This document shows, in pieces, positions 1 to 64,000 of a DNA stretch of 64,000 bases. The notes below the pieces were generated by a model. It had not been told where the DNA came from. It saw nothing but the letters and a program-made list of their open reading frames with translations, and ran no database searches. A program made the position numbers and the translations under genes. Every line of letters starts with the position of its first letter. Within the stretch, counting starts at the first letter, position 1. The DNA comes from Lachnospiraceae bacterium (GTDB lineage Bacteria; Bacillota; Clostridia; Lachnospirales; Lachnospiraceae): contig JAFZOW010000040.1 in NCBI GenBank assembly GCA_017552715.1, forward strand, positions 1 through 64,000, written 5' to 3'.

Positions 1-373
1 AGACAGCGGAAACGGCAGAAAAGGCGAGGATCGCTGTCAGGATTGCGTGGACAGCGAGAAAAAAACAGCGGAAATCGCCCCAATAGAGAGAATCGCTGTC
101 AAAATCGCATGTGCGGGGAGAAAAAGACAGCGGAAATCGCCCAAATAGAGAGAATCGCTGTCAAAATCGCGTGTGCGGGAAGAAAAAGACAGCGAAAACG
201 GAAGAAAAGGAGAGGATTGCTGTCAAAATCGAGTGAGCAGGAAGAAAAAGACAGCGGAAACGGCAGAAAAGGCGAGGATCGCTGTCAGGATTGCGTGGAC
301 AGCGAGAAAAAAACAGCGGAAATCGCCCAAATAGAGAAAATCGCTGTCAGGATCGCACGAACACAAAGAAAAA
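1..373. repeat. 62-bp tandem repeat array with hairpin arms
   Basis: Six contiguous units begin at 2, 64, 126, 188, 250 and 312, exactly 62 bp apart, and the array probably continues off the left edge. Most units carry the arm GACAGCG and, 23 bases later, its complement CGCTGTC, so each can fold into a hairpin. The stretch between arms alternates between two types (AACGGCAGAAAAGG-like in units 1, 4 and 5; AATCGCCCAAATAGAG-like in units 2, 3 and 6). Units 1 and 5 are identical over all 62 bases, which suggests duplication of a larger block. Because 62 is not a multiple of 3, any reading frame through it shifts at every unit, so coding is unlikely. Function unknown. Confidence 0.9.
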
Positions 374-464
374 GTCGACATATCCGGCATCCGGAAGGAT
401 GCGGTCATGGGATTTATCCTTGGGTATTGCAAAAGAAAAAAATTGTGATAATATGTATACGAGC

Positions 465-502
465 AAGGGCGCTTGATGAAAACAGGCGTCCTTTATTTTT
501 TT
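465..502 (+). terminator. Rho-independent terminator before aspS
   Basis: An 8-bp stem (465-472 with 486-493, one G-U pair) is followed by a T-rich run at 494-502. The run merges into the -35 box of the aspS promoter, so it insulates aspS from whatever lies upstream. A weak promoter-like TTGCAA-16-TAATAT (427-454) lies just before it, so a very short transcript is possible. Confidence 0.5.
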
Positions 503-529
503 GACAAGTACCTGTGCTCATGGTAAAAT
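501..529 (+). promoter_or_regulatory. Sigma-A promoter of aspS
   Basis: TTGACA at 501-506 and TAAAAT at 524-529 are separated by 17 bases, with TGG just before the -10 box (extended -10). This predicts a start near 536 and an untranslated leader of about 240 bases. Confidence 0.8.
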
Positions 530-535
530 ATTTGT

Positions 536-778
536 CTGTTCAGAAAAATCGCGAGGGTGAGCTTGCGAATCCCGAGTTTTACAGCGATTTGTCTATGAGG
601 TAACTTCGCCTGACGGCGAAGTATTGAAGACGCTCAAAGCCGCGACGGGCTCCCCCGATCTTTGATCGGGGGCTGTATCGGCGAAGCCGATTATGGATGG
701 ACAAAGCGCGTATCTATTCAGAAACGCAGGGCGGTTCTGAATAGATACAAATATTTTGAATTTACGGGAGGAAAAGAG
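536..778 (+). promoter_or_regulatory. Structured 5' leader of aspS
   Basis: The leader contains a series of inverted repeats: 546-552 with 584-590, 603-610 with 615-622 (loop TGAC), 652-660 with 664-672 (9 bp), 678-682 with 686-690, and a perfect 14-bp stem 710-723 with 735-748 just ahead of the ribosome binding site at 766-771. I do not find the conserved T-box bulge sequence expected for a tRNA-sensing leader, and no U-run follows any stem. Control of aspS by this RNA is therefore possible, but its class is unknown. No gene is seen between 1 and 778. Confidence 0.55.
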
Positions 779-2524
779 ATGAGCGAGCTGTACAGGAGCG
801 TAACGCTGGATCAGATCCGGGAGGAGCGGATCGGACAGACGGTGAAGATCGCCGGCTGGGTGGAGAATATCCGGGATCACGGCGGCGTATCCTTTATCGA
901 CTTAAGAGATATGTACGGGGTGGTGCAGGTGGTGATGCGTGACACATCCCTTCTGGACGGCCTGACCCGGGAAGACTGTGTTTCGGTTGAAGGCCCCGTG
1001 GAAAAGCGGGACGAGGAAACTTACAACCCCAAGATCCCTTCCGGTACCGTGGAAGTGGAAGCGAAGAGCGTGACGGTGCTGGGCAAGGTATACCGGCAGC
1101 TGCCCTTCGAGGTGATGACTTCCAAAGAGACCCGGGAAGAAGTACGGCTGAAATACCGCTACCTGGATCTGCGCAATGCCAAGGTGAAGGATAACATGAT
1201 CTTCCGTTCGAAGGTCATCGCATGGCTGCGGCAGAAGATGACGGAGCTGGGCTTTCTGGAGATCCAGACCCCCATACTCTGTGCTTCCTCTCCGGAGGGA
1301 GCCAGGGACTATATCGTTCCTTCCCGCCGTTATAAAGGTAAATTCTATGCCCTGCCCCAGGCGCCGCAGCAGTACAAGCAGCTTCTGATGGTGTCGGGTT
1401 TCGATAAGTATTTCCAGATCGCACCCTGCTTCCGTGATGAGGATGCCAGGGCCGACCGTTCTCCCGGCGAGTTCTATCAGCTGGATTTTGAGATGAGCTT
1501 TGCCACCCAGGAGGATGTGTTCAAGGTGGGTGAAGAGGTGCTGAGTGAATGCTTTAAGAAATTCGCTCCCGAAGGCAGCGTGGTGACGGATGCACCTTTC
1601 CCCATCATTTCCTATAAGGATGCGATGCTTCAGTTCGGTACCGACAAGCCCGATCTGCGCAATCCCCTGCGCATCATCGATGTGACGGAGTTCTTCCAGC
1701 GCTGCAGCTTCAAGCCCTTCCACGGCAAGACCGTGCGGGCCATCAACGTGCATCAGCAGATGAGCAAGGGCTTCCATGAAAAGCTCCTTAAGTTCGCACA
1801 GGATATCGGCATGGCGGGGCTGGGCTTTTTGGAGGTGCAGGAAGATCTGAGCTACAAGGGGCCCATCGATAAGTTCATCCCCGACGAGATGAAGGCAGAG
1901 ATCAAAGAGCTGGCAGGACTTGCCGCCGGCGACACCATCTTCTTCATCGCGGATAAGGAAAAGCAGGCCTGCCTTTACGCCGGCCAGATCCTTAAGGAAC
2001 TGGGAGAGAAGCTGGAGCTTCTGGAGAAGGACGCTTATCGCTTCTGCTACATCAACGATTTTCCGATGTTTGAATATGACGAGACGGAGAAGAAGATCGG
2101 CTTTACCCACAATCCCTTCTCCATGCCCCAGGGCGGCCTGAAAGCCCTGGAGGAAGAGGATCCCCTGAAGATCCTGGCATATCAGTACGATATCGTCTGC
2201 AACGGTGTGGAGCTTTCCTCCGGTGCGGTGCGTAACCACGACATGAAGATCATGGAAAAGGCCTTCGAGATCGCGGGCTACGATAAGGAAGTACTGGCAT
2301 CAAAGTTTGGTGCCCTCTATAACGCGTTCCAGTTCGGGGCACCGCCTCACGCAGGCATGGCTCCCGGGGTGGACCGTATGATCATGCTGCTTCGGAACGA
2401 GGAGAACATCCGCGAGGTGATCGCTTTCCCCATGAGCGGGACGGCTCAGGACCTGATGTGTGGTGCCCCTTCCGAAGTGACGGAACTGCAGCTTCGTGAG
2501 ACACATATCAAAGTGAGGGATTGA
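779..2524 (+). CDS. aspS: Aspartate--tRNA ligase
   Basis: Class II aminoacyl-tRNA synthetase that charges tRNA-Asp in the cytoplasm. The 581-residue length matches bacterial AspRS. The N-terminal OB fold (about residues 1-105) contains GWVENIRDHGG, the catalytic core has the motif 2 region FRDEDARADRSPGEFYQLD, and the bacterial GAD insertion lies in the middle. Motif 3 reads APGVDRMIMLL near the C terminus. I chose the ATG at 779 because GGGAGG sits 7 bases upstream; an in-frame TTG at 662 would add 39 residues translated from leader hairpins. Together with gatCAB downstream, the enzyme could be the non-discriminating type that also makes Asp-tRNA-Asn, but the sequence alone does not settle this. 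Confidence 0.97.
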   Translation: MSELYRSVTLDQIREERIGQTVKIAGWVENIRDHGGVSFIDLRDMYGVVQVVMRDTSLLDGLTREDCVSVEGPVEKRDEETYNPKIPSGTVEVEAKSVTVLGKVYRQLPFEVMTSKETREEVRLKYRYLDLRNAKVKDNMIFRSKVIAWLRQKMTELGFLEIQTPILCASSPEGARDYIVPSRRYKGKFYALPQAPQQYKQLLMVSGFDKYFQIAPCFRDEDARADRSPGEFYQLDFEMSFATQEDVFKVGEEVLSECFKKFAPEGSVVTDAPFPIISYKDAMLQFGTDKPDLRNPLRIIDVTEFFQRCSFKPFHGKTVRAINVHQQMSKGFHEKLLKFAQDIGMAGLGFLEVQEDLSYKGPIDKFIPDEMKAEIKELAGLAAGDTIFFIADKEKQACLYAGQILKELGEKLELLEKDAYRFCYINDFPMFEYDETEKKIGFTHNPFSMPQGGLKALEEEDPLKILAYQYDIVCNGVELSSGAVRNHDMKIMEKAFEIAGYDKEVLASKFGALYNAFQFGAPPHAGMAPGVDRMIMLLRNEENIREVIAFPMSGTAQDLMCGAPSEVTELQLRETHIKVRD

Positions 2525-2526
2525 TC

Positions 2527-2820
2527 ATGGCCAATGTGATCAGCGACGAGACCATTGAATACGTAGGCATACTTTCCAAGCTGAAACTGGACGAGGAAGA
2601 AAAGGAACAGGCAAGGAAGGATCTGGCCGAGATGCTGGACTATATCGACCAGCTGGGCGAGCTGGATACCGCGGGCGTGGAGCCCATGAGCCACGTGCAT
2701 CCGGAAGTGAACCGCTTCCGGGAGGATGTGGTGACCAACGGTGATATGCGGGAACGGATACTTGAAAATGCACCGGAAGAGAAGGACGGAGCCTTTGTGG
2801 TGCCTCGGACCTTCGAATAA
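2527..2820 (+). CDS. gatC: Asp-tRNA(Asn)/Glu-tRNA(Gln) amidotransferase subunit C
   Basis: The 97-residue GatC subunit stabilises the GatA-GatB complex that converts Glu-tRNA-Gln or Asp-tRNA-Asn into the amidated form. The family pattern is clear: an N-terminal helix with VGILSKLKLDEEEKEQ, then MLDYIDQLGELDTAGVEP and a C-terminal FVVPRTFE. It starts 2 bases after the aspS stop, with GAGG of the aspS 3' end as ribosome binding site. gatC is separated from gatA and gatB by two unrelated genes (2824-6119), so the three subunits are not one compact operon here. Confidence 0.95.
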   Translation: MANVISDETIEYVGILSKLKLDEEEKEQARKDLAEMLDYIDQLGELDTAGVEPMSHVHPEVNRFREDVVTNGDMRERILENAPEEKDGAFVVPRTFE

Positions 2821-2823
2821 ACT

Positions 2824-4248
2824 ATGAAGGAAAATCTTTCTATCGTACTGCTCTTATGCGCGACCACTCTGCTGGCCTCCCTGATCATCATCGCGGCCTA
2901 TAAGCACAGCTGGCCTTATAAAGAAGCAAGGATGACGGTCTCCCGGGAGGCCGTCTCTTCGGATACTGCCGAGAGTCTGGCACAGGCGCCTCTGCCTTCT
3001 CCCACACCCGGGCCGGCGAGTCCTACCCCCAAACCCACGGAAGGGGCGGAGCATCATGCTCCCACCGGTGCTGTTGAGATCACTGCCGTCCCCACCCTTC
3101 CTGAGGATCTGCCCACCCCCACCCCCGTGCCGAAATCCGATATACCGCCCATGGGGGTCATCGTGGATCTGGATTACAATTCCGATGTGGATGATGTGGC
3201 GGCCCTGCGCATTGCCACGTCCCTGGCAAAGCTGGGGCGTATCGAGCTGCGGGCCGTGATGGCCTCCACCGCCGGTGAGGAGGTATGCAAAGCCATGCAT
3301 GCCCATCTGCGCTATGACGGCTTCGGATCGGTCCCCATCGGGGCCAGTGTGGGGACGGTGCACAGCGGTTCCCCTTACTGGAAGGACATGATCAACGCCC
3401 ACTTTTCGGAGGCGGATTACAAGCTGAGCGACAGCTTAAGCCTGTATAAAGCCGTGCTGGCGGACTGCTCCAGGCGGGAGGAACTCATACGTGCCAATAT
3501 GGCCGCCAAAAAGCAGGCCGAAAAGGATAAGGAAAAAGCGATGGAAGAGACCCCGCCGGAAACGGACGGGGAGGGAAACAGCAGCGGTAATCACAAGCGG
3601 ACCATGGAGGAAAGGGAGAAAGCCGAGGAGGCGGAACGTGAGGCCAAAGAGGCAGCGGCCCAGAGTGCCAAGATCCGCATCATCACCACGGGCTATCTGG
3701 TCAATATTGCTGCGCTCCTGCAGGATCCGGAGGGCTATGCCCTGGTGGCAAAATATGTGGATTCCATATGGATCACGGGGGGAGTGTACCTTCAGGGAGA
3801 GGATCATAACTTCTGTGTTACGGAGGAGGCTGCCCTGGCGGCCAATTATGTGTCGCTGAACTGTCCGGTGCCCCTGATCTATTCCTCCAGCGCTTCGGTG
3901 GAGGAAGGGGAGGATGTGATCGTCTGCGGCGGAAGCATCATGAATGCCGCGGGAGCCGGACTGGACCCTGTGGTCATTGCCTTTTCGGGCTACGGGAAGG
4001 CCAATAATGTAAATCTGAAGGGCGGCCGTATCGCCTGGGATCCTTTCTGTGTCTGGGCCGCATGTCTGCCTTCCGAGGACACGCTGACCCATCTTCAGCC
4101 TATTCATATCTCGGTTTCCGCCGGGGGCTGGAACCGCTTCCGGGAGGATCTGCCCGCCAACTGCCAGTACATAGTGCGGGATTCCAAGGACCTGGGCTGG
4201 TATGTGGGACAGCTGGATATGATCATCAATCTGGGATTGGCACGCTGA
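2824..4248 (+). CDS. Membrane-anchored nucleoside-hydrolase-like protein
   Basis: The 474-residue protein starts with one hydrophobic segment (about residues 7-25), probably an uncleaved anchor because no convincing lipobox is present. A Pro/Thr-rich linker (about 50-105) follows. From about residue 110 it resembles inosine-uridine nucleoside hydrolases: VDLDYNSDVDD corresponds to the metal-binding DxDxxxDD motif, TTGYLVNIAALL to the second conserved strand, and AWDPFCVW (about 404) to the usual HDP motif, here with Trp in place of His. A highly charged Lys/Glu helix of about 60 residues (220-280) is inserted. The gene follows gatC by 3 bases. Activity on nucleosides outside the membrane is inference; the His-to-Trp change makes the substrate uncertain. 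Confidence 0.7.
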   Translation: MKENLSIVLLLCATTLLASLIIIAAYKHSWPYKEARMTVSREAVSSDTAESLAQAPLPSPTPGPASPTPKPTEGAEHHAPTGAVEITAVPTLPEDLPTPTPVPKSDIPPMGVIVDLDYNSDVDDVAALRIATSLAKLGRIELRAVMASTAGEEVCKAMHAHLRYDGFGSVPIGASVGTVHSGSPYWKDMINAHFSEADYKLSDSLSLYKAVLADCSRREELIRANMAAKKQAEKDKEKAMEETPPETDGEGNSSGNHKRTMEEREKAEEAEREAKEAAAQSAKIRIITTGYLVNIAALLQDPEGYALVAKYVDSIWITGGVYLQGEDHNFCVTEEAALAANYVSLNCPVPLIYSSSASVEEGEDVIVCGGSIMNAAGAGLDPVVIAFSGYGKANNVNLKGGRIAWDPFCVWAACLPSEDTLTHLQPIHISVSAGGWNRFREDLPANCQYIVRDSKDLGWYVGQLDMIINLGLAR

Positions 4249-4287
4249 ATTTGTGTGCGCAATTATATCATCTGCCGTTGTTTTGTG

Positions 4288-4316
4288 TTGACACAGAGGG
4301 GCGCAGGGTATAAAAT
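4288..4316 (+). promoter_or_regulatory. Sigma-A promoter of the chemotaxis receptor gene
   Basis: TTGACA at 4288-4293 and TAAAAT at 4311-4316 are separated by 17 bases, the same pair of boxes as in the aspS promoter. It shows that the receptor gene is transcribed on its own, inside the otherwise tRNA-amidation-related block. Confidence 0.75.
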
Positions 4317-4352
4317 TGTACTACTCATATTTTTCATTAGGAGGAATTGCAT

Positions 4353-6119
4353 ATGATCAGTAAATGGCTCAGTAACATCAGTGTCCGTGCCAAGCTCATG
4401 CTCATGACGATCCCGCTGGCTGTAGCGCTGGTGTTCGCCGTGGTCTTCATGGCGATCGAGCTTCACAGCACCGAGGAGGAAGTTTCGGGAGTTTATTACG
4501 ATACGCTCTATACCGTGAACAGTGCACTGGTGAACGGTGACCGGGATTTTTACCAGTCCATGGTGGGGGCCATGCAGTATTACGACTTTATCAACGGTTA
4601 TACCGGTGCTCCCCCTGAGTTTGCGGTGACCCAGCTGGAGGGTTGCCTGGACGATTATAATTCCAATAAGCAGCAGGTCTATGACCGGGTAAACGAGGCT
4701 GTGAATGTTGCCAGCAAGGATGAGGAGCTCTATAAAAACGTCAAATCCGCCAACGGCATGAACTATGCCGATACCAAGAGCGGTTTTGATGACGCCATGA
4801 AGGCCTGGGAAGAATCCTTTAACGTAAAGGATAATACAGGCGACTGGGAAGCCTTCCATGGCACTTTTTCCACAGCCAGGGACTATATCAATGATATGCA
4901 GGAGATCACCGAGACCTGGGCTGAGCAGGAGCATGTCGCCCTGCAGAAGCAGATCATGGCCAAGTTCCTTACCATCGCTCTTATCTTTGCGATCCTGATC
5001 GTGATCCTTACCGTGATCGTGGTGGCAACGATCCGTCAGATCCGCATCGGCTTAAAGAGCGCCACGGATAATCTGAACCAGCTGGCCAGCGGTGATCTGA
5101 ATGTTCACTTCCCGGATGATTCCGAGATCGGAACAGATGACGTGGGCACCATCACACGAAGTGCAAAACTGCTGAGCGATAAGCTCAACGAAGTAATGAG
5201 CAAGAGCAACAGTATGGCCAGAGAGCTTACTGATGCCGGTACGGATCTGGCTGATTCCGCCTCTCAGGCTTCTCAGGCCAGTGAGCAGGTGACCGATGCC
5301 GTGACCGAGATCAGCAAGGGCGCCGTGGCTCAGGCCGAGAGCGTGGAAAGTGCCGTGGGCAATACCGATGATATCGGCAACAATATCGAGAGCATCACGG
5401 GTAACGTAAGTGATATGGATCGCGTGGCCAGTGAGATGAAAGCTGCCTGTGACAAGGCGATGGAAGCCCTGGAGAAACTTATCCGCCAGAGCGAAGAAGT
5501 GACCGCTTCCGTGAAGGATATCGGCGATACCATCAATTCCACCAACGAAAGCGCCAAGTCCATTTCCGACTTTACGCAGGCGATCACGGATATCGCGACC
5601 CAGACCAATCTGCTTTCCCTGAATGCCTCCATCGAGGCTGCCCGTGCCGGTGATGCAGGCCGCGGCTTTGCCGTTGTGGCGGACGAGATACGTGCCCTGG
5701 CCGATCAGTCCAGTGAGAGCGCCGACAAGATCAAGAACATTGTTGAGAAGCTGCTTGCGGATTCCGCTTCCAGTGTGAGCGTATTAGAGAAGCTCAACGA
5801 GAGCTTCGGGGTACAGGCAGAACAGCTGGATTCCACCCGCAGCAATATGGAGATCATGAACGGCAGCGTGCTGAGCGTGAAGGAAAGTGCCGACAGCATC
5901 AGCAAACAGATCGCATCTCTGAACGATGCCAAGGAAGGTCTTACCGGTATCATCAGCGACCTCTCCGCCATCAGCGAAGAGAATGCAGCTTCCACCGAGC
6001 AGACCAATGCTTCCATGGAAGAGCTGAACGCTACCTTCACCATCATCAGTGAGAGCGCCGGTAAGCTTCAGGGCCTGGCAGCGGATCTGACCGATACCAT
6101 CAGCTATTTCAGAGTATAA
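4353..6119 (+). CDS. Methyl-accepting chemotaxis protein
   Basis: The 588-residue transmembrane chemoreceptor has TM1 at about residues 13-37, an extracytoplasmic sensor of about 165 residues, TM2 at about 203-228, a HAMP linker, and a cytoplasmic signalling domain whose tip reads [20 protein letters not shown] (from about residue 419), the site that docks CheA and CheW. The sensor has no ligand motif I can name. The ATG at 4353 has TAGGAGGA 7 bases upstream. It has its own promoter and terminator, and no other chemotaxis or flagellar gene lies in the window, so its ligand and partner kinases are encoded elsewhere. Confidence 0.93.
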
Positions 6120-6139
6120 TATCATCGACTTTTTTACCG

Positions 6140-6172
6140 CAAGGGGGCGGGACTCGCCCCCTTGTTTTTTTT
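6140..6172 (+). terminator. Rho-independent terminator after the chemotaxis receptor gene
   Basis: A 10-bp GC-rich stem (6140-6149 with 6155-6164), loop GGACT, is followed by eight T residues (6165-6172). Confidence 0.93.
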
Positions 6173-6188
6173 ATTCGGATATGAGAAA

Positions 6189-6202
6189 ATACTGTACAGT
6201 AT
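6189..6202. promoter_or_regulatory. 14-bp perfect palindrome upstream of gatA
   Basis: ATACTGTACAGTAT is perfectly self-complementary and lies 21 bases before the gatA ATG, where a repressor could cover the promoter or transcript start. No regulator is identified, and it does not resemble the Bacillus LexA box. Confidence 0.35.
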
Positions 6203-6223
6203 GGCTTATAGGGAGAAATCACA

Positions 6224-7660
6224 ATGAAACTGACGGAAATGAGTGCATGGGAGCTGGGGCAGAAGATCGCCGGCGGAGAGCTGAAGGCTACGGAGGCTCT
6301 GGATGCCTGTATGGAGCAGATCGGCGTGCGGGAAGATGAGATCCACGCCTATATCACGCTGGATGCCGAGAGGGCATATGAAAATGCCGAGGCGGTGCAG
6401 AAGCGTATCGATGCGGGAGAAAGCTTAGGTCCCCTGGCCGGTGTTCCCATGGCTGTAAAGGATAATATGTGTACCGAAGGGATGCTCACCACCTGTGCTT
6501 CCAGGATACTGGGAAATTTTGTCCCTGCCTACAGTGCGACGGCTGTGGAAAAGCTTAAGGAAGCCGGAGCCGTGATCATCGGTAAGACCAATATGGATGA
6601 GTTCGCTATGGGCTCCACCACCGAGACTTCCTACTTCGGAATCACCCGCAATCCCCGGAATACGGAGCATGTGCCCGGCGGCAGCAGCGGTGGTTCCGCA
6701 GCAGCCGTGGCGGCGGAGGAATGCATCTATGCCCTGGGTTCGGATACCGGCGGGTCCATAAGGCAGCCGGCAGGCTATTGCGGCGTGGTGGGGATAAAGC
6801 CTACCTACGGAACAGTCTCCCGTTACGGCCTGGTGGCCTACGGTTCCTCCCTGGACCAGATCGGGCCCCTGACCAAGGATGTACGGGATGCCGCAGCGGT
6901 ACTGGAGGCCATCAGCGGCTATGACGAAAAGGATTCCACCTCTCTGGACCGTAAGGATCTGCATTTCACGGAGGCCCTGCGGGAGGATGTGAAGGATCTG
7001 CGGATCGGGATCCCCTCGGATTATTTCGGGGAAGGCCTGGATGAGGAAGTGGGTGAGGCCGTACGGAAGGCGGCGGAGGAGCTGAAAGCCGCCGGGGCAA
7101 AGGTGGAAGAGTGCCGGCTGGATCTGGTGAAATATGCCATCCCTACCTACTATACCATTGCGGATGCCGAGGCCAGTTCCAATCTGGAGCGCTTCGACGG
7201 CATCAAGTACGGTTACCGTACGGAGGAATACACGGATCTCCATGATATGTATAAGAAGACCCGTTCCGAGGGCTTCGGGGCGGAGGTGAAACGGCGCATC
7301 ATGCTGGGAAGCTTTGTGCTCTCCTCCGGCTATTACGACGCCTATTATCTGAAGGCTCTGAAGGTGAAGGCTCTGATAAAGAAAGCTTTTGATGAAGCTT
7401 TTTCCAAGTATGACATCCTCCTGGGACCCGTTGCACCCACCACGGCTCCCCGGCTGGGAGAAAGCCTCTCCGATCCCATGAAGATGTATCTGGGAGATAT
7501 CTACACTGTATCGGCCAATCTGGCGGGGATCCCGGGGATCAGCCTGCCCTGCGGTGCGGATAAGGAAGGGCTGCCCATCGGTCTGCAGCTTCTGGGTGAC
7601 TGCTTCAGGGAAGATGTGCTGATACGCGCAGCGTATACTTATGAGAAAATAAGAAAATGA
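6224..7660 (+). CDS. gatA: Asp-tRNA(Asn)/Glu-tRNA(Gln) amidotransferase subunit A
   Basis: This is the 478-residue amidase subunit that releases ammonia from glutamine for transamidation of mischarged tRNA. The amidase-signature Ser-cisSer-Lys triad is intact: Lys79 in AVKDNMC, Ser154 in GGSSGGS and Ser178 in GSDTGGSIRQPAG. The C-terminal NLAGIPGISLPCG is typical of the family. It begins a transcription unit after the terminator at 6172 and continues through a small membrane protein gene to gatB. Length and motifs match bacterial GatA closely. Confidence 0.97.
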   Translation: MKLTEMSAWELGQKIAGGELKATEALDACMEQIGVREDEIHAYITLDAERAYENAEAVQKRIDAGESLGPLAGVPMAVKDNMCTEGMLTTCASRILGNFVPAYSATAVEKLKEAGAVIIGKTNMDEFAMGSTTETSYFGITRNPRNTEHVPGGSSGGSAAAVAAEECIYALGSDTGGSIRQPAGYCGVVGIKPTYGTVSRYGLVAYGSSLDQIGPLTKDVRDAAAVLEAISGYDEKDSTSLDRKDLHFTEALREDVKDLRIGIPSDYFGEGLDEEVGEAVRKAAEELKAAGAKVEECRLDLVKYAIPTYYTIADAEASSNLERFDGIKYGYRTEEYTDLHDMYKKTRSEGFGAEVKRRIMLGSFVLSSGYYDAYYLKALKVKALIKKAFDEAFSKYDILLGPVAPTTAPRLGESLSDPMKMYLGDIYTVSANLAGIPGISLPCGADKEGLPIGLQLLGDCFREDVLIRAAYTYEKIRK

Positions 7661-7698
7661 TGGCCGGGCCTGTCCGGAAGAAATGAAAGGAGAAGGAT

Positions 7699-7929
7699 AT
7701 GAAAAAGATCAACGCATTTTTTGACAGCTTTAACGATGCAAAGGTGATGAGCCGCGGGATGTGGTTCTATCAGCTGCTGGCGGCTTTCCTCGGCGGCATC
7801 ATCCTGGGGATACTCATCGCTCCGCCCAGAAAGATGAGGGTCGGCTGCAATAACGGGAACACCAGCGTTCACGACTCCGGCTGCTGTGAAGAGGACGGGG
7901 AATGTTGCTGCGGCAAAAAGGAAGATTAA
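7699..7929 (+). CDS. Small single-span membrane protein with Cys-rich tail
   Basis: A 76-residue protein of unknown function. A short amphipathic start is followed by one membrane segment (about residues 25-43, LLAAFLGGIILGILIAPP) and a C-terminal tail with six Cys, including the clusters GCCEEDGECCCGKK, which could bind a metal or form disulfides. A good ribosome binding site (AAAGGAGAAGG) precedes the ATG, so it is very probably translated. It sits between gatA and gatB, in what is normally an uninterrupted pair. Confidence 0.75.
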   Translation: MKKINAFFDSFNDAKVMSRGMWFYQLLAAFLGGIILGILIAPPRKMRVGCNNGNTSVHDSGCCEEDGECCCGKKED

Positions 7930-7957
7930 GATAGCTTAAGCAAAAAGGAGTACGATC

Positions 7958-9394
7958 ATGTCCAGAGAATACGAAACCGTCATAGGCCTGGAGGTCCATG
8001 TGGAGCTGGCAACGAAGACCAAGATCTTCTGCGGCTGTTCCACTCAGTTCGGCGGTGAAGTGAACAGTCACACCTGTCCGGTCTGTACCGGCATGCCGGG
8101 GTCGCTCCCGGTGCTCAATAAGCAGGTGGTGGAATATGCCATCGCAGTGGGCCTGGCTACCAACTGTGAGATCACGCGTCACGGGAAGTTTGACCGGAAG
8201 AATTACTTTTATCCGGATAATCCCCAGAACTATCAGATCTCCCAGCTCTATCTGCCCATCTGCCGTAACGGTTACGTGGAGATCGAAACGGAAGCCGGCG
8301 GCAGCAAAAAGGTGGGGATCCACGAGATCCATATGGAGGAGGACGCGGGCAAGCTGATCCATGATGAATGGGCCGAGGTGAGCCTGGTGGACTACAACCG
8401 CTCCGGGGTGCCGCTGATCGAGATCGTCTCCGAGCCGGATATGCGCAGTGCGGAGGAAGTCATTGCCTATCTGGAGAAGCTGCGTATGTTCATCCGTTAT
8501 CTGGGAGCTTCGGACTGCAAGCTTCAGGAGGGCAGCATGCGTGCGGATGTGAACCTTTCCGTGCGGCCCGTGGGAGCTGCGGAGTTCGGTACCCGTACCG
8601 AGATGAAGAACCTGAACTCCTTTACTTCCATCACCCATGCCATTGCCAGCGAGCGGGAGCGGCAGATCGATATACTGGAGAGCGGTGGCAGCGTTGTTCA
8701 GGAAACCCGGCGCTTTGACGATAACAAGGGCGAATCCTATGCCATGCGCAGCAAGGAGGATGCCCAGGATTACCGCTACTTCCCGGATCCGGATCTGATC
8801 CCGGTGGAGGTTTCCGAGGAGTGGATCGAAGAGATAAAAAGCCGTCAGCCGGAATTCCGTCCGGCAAAGATGGCCCGTTATAAAGAGGAATACGGTATCC
8901 CCGACTATGATATCGGCATCATCACCGACAGCAAAGCCATGGCGGATATCTTTGAAGAGGCTACAAAGCTTTCCGGCCAGCCCAAGAAGGTGAGTAACTG
9001 GCTGATGGTGGAGACCCTGCGCCTCTTAAAGGAACAGAATATGGATCCGGAGGATATACGTTTTTCCGCGAAGCATCTGGCCGATCTGATCGGGCTTACG
9101 GAAAAGCGTGTGATCAATTCTTCCGTGGCCAAGGAAGTTTTTGAAAAGATGTTTGAGGATGACACGGATCCCGTGGCCTATGTTGAGGAACACGGCTTAA
9201 AACAGGAGTCCGACGCAGGCGCCCTTAAGGCCATCTGCGAGCAGGTCATAGCCGAAAATCCGAAATCCGTAGAGGATTATAAAGCCGGCAAGGAGAAAGC
9301 CATAGGCTTCCTTGTGGGGCAGACCATGAAGCTGGCAAAGGGCAAGGCGGATCCGGGTACCGTGAACAGCCTGCTCAAAGAGCTTCTGGGTTAA
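7958..9394 (+). CDS. gatB: Asp-tRNA(Asn)/Glu-tRNA(Gln) amidotransferase subunit B
   Basis: This 478-residue subunit binds and phosphorylates the misacylated tRNA before amidation. It has the N-terminal signature YETVIGLEVHVEL, the zinc-site cysteines CGCSTQF and CPVCTGMPG, the cradle-domain motif DFNRSGVPLIEIV-like DYNRSGVPLIEIV and a C-terminal YqeY-like helical domain from about residue 330. AAAAAGGAG lies upstream of the ATG. It is the last gat gene and runs directly into addB (6-base gap). Confidence 0.97.
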   Translation: MSREYETVIGLEVHVELATKTKIFCGCSTQFGGEVNSHTCPVCTGMPGSLPVLNKQVVEYAIAVGLATNCEITRHGKFDRKNYFYPDNPQNYQISQLYLPICRNGYVEIETEAGGSKKVGIHEIHMEEDAGKLIHDEWAEVSLVDYNRSGVPLIEIVSEPDMRSAEEVIAYLEKLRMFIRYLGASDCKLQEGSMRADVNLSVRPVGAAEFGTRTEMKNLNSFTSITHAIASERERQIDILESGGSVVQETRRFDDNKGESYAMRSKEDAQDYRYFPDPDLIPVEVSEEWIEEIKSRQPEFRPAKMARYKEEYGIPDYDIGIITDSKAMADIFEEATKLSGQPKKVSNWLMVETLRLLKEQNMDPEDIRFSAKHLADLIGLTEKRVINSSVAKEVFEKMFEDDTDPVAYVEEHGLKQESDAGALKAICEQVIAENPKSVEDYKAGKEKAIGFLVGQTMKLAKGKADPGTVNSLLKELLG

Positions 9395-9400
9395 TGCCTT

Positions 9401-12400
9401 ATGTCTCTTCGTTTTGTCATCGGCGGGGCAGGGAGCGGGAAGAGCCGGAGGCTTCAGGATGAGCTGATACGGCGTTCCATGGAGCGGCCGGAGCAGCAGT
9501 TCATGATGATCGTTCCCGACCAGTTCACCATGCAGACCCAGAAGGAGATGGTGGAACGTCATCCCCGGCACGGCATCATGAACATCGATGTGCAGAGCTT
9601 TGGGAGGCTTTATTATCGTATTGCCGATGAGCTGGGGGAAGCGGAGCGCATCACCCTGGACGATACGGGGAAGAATCTGGTACTCCGCCGTCTGGCGGCC
9701 GGACTGAAGGACCGGCTGCCGGTCATAGGCTCATCTCTGGAGAAGAAGGGCTATGTCCATGAGCTGAAATCCCTGATCTCGGAATTCCTCCAATATGATA
9801 TCGGTCCGGAGGAGCTTGAGCGGCTTGCGGAATATGCCGTAGGGCGTAAGCTGCTTTCCGGGAAACTCAAAGATGTAAAAACAGTCTATGAAGCGTTCCG
9901 TTCCTATCTGGGGGAACGCTATATCACCAAGGAAGAAAAAACGGAGATACTGGCGGCGAACATCAGCCGTTCCACCCTGCTGAAAGGCAGTGTGGTGGCA
10001 TTTGATTGTTTTACCGGATTCACACCCGTGCAAAATAGTGTTATAACGCAGCTGCTGAGATGCTGCGAAGAGCTTTTGGTCAGCATTATCCTGCCTGCGG
10101 AGGAACTGGAGAGTTACCGGAGAGATGCAGATGAGCATCGTCTTTTCTCCCTGAGCATGAAGACGATACACTCCCTGGAACAGCTGGCAGCGGATGCGGG
10201 CTGTCCCCGGGGAGAGGATATACTCCTGTATGGAGAGCCCTGGCGTTTCCGGGGGCGTCCGGCCCTTGCTTTTCTGGAGAAGAATATCTTCCGGGGAGGG
10301 ACGGCGGTGTATCCGGAAGATCCGGGTACGGAGATCACTTCCTTCAGCGCAAAGGATCCTGCCGAGGAAGTGAAGGAGATCTTCCGCAGGGTTCGAAGGC
10401 TTACAAGAGAGGAAGGTCTCGCCTACCGTGACATCGCCGTGATCAGCGGGGATCCCGACCGTTATGCTCCTTATGTGGAGGAGGCTTCGGCAGCCTACGG
10501 TATCCCCTATTTCCTGGACAGCAACCGTAAGCTGGAACACAATCCCGTTACGGAATTCCTTCGCAGCACGATGGAATGCGCCGTAAAGGATTTTGCCTAT
10601 GAGCCCGTGATGCAGCTTCTTCGCAGCGGCCTTTCCGGTGTCACACAGGAGGAGGCCGACGAACTGGAGAATTATATCCTGGCTACCGGCGTGAGGGGAC
10701 GAAGAGCCTGGGAGAAGAACTTCGTGCGTATTCCCCGTTATATGCGGGGAAGCGAAGAAGACATGATGAAGATCAATGCCACCCGGGAAAAGATCATGAA
10801 GCTCTGCGGACCGCTCCTTGAGCTGGGAAAGAAGGCGGATGCCGCCGCTTATGCCGAAAGGCAGTATGCCTTTCTTTCGGAGAATGCGGTTTATGACAAG
10901 CTGCAGGCCATGGCGCTGGCCTTCCGGGACGGAGGTGATGAGACCAGGGCCAAGGAGTACGAGCAGGTATACGAATCGGTCTGCCGTCTGCTGGAACAGA
11001 TCGCGGAGCTTCTGGCCGGAGAGGAACTGGCCCTTTCCGAGTATACGGAGATCTTTCTGTCGGGTATCGAGGAGATCAAGCTGGGGGTTCTGCCCCAGGA
11101 TACGGACCGGGTGGTGATCGGGGATATGGAGCGCACCCGCTTAAAGCCGGTGAAGGTTCTTTTCTTTGCGGGCTTAAACGACGGGGTGGTGCCGGCAGCC
11201 ATCGGCAGCGGAGGCATGATCTCGGACATCGACCGGGAGTTTCTGGAAGGGTCGGGCTTTGCCCTTTCTCCAACTCCGAGACAGCGTATGTTCATCCAGC
11301 GGCTGTATCTTTATCATGCCTTAAGCCGGCCGTCGGAGAGGCTGATCCTCTCCCACAGCCTGAGTGCCGCCGGAGGGGAGAGTTTACGGGACTCCTACCT
11401 TCTTACGGTGATGAACGGGCTGTTCCCGAAGCTTTCGCAAAGCAGTGCGAAGAGGAATGCGGATGAACTGCCGGATTCCCTGAGTCTGGCCCTGATGCTT
11501 TCCGATTATGCTGCCGGCCTGCTTTCGGAGGAGGAAGTTAAGGAGCTGCTGGCGGCCTGGCGCCTGTACGGGGAAAAGTACGGCATGCGTGCGCTGAAGC
11601 TGGCGAATGCCGCCTTCTACCGCTATCTGCCGCCCCTTCTGTCGGAGGAGTCCGTCCGCACACTTTACGGTGAGGAACCCGTAGGCAGTGTGAGCCGTAT
11701 GGAACGCTTTGCTTCCTGCGCCTATGCCCATTATCTGAGTTATGGCCTTCGACTTTCCGAACGGGAGGAGAGTGGTCTGGCACCCATGGATGTGGGGACA
11801 CTCTGCCATAATGTGCTGGAGCTTTTCGGAAAGGAGCTTAAGCAAAAGGGACGTGAATGGAGTGAGGTGACGGAGGAAGAAGTGGACAGGCTGCTGCCGG
11901 AACTTACTTCACGGGTATGTGCTGAGTATGGAGCATTGTCCGGCGAAAACAGCAGGGATATGCAGCAGATGAAGCGTATGCAGCGCATACTGAAGCGCAG
12001 CGTGCAGACACTTGCACAACAGCTTCGCTGCGGCGCCTTCCGGCCGGAAAGCTTTGAGTGCAGCTTCCGGCGTAAAACGGAATTCTCTGTCGGAGACATA
12101 AAATACAGCATGCGCCTTACGGGAAAGATCGACCGCGTGGACGTGCTCCGGGAAGGGGATACCCTCTATCTGAAGGTGACGGATTACAAGACCGGTACGA
12201 AGAAAGCGGACATCACCGAGCTCTATGCGGGGAGGCAGCTGCAGCTGCCCGTTTATCTGAAGGAGGCCATGACACAGATGAAGGAAGCGCATCCGGAGCT
12301 TAAGGTGCTGCCGGCTGCTTTCTTCTATTATATCCTGAGGGATCCGCTGATGGACGGGGACGGAGCCAGTCCCGAAGAACTGCAGGCTGCGCTTGCGAAG

Positions 12401-12778
12401 GAACTGCGGGTGACCGGCCTGATCCGGAAGGAGGACAGCGTGGTACGGGGCCTGGATCAAAACTTCGGCGGGGACTCTGCCGCGATACGGGTAAAGCTGA
12501 AGAAAGACGGCGACTATACGAAGAGCTCGGAACTGGCTGAAGCCCGGGATATGGAAGCTCTGCTGGACTGGGCCGAAATGAAACTGAAGAGCCTGGCCGC
12601 GGGGATCATGGAAGGGCAGGCGGGAGCCGCTCCGCTGGATCAGGACAGCTGCAGATATTGCGATCATAAAGAAGAATGTCCCTTTGATACACGGCTTCAG
12701 GGCTGTGCATACGGGGGAAGAAAGCTTTCGGCGGAAGAAGCCTGGGAGCGGATACGCAGGGAAGCGGGAGAGGAATAG
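9401..12778 (+). CDS. addB: AddAB helicase-nuclease, subunit AddB
   Basis: The 1125-residue subunit of the AddAB complex resects double-strand DNA ends up to Chi sites for RecA loading. Walker A (GGAGSGKS) is at about residues 8-15. The C-terminal RecB-type nuclease domain contains VTDYKTG (about residue 926). The iron-sulfur cluster ligands characteristic of AddB are visible as a Cys in FASCAYAHYL (about 772) and the trio CRYCDHKEEC near 1084. It precedes addA with a 2-base gap. The ribosome binding site is weak, suggesting coupling to gatB translation. Confidence 0.95.
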   Translation: MSLRFVIGGAGSGKSRRLQDELIRRSMERPEQQFMMIVPDQFTMQTQKEMVERHPRHGIMNIDVQSFGRLYYRIADELGEAERITLDDTGKNLVLRRLAAGLKDRLPVIGSSLEKKGYVHELKSLISEFLQYDIGPEELERLAEYAVGRKLLSGKLKDVKTVYEAFRSYLGERYITKEEKTEILAANISRSTLLKGSVVAFDCFTGFTPVQNSVITQLLRCCEELLVSIILPAEELESYRRDADEHRLFSLSMKTIHSLEQLAADAGCPRGEDILLYGEPWRFRGRPALAFLEKNIFRGGTAVYPEDPGTEITSFSAKDPAEEVKEIFRRVRRLTREEGLAYRDIAVISGDPDRYAPYVEEASAAYGIPYFLDSNRKLEHNPVTEFLRSTMECAVKDFAYEPVMQLLRSGLSGVTQEEADELENYILATGVRGRRAWEKNFVRIPRYMRGSEEDMMKINATREKIMKLCGPLLELGKKADAAAYAERQYAFLSENAVYDKLQAMALAFRDGGDETRAKEYEQVYESVCRLLEQIAELLAGEELALSEYTEIFLSGIEEIKLGVLPQDTDRVVIGDMERTRLKPVKVLFFAGLNDGVVPAAIGSGGMISDIDREFLEGSGFALSPTPRQRMFIQRLYLYHALSRPSERLILSHSLSAAGGESLRDSYLLTVMNGLFPKLSQSSAKRNADELPDSLSLALMLSDYAAGLLSEEEVKELLAAWRLYGEKYGMRALKLANAAFYRYLPPLLSEESVRTLYGEEPVGSVSRMERFASCAYAHYLSYGLRLSEREESGLAPMDVGTLCHNVLELFGKELKQKGREWSEVTEEEVDRLLPELTSRVCAEYGALSGENSRDMQQMKRMQRILKRSVQTLAQQLRCGAFRPESFECSFRRKTEFSVGDIKYSMRLTGKIDRVDVLREGDTLYLKVTDYKTGTKKADITELYAGRQLQLPVYLKEAMTQMKEAHPELKVLPAAFFYYILRDPLMDGDGASPEELQAALAKELRVTGLIRKEDSVVRGLDQNFGGDSAAIRVKLKKDGDYTKSSELAEARDMEALLDWAEMKLKSLAAGIMEGQAGAAPLDQDSCRYCDHKEECPFDTRLQGCAYGGRKLSAEEAWERIRREAGEE

Positions 12779-12780
12779 GC

Positions 12781-15700
12781 TTGGCGGAAGTAAAGTATAC
12801 AGACGAACAGAAAGCAGTGATCGAAAGCCGCAGGGAAAACCTGCTGGTCTCCGCAGCTGCGGGCAGCGGAAAGACGGCGGTACTTACGGCGCGTATACTG
12901 TCTCTCATGACGGATAAGGAGCATCCGGTGGATATCGACCGCATGCTCATCGTTACCTATACCCGGGCAGCTGCGGCCGAGATGCGGGAGCGTATCGGAA
13001 AAGCCATAGCAGATCACTCGGCCGCTCATCCGGAGGATGAACGTATGGAACGCCAGTCCGCCCTTCTGCATAATGCCCAGATCACGACCATCGACAGCTT
13101 CTGTCTCTTTGTGGTAAGGAATAATTTTGCGGATATCGCCCTTGATCCCGGCTTCCGCATCCTGGATGAAGGGGAAAAGAAGCTGATGCTGGCGGATGCG
13201 CTGGATGACGTTATCCGGGAAGCCTATGAATCAGGGGACGGAGACTTTCTGCACCTGGCGGAAAGCTACGCGGACGGCGTATGGGATAACAGCCTGCAGG
13301 AGCTGGTACTTAAACTCTATGATTTTGTCTGCAGTCATCCGCAGCCGGAGCAGTGGTTAAGGGAAGCCTGGAGGGATGCGGCACCGGAGAGTATAGAGGC
13401 GATGGAAGCCACGGACTGGTACCGGTACGGCAGAAAGCGTTACGATGAACTGCTGGAGCGGATGAAGAGCTTATCCGACAGGGCCGTGGAGCTTTGCCGT
13501 ATGGATGCAGGACCGTCGGCATACCTTCCCGCAGCATCGGAGCTGGCAGGCCTCGCGGAGCTTTTGCTCCAACAGGAAAGCTACGCGAGGCGGCAGCAGA
13601 TCTTTGCGGCGGCGGATCTGCCGAAGCTTTCCTCCGGGAAGAAGAAGACGGAAGACCCTGAACTGCGTGCGAAGGCCAAGGCTCTGATCGATAAAGCAAG
13701 GGATATCTTTGCGGAAGCCGGGGAGGGGTATACGGCCACGGAGGAGAGCCTTAAGGAATGTGCTCCCCATATACGGCGCGATCTGGAGGGGCTTTGCAAG
13801 CTGTGTCTGTCCCTTATGGAGCGCTTTTCGGAACTGAAGCGGGAACGCGGGGTGGTAGACTTTACGGATATGGAGCACTTTGCCCTGCAGATACTGCTCC
13901 GGGAGAATGAAAAGGGAGAACTGGCCCCCACCGCTGCTGCGGAGGAATACAGGGAGCATTTTGAACAGATCTTCGTGGATGAATATCAGGACAGTAATTA
14001 TGTACAGGAATACATCCTGCGCAGCATCGCACGCGAAGACGATTATTTCTGCGTGGGGGATGTGAAGCAGAGCATATACCGTTTCCGTATGGCCAGGCCC
14101 GAGATCTTTCTGGAGAAGTACGAGCGCTACGGGGAGACGGGGCCGGACCAAAGGATCGACTTAAACCGCAACTTCCGGAGCCGTGAAGAGGTGCTTTCCT
14201 TTGTGAACCGGATCTTCCGTGTGATCATGAACAAAGCCGTGGCCGGCCTGGATTACGATGAAAAAGCGGAGCTGGTACGCGGGGAGGATTATTATCCCGA
14301 AGCCGTCGGAAGGGAGTATGAGAGCGAGATCGATGTGCTCTACACAAAGGAGGCGGAGGAGCTTCTGGAAGAGGATGAGCCCGCACCCGGAAAGCTGGTC
14401 CTGGAATGCAGGATGGTGGCAGAACGCATCCGGGAACTCATGCATTCCGGCTTTGTGGTATGGGATAAGGAAGAGAAGGTTCAGCGGCCGCTGCGTTACG
14501 GGGATATCGTACTCCTGTCCCGTTCCACGGCCGATTACGAACAGCCTTTACGGGAAGTCTTTGCGGAATATGACATTCCGGTTTATTGCGCGGGCCGCAG
14601 CGGATACTTCAAAGCTCCGGAGGTACGCTGTCTGCTTTCCGCTCTGCGGGTGATCGATAATCCGAGGCAGGATATGCCCCTGCATGCAACCCTGGTGCAT
14701 TTTCTGGAGCTTTTCAGCGAAGAAGAGGCAGCCGTGATCCGGGGAGCAGGCGGGAAAGGGGAGCTTTACGATGCGCTGCGGGCCTATCCGGGCACGGAGG
14801 GAGCACGCCCGGAGCTGGTAAAGAAGCTGGAGGGATTCTTTGAACTGCTCGGACGTTTCCGGGAGTATGCCCGCTATATGAAGGTGCGGGAGCTGATAGA
14901 GCGTCTGATCCGTGAGACTGATTATCTGATCCGGGTGGCGGCACAGCCGGCGGGAGCCCAGAGAGCTGCCAACATACGCCTTCTTCTGGAACGGGCTACG
15001 GCTTACGAGCAGAGCAGTTATAAGGGGCTGTTTCATTTTATCCGTTATCTGGGACAGCTCAAGGAACAGGAAGTGGACTTCGGTGAGGCTCTGGCTGCGT
15101 CGGAAAATGCCGATGTGGTGCGGACCATGACCATACATAAGAGTAAGGGACTGGAATTCCCGGTGGTCTTCTGTCTGGGATTCTACCGCCGTTTTAACCG
15201 GCGTGATGCTTCGGAAGCACTGCTTCTGGATCCCGGACTGGGGATCGCGGCAAATGCAGTGGATCCCGTGCGGCGTTTGCGCTTTAAGGGGGCAAAACGC
15301 AGCATCCTGGCGGGAAAACTGAAGGAGGATATGCTGGCGGAGGATATGCGCGTGTTATATGTCGCGCTGACCAGGGCTAAGGAGAAGCTGATCCTTACCG
15401 ATATAAAAAAGGAAAGAACGGAAGAGGAGGAAGCCGCGGCAGACAACTATGCGATACGGCATGCTTCATCTCCCATGAAGCTGATCCGTCTCGCTCTGGG
15501 AGCCGATGGAGGAAGCGCGCGCTTCGAACGGGCCTTCTCATTTCCGGAGGCCGGGGAGCGGGCAGCTGAAGAAGTACAGCGTGCCTTCGGTGAGAAGAGC
15601 CGTCTGCTGGATGATTCCACAGCGGTGGATGAGGAAAGACTTGCCGCCCTGCGTGCCTACGACGAGCGCCGCTATGCCCATCCCGAGCTTAAGGGGCTCT

Positions 15701-16356
15701 ATATCAAGACCAGCGTATCGGAGCTGAAGCGGGCGGCGTATGAGGACGAAGAGGCAGCTCCCGTATTCGAAACGGAGCTTAAGGAGGCGTATGTTCCTTC
15801 CTTTGCCGGAGCGGAGGAAGGCAGTCACGGGGTGAGCCGGGGCAGTGCCTATCACCGTTTTCTGGAGCTTCTGGATTTTGCGGCCTGTCCGGCAGAGGGG
15901 AGAGAGGCCTTTCTTGCTTCGCAGCTGGCTGCTCAGCGCAAGAGCGCACGCCTTTCGGAGGAATATGCTTCCCTGGTCCGCCTTCCCGCCATGGAACGTT
16001 TTCTTGCGCAGGATACGGTGCGGCGCATGGAAGAGGCGGCGCGGCAGGGAAAGCTCTACAGGGAGCAGCCCTTCTTCATGGGAGTTTCGGCAGCAGAGCT
16101 TAAGGAGACTTTTCCGGCAGATGAGACGGTGCTGATCCAGGGAGTCATCGACGTATACTGGGAGGAAGAGGACTGCCTGGTGCTGCTGGATTATAAAACG
16201 GATCGTGTTACGGAGGCGGAGGAGCTTTTGCGCCGCTACCGGCGTCAGCTTCAGCTTTATGCGCGGGCCCTGGGTCAGCTGCGGGAGCTGCCGGTAAAGG
16301 AGAGCCTGATCTATTCCTTTGCACTGGACCGCTTTATCTCCGTTTCCGACTGCTGA
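12781..16356 (+). CDS. addA: AddAB helicase-nuclease, subunit AddA
   Basis: The 1191-residue UvrD-like 3'-5' helicase and nuclease partner of AddB. Walker A AAAGSGKTAVL lies at about residues 25-35, the Walker B box VDEYQDSN at about 399-406, helicase motif V/VI residues around TIHKSKGLEFPVV and YVALTRAKEKL, and the C-terminal nuclease motif VLLDYKTD near 1133. Translation probably starts at the TTG at 12781, which has GGGAGAGG 7 bases upstream; no nearby ATG would keep the N-terminal helicase motif. It forms a two-gene operon with addB. Confidence 0.95.
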   Translation: MAEVKYTDEQKAVIESRRENLLVSAAAGSGKTAVLTARILSLMTDKEHPVDIDRMLIVTYTRAAAAEMRERIGKAIADHSAAHPEDERMERQSALLHNAQITTIDSFCLFVVRNNFADIALDPGFRILDEGEKKLMLADALDDVIREAYESGDGDFLHLAESYADGVWDNSLQELVLKLYDFVCSHPQPEQWLREAWRDAAPESIEAMEATDWYRYGRKRYDELLERMKSLSDRAVELCRMDAGPSAYLPAASELAGLAELLLQQESYARRQQIFAAADLPKLSSGKKKTEDPELRAKAKALIDKARDIFAEAGEGYTATEESLKECAPHIRRDLEGLCKLCLSLMERFSELKRERGVVDFTDMEHFALQILLRENEKGELAPTAAAEEYREHFEQIFVDEYQDSNYVQEYILRSIAREDDYFCVGDVKQSIYRFRMARPEIFLEKYERYGETGPDQRIDLNRNFRSREEVLSFVNRIFRVIMNKAVAGLDYDEKAELVRGEDYYPEAVGREYESEIDVLYTKEAEELLEEDEPAPGKLVLECRMVAERIRELMHSGFVVWDKEEKVQRPLRYGDIVLLSRSTADYEQPLREVFAEYDIPVYCAGRSGYFKAPEVRCLLSALRVIDNPRQDMPLHATLVHFLELFSEEEAAVIRGAGGKGELYDALRAYPGTEGARPELVKKLEGFFELLGRFREYARYMKVRELIERLIRETDYLIRVAAQPAGAQRAANIRLLLERATAYEQSSYKGLFHFIRYLGQLKEQEVDFGEALAASENADVVRTMTIHKSKGLEFPVVFCLGFYRRFNRRDASEALLLDPGLGIAANAVDPVRRLRFKGAKRSILAGKLKEDMLAEDMRVLYVALTRAKEKLILTDIKKERTEEEEAAADNYAIRHASSPMKLIRLALGADGGSARFERAFSFPEAGERAAEEVQRAFGEKSRLLDDSTAVDEERLAALRAYDERRYAHPELKGLYIKTSVSELKRAAYEDEEAAPVFETELKEAYVPSFAGAEEGSHGVSRGSAYHRFLELLDFAACPAEGREAFLASQLAAQRKSARLSEEYASLVRLPAMERFLAQDTVRRMEEAARQGKLYREQPFFMGVSAAELKETFPADETVLIQGVIDVYWEEEDCLVLLDYKTDRVTEAEELLRRYRRQLQLYARALGQLRELPVKESLIYSFALDRFISVSDC

Positions 16357-16462
16357 TGATTCCCAACAGCCAAAACATTGTCATGAGTACACTGGATTTT
16401 TATTCCTGTTTCTGATAGAATAGCTGTCGGCGCGGTTTTTGGACGGGAGATTTTTACCTTTC

Positions 16463-17935
16463 ATGCAGATAACGGATCTGGAAAAAGATTTTCTCAGGGT
16501 CGGCTACACTGTAGCTACGGAAGCCAATTTCCTTGTGATCTTTGATACCATACTGGATGCCTGTATGCGTTATACACGCGCAGACGGGGGTACTCTTTAT
16601 ATGGTGGATGATGAGGAAGGACGACTCGTTCATCTGCTGGATCTGAACCGTACCCTGGACGCCGACGAAAAGCATTCCGCCGATCAGGCCGATATGGAAC
16701 TGGCGGAAGACCGGGATACCAATATCTTCACCTATGCCTATCATAAGAGGGAAGTTTTAAATATCGAGGATATCTACGCGGAAGAGCGTTTCGACACCCG
16801 TTTTATCCGGGAATTCGACAAGAAGAACGAATACCGTACCCGTTCCATGCTGGTAAGCCCCATTCATGTGGTGGGCAAGCCGGTACTGGGTGTGGTGAGC
16901 CTTTATAACAGTACGGATCATGACGGGAATGTCATATCCTTTGATAAGGATTGCGAGAATATCGTACGCTCCCTTACTTCGCAGATGGCCAACAGCCTGA
17001 CCAACATGATACTGATCCAGGACATGGACGAACAGCTGGGCAGTTTTGTGAAGAGCCTGACCACCGCCATCGATGCCAAGACCCCGTACAATGCGAATCA
17101 CACAAGACATGTGGAACAGTACTGCATGCAGGTGGTGGATTTCATCAACGATAACCACACCCGGGGCAATCTGGATATCTATATCACCGATAATGACAGG
17201 GAGCAGCTTTCCATGGCGGCCCTGCTTCATGATATCGGAAAGATCATCACCCCTCGTGAGATGATGAACAAGTCCACGAGACTGGGTGTTACCGGGCTGG
17301 AGCGGCTCTGGGACAAGCTGGAGCGCATCCGTCTGCTGAAGCGTATCGATTTTCTGGAGGGACGTCTGGAAGAATCCGTCTGGGCGGCAGAGGATAAGGA
17401 ACTGATGAGCTTCCTGGAGGATCTGGACCGGCTGAACGTGGAAGACAGCTTAAGCCCCGAAGACCTGGCCTGGGTGGATGCCATGAGTGCCAGGGAATAC
17501 CGTACCACCGAAGGGGAAGTGATCCCCTATCTGGATTATCAGGAGCAGAAATCACTGCACATCATGAAGGGAACTCTTACGGAAGAGGAACGCGAAGTGG
17601 TGGAGCAGCACGTGGTATATACCGACCGCCTGCTGGCGGATATCCGTTTTACGGATAAGTATAACAAGGTCCGCAGTATAGCCGCCAACCATCACGAGAT
17701 GCTGGACGGCAGCGGCTATCCCCGGGGACTGCGCGGGGATCAGCTTGATTTCCTTACAAGGATACTTACAGTCTGTGATATCTATGATTCCCTGACAGCG
17801 GATGACCGTCCCTACAAGGCCAGGATCGATGAGGAAAGCGCTATAGGCATCCTCAAGGGTATGGCTATGGACGGCAAGCTGGATCCCCAGGTGGTGAACA
17901 TCGTGGCTGAGTGCATGCAGCCCGGAACCAAGTAA
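16463..17935 (+). CDS. GAF and HD-GYP domain protein
   Basis: A 490-residue cytoplasmic signalling protein. Residues about 10-180 form a GAF sensor (ADGGTLYMVDDE, SMLVSPIHVVGKPVLGVVSL). The C-terminal half carries the HD-GYP phosphodiesterase signature: LLHDIGKI with His256-Asp257 and HHEMLDGSGYPRGL with His410-His411. The family hydrolyses cyclic di-GMP. Unusually, about 150 residues separate HD from HH, some 80 more than in typical members, because a charged helical segment is inserted. I chose the ATG at 16463; an upstream in-frame TTG at 16439 has no ribosome binding site. An extended -10 (TGATAGAAT, 16413-16421) lies upstream. Confidence 0.88.
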   Translation: MQITDLEKDFLRVGYTVATEANFLVIFDTILDACMRYTRADGGTLYMVDDEEGRLVHLLDLNRTLDADEKHSADQADMELAEDRDTNIFTYAYHKREVLNIEDIYAEERFDTRFIREFDKKNEYRTRSMLVSPIHVVGKPVLGVVSLYNSTDHDGNVISFDKDCENIVRSLTSQMANSLTNMILIQDMDEQLGSFVKSLTTAIDAKTPYNANHTRHVEQYCMQVVDFINDNHTRGNLDIYITDNDREQLSMAALLHDIGKIITPREMMNKSTRLGVTGLERLWDKLERIRLLKRIDFLEGRLEESVWAAEDKELMSFLEDLDRLNVEDSLSPEDLAWVDAMSAREYRTTEGEVIPYLDYQEQKSLHIMKGTLTEEEREVVEQHVVYTDRLLADIRFTDKYNKVRSIAANHHEMLDGSGYPRGLRGDQLDFLTRILTVCDIYDSLTADDRPYKARIDEESAIGILKGMAMDGKLDPQVVNIVAECMQPGTK

Positions 17936-17939
17936 GTTC

Positions 17940-18626
17940 TCAGCTTTCTCTTTCTACTTTGACCAGTGCATTTCTTACCGGCGGCAGGAGCAGGATCACG
18001 ATGGTGATGGCCGCCTCTCCCAGGATATATGCATAATTATAGATGATGGGATATACGGCAGTCAGCGCCTTCGGGAAGTCCTCCGGCATGTAGTCCATCC
18101 AGTACAGATAGCCGCCGATACTGTGAAAGAGTCCCCGCAGGAAGACCGCCACCAGATAGCCGATGACAAGGCCGTGCTTTTTGCCCTTAAAGAAGCCGGA
18201 AGCACCCAGAGCCGTAAAGGCCAGCAGGTAGTCCATAAGAACCTGGGGCAGGGAGAGCATATAGCTGCTTCCGCCCTGGATAAACTGCAGCAGACTGTAG
18301 GCAAAGGCGGCGGAAAAGCCCACCATGGGTCCGTACCAGTAGCCGATGAGTGTTACGAATAGCATGGAGCAGAGGGTGACGGAGCCGCCCCAGGGGAAGT
18401 CCAGGATCTTGATATAGGACAGCGGGAAAGCCAGAGCCAGTGCTGCTGCGGAAAAGACCAGCTGTTTGGTGGAGATCTTCTGGGCTTTTTCTTTTTTACC
18501 CGCAAGAAAGATCCCGACCCCGGCCAGTACGATGGCCAGATACATGAAGAACATTACCGCAGTGATACCGCTTCCTGTCAGGGCATAGGCCCCGTCTTCT
18601 TCCACAAATTCGATGAATGTAGACAT
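17940..18626 (-). CDS. thiT: Energy-coupled thiamine transporter ThiT
   Basis: The 228-residue S component of an ECF-type thiamine importer has six predicted membrane segments. Typical features are LAFPLSYIKILDFPWGGSVTL, a GYWYGPMVGF loop and the thiamine-contacting YLYWMDYMP region. It needs the shared EcfA1/A2/T energising module, which is not in this window. The gene is preceded by a TPP riboswitch and a Shine-Dalgarno sequestering stem, in agreement with thiamine uptake. It is convergent with the HD-GYP gene (4-base gap). Confidence 0.93.
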   Translation of the reverse strand: MSTFIEFVEEDGAYALTGSGITAVMFFMYLAIVLAGVGIFLAGKKEKAQKISTKQLVFSAAALALAFPLSYIKILDFPWGGSVTLCSMLFVTLIGYWYGPMVGFSAAFAYSLLQFIQGGSSYMLSLPQVLMDYLLAFTALGASGFFKGKKHGLVIGYLVAVFLRGLFHSIGGYLYWMDYMPEDFPKALTAVYPIIYNYAYILGEAAITIVILLLPPVRNALVKVERES

Positions 18627-18632
18627 AAAAAA

Positions 18633-18656
18633 TACCTCCTTTTAGACGCGGAGGTA
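18633..18656 (-). promoter_or_regulatory. thiT: Shine-Dalgarno sequestering hairpin of thiT
   Basis: On the minus strand TACCTCC (18656-18650) is perfectly complementary to GGAGGTA (18639-18633), which contains the thiT ribosome binding site 7 bases before the ATG. The anti-SD arm lies just behind the 3' side of the TPP aptamer, so ligand binding could free or lock this arm. This points to control of translation initiation. Confidence 0.75.
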
Positions 18657-18659
18657 GCT

Positions 18660-18741
18660 TGCATGCTGCTCCCTACGCCGGCATTATCCGGTTCAGGTAA
18701 TAAGGGTACTTCTCAGCATAACGCGCCCCCGGCATTTATCG
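18660..18741 (-). promoter_or_regulatory. TPP riboswitch (THI box)
   Basis: The minus strand has the conserved aptamer blocks in order: GGGGGCGCG, CTGAGA, ACCCTT, then ACCTGAACCGGATAATGCC and GGCGTAGGGA. This is the pyrimidine-sensing CTGAGA loop and the pyrophosphate-sensing GATAATGCC...GTAGGGA part of the thiamine pyrophosphate riboswitch. It starts almost at the predicted transcript start (about 18741) and controls thiT. Confidence 0.96.
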
Positions 18742-18747
18742 CTTGCC

Positions 18748-18776
18748 ATTGTAGCCATTTCGTGGGAAAATGTCAA
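18748..18776 (-). promoter_or_regulatory. Promoter of the thiT riboswitch transcript
   Basis: On the minus strand TTGACA (18776-18771) and TACAAT (18753-18748) are spaced by 17 bases. The -35 box overlaps the ATG of the divergent HAD/CPBP gene. Confidence 0.85.
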
Positions 18777-20236
18777 GTATGTATAAATACGTGCTTTTTG
18801 ATCTTGATGGTACCCTGAGTGACCCGAAGGAAGGGATATGCGGGTCGGTCCGTTATGCCCTGGAAAAGAGCGGGATCGAGCCGCCGCCCATTGATGAGCT
18901 GACCTCCTTTATCGGGCCGCCGCTTTCGGACAGCTTCCGGGAGTTTTACCATATGAACGAGGAAGAGGCCGGGCAGGCGGTCGCATATTACCGGGAACGC
19001 TTTTCCGATAAGGGCTGGGCGGAAAACAGGGTGTATGACGGGATACCGCAGCTCCTTGCCAGCCTGAAAAAGCAGGGGGTGAAGCTGGCGGTGGCCAGCT
19101 CCAAACCCACGGTCTTTGTGGAACGCATCCTTTCCCATTTCGGCATGCGGAAGTATTTTGCCGTGGTGGTGGGAAGCGAGCTGGACGGGAAACGTTCGAA
19201 AAAGGAAGAAGTGGTCAAAGAAGCCCTGCGTCAGCTCTATGGCGGAAAAGACGACAGCAGCTGCCGCGAGTGCACGGCCATGGTGGGAGACCGCCGTTTT
19301 GATATCGAAGGGGCCCGGGCGGAGAAGCTGGACGCCATAGGGGTGAGCTACGGCTACGCGGAGGAAGGGGAACTTACCAAAGCCGGAGCCGACGCCGTTG
19401 CCGCAACGGTAGAGGAGCTGAGAGAGCTTCTGCTGGGAGGAGAAGACCGGGAGCTCTATGCCCTGAAGTCGAAAAGAGCGGAAGCGGAGGCGCGCATCCC
19501 GCTGAGCACTCCGCCGGAAAACGGATTATTCCGGGCGCTTTATATGCTGTCGCCTTTCGTACTTTATTTTGTATTCCTGCAGTGCTTCTACGGTATCGGC
19601 ACCTGGGTCGTAACAAAGCTGAAAGAAGGCGGCAGTCCGGAACTTATCCTCTGGATGAGTTCCCATTCCCGTCTGCTGGGAGTATGGATCAACTGCCTGG
19701 TGATGCTCTGCTGCGGAGCCGGCCTGTGGCTGATCTACCGGAAGAAGGAGCCGCTGTATATACGGCCCTTGTGGAAAAAGAGGCAGATCGCAGGGAAATG
19801 CCTGTTCATCGTCGCTCTCGGCATCGTACTTTCGGCGCTGCTGAATACAGGGATCAACAGCCTGGCGAAGCTGATCATCCCCCTCTTTTTTGACGCGGAA
19901 AAGACACAGGCCTTTTTTGACAGCGCCGCCTATGACCGCAGCACGCCGCTCCTTCCCGGGCTCGTGCTCTATGTGCTGGTCTCGCCTGCGCTGGAAGAGC
20001 TGGTGTTCCGCTGGCTTTTATGCGGGCGGATCAGACGGGTGTTTTCCGAGGGACTGACCATTGTGCTCACAGCCCTGTTTTTTGGCTGCTACCACGGCAA
20101 TATCCTGCAGGGAATATACGCTTTCCTGATGGGGCTGGTGCTCGGAAAGCTCATGCTGAAGGAGGAAGGGCTTTTTGCTCCATTACTGTTTCACATGACG
20201 GCTAATGCGTTTATCTTCTTAAGTAACTACGGATGA
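18770..20236 (+). CDS. HAD phosphatase fused to CPBP-family membrane protease
   Basis: The 488-residue protein has two parts. Residues 1-220 are a HAD phosphatase of the phosphoglycolate-phosphatase type: nucleophile motif LFDLDGTLSD, motif II VASSKPT, motif III Lys in the GKRSKKE region, and motif IV VGDRRFDIEGA. Residues about 255-488 form a polytopic CPBP (Abi/CAAX-like) domain with its motifs SPALEELVFRW (two Glu plus Arg), FFGCYHGN (His) and LLFHMTANA (His/Asn). Both active sites look complete. The ATG at 18770 lies inside the thiT -35 box and lacks a strong ribosome binding site (the ATG at 18779 is an alternative), so initiation may be leaderless or inefficient. Role unknown; processing of a phosphorylated isoprenoid or lipid substrate is one possibility. 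Confidence 0.85.
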   Translation: MSSMYKYVLFDLDGTLSDPKEGICGSVRYALEKSGIEPPPIDELTSFIGPPLSDSFREFYHMNEEEAGQAVAYYRERFSDKGWAENRVYDGIPQLLASLKKQGVKLAVASSKPTVFVERILSHFGMRKYFAVVVGSELDGKRSKKEEVVKEALRQLYGGKDDSSCRECTAMVGDRRFDIEGARAEKLDAIGVSYGYAEEGELTKAGADAVAATVEELRELLLGGEDRELYALKSKRAEAEARIPLSTPPENGLFRALYMLSPFVLYFVFLQCFYGIGTWVVTKLKEGGSPELILWMSSHSRLLGVWINCLVMLCCGAGLWLIYRKKEPLYIRPLWKKRQIAGKCLFIVALGIVLSALLNTGINSLAKLIIPLFFDAEKTQAFFDSAAYDRSTPLLPGLVLYVLVSPALEELVFRWLLCGRIRRVFSEGLTIVLTALFFGCYHGNILQGIYAFLMGLVLGKLMLKEEGLFAPLLFHMTANAFIFLSNYG

Positions 20237-20253
20237 CTTCATTTGTCAGTATG

Positions 20254-20340
20254 CCGGGACAAAGCGCATGTGAGGCCCCCGCAGCGGTTCCGTTCACCTC
20301 GCAGCGTTCTAACGGAAGGAACTCCTCATGGCTTGCCCGG
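20254..20340. repeat. Long imperfect inverted repeat upstream of hisC
   Basis: Nested complementary blocks fold this non-coding stretch into one long hairpin: CCGGG 20254-20258 with 20336-20340, GTGAGG 20270-20275 with CCTCAT 20324-20329, and TTCCGTT 20288-20294 with AACGGAA 20311-20317. No T-run follows. It could be a remnant of a palindromic mobile repeat or a regulatory structure; its right arm overlaps the hisC -35 box. Confidence 0.5.
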
Positions 20341-20361
20341 GACGCGGTCTTGTGATAGAAT
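20333..20361 (+). promoter_or_regulatory. Probable hisC promoter
   Basis: TTGCCC (20333-20338) and TAGAAT (20356-20361) are separated by 17 bases; the start codon is 28 bases beyond. The -10 box is good and the -35 box moderate. Confidence 0.55.
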
Positions 20362-20389
20362 GAGGCGTTGTGCAGAAAGGAGCTGTTAA

Positions 20390-21445
20390 ATGAGCTGGGA
20401 AGACAATGTCAGAAAAGTAGTGCCTTATACGCCCGGAGAGCAGCCGAAGAGCAGCGGGGTGATAAAGCTCAATACCAATGAGAATCCCTATCCGCCCTCA
20501 CCGCTGGTGGCGAAGGCCATAAAGGAATATGATGCGTCATTGCTCAGGAAGTATCCCGATACCGGGGCGTCCGAACTGGTGGAAGAGATGGCTTCGGCTT
20601 ACGGGGTGAAGAGTGAGAATATCTTTGTGGGAATAGGTTCCGATGATGTGCTGGCGCTGGCTTTCCTTACCTTTTTTAATTCGGAAAGCCCCGTGATCTT
20701 TCCGGACATCACCTACAGCTTTTATGATGTGTGGGCCGAGCTGTACCGTATTCCATACGAGACAAAGGCTCTGGATGAAGAGTTCCGGCTGAAAAAAGAG
20801 GATTATCTCTGTGATAACGGGGGTGTTGTGATCGCAAATCCCAATGCGCCTACCGGGGTGGAGCTTTCTCTGGATGTGATCGAAGAGATCCTTGCTTATA
20901 ACAGGGACAGGGTGGTGATCGTGGACGAAGCCTATGTGGACTTTGGTGCACGCAGTGCCCTTCCCCTGATCGATAAATATGACAACCTTCTGGTGGTCCA
21001 GACCTTTTCCAAGTCCCGGGCCCTGGCCGGGATCCGTATCGGCATGGCCTTCGGTCAGAAGAAGCTCATCGATTATCTGAAGGATGTAAAATTCTCCTTC
21101 AATTCCTATACGCTCAATCCGCTGACGATCGCCGTGGGTGCGGCAGCCTTAAGGGATGATGCTTATTTTAAGGATATCACGGCAAAGACGGTGGCAACAC
21201 GGGAAAGGATGAAGAAGGAATTAAAGGAGCTGGGCTTCTCCTTTGCGGATTCCCGGACCAATTTCGTATTCGCCACACATGAAAGACTGACTGCGGAAGA
21301 GATCTTTACTTTCCTCAGGGAAAAGAACATCTTTGTCCGTCACTTCAAAAAGCCGCGCAGCATAGATAACTACCTGCGCATCTCGGTGGGGACGGATGAA
21401 GAGATTGACAGACTTATCACTGCATTAAAGGAGCTGATCCGATGA
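20390..21445 (+). CDS. hisC: Histidinol-phosphate aminotransferase
   Basis: A 351-residue PLP-dependent class I/II aminotransferase. It converts imidazole acetol phosphate to histidinol phosphate in histidine synthesis. Visible are the N-terminal KLNTNENPYPPSP signature of HisC, the substrate/cofactor region NPNAPTG, DEAYVDF, and the PLP lysine Lys208 in TFSKSRALAGIRIG. No other his gene is nearby, so related activity on aromatic amino acids is possible, but the N-terminal signature favours HisC. AAAGGAG precedes the ATG. The gene overlaps the next one by 4 bases. Confidence 0.9.
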   Translation: MSWEDNVRKVVPYTPGEQPKSSGVIKLNTNENPYPPSPLVAKAIKEYDASLLRKYPDTGASELVEEMASAYGVKSENIFVGIGSDDVLALAFLTFFNSESPVIFPDITYSFYDVWAELYRIPYETKALDEEFRLKKEDYLCDNGGVVIANPNAPTGVELSLDVIEEILAYNRDRVVIVDEAYVDFGARSALPLIDKYDNLLVVQTFSKSRALAGIRIGMAFGQKKLIDYLKDVKFSFNSYTLNPLTIAVGAAALRDDAYFKDITAKTVATRERMKKELKELGFSFADSRTNFVFATHERLTAEEIFTFLREKNIFVRHFKKPRSIDNYLRISVGTDEEIDRLITALKELIR

Positions 21446-21981
21446 GCGCACTGAAAGATACTATCATACAGGCATTTTCAACCAACACGCTGACACAGTA
21501 TATCGCATGCTTTATCGTCTCCATGATCCCGCTGATCGAGCTGCGGGGAGCCATACCCGTGGCTTACGTCTTTAAAGGTATGAATCCTGAGTTCAGCCTG
21601 GTGACGGGTTATGTGATCATCGCCATCGGCAATATGCTGCCGGTTCCGGTCATCTTCTTTTTTGCACGTAAGGTGCTGGAATGGGGAAAGGATAAAAAGG
21701 TGATCGGTAAATTCTTCACCTTCTGCCTTGAGAAAGGACATAAAGGCGGGGTAAAGCTTCAGGAGAAGGCGGGGAGAGGTCTCTTTGTGGCACTGATGCT
21801 CTTTGTGGGCATACCCCTGCCGGGCACGGGAGCCTGGACGGGAACACTGGCCGCCAGCCTGCTGGATATGAAGTTTAAGGAAAGCATCATCGCGGTGGTC
21901 TGCGGCGTGGCCCTGGCGGGAGTGATCGTGGGACTGGCCTGTACCCTGGGCTTCGGCGCCTGGTTCGGGATCACGGGATAA
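21442..21981 (+). CDS. Small multidrug export protein family membrane protein
   Basis: A 179-residue polytopic protein with about five hydrophobic segments, resembling the COG2426 'small multidrug export' family: MIPLIELRGAIPVAY near the first helix, VIIAIGNMLPVP, and the loop FVGIPLPGTGAWTG. The ELRG and PGTGAW motifs recur in the DedA/SNARE-like superfamily. The true substrate is unknown and the drug-export name is historic. It is translationally coupled to hisC through an ATGA overlap. Confidence 0.8.
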   Translation: MSALKDTIIQAFSTNTLTQYIACFIVSMIPLIELRGAIPVAYVFKGMNPEFSLVTGYVIIAIGNMLPVPVIFFFARKVLEWGKDKKVIGKFFTFCLEKGHKGGVKLQEKAGRGLFVALMLFVGIPLPGTGAWTGTLAASLLDMKFKESIIAVVCGVALAGVIVGLACTLGFGAWFGITG

Positions 21982-21986
21982 AAGAA

Positions 21987-22013
21987 AACAGGGGGGCTTC
22001 CCCCTGTTATTTT
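21987..22013. terminator. Bidirectional terminator between convergent genes
   Basis: A 9-bp stem (21987-21995 with 22000-22008), loop GCTT, has T-rich tails on both strands (ATTTTT to the right; TTTTCTTTT on the minus strand). It overlaps the stop codon of the minus-strand phosphoesterase gene. Confidence 0.85.
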
Positions 22014-22645
22014 TCGAAAGGCTTCAGCTTCGGGAACTGTTCTTCCCATTCGCTCTCATATTCGAAAAAGTGTTTCTCATATGCATTGATGATAAGGGTC
22101 TCCCCGTAGGCTCCCAGGCGTTTGTAGTCCCGGGAGTAGGTGGGATGTACATGGCCGTGCAGGAAATACCGGGGACGGTATTTTTCCAGCAGCTCGGTGA
22201 ATACGTCAAAGCCCTGGTGAGGCAGGTCATCCCCGTCCCCTAAGTGACGGGCGGGAGCATGGCCGATCAGTATGTCAAAGCCGCCGTGCTTCCGTATCTT
22301 GTGGCGGAGCTTCATGACCCGCAGCCGCATCTGTTTCTGATCGAACTGCCACTCACCGGGACGATAGCGGAGGGATCCCCCCAGCCCCAGGATGCGCACA
22401 CCTTCATATACCAGGATATCGTCCTCCAGGCTGATGCAGCCGTCGGGGGGGATACGTTTGTATTTCTCATCATGGTTGCCGTGAACGTAATAGACCGGTG
22501 CATGGCTCATGGTAGCCAGGAAGGAAAGATAGCGGGGATCCAGGTCGCCGCAGGATAGGATGATATCCGTACCTGCCAGCTTTTCCGGCTGGTAAAAATC
22601 CCAGATGCTCTTTGCTTCCGTGTCCGCAATGGCCAGAATGCGCAT
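22007..22645 (-). CDS. Calcineurin-like metallophosphoesterase
   Basis: This 212-residue cytoplasmic protein has the di-metal phosphoesterase motifs SCGDLD (about residue 33), GNHDE (about 56), IGHAP and HGHVHP. The first motif, normally DxH, reads ADTEA here, so the usual metal-binding His is replaced by Thr. Either the start of the fold is unusual or metal binding differs. The family includes nucleases, nucleotidases and cyclic-nucleotide phosphodiesterases; the substrate cannot be told. It is transcribed after the ParB/BMP gene (3-base gap), so the two probably form an operon. Confidence 0.85.
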   Translation of the reverse strand: MRILAIADTEAKSIWDFYQPEKLAGTDIILSCGDLDPRYLSFLATMSHAPVYYVHGNHDEKYKRIPPDGCISLEDDILVYEGVRILGLGGSLRYRPGEWQFDQKQMRLRVMKLRHKIRKHGGFDILIGHAPARHLGDGDDLPHQGFDVFTELLEKYRPRYFLHGHVHPTYSRDYKRLGAYGETLIINAYEKHFFEYESEWEEQFPKLKPFEK

Positions 22646-22648
22646 GTT

Positions 22649-24568
22649 CTATACCTCGCTCTTTATTCCCTGTATGCTCACCAGCTCCACAGCCTCTTCC
22701 TTCAACTGTGAGATGTCGGGAAGCTCTCCTATGATATTTTCCGCCAGCCAGTCGATGTTCACCGCATCCTTGGCGGTGATCACCTGGCCGTCCTCGCATT
22801 TCAGGCTGCCGTCCTGAGCGTAGACCGGACCGATCAGCGGATTGATGTCCATATCGCGCATACCGGCCCGGAGGCTGCGCAGCAGGCGTACGGGACCGGC
22901 GGGGAGGTTGCGGGAATAGATCACGTCCACAGCCTCGGAGCTCATGCCCCAGAAATAGTTCAGGGCCTGATCCGCAAAGACGTTTTCATCATTTTTATAG
23001 GCACCGCGAAGTATGGTGCGGATGATCTCGGCATAAAGCTTGCCCCAGTGACGCACGGGCATGGCCAGGCTCGTATGCTCCGATTCGCGGCCTTCCTTCC
23101 CCAGGGCATAGAGGCCGAATTCGCGGGAAGTATTGTCCTTGGCGTTCATGTCCCTGCCCGAGATCAGCGTTACATTGTTTTCCCGGAAGGCGGCATAGGG
23201 ATCACGGTCCTTTACCGTGGACCACTCCAGATAGACCTTTGCATCGTGGCAGGTCATCTGCACGCCCATGGCGAAGGCATTGATCTCGGCCGTGGAACCG
23301 TGGATGGGGTAGTCTGCCAGATAGCCGATATTTCCTTCATCCTTCATGGCGCCGGCGATGGCTCCCAGGATGAACTTGGCTTCATAGTTCCGCAGATAGT
23401 AGGAGCGTATGGTCTTGTGGCCCAGGCTCATGGAGCAGTTCAGGATGATGACCTCCGGGTGCTTTACCGCAGCCCGGACGGCGGCAGGCATGAGCTTCGG
23501 GGAGGTGGCAAAGATGACCTTATGACCGGCTTCTATGGCGGCATCAAAGACATCGTCCGCGTCCTGATCCTCCACACGATCCACGGCCGTGGTGGCGATA
23601 CGCTCGCCCAGAGCGTCCTGCACATATTTGCGGCCCAGCTCATGGGAATAGGTCCAGGCCGACTGCTGTGCGCTGCGGTCATGGATAAAGGCGATCTTTA
23701 AGGTGGATGCCCCCGGCAGCAGCTTCACCAGCGCCGTCTTCTGGGATTCCGGCGTGGGGTTCAGTACCAGTGTCATCTCGGCGCCGCTGTTGTAATTGAC
23801 AAATTCATTCCACAGCCTTGCGATATCCCGGCGGATCTCGGCCTGGGTCTTCTCGGCGGCTTCCTTGTAGCCGAAAATGGACAGATAGACGCAGAGGGCG
23901 TCACCTGCGGTGATGGTAAGCTTCCCTGCGGCCTTCGGCGCAAACTCTTTTTCAAAGAAGGTAAAGAACGCGCGGAAATCCTGCTCCTGTTCCTTTTCCC
24001 ATTTGGTATCCAGTCCGTAGGTGTATTTCAGCAGCTTGCGGAAATTACCTTCCCGGGACATATAGAGGTAATTGATGCCCGTGAGATCATAGAAATCCAT
24101 GAACTCGTAGTAGATCTTCACCTCGGGATCGTCGCTGCGCTTCGGGATCATGCGGGTCACGGTGCCCTCGATGCTCACCGCATCCATGTATTTGAACACG
24201 GATACCCGCTTGTTACCTTCCATTACATAGAAGCGGTTGTTGAATTCGAAGGCCTTGATGGGGTCTCTCAGACCGTCCTCTTCAAGGCTGTCATATAACT
24301 GGCCCCACTTGGCGCTGAATTCCGAATCCGGCTCCAGTATGGGCATGAAATTCCGTGCGAAGGCCGTGGTACGCCCTGCGCTGTATGTGCCTACGATGGA
24401 CTTGATGGGGATCTCCACCAGTCCCAGCGGTACCTGAGTCTCGATATCCACACGGCTCACCAGATCGTCCAGTACCGGCAGATAGGGGTAGATACCCTTG
24501 CTCACGCAGGCTTTATATTCCTTGTCCCCGAGTTTCAGGGCCCTTAAGTATTCCTGTGATCCCATCAT
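22649..24568 (-). CDS. ParB-like domain fused to BMP-type ligand-binding domain
   Basis: The 639-residue protein has no signal peptide. Residues about 50-135 resemble the ParB/Srx N-terminal fold (IPIKSIVGTYSAGRT, then GLRDPIKAFEFNNRFYVMEGNKRVSVFKYM). After a helical middle, residues about 285-600 match the BMP (Med/PnrA) family, normally an extracytoplasmic nucleoside-binding protein: KIAFIHDRSAQQSAWTYSHE, VIFATSPKLMPAA, NIGYLADYPIHGSTAEINAFA. With no export signal or lipobox it should act in the cytoplasm, perhaps as a nucleoside-responsive regulator. AGGAGGAG precedes the start. Family assignment of the C-terminal half is firm, that of the N-terminal half probable; the role is unknown. Confidence 0.8.
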   Translation of the reverse strand: MMGSQEYLRALKLGDKEYKACVSKGIYPYLPVLDDLVSRVDIETQVPLGLVEIPIKSIVGTYSAGRTTAFARNFMPILEPDSEFSAKWGQLYDSLEEDGLRDPIKAFEFNNRFYVMEGNKRVSVFKYMDAVSIEGTVTRMIPKRSDDPEVKIYYEFMDFYDLTGINYLYMSREGNFRKLLKYTYGLDTKWEKEQEQDFRAFFTFFEKEFAPKAAGKLTITAGDALCVYLSIFGYKEAAEKTQAEIRRDIARLWNEFVNYNSGAEMTLVLNPTPESQKTALVKLLPGASTLKIAFIHDRSAQQSAWTYSHELGRKYVQDALGERIATTAVDRVEDQDADDVFDAAIEAGHKVIFATSPKLMPAAVRAAVKHPEVIILNCSMSLGHKTIRSYYLRNYEAKFILGAIAGAMKDEGNIGYLADYPIHGSTAEINAFAMGVQMTCHDAKVYLEWSTVKDRDPYAAFRENNVTLISGRDMNAKDNTSREFGLYALGKEGRESEHTSLAMPVRHWGKLYAEIIRTILRGAYKNDENVFADQALNYFWGMSSEAVDVIYSRNLPAGPVRLLRSLRAGMRDMDINPLIGPVYAQDGSLKCEDGQVITAKDAVNIDWLAENIIGELPDISQLKEEAVELVSIQGIKSEV

Positions 24569-24687
24569 AATGATATTCTCCTCCTGTGTTCACGCTATTC
24601 TATCGAAAAAGCCGCTGTTTTACAATCGTGATTTTGCTTTATTTTCTCTTTATTTTGGAAAGAATTTTGTGTAAAATAATCTTTGTT

Positions 24688-25431
24688 ATGGAAGCTTATA
24701 CGGATTTTGCAAAAGTTTATGACCTGCTGATGGATAATGTGCCCTACGGGGCATGGACGGAACGGGTAAGGGAAGAGCTTGGGGCCGTGGGCATAACGGA
24801 CGGACTGGTGCTGGATCTGGCCTGCGGCAGCGGCACCGTTACGGAAGCCCTGGCGGAAGCGGGCTATGATATGATCGGTGTGGATCTGTCTCCCGAGATG
24901 CTTAATGTGGCCCGGCAGAAAGCGGATGAGAGCGGCCGGGATATCCTGTTTCTGTGTCAGGATATGCGGGAATTTGAGCTTTACGGCACCGTACGGGCGG
25001 TGGTCTGTCTCTGTGACAGCCTGAATTATCTGCTCTCACCGGAGGAAGTGCTGCAGTGCTTTAAGCTGGTGAACAATTATCTGGATCCCGGCGGGGTATT
25101 CATATTTGATTTCAATACAGTACATAAATACCGGGACTGCATCGGGGATGCTGTGATCGCCGAGCAGAGGGAGGAATGCAGCTTTATCTGGGATAACCGT
25201 TACGAAGACGGGATCAACGACTGCGAGCTGAAGGCTTTCGTGCTGGCCGAAGACGGCCGCTACGATGCTTTTACGGAGGAACATCTGCAGCGGGGTTATG
25301 AAGAGGAAGTAATGCGGGCTCTTCTTGAGGAAGCGGGCCTTCGCTTTGTGAAAAGCTGGTGGGGACCGGAAGAAGAAGGGGAGCGCATGTTTGTCATGGC
25401 CCGGGAATGTACAAAGGGGGAGAAGCTTTGA
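24688..25431 (+). CDS. Class I SAM-dependent methyltransferase
   Basis: A 247-residue Rossmann-fold methyltransferase. SAM-binding motif I is VLDLACGSGTVTEAL (about residues 40-54), followed by GVDLSPEMLNVA, and motif IV is VCLCDSLNYLL. The substrate is not evident. The frame stays open 34 codons upstream but those encode a hydrophobic AT-rich stretch, so I take the ATG at 24688. It has no ribosome binding site and lies 10 bases after a TAAAAT (24672-24677), so the message may be leaderless. It overlaps the FRG gene by 4 bases. Confidence 0.88.
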   Translation: MEAYTDFAKVYDLLMDNVPYGAWTERVREELGAVGITDGLVLDLACGSGTVTEALAEAGYDMIGVDLSPEMLNVARQKADESGRDILFLCQDMREFELYGTVRAVVCLCDSLNYLLSPEEVLQCFKLVNNYLDPGGVFIFDFNTVHKYRDCIGDAVIAEQREECSFIWDNRYEDGINDCELKAFVLAEDGRYDAFTEEHLQRGYEEEVMRALLEEAGLRFVKSWWGPEEEGERMFVMARECTKGEKL

Positions 25432-26252
25432 TCAAAGAGATACGGATCACAAATCTGGACGAGCTGCTGCCGCTCTTTACGGAGCAGGAGTACCGTGAGG
25501 ATCTGCACAGGAACCGTTCATCCTATATATACCGGGGGCTGCCGGATTCTTCCTTTAAAATGAAGACCTCCCTGGCCCGGAACTGCAAGGGCTTAAAGCA
25601 GCGCCTGGAGCCGGCCATCCTGGAGAACTTCGCCAAATATGCCGTGATCGGTGATCCTTCCATTGCCCAGTCCGTATGGCGGCAGATGATCGAAGGCCAG
25701 CACAACGGCCTGCCCACACGCCTGCTGGACTGGACCCACTCCGCCCTGGTGGGGCTGCATTTCGCCACCAGCGAAGAGGATCTGGAGCAGATGGATAAGC
25801 ATGACTGCTGCGTATGGCGCATCGATATGTCGGAGATGGTCAATCTGCTGCCGGGCCGCTATCAGCAGCTCATCGACAGCAAGGAAGCCACCATCTTTTC
25901 GGTGGATGATCTGGCAGCAATCACGGGCAACAGCCTGATGCAGTACGATGACGATATGGAGGATAAGGCCATGGTGATCCTGGAGCCGCCCTCCATCAAC
26001 CAGCGCATCGTGAACCAGTATTCCTTCTTTGCCGTGGTACCAATGAAGATCACGGATATCGAGGACTTCCTGGAGAAGCGGACAGAGCGCACCGTAAAAT
26101 ACGTCATCGAAGCCAAGCTGCGCTGGCGGGTGAGGGATATGCTGGATCAGCTGAACATGAGTGAGCGTATCGTCTACCCCGGCCTGGGTGGCCTGTCCAA
26201 GTGGATCGCCAGGCATTACTATGTTATGGAAGGAGTACCTCCACAGGCCTGA
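25428..26252 (+). CDS. FRG domain protein
   Basis: A 274-residue protein with the FRG domain signature: SSYIYRGLPDSSFKMKTSLAR (about residues 25-45), then an IEGQHNGLPTRLLDWTHS block typical of the family and further conserved PPSINQRIVNQYSFFAV. The biochemical role of FRG proteins is not established, though the domain often occurs near toxins and mobile elements. I chose the TTG at 25428 (GGGGGAG 5 bases upstream, 4-base overlap with the methyltransferase stop). It ends 3 bases from the convergent SDR gene. Confidence 0.82.
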   Translation: MIKEIRITNLDELLPLFTEQEYREDLHRNRSSYIYRGLPDSSFKMKTSLARNCKGLKQRLEPAILENFAKYAVIGDPSIAQSVWRQMIEGQHNGLPTRLLDWTHSALVGLHFATSEEDLEQMDKHDCCVWRIDMSEMVNLLPGRYQQLIDSKEATIFSVDDLAAITGNSLMQYDDDMEDKAMVILEPPSINQRIVNQYSFFAVVPMKITDIEDFLEKRTERTVKYVIEAKLRWRVRDMLDQLNMSERIVYPGLGGLSKWIARHYYVMEGVPPQA

Positions 26253-26255
26253 TGC

Positions 26256-27101
26256 TCACCACACCGTTCTTCCGCCGTCCAGTACCACGGTGGCGCCGGT
26301 CATATAGGTGGCGGCATCCGAGATCATGTAGAGTATGGTGCATACGTATTCGTCCGGCCGGCTCATGCGGCCCAGGGGGATGAGCTTCCCGATCTTTTCC
26401 TGAAAGGCGGGATCCTGGCCGTTTTCCAGGCTGGCGGGGCAGAGGGTGTTCACCCGTATGCCCTTCTCCGCCCAGTATACCGCCAGATACTTCGTCAGGC
26501 CGATGAGGCCGTGCTTTACCACACTGTAGGAGACGGGTTTGATGGTCTGCTCTTCCTCGGGCAGGCCCTCCTTGCGGTAGATGCGCTGGTCCGGGGCGAT
26601 AAGGCCGTAGTCGGAAGAAATGTTCAGGATCACGCCGCTTTTCTGCTTTTCCATCACTTCGCCGAAGACCTGGGCACAGAGCATGGCTCCCGTAAGCCCC
26701 ACGGCGATATCCTGATCCCAGAGCTCCACGGGGAAGTTGTGGAAGCGCATGGCTCCCAGGTTTTTGGAGCCGCCTTCCACCTTGGGATTGTTGGCGGCGT
26801 TATTGATCAGCACATCGATATGGCCGTATTTCTCCAGCAGGCTGTCCCGGACTTTCTCCAGGGCTTCCCTTTTTGTGATGTCGGTGACAAAACATTCGAT
26901 CCGGGTATCTTCACCGTATTCTTCCGTGACGCTTTTCTTCACCCGCTCCATGCCCTCCGGCACGATGTCCAGGAGCACGGCCACACCGCCGCCTTCCACG
27001 ATGGCCTCACAGTGCTTCATGCCGATGAGTCCGCCGCCGCCGGTGACGATACATACCTTCCCGGGGATCTCAAAACGTTCCGTGTAGATCTTTTTTGCCA
27101 T
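26256..27101 (-). CDS. Short-chain dehydrogenase/reductase
   Basis: A 281-residue SDR with the NAD(P)-binding motif VTGGGGLIG (about residues 19-27), NNAANN in place of NNAG, catalytic Ser in NISSDYG, and the Tyr/Lys pair in YSVVKHG. The C terminus AATYMTGATVVLDGGRTVW is typical. It is the last gene of a three-gene unit with an oxidoreductase and a cytidylyltransferase, and resembles PtmA-like SDRs associated with nonulosonic acid or related surface sugars. The sugar itself is inferred from context only. Confidence 0.88.
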   Translation of the reverse strand: MAKKIYTERFEIPGKVCIVTGGGGLIGMKHCEAIVEGGGVAVLLDIVPEGMERVKKSVTEEYGEDTRIECFVTDITKREALEKVRDSLLEKYGHIDVLINNAANNPKVEGGSKNLGAMRFHNFPVELWDQDIAVGLTGAMLCAQVFGEVMEKQKSGVILNISSDYGLIAPDQRIYRKEGLPEEEQTIKPVSYSVVKHGLIGLTKYLAVYWAEKGIRVNTLCPASLENGQDPAFQEKIGKLIPLGRMSRPDEYVCTILYMISDAATYMTGATVVLDGGRTVW

Positions 27102-27103
27102 CT

Positions 27104-28129
27104 TTATACCTCCACCGTTTTGTTTTCCGCTGCGGAGCGTTTTTCCGCCAGCGCCATTTCAAGAGCCGTGATCCCTGCCGAAAGGGGGATGGCAGGTTCC
27201 GTGTCCTTTTTTATGCATTCCAGAAAATCATTCAGTTCTTCGATGAACATTTCATTGCGGACGAAATCCGAATCGTTCCATATCTCCGCAGGTTCGTCCC
27301 CGCGGTATTTCGTGAAGCGGGCAGCCAGAAGATCCGCCTCGATGCGTCCGTATTCGCCCACGACCTTGAAGGCATGCACCGGGGGATACTGGAGGAAATC
27401 CGTGTGGGTAAAGATGGGATAAGCATCCCGGGTAGTAAAGACCGCCTGGGCGCTTTCCTCAACATCGATCTCCAGTCCGCCGCGCTCTCCCAGCTGCGCC
27501 CGTACATCCACCGGCTTTCCGAAGAGCCATTGCAGGATATCCAGATCGTGCATCTGCAGGTTCAGCACCGGCCCGCCGCCCATCTTTTTCCGGGCCATGT
27601 AGGTATCCCGGTAATCCTCGTAGCGGTGCATGGTGGTCACCCGTTCCGAGAACTCGCAGGAAACATAGCGGAGCCGACCCAGCTCACCGCTTTCCACGCT
27701 TTCCTTCATGCGCTGCACCTCGGGGTGGTAGCGGTTCTGAAAGCCCATGAAGATCTTCAGGCCCTTTTCTTTTTCCAGACGTTTCAGTTCCTCCACACCC
27801 TCCATGGAATCGGAGAGGGGCTTTTCGATCAGCAGATGGCAGCCTGCCTCCGCGCAGCGGAGGGCGAACTCCATGTGCCGGGATGTGATATTGGTGATGA
27901 AAGCGATCTCCGGCTTTTTTGCCAGGGCCTCTTCGATATCCGTGTAGGAGCTGATGTTGTACTCCTCTTCCAGATCCACGCCTTCGCGGATCTGCAGGCT
28001 GTCGCTGAAGGTGGCCTTAAGACCCCGGCTGCGGAAGGCGATGAGTTCCGCTTCATCCCCAAGTATGCGGCGGATATTGCGCATGTGACGCTGGCCTATG
28101 CTGCCCAGCCCGATCATCAGTATCTTCAT
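27104..28129 (-). CDS. Gfo/Idh/MocA-family sugar oxidoreductase
   Basis: A 341-residue two-domain oxidoreductase. The N-terminal Rossmann fold shows MIGLGSIGQRHMRNIR and the conserved Lys in EKPLSDSMEG that takes part in hydride transfer; the C-terminal domain has the GGGPVLNLQMHDLDILQWLFG block common in the family. It acts with NAD(P) on sugars or sugar nucleotides. It lies between the SDR (2-base gap) and the cytidylyltransferase (4-base overlap), so the three probably build or modify one CMP-activated sugar. Confidence 0.9.
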   Translation of the reverse strand: MKILMIGLGSIGQRHMRNIRRILGDEAELIAFRSRGLKATFSDSLQIREGVDLEEEYNISSYTDIEEALAKKPEIAFITNITSRHMEFALRCAEAGCHLLIEKPLSDSMEGVEELKRLEKEKGLKIFMGFQNRYHPEVQRMKESVESGELGRLRYVSCEFSERVTTMHRYEDYRDTYMARKKMGGGPVLNLQMHDLDILQWLFGKPVDVRAQLGERGGLEIDVEESAQAVFTTRDAYPIFTHTDFLQYPPVHAFKVVGEYGRIEADLLAARFTKYRGDEPAEIWNDSDFVRNEMFIEELNDFLECIKKDTEPAIPLSAGITALEMALAEKRSAAENKTVEV

Positions 28130-28893
28130 AGTCCGGCCTCCGAAAGCTCTTTATAATTGGCCCGCAGATATTTCAGCAGGCTTTCTTCACGCTGTTCCAG
28201 TATGTATTCGATATAATCCAGGTCGTCCTTGGCATCCACATCCACGGCTTTGGGGATGATATAGGAGATGACCTTATCCCCGTGCATCTTATGGTTTTTC
28301 TGTATGAATTCCGTACGGAGCAGATCCACATAGCCGTCGGGGGTGTAGACCTGATCGAAGTCCTGCCTGGGCTGATTGGCTTCATCGATGCTCATGCCTT
28401 CGATAAAGCTGCGGTAGTAGCCGTCAGGCCGGATGCAGAACATCTTATATGGAGGAAAGACCTGCTTATGGGCACTGCGCAGGCTGGTGGCCTGGGGGTC
28501 CGAAAGCATCCTGTCCACGGCAGCGTCCACCAGCTCCTTTTCCCGCAGGGGAGAAGTGGGACGCAGGTGCATGAAGAATTCCGGAAGCTTCCCTTCATGC
28601 TTATCCAGCCAGCCTATGGCATGTTCCATGAACTCGATATCGGGAGAAGTGTCCGTGGCATACTCCGCGGGCCGCAGGAAAGGGGTCTCGGCTCCGTAAT
28701 AACGGGCGATGGCGGCATATTCCTCCGAATCGGTGGATACCAGGATGCGGGATACACGGCTGCAGTTTTTGGCGGCGGCGATGGCGTAAGCAAGCAGGGG
28801 GTAGCCCTTTACGCAGCGGATATTCTTGTTTTTTACGCCCTTGCTGCCGGCACGGGCCGGGATGATGGCGTAGATCTGTCCTTTTTCGATCAT
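28126..28893 (-). CDS. Acylneuraminate cytidylyltransferase family protein
   Basis: A 255-residue nucleotidyltransferase with the CMP-sugar synthetase signature IIPARAGSKGVKNKNI at the N terminus, LVSTDSEEYAAIA, and RPTSPLREKELVDAA. Relatives couple CTP to sialic, legionaminic, pseudaminic or KDO-type sugars (NeuA, PtmB, PseF). The specific sugar cannot be read from sequence, and no NeuB-like synthase is present nearby. It heads the minus-strand unit and is divergent from glnA. Confidence 0.9.
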   Translation of the reverse strand: MIEKGQIYAIIPARAGSKGVKNKNIRCVKGYPLLAYAIAAAKNCSRVSRILVSTDSEEYAAIARYYGAETPFLRPAEYATDTSPDIEFMEHAIGWLDKHEGKLPEFFMHLRPTSPLREKELVDAAVDRMLSDPQATSLRSAHKQVFPPYKMFCIRPDGYYRSFIEGMSIDEANQPRQDFDQVYTPDGYVDLLRTEFIQKNHKMHGDKVISYIIPKAVDVDAKDDLDYIEYILEQREESLLKYLRANYKELSEAGL

Positions 28894-29005
28894 TTTCGGC
28901 TTCCTTTCGGCGTTAAGATCCCCGGTCCGCTCTGCCGGTCCGGGATGATACCTGATATTCCCTTATCATGGGATGACATATTATTTTAACACAGTTTTCC
29001 ACGTC

Positions 29006-29034
29006 TTGACGAGTTTTTTTTCATCAAGTATAAT
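29006..29034 (+). promoter_or_regulatory. glnA promoter
   Basis: TTGACG (29006-29011) and a perfect TATAAT (29029-29034) are separated by 17 bases. Transcription should start near 29041, leaving a leader of about 72 bases. Confidence 0.88.
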
Positions 29035-29040
29035 CAGTGC

Positions 29041-29112
29041 AGTTGCACAAGGGAGTGCCTGAAAAAGGGGCTCCTTTGCCCTTTTAAGGGCCTGAAAAGA
29101 AGGGAGAAAGCC
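29041..29112 (+). promoter_or_regulatory. glnA leader with two alternative stems
   Basis: GCCCTT (29078-29083) can pair with AAGGGC (29086-29091), or a longer GCCCTTTT (29078-29085) can pair with AAAAGGGGC (29063-29071, one bulged G, six-base loop). The two structures exclude each other. The next gene but one encodes an ANTAR RNA-binding protein, so control here is conceivable, but no U-run follows and the loops do not show the usual ANTAR A1/G4 pattern. Confidence 0.35.
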
Positions 29113-30450
29113 ATGGCGAAATACACGAAGGAAGAGATCCTTGCGCTGGCAGAAGAGGAGAATGTGGAGTTCATCCGCCTGCAGTTTACGGATGTTTTCG
29201 GTAACCTGAAGAACAAGGCCATCACGGCAGTACAGCTGGAGAGGGCGCTGAATAACGAGCTGATGTTTGACGGCTCTGCCATCGACGGTTTTGCCCGGGG
29301 GACAGAGGCGGATATGTACCTCTATCCGGATCCGGACAGCTGGGTGATCCTGCCCTGGAGACCGCAGCATGGGAAAGTGGCCCGTATGCTTTGCGATGTG
29401 TACACGGCGGACCGCAAGCCTTTTGCCGGGGATCCCAGAAGGGTGCTGAAGCTGGCCATCGAAAAGGCGGCGGAGATGGGCTATACCTTCCATGTGGGAC
29501 CGGAGTGCGAGTTCTTCCTTTTCCGTATCGACGAGGATGGACAGCCTACCACCCAGACCGAAGAGATGGAGAGAGCCGGATACTTTGATATCGGCCCCAT
29601 CGACAGCGGCGAGAATGCCCGCCGGGATATGGTGCTTACTCTGGAAGAGATGGGCTTTACCATCGAATCCTCACATCATGAGCAGGCACCGGCCCAGCAC
29701 GAGATCGATTTTTCACATGACGAGGCCATGCAGACTGCCGATAATGTGGTGACCTTCAAGATGGCGGTGAAGACCATTGCGCGGCGCCATGGTCAGCATG
29801 CCACCTTCATGCCCAAGCCCAAGTACGGCAATTGCGGTTCCGGCATGCACCTGAACATGAGCCTGCACAGGAACGGAGAAAACATCTTCCGTAATGATGC
29901 CGATCCCGAGGGGATCAGCCAGGAAGCCCGCTGGTTCATCGGAGGGATCATGACCCATATCAAGGGCATGACGGCCATACTCAATCCCCTGGTGAATTCC
30001 TACAAACGTCTGGTACCGGGCTATGATGCGCCGGTGTGGATCAGCTGGAGCGGCAAGGGGCGCGGTCCCCTGCTTGGAGTTCCTGCGGATAAAGGTCCCC
30101 GGGCCAGAGTGGAGCTGCGCAGCCCGGATTCGGCAGCCAATCCCTATCTGGCCCTGGCCGTGGTCCTTCGCGCCGGTCTGGAAGGGATAGAGAAGCATAT
30201 CGAGCCCCCCGCACCCGTGGAAGGCAATCTTTTTACAATGCCGGCGGAAGAGTTGAAAGCCATGGGAGTGGAATCCCTGCCCACGACCCTGATGGAGGCG
30301 GTTCATTCCCTGGAAGGAGACAGCCTGGTACAGGATGCCCTGGGGCCTCATATCGCACCTCTTTATATAGAAGGAAAGAAAAAGGAGTTTCTGGAATACA
30401 GTGCCCAGGTGAGCCAGTGGGAAGTGGATCGTTATCTGTATAAATATTAA
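29113..30450 (+). CDS. glnA: Glutamine synthetase type I
   Basis: The 445-residue enzyme makes glutamine from glutamate, ammonia and ATP. It has the beta-grasp N-terminal part (EFIRLQFTDVFGNLKN), the ATP/metal motifs FDGSAIDGF and GPECEFFLF, the NPLVNSYKRLVPGYDAP block, and ENLS-like regions of class I-alpha enzymes. Length matches the Gram-positive GSI-alpha form, which is not adenylylated; accordingly the adenylylation Tyr motif of the beta form is not seen. It is followed directly by an ANTAR regulator gene. Confidence 0.97.
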   Translation: MAKYTKEEILALAEEENVEFIRLQFTDVFGNLKNKAITAVQLERALNNELMFDGSAIDGFARGTEADMYLYPDPDSWVILPWRPQHGKVARMLCDVYTADRKPFAGDPRRVLKLAIEKAAEMGYTFHVGPECEFFLFRIDEDGQPTTQTEEMERAGYFDIGPIDSGENARRDMVLTLEEMGFTIESSHHEQAPAQHEIDFSHDEAMQTADNVVTFKMAVKTIARRHGQHATFMPKPKYGNCGSGMHLNMSLHRNGENIFRNDADPEGISQEARWFIGGIMTHIKGMTAILNPLVNSYKRLVPGYDAPVWISWSGKGRGPLLGVPADKGPRARVELRSPDSAANPYLALAVVLRAGLEGIEKHIEPPAPVEGNLFTMPAEELKAMGVESLPTTLMEAVHSLEGDSLVQDALGPHIAPLYIEGKKKEFLEYSAQVSQWEVDRYLYKY

Positions 30451-30996
30451 ATGAACCTGATCGTACTCTTCGGGAAAAGTGAAGAGGGTAAAGCGATCCG
30501 CAGCCTGTTGGTAAAGAACGGCTACGAGGTGGATGTGATCTGCAATACCGGGGCCCAGGCCCTGGCGGAAGCGGATGCCCTGGCGGAAGGCATCATTGTC
30601 TGTGGATTTCGTTATCCGGATATGATATACTCGGAATTGTTGGAAGACCTTCCGGGTGATTTTGAAATGCTGCTGATCGCTCGTGCCTCTCTGCTGGAGG
30701 AGGGGGTGCCGGAGGAGGTTGTGGCACTGCCCATGCCTCTGCAGACCGTGGATCTTTTTTCCACCCTGGGGATGATGATCGGCCGCCGGGAGCGGAAACG
30801 TAAAAAACAGCGTCTGATCCCGAAGCAGCGGAGCCGGGAGGAGCAGGCCGTCATCGACGAGGCCAAGACGGTGCTGATGGAACGCAACCGTATGAGCGAG
30901 GAAGAAGCACACCGCTATCTTCAGAAATGCAGTATGGACAGCGGGACGGGACTTGCGGAGAGCGCCCGGATGATACTGACACTCATGGACAAATGA
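30451..30996 (+). CDS. ANTAR-domain RNA-binding regulator
   Basis: A 181-residue protein whose C terminus (about residues 125-181) is an ANTAR domain: AVIDEAKTVLMERNRMSEEEAHRYLQ. This fold binds double-hairpin RNA and prevents termination. The N-terminal part looks like a receiver fold but has no phospho-acceptor Asp in the expected place (EGIIVCGFRYP), so it is probably phosphorylation-independent. The ATG abuts the glnA stop without a clear ribosome binding site, suggesting coupled translation. The position directly after glnA recalls the clostridial nitrogen regulator NitR, so nitrogen control is likely. Confidence 0.88.
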   Translation: MNLIVLFGKSEEGKAIRSLLVKNGYEVDVICNTGAQALAEADALAEGIIVCGFRYPDMIYSELLEDLPGDFEMLLIARASLLEEGVPEEVVALPMPLQTVDLFSTLGMMIGRRERKRKKQRLIPKQRSREEQAVIDEAKTVLMERNRMSEEEAHRYLQKCSMDSGTGLAESARMILTLMDK

Positions 30997-31006
30997 GGGA
31001 ATGCCT

Positions 31007-31861
31007 ATGAAGTTTACGAAGATGGAAGGCTGCGGTAATGATTACATCTATATTGACGGCAGCCGTGAGCAGGTAGCGGACAAGCCGGAGCTGGCCAGGC
31101 GTTTAAGCGACCGGCATTACGGCATCGGCAGCGACGGAGTGATCTTCATCAATCCTTCGGAGAAGGCGGATTTTGAGATGGAGATGTACAATTCCGACGG
31201 CTCCTACTCCGAGATGTGCGGCAACGGGATACGCTGCGTTGCGAAGTATGTATACGATAACGGACTTACAACAAAGAATCCCCTGACCATCGAAAGTGCC
31301 GGCAGCGTTAAGACACTGGATCTGCATCTTAAGGACGGTAAGGTGGACAGCGTGACCGTCAATATGGGAGAGCCGATCCTGGAAGCGGAAAAGATCCCGC
31401 TGGATGTGACTAAGCTGGCGGATGAAGGAGACGGAAACACGGACCGTGCCATACGTCTCGTTTTTGGCGGGGAGACGGCAGAGAAGCGCATGACGGCCGT
31501 GTCCATGGGGAACCCCCATGCGGTGTATTTTGTGGAGGATACGGAAGCGCTGGATCTGGAAAAGATCGGCCCCGTGCACGAGCACCATCCGGCTTTCCCC
31601 AAGGCCGTCAATACCGAGTTTGTACAGGTTCTGGACCGTACACATCTACGGATGCGTGTATGGGAGCGGGGGGCCGGCGAGACCCTGGCCTGCGGAACGG
31701 GAGCCAGTGCGGTGCTGGTGGCCGCGGTACTGAACGGAAAGTGCGAACGCAAGGCCGAGATCGAACTCAGGGGCGGAAAGCTTACCATCGAATGGAAAGA
31801 AGAAGATAACTGCGTATATATGACCGGACCCGCGAGGACGGTCTTTACAGGGGAGGTTTAA
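31007..31861 (+). CDS. dapF: Diaminopimelate epimerase
   Basis: The 284-residue enzyme interconverts LL- and meso-diaminopimelate for lysine and peptidoglycan. The two catalytic cysteines are Cys71 in EMCGNGIRC and Cys229 in LACGTGASA; the start MKFTKMEGCGNDYIY is characteristic. I chose the ATG at 31007 rather than 31001 because the GAGGGA ribosome binding site would be too close to the latter. It is followed by dapL, which supplies its substrate. Confidence 0.97.
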   Translation: MKFTKMEGCGNDYIYIDGSREQVADKPELARRLSDRHYGIGSDGVIFINPSEKADFEMEMYNSDGSYSEMCGNGIRCVAKYVYDNGLTTKNPLTIESAGSVKTLDLHLKDGKVDSVTVNMGEPILEAEKIPLDVTKLADEGDGNTDRAIRLVFGGETAEKRMTAVSMGNPHAVYFVEDTEALDLEKIGPVHEHHPAFPKAVNTEFVQVLDRTHLRMRVWERGAGETLACGTGASAVLVAAVLNGKCERKAEIELRGGKLTIEWKEEDNCVYMTGPARTVFTGEV

Positions 31862-31864
31862 ATC

Positions 31865-33079
31865 ATGTTAAGAGCAAATCAGGATTACTTGAAGTTGCCG
31901 GGAAGCTATCTCTTTTCCACGGTGGCGAGAAAGCAGCGCGAATTCCAGGCAGCCCATCCCGAAAAGAGCGTGATACGCTTAAGCATCGGGGATGTGACCC
32001 AGCCCATCGCACCGGCCATCATCGATGCCCTTCACCGGGCTGTGGACGAGATGGGATCGGCGGAGGGCTTCCATGGCTATGCACCGGATCTGGGTTATGA
32101 GTTCCTGCGCAATACCATCGCGGAGCAGGATTACAAGGCCCGGGGCTGTGAAGTGTCCGCGGATGAGGTCTTTGTTTCCGACGGAGCCAAGGGAGACTGC
32201 GGAAACATCCAGGAGATCTTTGAAAAGGACTGCAGGGTGGCTGTATGCGACCCCGTATATCCCGTGTATGTGGATACCAACGTGATGGCGGGCCGTACCG
32301 GTACCTATGACGAGGCCACAGGCACCTGGTCGGATGTGATCTACATGCCCTGCCTGGAGGAGAATGACTTCGCTCCCCGGCTGCCGAAGGAGAAGCCGGA
32401 CCTGATCTATCTCTGCTTCCCCAATAACCCCACGGGGGCAACGATCACCAAAGCCCAGCTGCAGAAGTGGGTGGATTACGCCAATGAGAACGGGGCCGTG
32501 ATCATCTATGACGCGGCTTACGAATCCTATATCTCCGAGGCGGATGTGCCTCACAGCATTTACGAATGCGCCGGGGCAAGGACCTGCGCCATCGAGATCC
32601 GTTCCTTCTCCAAGAATGCGGGCTTTACCGGCCTGCGTCTGGGCTTCACGGTGGTCCCTAAGGAGCTTACGGTGGACGGCGTGGCCCTGCACGGGCTCTG
32701 GGCCAGAAGGCACGGGACAAAGTACAACGGAGCGCCCTATATCGTGCAGCGTGCCGGCGAGGCGGTCTACAGCCCGGACGGAAAAGAGCAGCTGAAGAAA
32801 CAGGTGGCTTACTATATGCGCAATGCGGAGTACATCCGCACAAATCTGGCTGAGGCGGGGTATACGGTCTCCGGCGGCGTGAACGCGCCTTACATCTGGC
32901 TGCGCACTCCCGATAATATGACAAGCTGGGATTTCTTTGACCGCATGCTGGAACAGGCCGGTGTGGTAGGTACTCCGGGCAGCGGCTTCGGGCCCAGCGG
33001 TGAGCACTACTTCCGCCTTACGGCCTTCGGTACCTTTGAAAATACGCAGGAAGCGATCAAACGGATAAAGGAGATGTAA
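31865..33079 (+). CDS. dapL: LL-diaminopimelate aminotransferase
   Basis: A 404-residue PLP enzyme that makes LL-diaminopimelate directly from tetrahydrodipicolinate and glutamate. Typical features are RLSIGDVTQPIAPA near the N terminus, FHGYAPDLGYEFLR, VSDGAKGDCGNIQ, CFPNNPTGA and the cofactor lysine Lys250 in SFSKNAGFTGLRLG. It starts 3 bases after dapF. Presence of dapL indicates the aminotransferase variant of the lysine pathway, with dapF converting the product to the meso form. Confidence 0.96.
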   Translation: MLRANQDYLKLPGSYLFSTVARKQREFQAAHPEKSVIRLSIGDVTQPIAPAIIDALHRAVDEMGSAEGFHGYAPDLGYEFLRNTIAEQDYKARGCEVSADEVFVSDGAKGDCGNIQEIFEKDCRVAVCDPVYPVYVDTNVMAGRTGTYDEATGTWSDVIYMPCLEENDFAPRLPKEKPDLIYLCFPNNPTGATITKAQLQKWVDYANENGAVIIYDAAYESYISEADVPHSIYECAGARTCAIEIRSFSKNAGFTGLRLGFTVVPKELTVDGVALHGLWARRHGTKYNGAPYIVQRAGEAVYSPDGKEQLKKQVAYYMRNAEYIRTNLAEAGYTVSGGVNAPYIWLRTPDNMTSWDFFDRMLEQAGVVGTPGSGFGPSGEHYFRLTAFGTFENTQEAIKRIKEM

Positions 33080-33082
33080 GAT

Positions 33083-33631
33083 ATGGCAAAAGTCGCGATC
33101 TTTCTGGCAGACGGTTTTGAAGAGGTGGAGGCCATCGCCCCCATCGATATCCTGCGCAGGGGCGGGGTGGAAGTGAGTACGGTCTCCGTCATGGGACGGA
33201 CGGAAGTGAAGGGTTCCCATGATATTTATGTACAGGCGGATATGCTCCTGGAAGATCTGGATTTCGGAGCCCAGGATATGCTGATCCTCCCCGGCGGCGG
33301 CCTGGGGACCCAGAATCTGCGTGCCTGTGAGCCTTTGCTGGAAAAGGTGAAGGAATTTGACGCGGCAGGAAAATATATCGCTGCCATCTGTGCGGCCCCT
33401 ACCGTTTTCGGGCAGCTGGGCCTTTTGAAGGGAAAGCGTGCCACCTGCTACGGCGGCATGGAAGAGCAGCTTACCGGTGCCGAGAAGAGTACCGAAGCCG
33501 TTGTGGTGGACGGCCATATCATCACTTCCCGGGGTATGGGCACCGCGACACTTTTCGGCCTGAAGCTTCTGGAGATCTTTACGGATAAGGCAACAGCCGA
33601 TGACATGGCTGCAAAGGTGATGATGCCGTGA
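33083..33631 (+). CDS. DJ-1/PfpI family protein
   Basis: A 182-residue member of the DJ-1 family (flavodoxin-like fold). Conserved are the N-terminal FLADGFEEVEAIAPIDILRR with the active-site Glu, LPGGGLGTQNL, and the nucleophile-elbow Cys103 in AAICAAPT. Proposed activities include glyoxalase III or deglycase-type protection against carbonyl damage and oxidative-stress sensing. It follows dapL by 3 bases and overlaps the next gene by 4. Confidence 0.92.
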   Translation: MAKVAIFLADGFEEVEAIAPIDILRRGGVEVSTVSVMGRTEVKGSHDIYVQADMLLEDLDFGAQDMLILPGGGLGTQNLRACEPLLEKVKEFDAAGKYIAAICAAPTVFGQLGLLKGKRATCYGGMEEQLTGAEKSTEAVVVDGHIITSRGMGTATLFGLKLLEIFTDKATADDMAAKVMMP

Positions 33632-34278
33632 GTCTGAAGACCATCTTCTTCGACCTGGACGGAGTGCTTCTGGATACGGAACCGTTGTACAGCCGCTTCT
33701 GGAGAGAAGCGGCAGAGTGCAGCGGTTTTTCCATGTCCCTGGAGGAGAGCCTTTCCATGCGCAGCCTGGATGCGGCCCTGGCACGGGAAAAGATCAAAGG
33801 ACTTTTCGGGGTGGATATATACGATCCTCTGAGGGAGAAGAGGAAAGAGCTGATGGAGGCATACCGGGAGACACATCCGGTACATGCCAAGCCCGGAGCG
33901 GCGGAGCTCATCCGCAGCCTGGATGAGAAGGGGGCGGAGTATTATATCGTAACGGCATCACCCAAAGGCCGTGTGGAACGATACAGTGCGGATGCGGGGC
34001 TGACCCTGCCTCTGGACCGCATGATCTCCACCAAGAGCGTGGGACGGGGGAAGCCCTATCCCGATGTGTATCTGGAGGCTCTGCGCATCGCCGGCTGCGA
34101 AGCAGGCCGGGCCATCGCCGTGGAGGATTCTCCCAACGGCATACGAAGCGCCCATGCCGCAGGGCTGTATACCGTGATGATCCCGGACCTGACGGAGCCC
34201 ACGGAGGAGGACCTGGGGTACTGTGATGCGGTGTACGGGGGTCTGGGAGAATTTGCCCTGAAAGAAGCTGCGGTATGA
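33628..34278 (+). CDS. HAD-superfamily phosphatase, beta-phosphoglucomutase-like
   Basis: A 216-residue HAD hydrolase with an alpha-helical cap (subfamily IA). Motif I is FFDLDGVLLDTE, motif II VTASPKG, motif III Lys in GRGKPYPDVY and motif IV AVEDSPNGIRSA. Such enzymes act on sugar phosphates or serve as phosphomutases; the substrate is not evident. The GTG at 33628 overlaps the DJ-1 stop by 4 bases, so it ends the dapF-dapL unit. Confidence 0.9.
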   Translation: MSLKTIFFDLDGVLLDTEPLYSRFWREAAECSGFSMSLEESLSMRSLDAALAREKIKGLFGVDIYDPLREKRKELMEAYRETHPVHAKPGAAELIRSLDEKGAEYYIVTASPKGRVERYSADAGLTLPLDRMISTKSVGRGKPYPDVYLEALRIAGCEAGRAIAVEDSPNGIRSAHAAGLYTVMIPDLTEPTEEDLGYCDAVYGGLGEFALKEAAV

Positions 34279-34378
34279 GCAAAAGGCAGGAATTAAATCA
34301 GGAATTAACAATGTAAGCCCTGATACGGGACTTTTTTGGTTAAAAAGGGGGACATAATATGGATGGAGGGCAGATTCG

Positions 34379-34407
34379 TTGACTTTTTCAGGGGTGGATG
34401 ATAATAT
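34379..34407 (+). promoter_or_regulatory. Promoter of lipoprotein gene
   Basis: TTGACT (34379-34384) and TAATAT (34402-34407) are separated by 17 bases, placing the transcript start near 34414. Confidence 0.65.
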
Positions 34408-34432
34408 ATCATGCAGGAAGATGAGAAAGATT

Positions 34433-34969
34433 ATGAAGAGAATTATTGCCGTTTTCCTGCTAATGACGCTGATCCTGACTACGGCCTGTGCCGATAAGGC
34501 GGAAAGATGGGCCTACAATCATGAGCCGGAGACAGAGATCCTCTCACTGAACGAAGGAAACGGTACAGCCCTGTATAAGGGAGTAAAATATAAATACGAA
34601 AAGACTCCGGACCGCATCAATCTGAAGGATGACAAGGGAGAGACGCTCTCACTGCGATATGTGGCAGAGGGAGACGGGATGATCCTCTACGAAGCATCCA
34701 CCTATATCAGGGACGGAGAAGGCAGTCAGGGCCCGGATTCCATCGTCGGTGACTGGAAACAGGAGAACGGCTGGATCTTCCGCTTCACTGCCGAGGGAGG
34801 TTTCAGTGAAGAGGATATGTTCTACGGGCACTACTCCCTGAATGAGGAGCAGCACTCCATTAAGCTGATGTATGATGATCCTCTGGAGGACGCCATCCTT
34901 TATTACACACTGGATGGAGACAGGCTGACGATCGAGTATCCCTGGCCCCTGGTCAGAGTACAGAAATGA
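34433..34969 (+). CDS. Putative lipoprotein
   Basis: A 178-residue protein of unknown function with a lipoprotein signal peptide: MKR, a hydrophobic core and the lipobox LTTAC (Cys at about 18), so it should be anchored to the outer face of the membrane. The mature part is hydrophilic and beta-rich, with GDWKQENGWIFRFTAEGGF resembling the small 'lipocalin-like' or DUF5640-type beta folds seen in Clostridia. I prefer the ATG at 34433 over 34421 because of signal-peptide shape. It may be co-transcribed with the sugar importer 75 bases downstream, across a 7-bp hairpin at 34990-35009. Confidence 0.72.
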   Translation: MKRIIAVFLLMTLILTTACADKAERWAYNHEPETEILSLNEGNGTALYKGVKYKYEKTPDRINLKDDKGETLSLRYVAEGDGMILYEASTYIRDGEGSQGPDSIVGDWKQENGWIFRFTAEGGFSEEDMFYGHYSLNEEQHSIKLMYDDPLEDAILYYTLDGDRLTIEYPWPLVRVQK

Positions 34970-35044
34970 GCAGCCGCACAAAACGATCTTAAGCGGAATA
35001 GCCCGCTTACAGATAAACCACATTTTTACAGGAGGTCAAAAGTT

Positions 35045-36427
35045 ATGAAAATGAAACGTATTGCTTCCATGCTGATGGCCGGGATTATGACTTTATCCCT
35101 CGCCGCTTGCGGAGGAACCGGAGCTGATACCGGATCCGGCACAGGCACAGGCACCAGCACCGGAACCACCACGACCGGCACCACCGAGACCGGCACCACC
35201 GAGACCGGCACCACCGAGACCGGTACTACCGAGACCGGCACCGCTGACGGAGAGCAGATCACTCTCAAGATGTGGTGTATCGCTACCGAGAGCGATTCCA
35301 ACCGCCACTCCTATGAGGAGGCTATCAAGGAGATGGAGACCAAGCATCCCGAAGTTAAGCTTGAGTGGGAAGCTTTCGAGAACCAGTCCTACAAGACCAA
35401 GATCAAAGCTGCTGTTGCCGCTGATGAGATGCCCGACATCTTCTTCACCTGGTCCTGCGCTTTCCTTGGTGACTTCGTAGAGGCCGGCAAGGTTTACTGC
35501 CTTGATGATGTTTATGCAAACTACAAGGATGAGCTTCCCGAGGTTATGATGGGCAACTCCACCTATGACGGCAAGCACTACGGTGTGCCTCTGACCATGA
35601 ACATCGTTGGTCTGTTCGCTAACATGGATCTGCTGAAGGAAGCTGGCTACGATGAGATCCCCGGCTCCTATGAAGACTTCATCGCTTGCTGCGATGCTCT
35701 GAAGGGTAAGGGCATCATTCCTTTCGGCTGCGCCGGTAAGGAGACTTGGTGTGTTACCGAGTATCTTGAGTCCGTTATCGAGAAGAGCGCTGGCGCTGAT
35801 ACTCTGAACGACATCTTCCTGGGCAGAGCTTCCTGGAACAACCAGGACGTTGCTGACGCTGTGGATACCTTCCAGGAGCTGGTTAAAAACGAGTACTTCG
35901 ATCCCGCTGGAATCGGTCTTACCAACGATGAAGTTAAGGCTAATTTCATGCAGGGCAAGTATGCCTTCTACATGAACGGAACCTGGAACTGCGCAGACTT
36001 TGCTGCAGATGCTGAGTTCTCCAAGAAGGTTAAGGTTGGTGAGTTCCCTGTGATCAATGCTGACAAGTCCAAGCTTGGACAGCTGATCGGCGGACCTTCC
36101 GATACTCTGGCTGTTGCTGCTTCTTCACCCAACGCTGCCAAGGCTGCTGATTACTGCATGGAGCTTGGTAAGTACATCTGCCACTACGGCTATCTGGATG
36201 GCTGCGGACTTCCCGCTTGGACTCCTTACGGTGATACCTCTACCGTTAACGAGCTGACCCAGACCGTTGCACAGATCGTTGCCGGTGCTGACACCATGGT
36301 GCTGTTCGGTGATACCGCTCAGAACGCTGACGATGCTAACACCTATCTGTCCTATGTGGATCAGGTTTATGGTAGCCAGATCGACGGCAAGGGCTTCATC
36401 GCTGGACTTGCAGCAGACATCAGATAA
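35045..36427 (+). CDS. ABC transporter sugar-binding lipoprotein
   Basis: A 460-residue extracellular solute-binding protein (family 1) for a carbohydrate importer. The signal peptide ends in the lipobox LAAC (Cys22). The linker (about residues 23-68) is almost entirely Gly, Thr and Glu, including four GTTET repeats encoded by a 15-bp tandem repeat. The binding domain contains MWCIATESDSNRH and the FMQGKYAFYMNGTWN signature. Codon use differs from neighbours (many GCT, GTT, CTT), which fits very high expression. A strong AGGAGGT precedes the ATG. The transported sugar is not identified. Confidence 0.93.
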   Translation: MKMKRIASMLMAGIMTLSLAACGGTGADTGSGTGTGTSTGTTTTGTTETGTTETGTTETGTTETGTADGEQITLKMWCIATESDSNRHSYEEAIKEMETKHPEVKLEWEAFENQSYKTKIKAAVAADEMPDIFFTWSCAFLGDFVEAGKVYCLDDVYANYKDELPEVMMGNSTYDGKHYGVPLTMNIVGLFANMDLLKEAGYDEIPGSYEDFIACCDALKGKGIIPFGCAGKETWCVTEYLESVIEKSAGADTLNDIFLGRASWNNQDVADAVDTFQELVKNEYFDPAGIGLTNDEVKANFMQGKYAFYMNGTWNCADFAADAEFSKKVKVGEFPVINADKSKLGQLIGGPSDTLAVAASSPNAAKAADYCMELGKYICHYGYLDGCGLPAWTPYGDTSTVNELTQTVAQIVAGADTMVLFGDTAQNADDANTYLSYVDQVYGSQIDGKGFIAGLAADIR

Positions 36428-36445
36428 TTAATCTTTAACACCCTT

Positions 36446-36476
36446 GTGCCCCTTCCTGTGCTTCACGGGGAGGGGC
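36446..36476 (+). other. Intercistronic hairpin between binding protein and permease
   Basis: A 10-bp stem (36446-36455 with 36467-36476, one G-U) without a T-run. Such hairpins between a binding protein and its permeases typically protect or partly terminate the upstream message, giving excess binding protein. Confidence 0.65.
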
Positions 36477-36506
36477 ATTATATTAAGAACGGAGAGGTGG
36501 GGTAAA

Positions 36507-37421
36507 ATGGCAGAAGTCAAAGCGGTCAGACCAAGACGCAAAGGTCCTGATCTGAAAAAAGCTCTGAATATTTTTCTTTTTCTGCTGCCGGCCATACTTT
36601 TGTTTGTAGGTATACTGGTAGCACCGATCGCTGTATCTTTATACAGAAGTCTCCAGAAATGGAACGGATTTTCTCCGGGAACTTTCATTGGATTGAAGAA
36701 CTACAAGGAACTGTTTACCAGCGGTTCCATTAAGTGGAACACGGCACTGAAGAATTCGCTGCTGCTGGCATTCTTCTCGGTCTTTGTACAGTTGCCGTTT
36801 GCACTGTTACTGGCGCTCCTGCTGGGACGCAAGTACAAGGGAGAGAGATTCTTCCTTTCCGTATTTTTCATGCCTGTGCTTATTTCCACGGTTGTTATCG
36901 GACAATTGTGGTTAAAGATATATAACCCCGATTACGGTCTTCTGAACACCTTCCTGGATCTGGTCCATTTAAGCAGCTGGAAGCATGTATGGGTGGGTGA
37001 AGTGGAAACCGCACTGGGTTCCATCATAGTACCTACGATATGGCAGTATGTAGGTTACCATATGCTATTGATGTACGCCGGGGTCAAGGGCGTATCACCG
37101 GACCTGCGGGAAGCTGCCATGCTGGACGGTGCTACAAACTGGCAGGTGGACAGATATGTGGTCATCCCCATCATCAAGCCCATCATCTGTACCAGCGTTA
37201 TCTTTGCGGTAACAGGTTCCCTCAAGACCTACGACCTGGTCAGGATCCTCACTGAAGGCGGTCCTTTCCAGAGTACGGAAGTGCCCAGCACCCTGCTTGA
37301 GAACATGCTCTTCCTCAGGAACAGGTACGGCATGGGTAGTGCCATATCGGTCATGCTGATCATTCTGTGCTTCGCGTTTGCTCTGGTGATCTCAGCAGTA
37401 TTCAAGAACCGGGATGAGTGA
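36507..37421 (+). CDS. Sugar ABC transporter permease, MalF type
   Basis: A 304-residue inner-membrane permease with six membrane segments (first at about residues 20-42). The EAA loop that docks the ATPase reads REAAMLDGATNWQ. It pairs with the following MalG-type permease and the preceding binding protein. The ATG at 36507 was chosen because GGAGAGGTGGGG lies just upstream; no ATPase gene is in this cluster, so a shared MsmX-type ATPase encoded elsewhere probably energises it. Confidence 0.93.
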   Translation: MAEVKAVRPRRKGPDLKKALNIFLFLLPAILLFVGILVAPIAVSLYRSLQKWNGFSPGTFIGLKNYKELFTSGSIKWNTALKNSLLLAFFSVFVQLPFALLLALLLGRKYKGERFFLSVFFMPVLISTVVIGQLWLKIYNPDYGLLNTFLDLVHLSSWKHVWVGEVETALGSIIVPTIWQYVGYHMLLMYAGVKGVSPDLREAAMLDGATNWQVDRYVVIPIIKPIICTSVIFAVTGSLKTYDLVRILTEGGPFQSTEVPSTLLENMLFLRNRYGMGSAISVMLIILCFAFALVISAVFKNRDE

Positions 37422-37435
37422 GGAGGTTAACAGGA

Positions 37436-38287
37436 ATGGAAGTGTATTTTACATCTAAAAAACCGAAGCCTGTTGTAAAGGTGCTGGTGTACATACTGCT
37501 GATCGTATGGGCATTCATCAATCTGTTTCCCATATACTTCATGTTCACCTTCGCACTGAAGTCCAACGAAGAGATCTTCGGTATGAACATCATAGGTCTC
37601 CCCAAGGAGTGGCTGTGGTCCAACTTTGCTGCGGCTATGAAGACGGGGAACATGGGCCTGTACTTCTTTAACAGCGTACTGGTCACGGTGGCTTCCATCG
37701 CCATCTCCATCATGGCGGCCATGATGGCTACCTACGCCATCACCCGTATCAAGTGGAAGGGCGCAAGCTTTACCAATGCATTCTTCATGCTGGGACTTAC
37801 CATCCCCCTGCAGGCATCCATCGTACCCGTGTACGTAGTGCTGTCCAAGCTGCACTGGTTAAACCACTATACGACGCTGATCATACCGTATTCAGCCTTT
37901 ACGCTGTCCATGTCCATATTGATCTGTACCGGCTTTATGGTAGAGATACCTTACGATCTGGACGAGGCGGCGCGTATCGACGGCTGCGGTCTGTGGGGGA
38001 CATTCTTCCGCATCATCGTGCCTCTGCTGAAGCCGGCCCTGTCCACCATCGGTATCTACGCTTTCCTGCAGTGCTGGAACGAGTTCATGTTTGCAAACGT
38101 GTTCATTTCCGATTCGGCACACAGAACACTGCCTGTAGGTATCAAGGCTCTGTCCGGACAGCATACGACCGACTGGGGTCCCATCGGTGCGGCTCTGGTC
38201 ATCGCAACTTTCCCTACGCTGATCGTGTACATCTTCCTCAGCCGGAAGATCCAGGACAGCTTCATCGCCGGTGCGGTAAAGGGATAA
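37436..38287 (+). CDS. Sugar ABC transporter permease, MalG type
   Basis: A 283-residue permease with six membrane segments and the EAA loop DEAARIDGCGLWGTFF. LFPIYFMFTFALKSNEEIF near the start is typical of CUT1-family MalG permeases. GAGGAGGT sits 8 bases before the ATG at 37436, overlapping the end of the first permease gene. A terminator follows at 38316. Confidence 0.93.
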   Translation: MEVYFTSKKPKPVVKVLVYILLIVWAFINLFPIYFMFTFALKSNEEIFGMNIIGLPKEWLWSNFAAAMKTGNMGLYFFNSVLVTVASIAISIMAAMMATYAITRIKWKGASFTNAFFMLGLTIPLQASIVPVYVVLSKLHWLNHYTTLIIPYSAFTLSMSILICTGFMVEIPYDLDEAARIDGCGLWGTFFRIIVPLLKPALSTIGIYAFLQCWNEFMFANVFISDSAHRTLPVGIKALSGQHTTDWGPIGAALVIATFPTLIVYIFLSRKIQDSFIAGAVKG

Positions 38288-38315
38288 GTTTTCCGGAAAT
38301 AATGTCATTAGAGAA

Positions 38316-38347
38316 TGCCCGCGGAATTATCTTCTGCGGGTATTTTT
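38316..38347 (+). terminator. Rho-independent terminator of the sugar ABC operon
   Basis: A 9-bp stem (38318-38326 with 38332-38340), loop TTATC, with a run of five T at 38343-38347. Confidence 0.85.
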
Positions 38348-38361
38348 CGTATGATTTACGG

Positions 38362-38390
38362 ATGACGGAAAGCGTATCCTGTGGTATAAT
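38362..38390 (+). promoter_or_regulatory. Promoter of the double-receiver gene
   Basis: A perfect TATAAT (38385-38390) with TGG before it (extended -10) and a weak -35 ATGACG (38362-38367) at 17 bases. Confidence 0.65.
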
Positions 38391-38426
38391 CCACTTGTCG
38401 TAACGCAGCGATCAAAGGAGAAGACC

Positions 38427-39194
38427 ATGGATAATAATACGACAGCAGGGAAAACCCTCATTGTCAGTGTGGCAGATACTTTTCTGGCAAAGAGTCTTAT
38501 CACCAAGCTGGAGGCAGGCGGTATAGCAGCGGCTTTTTCCCGTGCGGTACTCAAAGAGCTGGAGAGCCATATCAGCGGAACAGAGCTGATCATCCTGTTT
38601 ATGAGTGAAGAACTGGAGGCGACGCCGGAGATCCTGGTGTACCTTAAGGATATCATACAGGACAAGGGACTGGGCCTGGTGGTCATAGGGGAACAGTCCG
38701 AATATGATGCGGTAAAACGTGCCGTTTCCGAAACGGCGGTCACGGAGTGGTTTCAGCGCCCGCTGGATATAGACCAGCTGGTAAAAAGAGTTCAGACCTA
38801 TCTGGAAGAGAATACGGGAGAGAAAAGAAAAAAGACCGTACTGATCGTGGATGACGATATCACCTACATGCGTACGGTCTATGAATGGCTGAAAGCGGAC
38901 TATCATGTGGGCATGGCCGCCAACGGCGTACAGGCCATCGGTTACCTGGCCAAGAACAAGGCGGATCTGATCCTCCTGGATTACGAGATGCCCATCGCCA
39001 ACGGCCCGCAGGTGCTCTCCATGCTGAAGAACGATTCGGAGACCGGGCAGATCCCGGTGATGTTCCTTACGGGCCACGGCGATAAAGACAGCGTGCTTTC
39101 GGTGGTGGGCTTAAGTCCCGTGGACTATCTCTTAAAGACCATCGATAAGCCGACACTTCTTAAAAAACTGTCCGACTTCTTTAAAAAGAGCTGA
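38427..39194 (+). CDS. Double-receiver response regulator without output domain
   Basis: A 255-residue protein made of two receiver folds. The N-terminal half (about 8-125) has the fold pattern but no acidic pocket or phospho-acceptor (LIILFMSEELEA at the expected position), so it is a pseudo-receiver. The C-terminal half (about 135-253) is complete: LIVDDDITYMR, acceptor Asp in LILLDYEMP, FLTGHGD, and the conserved Lys in LLKTID. With no DNA-binding or enzymatic domain it probably acts by protein contacts. No histidine kinase gene is adjacent. It has its own promoter and precedes an ABC exporter. Confidence 0.85.
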   Translation: MDNNTTAGKTLIVSVADTFLAKSLITKLEAGGIAAAFSRAVLKELESHISGTELIILFMSEELEATPEILVYLKDIIQDKGLGLVVIGEQSEYDAVKRAVSETAVTEWFQRPLDIDQLVKRVQTYLEENTGEKRKKTVLIVDDDITYMRTVYEWLKADYHVGMAANGVQAIGYLAKNKADLILLDYEMPIANGPQVLSMLKNDSETGQIPVMFLTGHGDKDSVLSVVGLSPVDYLLKTIDKPTLLKKLSDFFKKS

Positions 39195-39222
39195 GGGGCT
39201 CACGATACGGAAAGCCTGTGAT

Positions 39223-40956
39223 ATGAAAAAGCTGTGGACGTACTTTTCATCCTATAAAAAAGAATGTGTGCTGGGGCCTCTTTTTAAGCTGCTGGAGGCT
39301 TCCTTTGAACTGTTCATTCCCCTGCTGGTAAAGCAGATCATCGATATCGGCATACCTGCGGGAGATGAAGCTTATATCCTGCAGCGCATGCTCCTTATGG
39401 GGGCACTGGCCTTCATCGGCATGGTCTGCTCCCTTACGGCTCAGTTCTTTTCCGCCCGGGCGGCGGTGGGCTTTTCCGCCAAGGTCAAGGCGGCGGTGTT
39501 CTCCCACGTGCAGAAGCTTTCCTACAGGGAGCTGGACAGTCTGGGGACTTCTGCGCTGATCACCCGTCTTTCCAGTGATATCAATACCCTGCAGGGCGGC
39601 GTGAACATGAGTCTCCGCCTGCTGCTCCGCTCTCCCTTTATAGTCGCGGGGGCAGTGCTCATGGCCTTTACCATTGACTTTCGTTCGGCGCTGCTCTTTG
39701 TTCTTACGGTGTTCCTGCTTTCCGTGGTGGTCTTCGGGATCATGCGCATCACGGTCCCCATGCACAGGCAGGTACAGAACCGGCTGGATAAGGTGACGGC
39801 CGATACACGGGCAAATTTAAACGGGGTACGGGTGATACGTGCCTTCGGCCTGGAGAAAACGGAGGAAGAGCATTTCCGGGGGGAGAACGACCGCCTGGTC
39901 CATATACAGATCCTGGCGGGACGTATCTCGGCCCTGTTAAATCCCGTGACCTTTGTACTGATCAATCTGGGTCTCATCCTTCTCATCCGGGAGGGAGCCC
40001 TGGCTGTGGACAGCGGCCGTTTAAGCCGCGGTGCCGTGGTGGCTCTGATCAATTACATGTCCCAGATCCTGGTGGAACTCATCAAGCTGGCAAACCTCAT
40101 CGTACAGCTTTCCCGGGCCCTGGCCTGCGGCGGCCGCATTTCCGCGGTGCTGGAGACGGAAAGCTCCATGCGGGAAGGAGAGGCGGATCCTGCCAGGAAG
40201 GGAGGCGGTGAGAGCCTGGAGCTTAAGGACATATCCTTCCGGTATGCCGACGGGGCGGAGGATGCCCTGCGGCATATCAGCCTGCGTCTGGAGCCGGGAG
40301 AGACCCTGGGTATCATCGGCGGCACCGGATCCGGAAAGAGCAGTCTGGTGAACCTGATCCCCCGTTTTCATGATGTGACGGAGGGAGCAGTGCTGGTGAA
40401 CGGAACAGATGTGAAGGATTATACTTTTTCCTCCCTGCGGGGGCGCATAGCCATCGTACCGCAGAAATCCGTGCTTTTCTCGGGCACCCTTCGGGAAAAC
40501 CTGTGCTGGGGAAAGAAGGACGCCACGGAAGAAGAGCTCTGTGATGCTCTGCGCCGTGCCCAGGCCTATGATTTTGTCATGGAGAAGGAAGACGGTTTGG
40601 ACTGCAGCGTGAGCAAGGGCGGGACTAATTTCTCCGGAGGACAGAGACAGCGCCTGGCCATAGCCCGGGCTCTGGTGCGTCATCCGGCCATACTGATCCT
40701 GGATGATTCCGCATCCGCACTGGATTATGCTACGGATGCCGCCCTGCGTTCCTCCATCCATTCTCTTCCGGACCGTCCCACGACGGTGATCGTTTCGCAG
40801 CGTACGGCCTCCGTTATGCGCGCGGACCGCATCCTGGTATTGGAAAACGGCGAAGCTGCGGGGCTGGGCAGCCATGAGGAACTGATGAAGGACTGCCCGG
40901 TCTACCGTGAGATCTATTTAAGTCAGTTTGGTGGTGAAGAAGATGCAGAGCAATAA
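39223..40956 (+). CDS. Heterodimeric ABC exporter, degenerate-site subunit
   Basis: A 577-residue half-transporter with six membrane segments (residues 1-310) and one ATPase domain. Walker A GGTGSGKSS and signature FSGGQRQR are canonical. However, the catalytic Glu after Walker B is Asp (LILDDSASALD) and the switch His is Gln (VIVSQRTAS). This is the pattern of the degenerate half of heterodimeric exporters such as BmrCD or LmrCD. Its canonical signature completes the active site of the partner encoded immediately downstream (14-base overlap). Substrate unknown; multidrug or peptide export are the usual roles. Confidence 0.9.
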   Translation: MKKLWTYFSSYKKECVLGPLFKLLEASFELFIPLLVKQIIDIGIPAGDEAYILQRMLLMGALAFIGMVCSLTAQFFSARAAVGFSAKVKAAVFSHVQKLSYRELDSLGTSALITRLSSDINTLQGGVNMSLRLLLRSPFIVAGAVLMAFTIDFRSALLFVLTVFLLSVVVFGIMRITVPMHRQVQNRLDKVTADTRANLNGVRVIRAFGLEKTEEEHFRGENDRLVHIQILAGRISALLNPVTFVLINLGLILLIREGALAVDSGRLSRGAVVALINYMSQILVELIKLANLIVQLSRALACGGRISAVLETESSMREGEADPARKGGGESLELKDISFRYADGAEDALRHISLRLEPGETLGIIGGTGSGKSSLVNLIPRFHDVTEGAVLVNGTDVKDYTFSSLRGRIAIVPQKSVLFSGTLRENLCWGKKDATEEELCDALRRAQAYDFVMEKEDGLDCSVSKGGTNFSGGQRQRLAIARALVRHPAILILDDSASALDYATDAALRSSIHSLPDRPTTVIVSQRTASVMRADRILVLENGEAAGLGSHEELMKDCPVYREIYLSQFGGEEDAEQ

Positions 40957-42691
40957 AGCCATCATAAAAAGAATACTGCATTATCTGAAGCCCTACAGCT
41001 TCTTCCTGCTCTGTTCCGTGCTGGCAGCGGCGGTATCGGCACTCCTTTCCCTGTATCTGCCGGTGCTAACCGGTAATGCGGTGGACCTGCTGCTGGGGCA
41101 GGGAGAGGTGGACTTTAAGGCGCTTCTGAATATCCTGCTCCGTATGGGCGTCGTGATCGGCGTCTCGGCCCTGGGGCAGTGGATCATGAACACCAGCAAC
41201 AATCACATCGCCTACTGCACCGTGCGGGATATACGCAGCAACACCTTTGAAAAGCTGCAGAAGCTTCCTCTTTCCCTGCTGGATTCCCGCTCCACCGGTG
41301 ACAGCTTAAGCCGCATCATCGCCGATGTGGACAGCTTTGCGGACGGCCTGCTCATGGGCTTTACGCAGTTCTTTACCGGACTGCTTACGATACTTGGGAC
41401 TCTGGTGCTGATGCTCTCCATCCATAAATGGGTGGCTGCGGCTGTCATCGCCCTTACGCCCCTGTCCCTTTTTGTAGCGGCCTTTATCGCGAAGAATACC
41501 GCCAGCCTTTTCAGGGAGCAGTCCAAATGCCGCGCGGTTCAGACCGGCATCATCGACGAGATGATAGGGAACGAAAAACTGGTTCAGGCCTTTTCCCACG
41601 AGAAGGAAGCAGAGGAACTGTTCCTTAAGAATAACGAGGAGCTTAAGAAGATCTCCCTCAAGGCTATCTTCTTTTCCTCGCTGACCAATCCTTCCACCCG
41701 CTTTGTAAACAACCTGATCTATGCACTGGTGGCACTGATGGGAGGAATGGCCGTGATCCGCGGGCACTTAAGCGTGGGACAGCTCAGCGCCTTCTTAAGT
41801 TACGCCAATCAGTATACCAGGCCCTTTAACGAGATCAGCGGAGTGGTCACGGAGCTTCAGAATTCCATTACCTGTGCGGGCCGTGTTTTTGAACTGATGG
41901 GAGAGACTCCGGAGATCCCCGATAAGGAGGATGCAAAGATCCTCAGGGAAGCCCGTGGAGAAGTGCTTTTTAACGATGTGGATTTCTCCTATTCGAAAGA
42001 CCGGGAGCTTATCAAAGATCTTAAGCTTAAGGTGGAGCCGGGAAAGCGCATTGCCATCGTAGGCCCTACAGGCTGCGGCAAGACGACCCTTATCAATCTG
42101 CTCATGCGTTTCTACGATGTGGACAAGGGGGGGATCTCCGTGGACGGAGAGGACATACGGGATTATTCCCGTTCATCCCTCCGGGCCAATTACGGCATGG
42201 TGCTGCAGGATACCTGGCTGAAGCCGGGAAGCATAAGGGAGAACATATGCCTGGGACGGCCCGATGCAACGGAAGAAGAGATGATACTGGCTGCGAAGCG
42301 CTCCCATGCCCACAGCTTTATCATGCAGCTTCCCAAACAGTACGATACCCTCATCGGGGAGGACGGCGGAGCCCTTTCCCAGGGACAGAAGCAGCTGCTG
42401 TGCATCAGCCGTATCATGCTTTCCCTGCCTCCCATGCTCATACTGGATGAAGCCACCAGCTCCATCGATACACGTACGGAGTTGAAGATCCAGGACGCCT
42501 TTGCACAGATGATGCGCGGGCGTACCAGCTTTATCGTTGCACACCGTCTGTCTACCATAAGGGAAGCGGATACCATACTTGTGATGAAGGACGGGAACAT
42601 CATCGAACAGGGGGATCACCGTTCCCTGCTTTCCGCCGGCGGCTTCTACGCCGGGCTCTTCCGCAGCCAGTACAGCCTTCCCGAAGGCTGA
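40943..42691 (+). CDS. Heterodimeric ABC exporter, catalytic-site subunit
   Basis: A 582-residue half-transporter with an N-terminal six-helix domain and an ATPase with Walker A GPTGCGKTT, Walker B plus catalytic Glu LILDEATSSID, and switch His FIVAHRLSTI. Its signature is LSQGQKQ rather than LSGGQ, as expected for the subunit contributing to the degenerate site. Together with the preceding gene it forms one transporter with a single hydrolytic site. I chose the ATG at 40943 within the end of the upstream gene. Confidence 0.92.
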   Translation: MQSNKAIIKRILHYLKPYSFFLLCSVLAAAVSALLSLYLPVLTGNAVDLLLGQGEVDFKALLNILLRMGVVIGVSALGQWIMNTSNNHIAYCTVRDIRSNTFEKLQKLPLSLLDSRSTGDSLSRIIADVDSFADGLLMGFTQFFTGLLTILGTLVLMLSIHKWVAAAVIALTPLSLFVAAFIAKNTASLFREQSKCRAVQTGIIDEMIGNEKLVQAFSHEKEAEELFLKNNEELKKISLKAIFFSSLTNPSTRFVNNLIYALVALMGGMAVIRGHLSVGQLSAFLSYANQYTRPFNEISGVVTELQNSITCAGRVFELMGETPEIPDKEDAKILREARGEVLFNDVDFSYSKDRELIKDLKLKVEPGKRIAIVGPTGCGKTTLINLLMRFYDVDKGGISVDGEDIRDYSRSSLRANYGMVLQDTWLKPGSIRENICLGRPDATEEEMILAAKRSHAHSFIMQLPKQYDTLIGEDGGALSQGQKQLLCISRIMLSLPPMLILDEATSSIDTRTELKIQDAFAQMMRGRTSFIVAHRLSTIREADTILVMKDGNIIEQGDHRSLLSAGGFYAGLFRSQYSLPEG

Positions 42692-42710
42692 GGGAACAGA
42701 GTTTTCATGT

Positions 42711-42739
42711 TTGCCATAAGTGAGAGTCTGTGCTATAGT
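42711..42739 (+). promoter_or_regulatory. rarA promoter
   Basis: TTGCCA (42711-42716), 17 bases, TATAGT (42734-42739) with TGC ahead of it (extended -10). Confidence 0.65.
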
Positions 42740-42776
42740 ATTTTATGTAAACCAATTCTGAGGGATACGCCGTATT

Positions 42777-44111
42777 ATGGATAATATCGATATTTTCTCC
42801 TATATGGAAGAACAGCAGGAAGAAAAAGAGAGCCCCCTGGCTCTTCGTATGCGTCCGGAAACATTGGACGAGATGGTGGGGCAGCAGCATATCATCGGAA
42901 AAGACAAGCTGCTCTACCGGGCGATCTCGGCCGACCGTCTGCGTTCCGTGATCTTTTACGGACCGCCGGGAACCGGGAAGACCAGCCTTGCCAAGGTGAT
43001 CGCCCATACCACCAGTGCGGATTTCCGTCAGATCAATGCCACCATCGCCGGTAAGAAGGATATGGAGGAAGTGGTACGCATGGCCAAGCAGGAAAAGGCC
43101 CTGCAGGGGCGGCGCACCATACTCTTTATCGATGAGATCCACCGTTTTAACAAAGCCCAGCAGGATTATCTCCTGCCTTTTGTGGAGGACGGCACCGTGA
43201 TCCTCATCGGAGCCACCACCGAGAATCCCTATTTTGAGGTGAACTCCGCTCTTTTGTCCCGCTCGGATATCTTTGAACTGAAGCCCCTTTCCGAAGAGGA
43301 TGTGCGCAGTCTGATCCTGCGGGCGGTAAAGGACAGGAAAAAAGGCCTGGGAGATATGGATGTGGAGATCGACGACGAAGCCGTTGACTTCCTGGCCCGT
43401 TCCTGCACGGGGGATGCCCGCAGTGCCATAGGTGCCCTGGAACTGGGAGCCATGACCACGCAGAGGGGGGAGGACGGGAAGATAAGGCTGACCCTGCCGG
43501 TGGTGGCGGAGTGCATACAGAAGAAACCCATCTCCTACGACAAGGACGGGGATAACCATTACGATACCATATCCGCTTTTATCAAAAGCATGCGGGGGTC
43601 AGACCCGGATGCGGCGGTTTATTATCTGGCCCGCATGCTCTGTGCGGGAGAGGATATCAAATTCATCGCGAGACGCATCATGATCTGTGCCTCGGAGGAT
43701 GTGGGGATGGCGGACCCGCAGGCATTGCAGCTGGCTGTTTCCGCCAGCCTTGCCGTGGAGCGGGTGGGTATGCCGGAGGCCCGGATCATCCTGGCCCAGG
43801 CAGCCGTGTATGTGGCCTGTGCGCCCAAGAGCAACGCATCTTACCTGGCCATCGGCGAGGCCATGCGTCTGGTGGAGAACGGCGGCGTTTATCCCGTGCC
43901 GAGACATCTGCAGAACGTGCACGCGGACAGTGCCGGGCAGGAACGGGAGCAGGGCTATCTGTATGCCCATGATTATCCCGGACATTACGTGAAGCAGCAG
44001 TATCTGCCGGATGCGCTTAAGGACCGGCAGTTCTATCATCCCGGTGCGCTGGGGGATGAGCAGCGCATTTCGAAGTATCTGGAAGCTATAAGGAAGACGG
44101 AGAACGACTGA
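42777..44111 (+). CDS. rarA: Replication-associated recombination protein A
   Basis: The 444-residue AAA+ ATPase (RarA/MgsA, relative of eukaryotic WRNIP1) acts at stalled replication forks. Walker A GPPGTGKTS lies at about residues 62-70, Walker B LFIDEIHRFNKAQQD, sensor ATTENPYFEVN, and the C-terminal RarA-specific tetramerisation region YDKDGDNHYDTISAFIKS and SNASYLAIGEAM. Length is typical. GAGGGA lies 11 bases before the ATG. It is followed closely by a LytTR regulator gene. Confidence 0.95.
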   Translation: MDNIDIFSYMEEQQEEKESPLALRMRPETLDEMVGQQHIIGKDKLLYRAISADRLRSVIFYGPPGTGKTSLAKVIAHTTSADFRQINATIAGKKDMEEVVRMAKQEKALQGRRTILFIDEIHRFNKAQQDYLLPFVEDGTVILIGATTENPYFEVNSALLSRSDIFELKPLSEEDVRSLILRAVKDRKKGLGDMDVEIDDEAVDFLARSCTGDARSAIGALELGAMTTQRGEDGKIRLTLPVVAECIQKKPISYDKDGDNHYDTISAFIKSMRGSDPDAAVYYLARMLCAGEDIKFIARRIMICASEDVGMADPQALQLAVSASLAVERVGMPEARIILAQAAVYVACAPKSNASYLAIGEAMRLVENGGVYPVPRHLQNVHADSAGQEREQGYLYAHDYPGHYVKQQYLPDALKDRQFYHPGALGDEQRISKYLEAIRKTEND

Positions 44112-44127
44112 AGGGAGAATGACGCCT

Positions 44128-44973
44128 ATGCTCCGTATAGCGGCCTGTGACGGGGACCCGCCTCTTGTTTCGGGGCTGGAAAAGCTGCTTTATGCCTGGG
44201 ACAGGGCGAAGTATCTGAACATTCGCTTTATGCAATACCCGACTCCCGAGGATATGATGGCGGACATCGAGCTGCACGGGCACATCGATCTGGTCTTTCT
44301 GAGGTTTCGCCCGGGAGAGACAAAAAAGCTGCTTTCCACAGCCAGGATGCTGAAAGCGGAGGACGAAACTTCCGAGATAGTCTTTGTTTCCTCCGGGGGG
44401 CTTTTCTGCAGGGAGATGTTTGCCGTACGCCCTCTGGATCTGCTGACGGAACCCCTGCAGCCCGGACAGCTTTACGATATCCTGGAACGATGTTTCCAGC
44501 AGCGGGAAAAACAGCTCTTTTTCTTTCGAAGCCGTCAGCGCATCGTGGCGCTGAATTCGGAAAAGATCACCTATCTTTATCACTTCAGACGAAAACTGCA
44601 TATCTTCTACTGGGACGGAAGAGAATTTGAGACCTATATGCGCCTGGAAGAAGCGGAGATGCTCCTTAAGGATTCGGATGCCGCTTTCTGGAAGGCGCAT
44701 TATTCATATCTTGTGAACATCTTTTTTGTGGAACAGATGAAGCGGGGACTGATCATCATGAAGAACGGAAAACAGATCCCCGTGAGCCGGCCCTATATTC
44801 CCAGGTTCCTGTCCTACTACGAGGAATACCTCCGTCTTAGGAAAAACGGAAAAAGTGTACAAAAAAACGGTAATTCCGTACAGGAAGCATCACAGGCACA
44901 AAAAACGTACTATAGTGGTCAGGCACAAGACCTTCGGGAATGCAGGGCAGTCGGGGGTGTTCTTCTACCGTGA
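44128..44973 (+). CDS. LytTR-family regulator with degenerate receiver
   Basis: A 281-residue protein with an N-terminal receiver-like fold (about 1-120) and a C-terminal LytTR DNA-binding domain (about 135-240; ITYLYHFRRKLHIFYWDG, FWKAHYSYLVNI, PVSRPYIPRF). The phospho-acceptor position reads DLVFLRFRPG, with Arg replacing Asp, so it is unlikely to be controlled by a histidine kinase. About 40 extra polar residues follow the LytTR domain, including a short repeat (KNGKSVQ/KNGNSVQ). The ATG at 44128 is better spaced from AGGGAG than the one at 44119. Targets unknown. Confidence 0.87.
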   Translation: MLRIAACDGDPPLVSGLEKLLYAWDRAKYLNIRFMQYPTPEDMMADIELHGHIDLVFLRFRPGETKKLLSTARMLKAEDETSEIVFVSSGGLFCREMFAVRPLDLLTEPLQPGQLYDILERCFQQREKQLFFFRSRQRIVALNSEKITYLYHFRRKLHIFYWDGREFETYMRLEEAEMLLKDSDAAFWKAHYSYLVNIFFVEQMKRGLIIMKNGKQIPVSRPYIPRFLSYYEEYLRLRKNGKSVQKNGNSVQEASQAQKTYYSGQAQDLRECRAVGGVLLP

Positions 44974-45046
44974 AGCATATCGAACAATCTGCGTTCATTT
45001 CAATGGATCCTGTCCGGGCAACCGAAACGGTCCGTCAAAAAGTGCA

Positions 45047-45085
45047 GCCCTCCCTGCAGGAACCGGCAGGGAGGGCCTTTTGTTT
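45047..45085. terminator. Terminator between convergent genes
   Basis: An 11-bp stem (45047-45057 with 45066-45076) with CTTTTGTTT to the right; on the minus strand a run of T follows after five bases, so it may work in both directions. Confidence 0.85.
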
Positions 45086-45107
45086 ATCTTTGATGGGGAA
45101 TGCGTTC

Positions 45108-46088
45108 TTACAGAGTGTTGAAGCCTTCGGGGGGAGAATAGAGACGTCCCTGGTAGCTGCCCCGACGGTCCATCTCGGCATGGAGTTCGTTGAGCACCCG
45201 TTTCTTGTCGCTGCTCCAGAGCGGAGCGATGAGGATGTTTTTCGGGCCGTCGCCGGTAAGCCGGTGCACCACGATCTCCGGGGAGAGGCGTTCCAGGGCA
45301 CCGATCAGAAGGTTCACGTATTCTTCCCGTGTCATCACTTCGAAGCATCTGGCGTTGTAGTCGGCTGCCAGATCGGTCCCCTCCAGTACATGAAGAAGCT
45401 GGAGCTTGATGCCGAAGATGGGGAAGGTATTGAGGTATTCGATGGTCGAATATATCTGGGAGCTGCTTTCGCCGGGAAGCCCCAGGATGATATGCACCAC
45501 CACGGGGATGCCCAGGCCGTGAAGGGAGTTTACGGCTTCCTCGAATACGGAATTGTCATAGCCCCGGCGGATATAGCGGTAGCTGTCCGGATGCATGGTC
45601 TGGAAGCCCAGTTCGATCCAGAGGGCCTTTTCGGGGAAACAGTCCTTCACTTCCGAAAGCACTTTCAGGATCTCGGGGGGCAGGCAGTCCGGCCTGGTGG
45701 CAATGGAGAGTCCGATGATACGCTCGTCGGAAAGCAGGCGCAGATAGATCTCTTTGAGTCTTTCCGGATCGCCGTAGGTGTTGCTGTAGGGCTGGAGATA
45801 GGCGATGCTGTAGCGCCCGCCGAATTTGTCGGCTATGCGGGATAAGCTGTGGTCCAGCTGGGCTGTGATGTCGGGGCTTCCGTCGGGCAGCAGGGGGACG
45901 GGAGTGGCAAATTCGCCGCTGCCTCCCTCCGAGCAAAAGATACAGCCCCGCGTGTCGATGCTCCCGTCCCGGACGGGACAGGTGCAACCGGCATGCAGGG
46001 CCAGTTTATAGATCTTTTCGCCGTAGATACTGCGAAAATAATAGTCGAGAGAGTAATAGGCTTTGTCGCCCCAGCGGCGCTGCTCCAT
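45108..46088 (-). CDS. Radical SAM protein, TIGR01212/YtqA family
   Basis: A 326-residue radical SAM enzyme. The cluster region contains Cys35, Cys37, Cys49 and Cys52 (GCTCPVRDG then RGCIFC), the unusual spacing of the TIGR01212 (COG1242) family. Also present are SIATRPDCL, WIELGFQTMH and VVHIILGLPGE. Bacillus YtqA of this family has been linked to tRNA wobble-uridine modification; applying that here is inference. It ends a minus-strand pair with malic enzyme (3-base gap). Confidence 0.88.
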   Translation of the reverse strand: MEQRRWGDKAYYSLDYYFRSIYGEKIYKLALHAGCTCPVRDGSIDTRGCIFCSEGGSGEFATPVPLLPDGSPDITAQLDHSLSRIADKFGGRYSIAYLQPYSNTYGDPERLKEIYLRLLSDERIIGLSIATRPDCLPPEILKVLSEVKDCFPEKALWIELGFQTMHPDSYRYIRRGYDNSVFEEAVNSLHGLGIPVVVHIILGLPGESSSQIYSTIEYLNTFPIFGIKLQLLHVLEGTDLAADYNARCFEVMTREEYVNLLIGALERLSPEIVVHRLTGDGPKNILIAPLWSSDKKRVLNELHAEMDRRGSYQGRLYSPPEGFNTL

Positions 46089-46091
46089 AGA

Positions 46092-47264
46092 TCAGTCGGC
46101 GCGGATATTGGTCTCGCGGATGTTTTCCATGACCGCTTTGGCCACGGCGTCGGCAACTCCGGGCTGGAAAGGCTCCGGCAGGATGTGATCGTCGGAGAGT
46201 TTGTCGGCAGGTACCAGATCCGCGATGGCATGGGCTGCAGCCATCTTCATCTCTTCGGTGATCTGGCGGGCACGGCCGTCCAGAGCTCCGCGGAAGATGC
46301 CGGGGAAGGCGATGACATTATTGACCTGGTTGGGGAAGTCGCTGCGTCCCGTACCGATGATGCGTGCGCCGGCCGCTTTGGCTTCGTCCGGCATGATCTC
46401 GGGAATGGGATTGGCCATGGCAAAAAGGATGGCATCCTTGTTCATGCTGCGCACCATATCCTGCGTAACGACGCCCGGCGCCGATACACCGATGAAGATG
46501 TCGGCACCCTTTAAGGCATCGGCCAGGGAACCGGTAACGTTTTCGGGATTGGTGAGGGAGACCATCTTTTCCTGCATCCAGTTAAGGCCGGCAGCACCCT
46601 TGGCGATGACCCCCTTACTGTTGCAGAGGATGATGTTTTTAAAGCCGTAGGAAAGCATGAGCTTTGCGATGGCCACACCGGCGGCACCTGCACCGCTGAC
46701 GGCCACACGGCAGTCTTCCGCACGTTTGCCCGTAAGCTTCAGGGCATTGATCAGGCCGGCCAGCACCACGATGGCTGTGCCGTGCTGGTCGTCATGGAAG
46801 ACGGGGATGTCCAGGGTCTCCTTTAAGCGTTCTTCTATGGTGAAGCAGCGGGGAGCCGAGATGTCTTCCAGGTTTACACCGCCGTAGCCCGGAGCCAGCC
46901 AGGTGACGGCGTTGATGATCTCTTCTTCGTCCTGGGTATCCAGGCAGATGGGAACGGCGTTCACACCGCCGAATTCCTTAAAGAGCACGGCCTTGCCTTC
47001 CATCACGGGCATGCCGGCCTTCGGACCGATATTGCCCAGTCCCAGTACGGCGCTTCCGTCGGAGACCACAAGTATCGTGTTGCTCTTGATGGTATATTTA
47101 TATACGGCTTCCGGATCTTTCGCGATCTCGCGGCAGGGAGCGGCGACTCCCGGGGTATAGGCCAGAGCCAGATCGGCACCGCCATTTACGGGAGCCTTGG
47201 AGACTATGTCCAGCTTTCCTTTCCATTCTTCATGCAGTTTGAGGGCTTTTTCATCATTTGTCAT
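46092..47264 (-). CDS. NAD(P)-dependent malic enzyme
   Basis: The 390-residue enzyme oxidatively decarboxylates malate to pyruvate with NAD(P) and a divalent metal. It has the short prokaryotic form: LALAYTPGVAAPC near the start, VSDGSAVLGLGNIGPKAGMPV, metal-binding region VFHDDQHGTAIV, and the Rossmann motif SGAGAAGVAIAKL. The C-terminal phosphotransacetylase-like domain of long MaeB proteins is absent. It is the first gene of a minus-strand pair, divergent from rho. Confidence 0.94.
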   Translation of the reverse strand: MTNDEKALKLHEEWKGKLDIVSKAPVNGGADLALAYTPGVAAPCREIAKDPEAVYKYTIKSNTILVVSDGSAVLGLGNIGPKAGMPVMEGKAVLFKEFGGVNAVPICLDTQDEEEIINAVTWLAPGYGGVNLEDISAPRCFTIEERLKETLDIPVFHDDQHGTAIVVLAGLINALKLTGKRAEDCRVAVSGAGAAGVAIAKLMLSYGFKNIILCNSKGVIAKGAAGLNWMQEKMVSLTNPENVTGSLADALKGADIFIGVSAPGVVTQDMVRSMNKDAILFAMANPIPEIMPDEAKAAGARIIGTGRSDFPNQVNNVIAFPGIFRGALDGRARQITEEMKMAAAHAIADLVPADKLSDDHILPEPFQPGVADAVAKAVMENIRETNIRAD

Positions 47265-47341
47265 GGGAATACTCCTTCTGTTGATGGGTTCTTGATACCG
47301 GCTCTATGGTATCATCTTTATCCGAATGGCGCAAGAAAGTA

Positions 47342-47370
47342 TTTGCAAAACGTTTTATTTGGTGTATAAT
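47342..47370 (+). promoter_or_regulatory. rho promoter
   Basis: TTTGCA (47342-47347), 17 bases, and a perfect TATAAT (47365-47370). The predicted leader before rho is about 130 bases and AT-rich; rho genes are often autoregulated in their leader, but I see no defined structure. Confidence 0.65.
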
Positions 47371-47507
47371 AACCGCGTAGGTGTACTAGGCAAGGACCAT
47401 TTCTTAATACGATTTGTATATGTCAGTGATACCCCGATATGTAATTTGATAATGTACAGCAAGCTTTAGATATAAAGATTTTTTCTTTGTATGCAGGAGG
47501 AGATTTT

Positions 47508-48950
47508 ATGGCAAATATGAGAGAACGATACGAGACCATCTCTCTGGCAGACCTTAAGGAGATGGCCAAGTTTCGCGGTATCAAAGGTGTTTCTGCGATG
47601 AAGAAGGCAGATATCGTGGAAGCCATGGTACAGAAGGACGAAGAAGAATCCGCTGCTTCTTCCGCTGCGGAAAGCGCTGCTTCAGCTCCTGCTCCCGTAC
47701 CCGCCGAAGGGGAGAAAAAGCCGGTGGCTTTTGCCGCTCCGCCTGCCCATAAGAGCGAAGATGCCGGAGAAAAACGCCGTGTGGATCCGGAGCAGCTGGA
47801 CGAGGAGCAGATCCGTGAACTGGATTCAGGAGTTGCCGTCAGCGGCATCCTGGAGGTCATGCAGGACGGTTTCGGTTTCATCCGCTGCGAAAACTTCCTC
47901 CCCGGCACGAATGATATCTACGTGGCACCTACGCAGATCCGCCGTTTCAATCTGAAGACCGGCGATATCCTGGAAGGCCACACCCGTATCAAGACCGAAC
48001 GTGAGAAATTCGCAGCTCTGCTCTATCTTACCAGTGTCAACGGAAGAAATCCCGAAGAGACCACACGACGTTACAATTTTGAACATATGACGCCCATCTT
48101 CCCCAACGAGAAGATACATCTGGAGCGTCCCGGCGCATCGGTAGCCATGCGCATCATGGACCTGATCAGTCCCATCGGTAAAGGGCAGCGAGGCATGATC
48201 GTTTCCCAGCCCAAAGCCGGTAAGACCACCCTTCTCAAGGACGTGGCCAAATCCATCAAACTCAATCACCCGGATATGCATATGATCATCCTCCTTATCG
48301 ACGAACGTCCCGAGGAAGTTACGGATATGAAGGAGGAAGTGGGCGGCAACGGAGTGGAGATCATCTATTCCACCTTCGATGAGACGCCGGAGCACCATAA
48401 GCGCGTGGCGGAGATGGTGGTGGAGAGAGCCCGCCGTCTGGTGGAGTATAAAAAGGATGTGATCATCCTGCTGGATTCCATCACCCGCCTTACCCGGGCC
48501 TACAACCAGGTGGTACCCCCCAGCGGGCGTACGCTTTCCGGTGGTCTGGATCCCGCTGCCATGCACCCGCCCAACCGTTTCTTTGGTGCGGCAAGAAACA
48601 TGCGGGAGGGCGGAAGCCTGACCATCCTGGCCACGGCTCTGGTGGATACGGGCAGCAAGATGGACGACGTTGTCTACGAGGAATTCAAGGGAACCGGTAA
48701 TATGGAACTGGTGCTGGACCGTAAGCTCTCCGAGCGCAGGATCTTCCCGGCCATCGATATCCCCAAATCCTCCACACGCCGCGAGGATCTGCTTCTGACA
48801 GAGGATGAGCTGGAAGCCATCAGCACCATACGTAAGGCCATCAACGGCGTACGGCCGGATGATTCCGTGGACAAGATCATCGATATGTTCACCCGCACCT
48901 CCAATAACCGGGAGTTCGTGCAGATGGTGCAGAAGACCCGCTTCTACTAA
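47508..48950 (+). CDS. rho: Transcription termination factor Rho
   Basis: The 480-residue hexameric RNA helicase ends untranslated transcripts. The N-terminal Rho-N helix bundle (residues 8-50, [21 protein letters not shown]) is followed by an Ala/Pro/Glu-rich linker of about 50 residues, the primary RNA-binding cold-shock fold ([19 protein letters not shown]), then the ATPase with Walker [12 protein letters not shown] and Walker [12 protein letters not shown]. The Q-loop/R-loop region [21 protein letters not shown] is intact. The ATG at 47508 has AGGAGGAG upstream. The linker is an insertion typical of Clostridia and Actinobacteria. Confidence 0.97.
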
Positions 48951-48954
48951 AAGC

Positions 48955-48983
48955 TTGCTTTTTGTTTCGGAGCGTGATATAAT
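48955..48983 (+). promoter_or_regulatory. rpmE promoter
   Basis: TTGCTT (48955-48960), 17 bases, TATAAT (48978-48983) with TGA before it (extended -10). It starts inside the end region of rho and gives an rpmE leader of about 82 bases. Confidence 0.75.
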
Positions 48984-49012
48984 TCAATGGTTGTTTTGGG
49001 TTTACTAGACGT

Positions 49013-49057
49013 CCTGCACACATACATAGCTACAGCCTTGTATGTCTGTGAGGCAGG
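49013..49057 (+). promoter_or_regulatory. Long hairpin in rpmE leader (L31 leader-like)
   Basis: CCTGC (49013-49017) pairs with GCAGG (49053-49057). Inside it 49019-49028 pairs with 49041-49050 with one mismatch. The stem ends directly before the ribosome binding site AAGGAG (49061-49066). This fits an autoregulatory L31 leader, which Firmicutes rpmE genes often have; assignment to that Rfam class was not tested. Confidence 0.6.
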
Positions 49058-49072
49058 AAGAAGGAGAAAGAA

Positions 49073-49276
49073 ATGAAAGAAGGAATCCATCCCGAGTACT
49101 ATCAGGCGACGGTGACGTGTAACTGCGGTAACACTTTCGTGACCGGCTCCACCAAGAAAGAGATCCACGTGGAAATCTGTTCCAAGTGCCATCCTTTCTA
49201 TACGGGCCAGCAGAAGACCACGCAGGCGCGCGGACGTGTTGACAAGTTCAACAAGAAGTACGGCGTCGGCAAGTAG
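49073..49276 (+). CDS. rpmE: 50S ribosomal protein L31, zinc form
   Basis: The 67-residue L31 is of the C+ type: Cys16, Cys18, Cys36 and Cys39 (TCNCGN and [12 protein letters not shown]) bind zinc. It joins the large and small subunits across the central bridge. It has its own promoter and a structured leader, and stands in the common order rho-rpmE-DUF1385-prmC-prfA. Confidence 0.97.
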
Positions 49277-49296
49277 AACGGAAGAGAGACACAGAG

Positions 49297-49333
49297 CAGA
49301 GCTTGAGGTGGCAAAAAACCGTCTCAAGCTCTG
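49297..49333 (+). other. Hairpin between rpmE and the DUF1385 gene
   Basis: A perfect 11-bp stem (49297-49307 with 49323-49333), loop 15 bases, followed by only three T. It may be a weak terminator or an RNA stability element setting L31 output above the downstream genes. Confidence 0.55.
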
Positions 49334-49357
49334 TTTCCATATAGACGGGAGAACTGC

Positions 49358-50485
49358 ATGGCTAAGGCAGAAAAGACGTCCGGAAACGGACGTCCGCAGA
49401 AAAAGAGACGCAGGAGCGTGTATTCCGGCATAGGCGGACAGGCGGTGCTGGAAGGCGTGATGATGCGCAACCGCAGTGAATATGCCGTGGCGGTACGCCG
49501 GCCGGATAAGCAGATCGATGTGAAGATCTGCGAAACGGAATATGATCCCAAAGCTTTAAAGAGACGTATTCCTTTTGTCAGGGGGATCGTATCCTTTGTG
49601 GAATCCCTGAAGCTGGGCATGGATATGCTCACTTATTCCTCCAGTTTCTATGAGGAAGAGCAGAAGGAAAGTGCGGGAGACAGGCTGCTGGAAAAGATCT
49701 TCGGGGAAAAGGCCGAGGATGTGGTCATGGGCATAACGGTTTTTTGTTCCATGGTAGTGGCGGTGGTGCTCTTCATGCTGCTTCCTTACGTTGCATCCGA
49801 GCTGCTGGGCCGTGTTTTGCACAGGCAGTCTCTGGTGCTGCTGGCGGAAGGAGTCCTGCGCATCCTGATCTTTGTTGCCTATGTGACAGGCATTGCCCTG
49901 ATGAAGGACATACGCAGGCTCTATCAGTATCACGGCGCCGAGCATAAATGCATCAACTGTGTGGAGACCGGCCGGCCTCTTACGGTGGAGAACGTGATGA
50001 AGTCGTCCCGTTTTCACAAGCGCTGCGGTACCAGTTTCCTGCTCTTTGTGGTGATGCTGGGAGTGATCGCCTGCTTCTTTATCCGTACGGAAACACTGTG
50101 GATGCGTATCGCCATACGTATACTGCTGATCCCCGTCATCGCCGCGGTGGCCTATGAGCTTCTGCAGCTGGCAGGGAAAAAGGACAGTTTTTTCCTTACC
50201 GTCATCTCTGCGCCGGGGATATGGCTGCAGCATCTTACAACAAAGGAACCGGATGAGAGCATGGTGGAGGTGGCCATAGCCGCAACCGAAGCCGTGTTTG
50301 ACTGGGAAGCTTTCCAGCATAAATACTTCTCTACGAAGAAGGTCAGGAAGACCCGTACGGAGGCCGACGGTCACGAAGTGGAGACCGGTGAAGAGACCAT
50401 AGAGATCAGCATCCTGGAGGTGGCGGATGCCCTTTCCCGTGCAGATGCTTCATCTGTGGAGGAAGACTGGCGGGTGCGTCACTGA
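49358..50485 (+). CDS. DUF1385 membrane protein
   Basis: A 375-residue protein of the DUF1385 family. The N-terminal signature GIGGQAVLEGVMMRN and PFVRGIVSFVESLKLG are clear, as is the central YQYHGAEHKCINCVETG with its conserved His and Cys pair, and KSSRFHKRCGTSFLL. About five membrane segments lie between residues 125 and 290. The family is almost always found between rpmE and prmC/prfA in Clostridia, but its function is not established; the conserved His/Cys residues suggest a metal site. Confidence 0.9.
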   Translation: MAKAEKTSGNGRPQKKRRRSVYSGIGGQAVLEGVMMRNRSEYAVAVRRPDKQIDVKICETEYDPKALKRRIPFVRGIVSFVESLKLGMDMLTYSSSFYEEEQKESAGDRLLEKIFGEKAEDVVMGITVFCSMVVAVVLFMLLPYVASELLGRVLHRQSLVLLAEGVLRILIFVAYVTGIALMKDIRRLYQYHGAEHKCINCVETGRPLTVENVMKSSRFHKRCGTSFLLFVVMLGVIACFFIRTETLWMRIAIRILLIPVIAAVAYELLQLAGKKDSFFLTVISAPGIWLQHLTTKEPDESMVEVAIAATEAVFDWEAFQHKYFSTKKVRKTRTEADGHEVETGEETIEISILEVADALSRADASSVEEDWRVRH

Positions 50486-50486
50486 T

Positions 50487-51335
50487 ATGCTTTCCTACAG
50501 GGAGGCGGCTGTTTACGGAGAAAAGAAGCTGGCGGAGGCGGGAGTGGAAGAAGCCCGTCTGGACGCTAGACTGCTTCTGGAGCAGGTATGCAATACGCAG
50601 AGGCAGGAGCTGTACCTTCATCCCGACAGGCTTCTGAGCGCCGAAGAAGAGAAGCTTTATTCGGAGTTCCTGGAAAGACGCTCCGGCCGGGAACCTCTTC
50701 AGTATATTTTGGGAAAACAGTTTTTTTTCGGCGAAGAGTATGCTGTTTCTCCCGCCGTGCTGATCCCCCGGGCCGATACGGAATGCCTGGTGGAGAAGGC
50801 GCTTTCCTTCGGAGTGGAAGGAAAGCAGGTGCTGGACCTGTGTACCGGCAGCGGCTGCATCCTTTTCAGCGTCCTGAAAAGGGCAAAGGGCAGCAGCGGC
50901 GTGGGTACGGATCTTTCGAAGGAAGCCCTTGAACAGGCGGAAAAGAACAGAGAAAAACTGCAAGTAGATGCAAAGTTATATTATGGTGACCTGTTTGAGG
51001 CGTTACCGGAAGAGCTGAAAGGGAGTTTTGACTTCCTTCTGTCCAATCCCCCCTATATCCCTTCGGGAGAGATAGAGGAGCTGATGCCGGAGGTCTCGCG
51101 CTTCGAACCGCGGATGGCCCTGGACGGAGGAGCGGACGGGCTGGAGCTGTACCGGCGCATCGCCGGAGGAGCCGGAGAGTGGCTGAAGAGCGGCGGGAGG
51201 ATCCTGCTGGAGATCGGCAGCACCCAGGCGGAAGAGCTTGCAGCGCTGCTTGAGGCGGCAGGGTTTTCGGAAACGGAAGTCATAAAGGATCATGCCGGGC
51301 TGGACCGGGTGGTCTGTGCGATATATACGAGGTAA
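50487..51335 (+). CDS. prmC: Release factor glutamine methyltransferase
   Basis: The 282-residue enzyme methylates the Gln of the GGQ motif in release factors RF1 and RF2. The N-terminal helical domain ([14 protein letters not shown]) precedes the SAM-binding region [15 protein letters not shown] and the catalytic NPPY motif in [13 protein letters not shown]. Its substrate gene prfA follows by 5 bases. I chose the ATG at 50487, one base after the DUF1385 stop; the frame remains open upstream but overlaps that gene. Confidence 0.95.
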
Positions 51336-51340
51336 AAGAA

Positions 51341-52417
51341 ATGTTCGGACAACTGGAGGATCTGCTCCACCGTTTTGAGGAGCTGCAGAACGAGGTGAAC
51401 GAGCCGCAGACGGCATCGGATACCCAGCGTTTCCAGCGGCTCTTAAAGGAACAGGCAGAACTGACACCGGTGGTGGAGTGTTACCGGGAGTATAAAAAAA
51501 CAAAACAGGATGCGGAGGATGCCATAGCCCTTCTGGAAGAGGAGAAGGATCCCGAGATGCGGGAGCTTCTGAAGGAGGAGCATTCCGAAGCGAAGGGGAA
51601 GCTGGAAGGGCTGGAGGAAAAGCTGAAGATACTGCTGCTGCCCAAGGACCCCAACGATGATAAGGATGTGGTGGTGGAGATCCGGGCCGGCGCAGGCGGT
51701 GACGAGGCTGCACTTTTTGCGGCCGAGCTTTACCGCATGTATGCTCATTATGCCGAAGCCAGACGCTGGAAGACGGAGCTGGTGAACGCCGATGAGACCG
51801 GAATCGGAGGAATGAAGGAAGTGGAGTTCATCGTCAGCGGCCGGGGAGCTTATTCCGTGCTGAAGTACGAGAGCGGTGTACATCGTGTGCAGCGTGTGCC
51901 CGAGACCGAGAGCGGCGGGCGCATCCACACTTCCACGGCTACCGTGGCGGTGATGCCCGAAGCCGAAGATGTGGAAGTGCAGATCGACGATAAGGACATA
52001 CGCATCGATGTGATGCGGGCTTCCGGCAACGGCGGCCAGTGCGTGAACACCACGGATTCCGCGGTGCGCCTGACCCACTATCCCACCGGGATCGTGATCT
52101 ATTCCCAGACGGAAAAGAGCCAGATCCAGAATAAGGAGAAGGCCTTTGCCCTGCTGCGGGCAAAGCTCTATGACCTGGAGATCCAGAAGATGCACAATGC
52201 GGAGGCGGACCTGCGGCGCAGCCAGATCGGCACCGGGGACCGCTCCGAGAAGATACGTACCTACAATTTCCCCCAGGGGCGGGTGACGGATCACCGTATC
52301 GGACTGACCCTTTACAAGATCGATAAGGTGATGGACGGTGAACTGCAGGAGATCATCGATGCCTGCATCACGGCGGATCAGTCCGCAAAGCTCTTAAAGA
52401 TGGGCGAGAGCGCGTAA
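51341..52417 (+). CDS. prfA: Peptide chain release factor 1
   Basis: The 358-residue RF1 recognises UAA and UAG stop codons. The catalytic GGQ loop appears as [18 protein letters not shown], and the region before it ([20 protein letters not shown]) is characteristic of RF1 rather than RF2, as is the PET tripeptide in the anticodon-like PxT position. The GGQ Gln is the target of PrmC encoded upstream. Length is full. Confidence 0.97.
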
Positions 52418-52419
52418 CT

Positions 52420-53310
52420 ATGGAAAAAGAAGAGCGGGTCGTAAGATCACGCAGTGACATACTTGATACGGTAAAGACGGCGCTCTTTATCATCGGGGTG
52501 AGCAGCCTGGCTGTGGCACTGATCGTGCTTTTAAAGTTCCGGCTGGATGACAGCCGCACCCGTCGCATCACGGAAGAGCTGATGCAGCGTTCCGGTATCG
52601 AGCATGCCGAGAGCCAGCAGGGAGTGGGGACACCCTATACGCCTGCGGACGCGCAGCCCACGGGAGGAACGGTGGAAGAGGTGCCTCCCGCAGAGATGCT
52701 TCCGGAGTATGCTTCTCTTTATGCGGAGAATCCCGAGCTGGCAGGCTGGCTCTGGATCGAGGGGACGAAGATCGATTATCCCGTGATGCAGAGTCCGGAA
52801 CGGCCCTGGTATTATATCCACAGGGATTTTTACGGAAAGGATAATTCCAACGGCAGCCTTTTTGCGGACGAAGCCTGCGTGATCGGCAGCGGTACCGCAG
52901 CGAAGGCTTATGCCGACGGTACCCATCCCGGGGCTAATGTGATGATCTACGGTCATCGCATGGGGAACGGAGAGATGTTCGGGACCCTGGGAAAATGGCG
53001 GGATCAGAATTATGCCCGCGAGCACAGCATCATCTGTTTTGACTCGCTCTATGAGCACAGGAAATACCAGGTGATGGCGGTGTTCATCTCCCGCATATAT
53101 AACAGTGACGAGGATGCCTTTAAGTACTATCAGTTTTTTGTGGCGGATTCGGAGCGGGAGTTCAATGAGTTTTATGAAAGTGTGAAAGCACTCTCTTTTT
53201 TCGATTTCGGAGTAGAGGCTAGCTACGGCGATGAGTTCATCACCCTTTCTACCTGTGATTACTGGACGGATGACGGGCGGCTTGTGGTGGTGGGAAAGAG
53301 GATCGAATGA
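52420..53310 (+). CDS. srtB: Class B sortase
   Basis: A 296-residue transpeptidase that anchors surface proteins to the cell wall. An N-terminal membrane segment (about residues 20-40) leaves the enzyme outside. The class B core begins at about 90 (NPELAGWLWIEGTKIDYPVMQ). The triad is His179 (IYGHRM), Cys279 (TLSTCDYW) and Arg287 (GRLVVVGKR). It starts 2 bases after prfA and overlaps the SGNH gene by 4. I see no adjacent protein with an obvious sortase B sorting signal. Confidence 0.93.
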   Translation: MEKEERVVRSRSDILDTVKTALFIIGVSSLAVALIVLLKFRLDDSRTRRITEELMQRSGIEHAESQQGVGTPYTPADAQPTGGTVEEVPPAEMLPEYASLYAENPELAGWLWIEGTKIDYPVMQSPERPWYYIHRDFYGKDNSNGSLFADEACVIGSGTAAKAYADGTHPGANVMIYGHRMGNGEMFGTLGKWRDQNYAREHSIICFDSLYEHRKYQVMAVFISRIYNSDEDAFKYYQFFVADSEREFNEFYESVKALSFFDFGVEASYGDEFITLSTCDYWTDDGRLVVVGKRIE

Positions 53311-54710
53311 AGGGTTTTCTGGAGTGGATCAAAACTTTTTTCCGTATCCTTTGGCGGAGACACCGTAAAGCCTGCATCGGCACGGCGATCCTTGTGCTGG
53401 CGGTGATCATCGGAGTTTCGGCCATCGTACATCAGCAGAAGAAAAAGGCGGTGGCGGCTAACGAAGGGCAGGAGGCGGAGGTGTTGCTTCCGGCGGATGA
53501 TTACAGCGGGATCTTTGACGCTCCCAAGGAGGGGGCGGGGGTGACCGTAAATGCCAACGGCGAACGGGTCCGTGTGGACGAGGCTACCGGCGAGGAGATC
53601 ATTGACCCTGCGGTGCTGGCGGAAAGGCCGGGAGTGCGGGACGGATATCTGAACCGCTGCGCTTTCCTCGGTGATTCCCGTACCGTCGGTATGGTGAGCT
53701 ACGGCTTTATCTCGGATGAGGACGCCCTGGCCCAGGTGGGTATCTCTCACATGGCTTATGCGGGCTATACCTTCACACAGAATTCCGGCAAGCAGTATAC
53801 CATGCGTTCCTTCCTGGCCGAGCACAACGGAGACGTGCTCTATGTGGGTCTGGGTGTGAACGGCATGAACGGCATCGACGAGGACAGCTATGAGCGGAGC
53901 TATAAGAATCTGGTGGAACAGATCATGGAACAGGCTCCGGACAGCCGTGTGGTGCTCATGGCCATATGGCCCGTGGACGATGAGGGCATGTACAAAAACT
54001 CGGTAAAGAACGAGTGGATCGATAAATACAATCAGTTCCTGAAGGCCCTGGCGGTGCATGAAGGGATCAATTACCTGGACGTGGACACCATCTTAAAGGA
54101 TGAAAAGGGCGGACTGAAAAAGGAATACGACGGCGGTGACGGACTGCACTGCAATGCTAAGGCCTATGAGGTGATCCTGAAGTATATCGTTTCCCATGCG
54201 GTTCCCGGCATACCCGATGACGGGGAATACAAGGTTCATTATGTGCCGCCCCGCGGTCAGTACAAGGATATGGTGATGGATCCCAATAAGACTCCCACTC
54301 CGGTACCCGTGATCACGGATACGGAAGGGGAGGAGGAGCTTTCCCCCACACCGGAGGAATCTCCTACGCCTACACCCACACCTACGCCTACACCGACGCC
54401 CACACCCAAGGACAAGCCTACGAAGGAGCCCACGGAGGCGGATCCCACCGAGGGAGTGACCGAGACTCCTACACCGACGGAAGGTTCGGATGAGCCTACG
54501 CCGGAACCGACGGAGGAGCCTGAGCCTACGGATGTCACACCCAAGCCTACCGGCGACGCGGATGAGACACCTACGCCCTCCGGCAAGCCCACTCCGGAGG
54601 AAACACCTACGGAAGAGGTGACGCCCACGGAGGGAACACCTACACCGGAGGAGGAGGCCACACCTTCGGCGGAACCCACGCAGGAAAGCGGAGAGAGCGG
54701 GGAGACATAA
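53307..54710 (+). CDS. Membrane-anchored SGNH hydrolase with Pro/Thr-rich tail
   Basis: A 467-residue protein with an N-terminal membrane segment (about residues 22-42) and a GDSL/SGNH hydrolase domain (about 110-305). Block I is FLGDSRTVGM (catalytic Ser), block III VGLGVNGMNG, and block V DGLHCN (Asp/His). From about 330 to the end the sequence is a low-complexity Thr/Pro/Glu tail (TPTPTPTP), probably a wall-spanning stalk. No LPxTG or NPQTN-like signal is seen at the C terminus. SGNH enzymes next to sortases may de-acetylate wall or surface glycans; the substrate is unknown. Confidence 0.88.
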   Translation: MKGFLEWIKTFFRILWRRHRKACIGTAILVLAVIIGVSAIVHQQKKKAVAANEGQEAEVLLPADDYSGIFDAPKEGAGVTVNANGERVRVDEATGEEIIDPAVLAERPGVRDGYLNRCAFLGDSRTVGMVSYGFISDEDALAQVGISHMAYAGYTFTQNSGKQYTMRSFLAEHNGDVLYVGLGVNGMNGIDEDSYERSYKNLVEQIMEQAPDSRVVLMAIWPVDDEGMYKNSVKNEWIDKYNQFLKALAVHEGINYLDVDTILKDEKGGLKKEYDGGDGLHCNAKAYEVILKYIVSHAVPGIPDDGEYKVHYVPPRGQYKDMVMDPNKTPTPVPVITDTEGEEELSPTPEESPTPTPTPTPTPTPTPKDKPTKEPTEADPTEGVTETPTPTEGSDEPTPEPTEEPEPTDVTPKPTGDADETPTPSGKPTPEETPTEEVTPTEGTPTPEEEATPSAEPTQESGESGET

Positions 54711-54724
54711 GGCTGAGGTAGGGC

Positions 54725-55657
54725 ATGGCCAGAACGTTTGAAGAGTATTTTGAGCATACAAATGCGGACTATCCCGTAGGAGTCTATTACGTGGATCTGA
54801 AACGCATGTTTATGGAGCGGGTGCGTACCCAGTGGCATGAGGCTATGGAGATCGACCTGCTGCGCAGCGGACGGGCGGTCTTTTCCATCGGGGATGAGGA
54901 ATTTACCGCGGAGACCGGTACGGCGGTATGGATCAACCAGAACCGTCTGCATGCCATACGCCCGGCCGACGGGGAAGACTGCCAGATCCTTTCCATCCTT
55001 TTTTCACCTCTCTGGCTATTTGAAAAACCGGAGAGCTTTCTGGCGGTGAAATACTGTCAGCCCCTTACTTCGGAGGATTCCATGCCCTATATGGTGCTGG
55101 ACCGCAGTGAGGCATACGGTCGTCGGGCGCTGGAATGCATTGACGCGATCCTTACGGCCAATCTGGATAAAGCCTACGGCTACGAGCTGCAGAGCAAGAG
55201 CATGTTCTGCGGGCTGTGGCTGCAGCTGCTGGAAAAAGGTGCACATCCCGGGGGCGTCTCCGTTCACAGTCTTACGGACGAACAACGGGTCAAAGACGCC
55301 ATGACATATATCCATTCCAATTATTCCAAAGCCCTTACACTGGAAGATATCGCAGCAAGTATCAATGTGAGCAAGAGTGAGTGCTGCAGGGCTTTCAAGC
55401 GCAGTACGGGAGGTTCGCCTTTCGAGTATCTGCTGACCCAGCGTATCCTGGAAGCTGCCCGGCGGATGCAGAGGGGAGACAGATCCGCAGCCACCATACA
55501 GAAGCTGGCAGCAGCGGCAGGCTTCGGAAATCCCAGTTATTTTAACCGTGTTTTCAGGAAATACACGGGTTACACCCCGACCCAGTATCGGGAGATCATC
55601 AAAAAGAGCCACCGGGATGCTTTAAGTCCTTACGGGATATCTCTGGCAAGGCTGTAG
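54725..55657 (+). CDS. AraC-family transcriptional regulator
   Basis: A 310-residue regulator with an N-terminal cupin-type ligand-binding fold (about 15-160) and two C-terminal helix-turn-helix motifs: ALTLEDIAASINVSKSECCRAFK and AAAAGFGNPSYFNRVFRKYTGYTPTQYR, the AraC signature. It lies 23 bases before a GH3 glycosidase gene, which is likely its target; the inducer would be a sugar released by or imported with that pathway. Confidence 0.92.
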   Translation: MARTFEEYFEHTNADYPVGVYYVDLKRMFMERVRTQWHEAMEIDLLRSGRAVFSIGDEEFTAETGTAVWINQNRLHAIRPADGEDCQILSILFSPLWLFEKPESFLAVKYCQPLTSEDSMPYMVLDRSEAYGRRALECIDAILTANLDKAYGYELQSKSMFCGLWLQLLEKGAHPGGVSVHSLTDEQRVKDAMTYIHSNYSKALTLEDIAASINVSKSECCRAFKRSTGGSPFEYLLTQRILEAARRMQRGDRSAATIQKLAAAAGFGNPSYFNRVFRKYTGYTPTQYREIIKKSHRDALSPYGISLARL

Positions 55658-55680
55658 CGGAAGAAAAAGGGAGAAAAAGT

Positions 55681-57924
55681 ATGAGAGAAAACAAAAAAGA
55701 AATGAATGCAGCGATCGAGGCCCTGCTTTCGGAGCTTACGCTTTCGGAAAAATGCCGCATGATCCATGGTGTCGGATTTTTTGTGAGCGGTGACGTGCCC
55801 CGGCTGGGCATTCCCGGGATCGTATCCAGTGATGGCCCCTGCGGTGTGCGTAACGATTTCTATCCCGACCGATGGTATGTCATCGGTACCACGGCCGACT
55901 ATGTCAGCTATCTGCCCAGCAATTCCGCCATAGCTGCCAGCTGGAATACGGAGCTGGCTCACGACTGCGGCATGGTTCTGGGGCGTGAGGCCAGGGGCCG
56001 CGGCAAGGACGTGATCCTGGCTCCGGGCATCAATATCAAGCGCAATCCCCTCTGCGGGCGGAATTTTGAGTATCTGAGCGAAGATCCCTATCTGGTGAGC
56101 GAGATGGCAGTGCAGATCATCGAGGGTATACAGGAGAATGATGTGGCTGCCTGCGTAAAGCATTTCGTGTGCAACAACCAGGAACTTGACCGCTATTCCG
56201 TTAATGCGGAGCTGGATGAGCGGACTTTCCGGGAGATATACCTCCCCGGCTTTGAGGCGGCCATTAAGCGTGCAAAGAGCTTAAGCATCATGGGCAGCTA
56301 CAACCTCTTCCGCGGGGAACACGGCAGCGAGAGCCGTTCCCTTCTTACGGATATCCTGCGGAAGGAGTGGAAGTACGACGGCCTGGTATTCAGTGACTGG
56401 GCGGCCAATCACGATACCCGGGATGCGGCGGAGAGCGGCCTGGATGTGGAGATGGGGATCAGCGCGGATTTCGAGAATTATTATCTTGCGAAGCCCCTTG
56501 AAAAGGCTGTGGAAGCTGGCGAGATCGATGAAGAGTGCATCAACGAAAAGGTCCGGAACATCCTGCGCTTCCTCATCCGGGTACGCAAGATCGTGATCGA
56601 ATATACGAAGGCTGCGGGCCGCGGAAAGAAGGCGAAGGCCGTAGCTGTGCCCGTGAGCGACCGGGATCCCGGATACTACGGCGGCCTGGTGATGCATGAA
56701 TATGCACTGAAGGCAGCCCGGGAGACGGTGATCCTTCTGAAGAACGAGAAAAAGCGTCTGCCCCTGAAGCCTTCCACCACAAGACGCATCCTGGTGATCG
56801 GCGACAACGCCAACCGCGTGCATGCCAATGGCGGCGGCAGTGCCGAGATCAAAGCCCTCTATGAGGTGAGCCCTCTGCTGGGTCTTGCCAGGGAATACGG
56901 CGGCAACACCGAGGTGCATTATACCCCCGGTTACTATGTGCCCAAGAAGATAAGGGACGGGGCCAACTGGCAGGAATTCTCCGTCATGGATACTTTTTCT
57001 ACGGCCCCCGCGGATGACAAAGGCTATTCCGCCAACGAGAAGAAAGAGAAGAAGCGCCTTAAGGACGAAGCCGTGCGTCTGGCGAAGGAATATGACGATG
57101 TGATCTTTATCGGCGGCCTGGATCATGATCTGGATGTGGAGGGTGCCGACCGGAAGAGCATGAAGCTTCCCTACGGACAGGATGAAGTGCTGAACGCGGT
57201 GCTGGATGTGAATCCGGATACCATCGTGGTGATGGTGGCGGGCAGCCCCGTAGACATGCGCGCCTGGAAGGACAGAGCCAAAGCCATCCTGTGGATGAGC
57301 TATAACGGTATGGAAGGCGGTACGGCCCTTGCGGAGATCATCAGCGGTACGGTGTGTCCTTCCGGTAAGCTGGCGGAGAGCATGCCCGGCTGCTATGAAG
57401 ATACGCCGGTGGCGCATTTCGGGGAATATCCGGGGAGAAAGCTCACGGCGGCCGAGAAGAAGCGGATGAAAGCCTGCAACCGGACGGGAGAATACAAAGA
57501 AGGTGTGTTTGTGGGATACCGTTATTATGAAAAGTTCAAGGTACCCGTGCAGTTCCCCTTCGGTCACGGCCTGTCCTATGCGGAGTTTAAATACAGTGAT
57601 ATGACGGTGAAGAAGAATGCCGGGGTGATCACGGTATCCGTAAAGGTAAAGAATACGGGCATCGTCACGGCCAAGGAAGCGGTGCAGCTCTATGTGGGCG
57701 AAAAGAAGGTTTCCAAAGAGAACCCCGTGAAGGAACTGAAGGGCTTTGTCAAGACGGAGCTTAAGCCCGGACAGAGTAAGGTACTGCGTTTCCGCCTGAC
57801 GGAAAAGGAACTTTCGCACTTTGATGCGAAGGAAGGGGCATGGAAAGCGGACAGCGGGGCATACCTCATCTCCATCGGCAGCTCCAGTGCGGATATCCGC
57901 TGCAGCAGGAGCGTAAAACTCTAG
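55681..57924 (+). CDS. Glycoside hydrolase family 3, beta-glucosidase type
   Basis: A 747-residue GH3 enzyme without signal peptide, hence cytoplasmic. The N-terminal barrel has DGPCGVRND, RGRGKDVILAPGINIKRNPLCGRNFEYLSEDP and the nucleophile Asp in GLVFSDWAANHD. The second alpha/beta domain has LVIGDNANRVHANGGGSAEI. The C terminus (about 640-747) is a fibronectin III-like domain. Many relatives cleave beta-glucosides or oligosaccharides taken up by the cell. A clear AGGGAGAAAAAG precedes the ATG; a strong terminator follows. Confidence 0.93.
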   Translation: MRENKKEMNAAIEALLSELTLSEKCRMIHGVGFFVSGDVPRLGIPGIVSSDGPCGVRNDFYPDRWYVIGTTADYVSYLPSNSAIAASWNTELAHDCGMVLGREARGRGKDVILAPGINIKRNPLCGRNFEYLSEDPYLVSEMAVQIIEGIQENDVAACVKHFVCNNQELDRYSVNAELDERTFREIYLPGFEAAIKRAKSLSIMGSYNLFRGEHGSESRSLLTDILRKEWKYDGLVFSDWAANHDTRDAAESGLDVEMGISADFENYYLAKPLEKAVEAGEIDEECINEKVRNILRFLIRVRKIVIEYTKAAGRGKKAKAVAVPVSDRDPGYYGGLVMHEYALKAARETVILLKNEKKRLPLKPSTTRRILVIGDNANRVHANGGGSAEIKALYEVSPLLGLAREYGGNTEVHYTPGYYVPKKIRDGANWQEFSVMDTFSTAPADDKGYSANEKKEKKRLKDEAVRLAKEYDDVIFIGGLDHDLDVEGADRKSMKLPYGQDEVLNAVLDVNPDTIVVMVAGSPVDMRAWKDRAKAILWMSYNGMEGGTALAEIISGTVCPSGKLAESMPGCYEDTPVAHFGEYPGRKLTAAEKKRMKACNRTGEYKEGVFVGYRYYEKFKVPVQFPFGHGLSYAEFKYSDMTVKKNAGVITVSVKVKNTGIVTAKEAVQLYVGEKKVSKENPVKELKGFVKTELKPGQSKVLRFRLTEKELSHFDAKEGAWKADSGAYLISIGSSSADIRCSRSVKL

Positions 57925-57970
57925 AAAACAGCCGCTTTTTGCACCAACAAATGTGAAAAAGCCATGAACA

Positions 57971-58004
57971 AAGGCGCTCTCCGCTTGCGGGGGGTGCCTT
58001 TTTG
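57971..58004 (+). terminator. Rho-independent terminator after the GH3 gene
   Basis: A 13-bp stem with three G-U pairs (57971-57983 with 57988-58000), loop CTTG, with a T-run 57999-58003. Confidence 0.88.
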
Positions 58005-58013
58005 TAATACAAT
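57985..58013 (+). promoter_or_regulatory. Candidate promoter of the XrtG locus
   Basis: TTGCGG (57985-57990) and TACAAT (58008-58013) are separated by 17 bases. The -35 box lies inside the stem of the upstream terminator. The leader to the first gene is about 62 bases. Confidence 0.55.
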
Positions 58014-58082
58014 AAACTTAGTAAGATGGGGGAGTTTTCCCGGCGAAAAATGTAAAAAATCACCAAAGAACGGACGATACAC

Positions 58083-58457
58083 ATGATGGCGGACCAGGAC
58101 CGGCCGGAAGCGGTATATTGTTTCCATTACCTGCTTCCCATGACCCACAGCGGTGATAACCTGCGGGAACATATGCACAGTCACACGCTGGAGATAACGA
58201 TATACATCAGCGGGGACCGGATGACCAATGAGATGTTTACGCAGAACGAGAGTTACGCCGGGGATGTGCTCCGCAGATATGAAGGGCAGTACTTTAACGA
58301 CCTGCCGGAGTTTGCGGGCAATGCCAGCATAGAGAACATCGGGGAAGTTTTCTTTTACATGCTGGATCAGACCATGAAGGCATTGGGGCTTACACTGAAG
58401 CGACTGGAGATCGGAGAGAATCCGTTACAGCAGTATGTGATATCCACATACATGTAG
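58083..58457 (+). CDS. QueD/6-pyruvoyl-tetrahydropterin synthase-like protein
   Basis: A 124-residue protein with the T-fold pattern of the PTPS/QueD family: HMHSHTLEITIYI supplies the zinc-binding His pair, and FNDLPEFAGNASIENIGEVFFYML with LKRLEIGENPLQQYV matches the C-terminal half including the conserved Glu. The catalytic Cys normally found a few residues before the HxH motif is missing (NLREHMHSH), so pterin or queuosine synthesis is doubtful. It opens the XrtG locus, where PTPS-related proteins of unknown role are typical. ATG 58086 is an alternative start. Confidence 0.8.
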   Translation: MMADQDRPEAVYCFHYLLPMTHSGDNLREHMHSHTLEITIYISGDRMTNEMFTQNESYAGDVLRRYEGQYFNDLPEFAGNASIENIGEVFFYMLDQTMKALGLTLKRLEIGENPLQQYVISTYM

Positions 58458-58472
58458 CAGGATGGTGACGGG

Positions 58473-59957
58473 ATGAAGAGGACAGAAATGATCAGAAGGA
58501 GAATACTGGCTTTCGGTGCCGCGGCAGCTTTGCTGCTGGCGGGTTTCCCTTCCTATGCCTTTGCATCGGAGGAAGATGTCGTATCGGAAAATGCGGCATT
58601 GTCCGAAAATGAAGCGGTATCGGAAAATGAAACCGTTTCGGAGGATGTTCTGCCGCCCGAAAAGGAAGAGCTGCCCGAAGAAGAGCTTCCCAAAGAAGAG
58701 CTTCCCAAAGAGGAAGAGCTTTCCGGGGAGGAAGCCGAAGAACTGACGGAAGGCGCCGGGGAAGCAGCCGTAAGCGAAGAGGAGACAGCGGAGGCGGAGC
58801 AGGAAAAGGCTACGGCCGGGGAGTCCGGGGAGTCAGCCGCCTTCGAAGGCATCTGCATAGACGGGGATTTCAAGGACTGGCGCGGTGTGCCGAAGAGTGA
58901 AGGCACGGGAAGCATACAGCTGGCAGCCGTGGTGCAGGACGAAAACTATGTGTATGTGTACCTGCGGGACGACGGAAACTGCTGCGCCGCCTGGGCAGGT
59001 CCTCATAATAACGGAAAATTCAGCTTTGTATCGGATCTTGGCTATACCAGCCTGTTCCAGCTGCATAATAATCCGGCCCGTATCAGCGGTGTGGACGGAG
59101 CTTCCGTAAGCTACCGATTCAGCTGGGGCGATGCTTACGGGGAATGGGAGATCGCCGTACCGGTGGATCACCTTCCCATCAACGGCGGAAGCTACAGCTT
59201 CGGTTTCTATCAGGGCGACCGTTTTGTGAATGACGCCGTGGATGAGCGGAACCGGAGACAGCAGCCCGATCCGGATCCCGATCCCGGACGTATCGTATAT
59301 GACGGCCTGTACGGTGACTGGACCGATTATCCCCACGAGCTGATCCATTATGCCACCGACGGCACCCAGGAACGTGTAGTGGACGGCGAGGGAGCGCTTT
59401 TTGTTGACGGCTCCACCCTTTACGGGCACTGCATCACCACCATGGCGATACAGGTGGAGCAGGGCGGTAACGATGTGCTGGAAGGCGTGGTGCTGCGCAT
59501 CAACGAGAGTACCGATTGGAAGGATCTCTTCGAATTCCGTTTTGCCACCGTGGATGCGGCCGGTAATATCGACTGGCATCCGCAGCTGGAGTATCTGCCC
59601 CTGGGCACCTATGAATACATCATCACGGATGTGAACGGCTGGGGGAACGCGAAAAACCTGGATGAACTTAAAGCGCAGGGTGTGGATAAGGATGGCTACT
59701 ACGGCCGTATCACAGTGACCGTTGCACCCACCACCACCGAATGCGAATGGTGGCTGGATCTGTCTCTTCTGGCTGCACGCATGGGCGTGGATGAGACGGA
59801 CATCAAGACCATAGAAGTAAAGTATGAGCAGATCGGTGACCGCTGGCTGAAGACCGCCGGAGCTTCCTCCGGAGCAGCAGCCGGGATCGCGCTGGGAGCG
59901 GCCATTGCTCTCGGTGCCGTGATCTCACGTAAGAAGAGCGGGGATCAGGAAGAATGA
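58473..59957 (+). CDS. Secreted protein with Firmicu-CTERM-like sorting tail, probable XrtG substrate
   Basis: A 494-residue surface protein. It has a signal peptide (about 1-32, ending SYAFA), a Glu-rich region with repeated SEN/SEE units and EELPK repeats (33-122), and two similar beta-type modules. Module 1 (about 126-265) begins GICIDGDFKDWRGVP; module 2 (about 272-460) begins RIVYDGLYGDWTDYP; they are joined by a PDPDPDP linker. The shared DG..(x)DW..P opening resembles CBM9/DOMON-like carbohydrate-binding folds. The C terminus is a tripartite tail: Gly/Ser-rich GASSGAAAG, hydrophobic IALGAAIALGAVI, basic SRKK. This resembles the Firmicu-CTERM signal recognised by XrtG. The stop overlaps the xrtG start. 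Confidence 0.85.
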   Translation: MKRTEMIRRRILAFGAAAALLLAGFPSYAFASEEDVVSENAALSENEAVSENETVSEDVLPPEKEELPEEELPKEELPKEEELSGEEAEELTEGAGEAAVSEEETAEAEQEKATAGESGESAAFEGICIDGDFKDWRGVPKSEGTGSIQLAAVVQDENYVYVYLRDDGNCCAAWAGPHNNGKFSFVSDLGYTSLFQLHNNPARISGVDGASVSYRFSWGDAYGEWEIAVPVDHLPINGGSYSFGFYQGDRFVNDAVDERNRRQQPDPDPDPGRIVYDGLYGDWTDYPHELIHYATDGTQERVVDGEGALFVDGSTLYGHCITTMAIQVEQGGNDVLEGVVLRINESTDWKDLFEFRFATVDAAGNIDWHPQLEYLPLGTYEYIITDVNGWGNAKNLDELKAQGVDKDGYYGRITVTVAPTTTECEWWLDLSLLAARMGVDETDIKTIEVKYEQIGDRWLKTAGASSGAAAGIALGAAIALGAVISRKKSGDQEE

Positions 59958-60547
59958 AGCTGATACTGGGGCTTGTAGGGGGTCTTATCTGGCTCTACGT
60001 GCTCCATGTTCTTACAAAAGCAAAGATCAATTTCTGGCGCTTCCTCTGGGGGAGCGCCGGCTTGTTTATTCTGCTGATGGTCTTTGTGCGGCCTTACGTG
60101 ACCCAGCCGCTGGCTCAGGCTGTGGCTGCCATTGCTGGCTTTTTCGGCAATGCCACGGGAACCTTTACCCCTTACTTCCGCTTTGCGACGATCTTTATCC
60201 CCACTGCCGGCGGGGCCATGACCATGCAGATCGATTTCGAATGTTCGGGGATACTGGAGATCCAGGCCTTTCTCTGCCTGCTTGCATTTTTCGAGATCTA
60301 TACCCGTCAGGAAAAGATCATGATAGGGCTGCTGGGCAGCTTTTATATCATCCTGGCCAATGCGATCCGCATCGTCATCATCTGCGAGATCATCCATCTG
60401 GGCGGGAATGAGTACTATAACGTGGCACACACCTATGTGGGGAGGATCTTCTTCTACGTTCTTTCCGTGATGCTGTATTTTTACGTGTTTACCAAACCGC
60501 AGGTAGTGAAGATGCGGGTGGGGAGTTTCAGCTATGACAATGATTGA
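59954..60547 (+). CDS. xrtG: Exosortase family protein XrtG
   Basis: A 197-residue polytopic membrane protein with about six membrane segments. The exosortase triad is visible: Cys97 in DFECSGILEIQAF, Arg139 in NAIRIVII and His159 in AHTYVGRIFF. Exosortases are membrane transpeptidase-like enzymes that cut at a C-terminal sorting tail. The short single-domain form and the neighbourhood match the Gram-positive XrtG type (TIGR03110). It overlaps its probable substrate gene by 4 bases and the glycosyltransferase gene by 14. Confidence 0.92.
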   Translation: MKLILGLVGGLIWLYVLHVLTKAKINFWRFLWGSAGLFILLMVFVRPYVTQPLAQAVAAIAGFFGNATGTFTPYFRFATIFIPTAGGAMTMQIDFECSGILEIQAFLCLLAFFEIYTRQEKIMIGLLGSFYIILANAIRIVIICEIIHLGGNEYYNVAHTYVGRIFFYVLSVMLYFYVFTKPQVVKMRVGSFSYDND

Positions 60548-61919
60548 CCGCTTTATGCATTCCTTCATATTCTGGGGAGCATGGATCATCATCCCGGTGA
60601 TCATGGAGATCATCCCCTCCTTCGGGGGCTTCTTTCTTCTGCTCTACCGCAGGTTCAAGCTGCGCAGGACCTATAAGAAACCGGCGCTTTACCCCGAGCT
60701 TTCCGTCATCATCCCGGTCTACAACTCCGAGGATACCCTGGAAGCCTGCATACGCTCGGTGGAAATGAGCACCTATCCCAGTGAACGCATCCGCATCTTT
60801 CTGGTGAACAATCACGGACGGGACAACAGTTTCCGTGTATTCGGCGAGGCGCAGAAAAGGTTCCCGAGGCTGCGCATGCAGTGGCTGGAGGCGGAGCAGG
60901 GCAAATCCCGTGCCCTGAACCTTGCGCTGTATAACAGCGAAGGAAAATACATCATCAACCTGGACAGTGACGGGGTGCTGGAACCCCATGCCCTGACCAA
61001 TCTGGTGGACAAATTTGAAGCCAATCCCGACCTGAACGTTATGACGGGAGCCATCCTTACCACACCCTCCATGATCGAGGAATACCCGGCGGGCCTTAAG
61101 AGGCTTTTGCGCAAACTGGAATTCATGGAATACGGACAGGCCTTCCTGGCGGGCCGCAGCTTTGCCTCCGAGACCAACTCCCTTTATACGCTTTCCGGAG
61201 CCTTTTCGGCTTTCCGGAAGTCGGTGATCCTGAAATCCTGGATGTACAACACCAATACCATCTGTGAAGATACACATATCACCTTCCAGATGCGCTACAT
61301 CCAGAAGGAAAAGGTGGAGATCTGCGAAAACGCCATCTTTCTGGTGGATCCCATTGAAGGTTTTAACAAACTCTATACCCAGCGGCAGCGCTGGCAGAGA
61401 GGAAGCCTGGAGGTGGCCAAGCAGTTTCTGAACGATAATGAGGATTTCGGAAAGTCCTTCACGGATGTGAACGTACATACCCTGCTCTATGACCATACCT
61501 TTGCCTTTCCCCGGCTGATCTGGTACCTGGCGCTTCTGTGCCTGCTTGCTATGAACTATTCCAGCAGGATGATCATCTTCTCCACCGCAGCCATTTTCCT
61601 GATCTATATCATCGTGGGGCTGCTCTACTTTTTATCCGTCAGTATTTTCCTGAAGGAATTTGACGATCTGGGGCATTATTACAGAAAGAACTGGTGGGTG
61701 GTGTGTCTGCTCCCGGCCTTTAACCTGATGGTCTTTTTCATACGTATGGCGGGTATCATAAACAGCATAGGGACCGACAGTGCATGGAAGACAAGGAATC
61801 TCTCGGACGAAAAGAAGGCCTTTACGGATGTGGTGAAGGAAGAATTCCGGAAACCGAAGGAGTGGCTCGGAAAACTGCGTGAGCTTGTAAATAATGAAGA
61901 AGCGGAGGGGTTGGGATGA
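60534..61919 (+). CDS. XrtG-associated family 2 glycosyltransferase
   Basis: A 461-residue membrane glycosyltransferase. An N-terminal membrane segment (about 8-38) precedes the GT2 domain with SVIIPVYNSEDTLEACI, the DxD site NLDSDG (about 141-146), acceptor-side CEDTH (about 243) and the processive-synthase motif QRQRW (about 283-287). Three to four membrane segments follow. The D, DxD, ED, QxxRW set is that of polysaccharide synthases such as hyaluronan or cellulose synthase. The gene order matches TIGR03111, the glycosyltransferase coupled to XrtG. The polymer is unknown. Confidence 0.92.
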   Translation: MTMIDRFMHSFIFWGAWIIIPVIMEIIPSFGGFFLLLYRRFKLRRTYKKPALYPELSVIIPVYNSEDTLEACIRSVEMSTYPSERIRIFLVNNHGRDNSFRVFGEAQKRFPRLRMQWLEAEQGKSRALNLALYNSEGKYIINLDSDGVLEPHALTNLVDKFEANPDLNVMTGAILTTPSMIEEYPAGLKRLLRKLEFMEYGQAFLAGRSFASETNSLYTLSGAFSAFRKSVILKSWMYNTNTICEDTHITFQMRYIQKEKVEICENAIFLVDPIEGFNKLYTQRQRWQRGSLEVAKQFLNDNEDFGKSFTDVNVHTLLYDHTFAFPRLIWYLALLCLLAMNYSSRMIIFSTAAIFLIYIIVGLLYFLSVSIFLKEFDDLGHYYRKNWWVVCLLPAFNLMVFFIRMAGIINSIGTDSAWKTRNLSDEKKAFTDVVKEEFRKPKEWLGKLRELVNNEEAEGLG

Positions 61920-63001
61920 GAGATAAAACGGCAAAACGCTTCTTTGCCCTGGCGGCATCCATAGCACTGGTGCTGGGCTGTATCATGGGGGTCATCGGCT
62001 GGATCTTCATCGAGCGTTTTGAAGAGGGCGTGCTGCAGGTGGTGGCGGATCAGCAGGATGCCTATGTGCAGCTGGTGCTGGACCAGATCAACTTAAAAGA
62101 GAACCGGGACGACGAGGATATCATCACGGGGATCCTGGCATCCCTGGATTCTTCCACCAATAAATACTGGACATTCTCCCGGGGAGAGGCCATGCTCTTT
62201 GTAAAGGATGTACTGGAGACCAACAAGTATAAAGGTTTTACCACAGCAACCTATTATGTGTCCGACAGCGCAAGAGAGTTCCTGGATTCCCTGCGCTTAA
62301 ACCGCGTGAGCCATTCCAACATACGCATCGAAGACAAGGAGTTTGTGGCCAGCGGTGTGACCTTCCTTTATAACGATGCGGAATACCGTCTGTGCCTGCT
62401 CACCAACCGGGAAGTGATCCTGGATAACAACGATTTTCTGAAGGCCAAGGTGAACGTGGGGATCACCTTCCTGCTGGCCCTCTTCCTCATGGTGGTGGGG
62501 ACCATGTGGTTTGCAAGACGCCTGGGCATCTATCACCAGCGTCTGGAAGAGCGGGAAAACACCATAGCGGAGCTTACACGCAATGTATCCAATCTGAATA
62601 CGAAGCTGCTGGTGCGGACCACCTATGATACCAAGCGCACCCTCTTCCAGGAGAGCATGATACGGGATTTCCTGCAGCGTATACAAGCCAAGGGCATCCA
62701 TCCCGTTACCATGGCGGTGATCAAATGTACCCATGAGCGCAGTTTCCTGGATAAATCCCAGATCCTGCTGGATAGGGGCGTGCTCCGTTTCCAGCTGGAA
62801 GGGACCGCAGAGCTTCTGGACGGGGCGGATGTGCCCGGAAAGGTTCTGCTTGTCTTTATCCGCTGCGATCATGACAATGCGATGCTGAGCCTGAACTTTT
62901 TAATGAACATACAGACACAGATCCTGGGAGTGGACCAGTGGAACGGCCAGGGAGATATCCTGACCTTCTCCGAGCAGCTGCTTTCCAGGACGAGACAATA
63001 G
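61916..63001 (+). CDS. Uncharacterised two-TM protein of the XrtG locus
   Basis: A 361-residue protein I cannot assign to a family. TM1 lies at about 11-33 and TM2 at about 182-204, leaving an extracytoplasmic region of about 145 residues. After TM2 comes a predicted coiled coil (YHQRLEERENTIAELTRNVSNLNTK) and a cytoplasmic domain of about 130 residues. The layout is like a membrane sensor or a scaffold. The gene overlaps the glycosyltransferase by 4 bases and precedes a PTPS-like gene, so it belongs to the operon and may regulate polymer synthesis. Confidence 0.75.
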   Translation: MRDKTAKRFFALAASIALVLGCIMGVIGWIFIERFEEGVLQVVADQQDAYVQLVLDQINLKENRDDEDIITGILASLDSSTNKYWTFSRGEAMLFVKDVLETNKYKGFTTATYYVSDSAREFLDSLRLNRVSHSNIRIEDKEFVASGVTFLYNDAEYRLCLLTNREVILDNNDFLKAKVNVGITFLLALFLMVVGTMWFARRLGIYHQRLEERENTIAELTRNVSNLNTKLLVRTTYDTKRTLFQESMIRDFLQRIQAKGIHPVTMAVIKCTHERSFLDKSQILLDRGVLRFQLEGTAELLDGADVPGKVLLVFIRCDHDNAMLSLNFLMNIQTQILGVDQWNGQGDILTFSEQLLSRTRQ

Positions 63002-63011
63002 AGGATAAGAG

Positions 63012-63506
63012 ATGAGCGATATCGGTGAACAGCTGGAAAACAGGCTATTCCGGGAATACCGGCTGAAATTCTACTTAAACGGCAATCATTATGTGATCAT
63101 CGGGAACCGCAAGGGAGAGACCCATCCCCACACCTGGGAATTTACCATCAACATCCTGGTGGGACGGGAGAGTTTTGTGGAATTCCGTTATTTCGAAAAA
63201 GGTGTGGAGGCACTGCTGGCTCCCTATCAGAACCGGGTGCTCAACGAGGTGGATCCCTTTAACGGCGTGGTGCCTTCCCTGGAGAACATGGTGGAGTTTT
63301 TCGGACGAAAGATACAGGATATCGTAAAGAGCGTGGGTGGCCGTCTGCTTTCCATAGAGGGCAGTGAGACTCCGACCCGCAGTTATATCATAAATATGAA
63401 CGATGCCTTCAACAGCTATGAGCTGGAGGCTTATACGAAACAGGTAAAAGACGAAGTGATCGACACGGTGCTGGACGATCTGATGGATTCGACGGAAGGA
63501 GTCTGA
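63012..63506 (+). CDS. 6-pyruvoyl-tetrahydropterin synthase-related protein
   Basis: A 164-residue T-fold protein, second PTPS-like gene of the locus. HPHTWEFTINI provides a His pair like the zinc site of QueD, and VVPSLENMVEFFGRKI and SIEGSETPTRSYII match the remaining conserved blocks. The catalytic Cys before the His motif is absent (IIGNRKGETHPH). About 30 residues are added at the C terminus. It probably corresponds to the XrtG-associated PTPS-related family. GAGGATAAGAG lies before the ATG. Confidence 0.82.
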   Translation: MSDIGEQLENRLFREYRLKFYLNGNHYVIIGNRKGETHPHTWEFTINILVGRESFVEFRYFEKGVEALLAPYQNRVLNEVDPFNGVVPSLENMVEFFGRKIQDIVKSVGGRLLSIEGSETPTRSYIINMNDAFNSYELEAYTKQVKDEVIDTVLDDLMDSTEGV

Positions 63507-63508
63507 AC

Positions 63509-64000
63509 TTGGAGGACAGAAAAAAACTGCCGGTCTTTCTCATCTCGATCCCCGTCTACCTGGTGCTGGCTGTAGTTACGGTACTGCTGATCAAAAACAG
63601 CGGGATATATCCGGCCGGTGCGGATACCATGTGCCATGTTTATAAAGGGGATGTACTCTATGAGGCGCTGGGCCGGGGGGAATTATATCCTCTTTACGAT
63701 CCCCTCTGGTATAACGGAGTGGAGATGCTGCGTTACTGGGCACCCTTTCCGGTATATGTACTGGCCTTTTGCCAGCTGCTGGGTGGCGGGGATCCCATAC
63801 AGGGCTACCTTATCTTTGTGGGAGCGGTCTTCTTTTTCGGAGCCGTAGTTTTTTCCTGGCTGGGGCTTCAGATGAGACGGCCTTTCATAGGGGCATTTTT
63901 CGGGATACTCTGGTTCTTTCTCCCCAATAATGTTTATGCGCTTTTCAGGGAAGGAAATCTTCCCCGTTCCCTCAGCATGATCTTTCTGCCGCTTTTTCTC
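63509..64000 (+). CDS. PTPS-related polytopic membrane protein (partial)
   Basis: The frame opens with TTG at 63509 (GGAAGGA 8 bases upstream, 2 bases after the previous stop) and stays open to the window end, giving 164 residues with the C terminus missing. One membrane segment is near residues 10-28, then an extracellular loop GADTMCHVYKGDVLYEAL, LYPLYDPLWYNGVEMLRYWAP, and further membrane segments. The pattern (acidic/His loop, then a Tyr/Trp/Pro-rich stretch) resembles the PTPS-related membrane family (PF10131) and the first loop of GT-C glycosyltransferases, so it may transfer a lipid-linked sugar. Identity is probable, activity inferred. Confidence 0.75.
   Translation, partial: MEDRKKLPVFLISIPVYLVLAVVTVLLIKNSGIYPAGADTMCHVYKGDVLYEALGRGELYPLYDPLWYNGVEMLRYWAPFPVYVLAFCQLLGGGDPIQGYLIFVGAVFFFGAVVFSWLGLQMRRPFIGAFFGILWFFLPNNVYALFREGNLPRSLSMIFLPLFL

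Follow-up and report, generated by a model that had tools for sequence, protein, structure and literature searches.

The window, the whole stretch of 64,000 nucleotides analyzed here, ends in an XrtG exosortase operon of seven genes on the + strand at 58083-64000 (Table 1). The contig runs to 97,483 bases, and following it to the right, as the original prediction had advised, carries the last gene beyond the window to contig base 65956. The genes lie where they had been placed, most of them overlapping or nearly touching, with overlaps of at most 14 bases and gaps of at most 15. Six of the seven exceed a curated family cut-off, and the searches against TIGR03110, TIGR03111, TIGR04145 and PF10131 all gave scores above cut-off, which bears out the earlier claim of a complete XrtG locus. 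The same gene content and order were found again in most of 80 named loci, so the arrangement is not due to chance, and the window locus is an ordinary member of an already known kind. A GH3 gene lies upstream of the operon, a feature common to 8 of the 80 loci. In the literature searched, nothing has been demonstrated about the product of XrtG loci, in agreement with the earlier statement that these systems have no demonstrated biochemical role. The gene set probably makes a sugar polymer at the cell surface, and comparison with relatives whose proteins are joined suggests how it may work.

Table 1. Genes and features of the XrtG operon, in window positions
Feature	Position	Strand	Basis
PTPS1, 6-pyruvoyl tetrahydropterin synthase-related, 124 aa	58083..58457	+	TIGR03112 71.6 bits (cut-off 69.35); PF01242 39.2 bits
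Firmicu-CTERM substrate, 494 aa	58473..59957	+	TIGR04145 93.9 bits (cut-off 50); structure model
Substrate first domain, residues 124-260, CBM9-like by fold (borderline)	58842..59252	+	
Substrate sorting tail, residues 462-494: AGASSG, hydrophobic helix, basic end	59856..59954	+	conserved columns
XrtG exosortase, 197 aa	59954..60547	+	TIGR03110 183.9 bits (cut-off 102.75)
XrtG Cys97 codon	60242..60244	+	invariant, 13 rows; Asn or Ser in 10 fused relatives
XrtG Arg139 codon	60368..60370	+	invariant, 13 rows
XrtG His159 codon	60428..60430	+	invariant, 13 rows
Processive-type GT2, 461 aa	60534..61919	+	TIGR03111 597.5 bits (cut-off 363.95); DSDG, QRQRW
Two-TM predicted sensor, 361 aa	61916..63001	+	no family match; structure model
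Sensor Cache-type outside domain, ~residues 30-170	62003..62425	+	predicted fold
Sensor GGDEF-fold inside domain, ~residues 235-361, without GGDEF motif	62618..62998	+	predicted fold
PTPS2, second PTPS-related protein, 164 aa	63012..63506	+	TIGR03112 119.8 bits (cut-off 69.35)
PF10131 membrane protein, 815 aa	63509..64000, on to contig base 65956	+	PF10131 67.7 bits for the first 164 residues, the part inside the window (gathering cut-off 26.4)

The glycosyltransferase is of the processive type, as had been claimed, with DSDG at 144 and QRQRW at 283, and DSDG and QxxRW occur in all 80 GT2 rows (the window and 79 related). A phosphoglycerol-transferase-like domain is fused to the GT2 in 10 of the 79 relatives, which predicts polymer chemistry in some lineages. 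The C-terminal half of the three fusions tested resembles phosphoglycerol transferase I of the OpgB/MdoB type (NF009027, 157-162 bits), although these scores are far under the equivalog cut-off of 572 and the window GT2 carries no such half.

The Firmicu-CTERM substrate is built of a signal, a disordered acidic stretch, two DGxxxDW domains and a sorting tail. It scores 93.9 bits against the TIGR04145 cut-off of 50, has the three-part tail and adjoins the xrtG gene; AGxS[ST]G is present in the tails of 65 of 79 substrates. One XrtG, one TIGR04145 gene (two stretches of a single frame) and one tail-only profile match were found in its own genome, so that the prediction of a single dedicated substrate stands at that sensitivity. 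The AF2 structure model used an alignment of 53 redundancy-filtered rows, comprising the window and 52 of the 76 substrates of 400-900 aa at the 80 loci; the filter had left 54, and L066 and L110 were excluded. The top three structural matches of the first domain were CBM9 carbohydrate-binding modules, a borderline result. CBM9 is absent among the 23 Pfam families listed for the 53 members at E 0.1, and the substrate profile returned chance-level rows only against solved-structure sequences. When TIGR04145 was run on 12 distant genomes, 6 had matches at E 1, none of them above cut-off. As a separate observation, one further weak match in a different frame appears in each of G158, G277 and G570 (frames of 740-766 aa) and in G451 (452 aa), and the B. 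subtilis and L. lactis control genomes also have matches below cut-off.

The two-TM protein downstream of the GT2 is present as the original prediction had placed it and is left unnamed by the family libraries used, with no NCBIfam or Pfam family above cut-off. Fold comparison matched Cache and GGDEF folds, and we predict an outside Cache sensor coupled to a GGDEF-fold domain on the inside that lacks the GGDEF motif, a sensor role that the first reading had missed. The AF2 model was built from 50 redundancy-filtered rows, the window and 49 of the 71 homologs of 330-400 aa at the 80 loci. At the sequence level, PF00990 does not match the window protein and is absent among the best 25 of the 57 families listed for the 50 members, and the sensor profile gave chance-level rows only against solved-structure sequences. 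The RxxD I-site is not conserved, with RxxD occurring anywhere in the segment in 11 of 50 rows. At one related locus (L018), the protein in the same slot does match PF00990 above cut-off (24.1 versus 23.8 bits).

A further pointer to cyclic-di-GMP comes from the Lactococcus lactis plasmid pBV60. There, CTERM-XrtG-GT2-PTPS-TIGR03766 is immediately preceded, on the same strand, by genes for a PAS-GGDEF cyclase (130 bits) and for an EAL protein (61 bits). GGDEF matches were found in 9 of 14 control genomes, but not in that of L. lactis. Cyclase genes beside the 80 loci were rejected as evidence for such a link: we counted 13 frames in 1.405 Mb, fewer than the ~22 expected from the window's own genome, in which 55 of 60 GGDEF matches are above cut-off, some of them two pieces of a single frame. 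A same-strand cyclase gene within 261 bases, present at 4 of the 80 loci (L060, L097, L106 and L109), was likewise not counted. No c-di-GMP riboswitch was found in the window or in the 7 related loci searched.

If the two PTPS-related proteins are pterin enzymes, a pterin-like compound would be the actual product of the cluster or a cofactor. Both score above the TIGR03112 cut-off, and three zinc-type His, which we take to be zinc ligands, are retained throughout the two sets (42 of 42 rows in one, 72 of 72 in the other). However, the catalytic Cys that a true PTPS/QueD enzyme presumably has is absent from both sets, in which none of the columns conserved at 80% is a Cys, and the two proteins reach only 19.2 and 18.2 bits with the QueD model TIGR03367, against a cut-off of 89.25. 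The domains are also found fused to membrane proteins, to PF10131 in 15 frames and to the sensor in one genome. Pterin synthesis therefore seems very improbable to us, and PTPS2 would more likely be a ligand binder than a pterin maker. Against solved structures, the single PTPS2 sequence returned one unrelated row.

Twelve of the PTPS-PF10131 frames consist of these two parts, and 3 (L124, L130 and L131) carry in addition a C-terminal substrate domain; in L132, read by eye, a substrate domain ends the PF10131 frame. Five further combinations of PF10131 with a substrate domain (L043, L050, L054, L097 and L102) were matched by regular expression only and are treated as chance, because these loci have separate substrate genes. 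The substrate-bearing frames in L124, L130, L131 and L132 favor a lipid-linked route, in which the GT2 or a helper glycosyltransferase would make a polyprenyl-phosphate sugar or glycan, the polytopic PF10131 protein, presumably a transferase, would pass it to the substrate or polymer, and XrtG with the substrate would form the acceptor site. The L018 cluster also fits this route, since it contains a second GT2 that resembles polyprenyl-phosphate sugar synthases (73.9 bits with NF058614, whose cut-off of 370 it does not reach) and, after it, a small membrane protein. We nonetheless consider the route improbable, given the processive motifs of the window GT2 and the failure of a 16-row PF10131 profile to match any solved structure and hence to name a transferase.

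An alignment of the window XrtG with 12 relatives (13 rows) shows no variation at the three residues named in the original prediction, Cys97, Arg139 and His159. For the Cys alone, we counted 103 rows, made up of the window, one XrtG for each of the 80 loci and 22 distant loci; 44 of the 103 entered the XrtG tree. The Cys is retained in 93 of 93 unfused XrtGs, 92 of them distinct because L123 and L110 are, judged by length, one and the same contig, and is gone in 10 of 10 XrtGs that are fused to a substrate domain. L168 and L169 belong to one genome. L133, where a single frame encodes XrtG together with a shortened GT2 and ECSG is present, and L134, with no profile match, were left out of the count. 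L164, L166 and L172 fell outside the narrow motif expression and were read separately; the His of L172 is unreadable at a contig end.

The 10 fused loci form one distant clade, in which the substrate domain is joined to XrtG and the sorting tail is missing in every case. The N-terminal part of the L126 fusion matches a free substrate at 36% over 207 columns (E 9e-44); the alignment ends at residue 201, just ahead of the free protein's TM tail, and the XrtG alignment starts at residue 212. TIGR03110 gave 105.2 and 103.1 bits for two of three fused proteins, above the cut-off of 102.75, and 100.6 for L171, below it. With TIGR04145, L126 and L129 reached 15.9 and 15.4 bits, and L171 had no match at E 1. 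Four of the fused proteins, compared mutually, are under purifying selection, with dN/dS of 0.04-0.14 in the four of six pairs whose dS is unsaturated.

These observations bear on what the exosortase does. In classic sorting, XrtG would work in the manner of sortases and of the proposal for EpsH: as a cysteine protease or transpeptidase, it would cleave the tail and transfer the substrate covalently to an acceptor, be it a lipid, a glycan or the wall. The glycan genes would be its partners in time and place only. The invariant Cys, Arg and His, the retention of the Cys in every unfused XrtG and the three-part tail all speak for this explanation, which also has a precedent in the sortase-like model for EpsH (PMC1569441); the lipid anchoring of archaeosortase substrates is the subject of PMC7157517. 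The fused clade does not fit classic sorting, having lost tail and Cys in a protein that is still constrained, and none of the operon's genes was recognized as acceptor-related. We judge it unlikely overall, although tail cleavage by XrtG is plausible in this window, whose XrtG has kept the Cys. The cleavage of the original prediction is therefore plausible here, whereas the fused clade argues against a general need for it. A similar division applies to the idea that the cut protein is attached to, or organizes, a glycan: the borderline CBM9-like fold and the GT2 fusions support a protein that works with a glycan, and covalent attachment found no support.

On a bolder reading, which we hold to be less likely than not, XrtG systems are c-di-GMP-linked polysaccharide synthases and the lasting job of the exosortase is structural, namely to fix a domain of sugar-binding-like character next to the synthase. 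Where the proteins are separate, the Cys would strip the substrate of its own anchor and so allow docking; where they are fused, the product would be hard-wired, and selection would maintain the remainder of the exosortase fold after the loss of tail and Cys. If this is true, the non-proteolytic role of XrtG as an exosortase would be a conserved one.

For the operon as a whole, we see about even chances that it encodes a signal-controlled, synthase-dependent machine for a cell-surface polysaccharide, in which the substrate would be a membrane-held subunit. Judging from its motifs, the GT2 would polymerize and extrude the glycan. The two-TM protein would sense an outside signal through its Cache domain and relay this, or a cytoplasmic signal of the c-di-GMP type, to the GT2 through its motif-less GGDEF-fold domain, as its predicted fold and the neighboring genes in a relative suggest and by analogy with PelD for Pel. 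On the cytoplasmic side, PTPS2 may be a module of this membrane complex, to which natural fusions tie it through PF10131 and the sensor. At the outer face, the Firmicu-CTERM protein would be a sugar-binding-like subunit, its tail recognized and, in this window, probably cut by XrtG. Its domain would then stay at the membrane beside the synthase rather than be released to the medium, because one clade joins the tail-less domain straight to a Cys-less XrtG.

XrtG loci are present in many gut Clostridia, and our comparisons yield named test subjects: the Lactococcus plasmid with its own cyclase, the natural Cys-less fusion, the GT2s fused to a phosphoglycerol-transferase-like domain and the unnamed sensor. 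New in this work are the Cache/GGDEF-fold sensor prediction, the cyclase and EAL genes of the L. lactis plasmid, the borderline CBM9-like fold, the GT2 fusions and the Cys-less substrate-XrtG fusions. One protein query found no viral relatives in viral_contigs. XrtG transcripts are described as raised in L. plantarum strains (PMC12854382).

Several known systems resemble the window locus in part. In the gts operon of Lactobacillus acidophilus (GtsA, GtsB and PdeB), a BcsA/PgaC-like GT2 lies beside a two-TM protein without a known domain and a c-di-GMP receptor, and expression of the operon in E. coli raised exopolysaccharide (PMC6123363). That receptor, however, is a degenerate EAL protein, and neither "exosortase" nor "pyruvoyl" occurs in the text of PMC6123363 on this operon. 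In the Gram-positive form of Pel, that of Bacillus cereus, the polysaccharide synthase likewise has beside it a membrane protein, PelD, whose GGDEF fold lacks the cyclase motif, and there, too, the GGDEF domain was connected by structure prediction only, according to the accounts of PelD in PMC7112168 and PMC8461298. PelD of B. cereus has retained RxxD and is a c-di-GMP binder, whereas the window protein has not retained RxxD and carries a Cache domain on the outside. A close likeness is also found on a plasmid of [Eubacterium] eligens ATCC 27750 with an NCBI-annotated XrtG/Firmicu-CTERM system (TIGR03110, TIGR03111, TIGR03112 and TIGR04145), which has the same genes in matching order from the substrate onward; the protein that it, too, has between GT2 and PTPS is unnamed. 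No PTPS is annotated before its substrate, where the window has PTPS1, and the two XrtG proteins are 57% identical.

The seven-gene XrtG locus of the original prediction is confirmed: each reading frame was checked, and the family scores lie above curated cut-offs for the two PTPS-related proteins (TIGR03112; 71.6 and 119.8 bits, cut-off 69.35), the substrate (TIGR04145; 93.9 bits, cut-off 50), XrtG (TIGR03110; 183.9 bits, cut-off 102.75) and GT2 (TIGR03111; 597.5 bits, cut-off 363.95), with the PF10131 protein scoring 67.7 bits on its in-window portion (cut-off 26.4). The two-TM protein between GT2 and PTPS2 matched no family above cut-off in curated-family and Pfam profile searches. At 97,483 bases the contig reaches past the window, so the last gene, which the window cuts at 64000, could be read whole (815 aa). 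Across 13 aligned rows, from the window and 12 relatives, XrtG shows no change at Cys97, Arg139 or His159. At the sensitivity of profile searches the single dedicated substrate also stands: in the window's own genome they found one XrtG and one TIGR04145 gene, and a tail-only profile (18 rows) fits one place there.

Positions of features in the window's contig and in related loci (L-numbers)
Feature	Record	Positions	Strand
XrtG operon, seven genes overlapping or almost touching, to the end of the last gene	JAFZOW010000040.1	58083-65956	+
GH3 gene, upstream of the operon	JAFZOW010000040.1	55681-57924	
AraC-type regulator, upstream of the operon	JAFZOW010000040.1	54725-55657	
Frame with long Pro-Thr-rich end	JAFZOW010000040.1	53307-54710	
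Putative sortase-like frame, by reading, overlapping the previous one; contains TLSTC, which we take to be a sortase motif	JAFZOW010000040.1	52420-53310	
TPP riboswitch, 62.2 bits	JAFZOW010000040.1	18651-18740	-
Diguanylate cyclase, EAL gene and XrtG operon in one block	L173, NZ_CP110851.1 (pBV60)	4413-10691	
PTPS, 216 aa protein, XrtG (ECSG), GT2	L174, NZ_CP116888.1 (Aneurinibacillus plasmid)	6478-9849	
Membrane sensor fused to a PTPS domain, which replaces the GGDEF-like part	L110	11905-13002	
XrtG and shortened GT2 in one frame, 482 aa	L133	8085-9533	
Substrate domain fused to Cys-less XrtG	L125, L126, L128, L129, L164, L168-L172		
GT2-phosphoglycerol-transferase-like fusions	L043, L046, L047, L048, L052, L058, L063, L104, L105, L107		

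In a search of relatives, XrtG was carried by 14 of 144 genomes (the window's own, 11 others of the genus, one other of the family and one of the order), and in a phylum-wide draw of 398 genomes 13 match XrtG at E 0.001, nine of them above cut-off with the own genome counted. A genome_contigs scan confirmed 93 stretches; the best 80 of these 93 loci were retained and belong, by record title, mainly to Lachnospiraceae and other Clostridia. Most of the 80 that are not cut by contig ends share the order substrate, XrtG, GT2, two-TM protein, PTPS2, PF10131, although one subgroup places PF10131 between substrate and XrtG; a two-TM homolog of 330-400 aa is present in 71. Since this gene set and order recur among relatives, the window's locus is in itself of a known, ordinary type, and its interest lies in what comparisons with relatives render testable. 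The GH3 gene adjoins the operon in 8 of the 80 loci, every one among the nearest. The L133 frame, with a separate substrate-tail frame upstream, reflects either decay of the locus or a faulty assembly.

A distant class and two neighbours have XrtG as a protein of about 400 aa that begins with the substrate domain, which takes up the first 200 residues. The N-terminal part of the L126 protein aligns with L127's free substrate at 36% over 207 columns (E 9e-44) up to residue 201, right ahead of the free protein's TM tail, and XrtG homology runs from residue 212 on; the sorting tail is thus gone, and the substrate domain runs into the first helix of XrtG. TIGR04145 agrees weakly with two of three fused proteins tested (15.9 and 15.4 bits, below cut-off; profile positions 2-138 of 191). 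The catalytic Cys is replaced in all 10 fused loci, from nine genomes (Asn in nine, Ser in one), and is present in 93 of 93 unfused XrtG rows; the fused XrtGs retain Arg in 10 of 10 and His in all nine that are readable. As these 10 form one clade (support 93/81), Cys loss and fusion are treated as a single event. Comparisons among four fused proteins (dN/dS 0.04-0.14) place both halves under purifying selection, so the Cys-less protein must have some role. The fused genomes hold no other XrtG match at E 0.001, and one (G560) carries two fused copies.

Fusions also involve other members of the locus. Four further genomes (L124, L130, L131, L132) have the substrate domain at the PF10131 C-terminus, and their XrtG retains its Cys; since a signal-peptide-like stretch is seen ahead of the domain in two of them, L124 and L132, its release may still be possible in these. 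PTPS-PF10131 fusions total 15 frames. DSDG and QxxRW, motifs of processive synthases, occur in 80 of 80 GT2 rows (the window and 79 related). The C-terminal half of GT2 is phosphoglycerol-transferase-like in 10 of the 79 (nine complete; L048 is cut by a contig end). Two of these were run against PF00884 and scored 71 and 59 bits; three were run against NF009027 and scored 157-162 bits, below the cut-off of 572. Solved relatives of one tested fusion include lipoteichoic acid synthases. This half predicts a glycan bearing glycerol-phosphate in those lineages. The window's GT2 is without it, and the three PF00884 matches of the own genome are all on other contigs.

The strongest evidence for a c-di-GMP link is outside the window, on the Lactococcus lactis plasmid pBV60, which is typed as conjugative. 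There a PAS-GGDEF cyclase (PF00990, 130 bits, with RYGGDEF) and an EAL protein (61 bits) immediately precede, on the same strand, substrate, XrtG (retaining ECSG), GT2, PTPS and a TIGR03766 glycosyltransferase. It seems that pBV60 supplies the signal itself, because the L. lactis control genome has no GGDEF match, unlike 9 of the 14 control genomes. This evidence comes from a single plasmid, and XrtG was found in 4 of 72,556 plasmid records. The window's own genome has 55 GGDEF matches above cut-off. Two results speak against a c-di-GMP link: the 80 loci show no enrichment of cyclase genes next to them, and no c-di-GMP riboswitch was found in the window. On the Aneurinibacillus plasmid, the 216 aa protein has a hydrophobic, basic-ended tail but neither DGxxxDW nor any Pfam match.

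The computed results cover gene content, membership of families, predicted folds, fusions, loss of the Cys and selection; beyond these, we infer a model in which substrate, XrtG, PF10131, PTPS and the two-TM sensor would act with GT2 as members of one membrane complex, synthesizing a polymer under signal control and with sugar binding. The window's XrtG would cleave the substrate tail, and the substrate would end up held at the membrane. The original interpretation, a substrate cut at its tail and attached to or organising the GT2 glycan, is partly supported.

One study places the XrtG cluster among transcripts over-expressed in interferon-response-inducing L. plantarum strains (PMC12854382). 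Nothing further on XrtG function was found in the exosortase papers searched, which did not include the 2012 exosortase/archaeosortase survey (doi 10.1128/JB.06026-11). In [Eubacterium] eligens, a 627 kb plasmid (L175, NC_012780.1) carries the XrtG operon, immediately upstream of a toxin-antitoxin pair. This species is annotated with the gene set common to the related loci, the two-TM protein being listed there as hypothetical.
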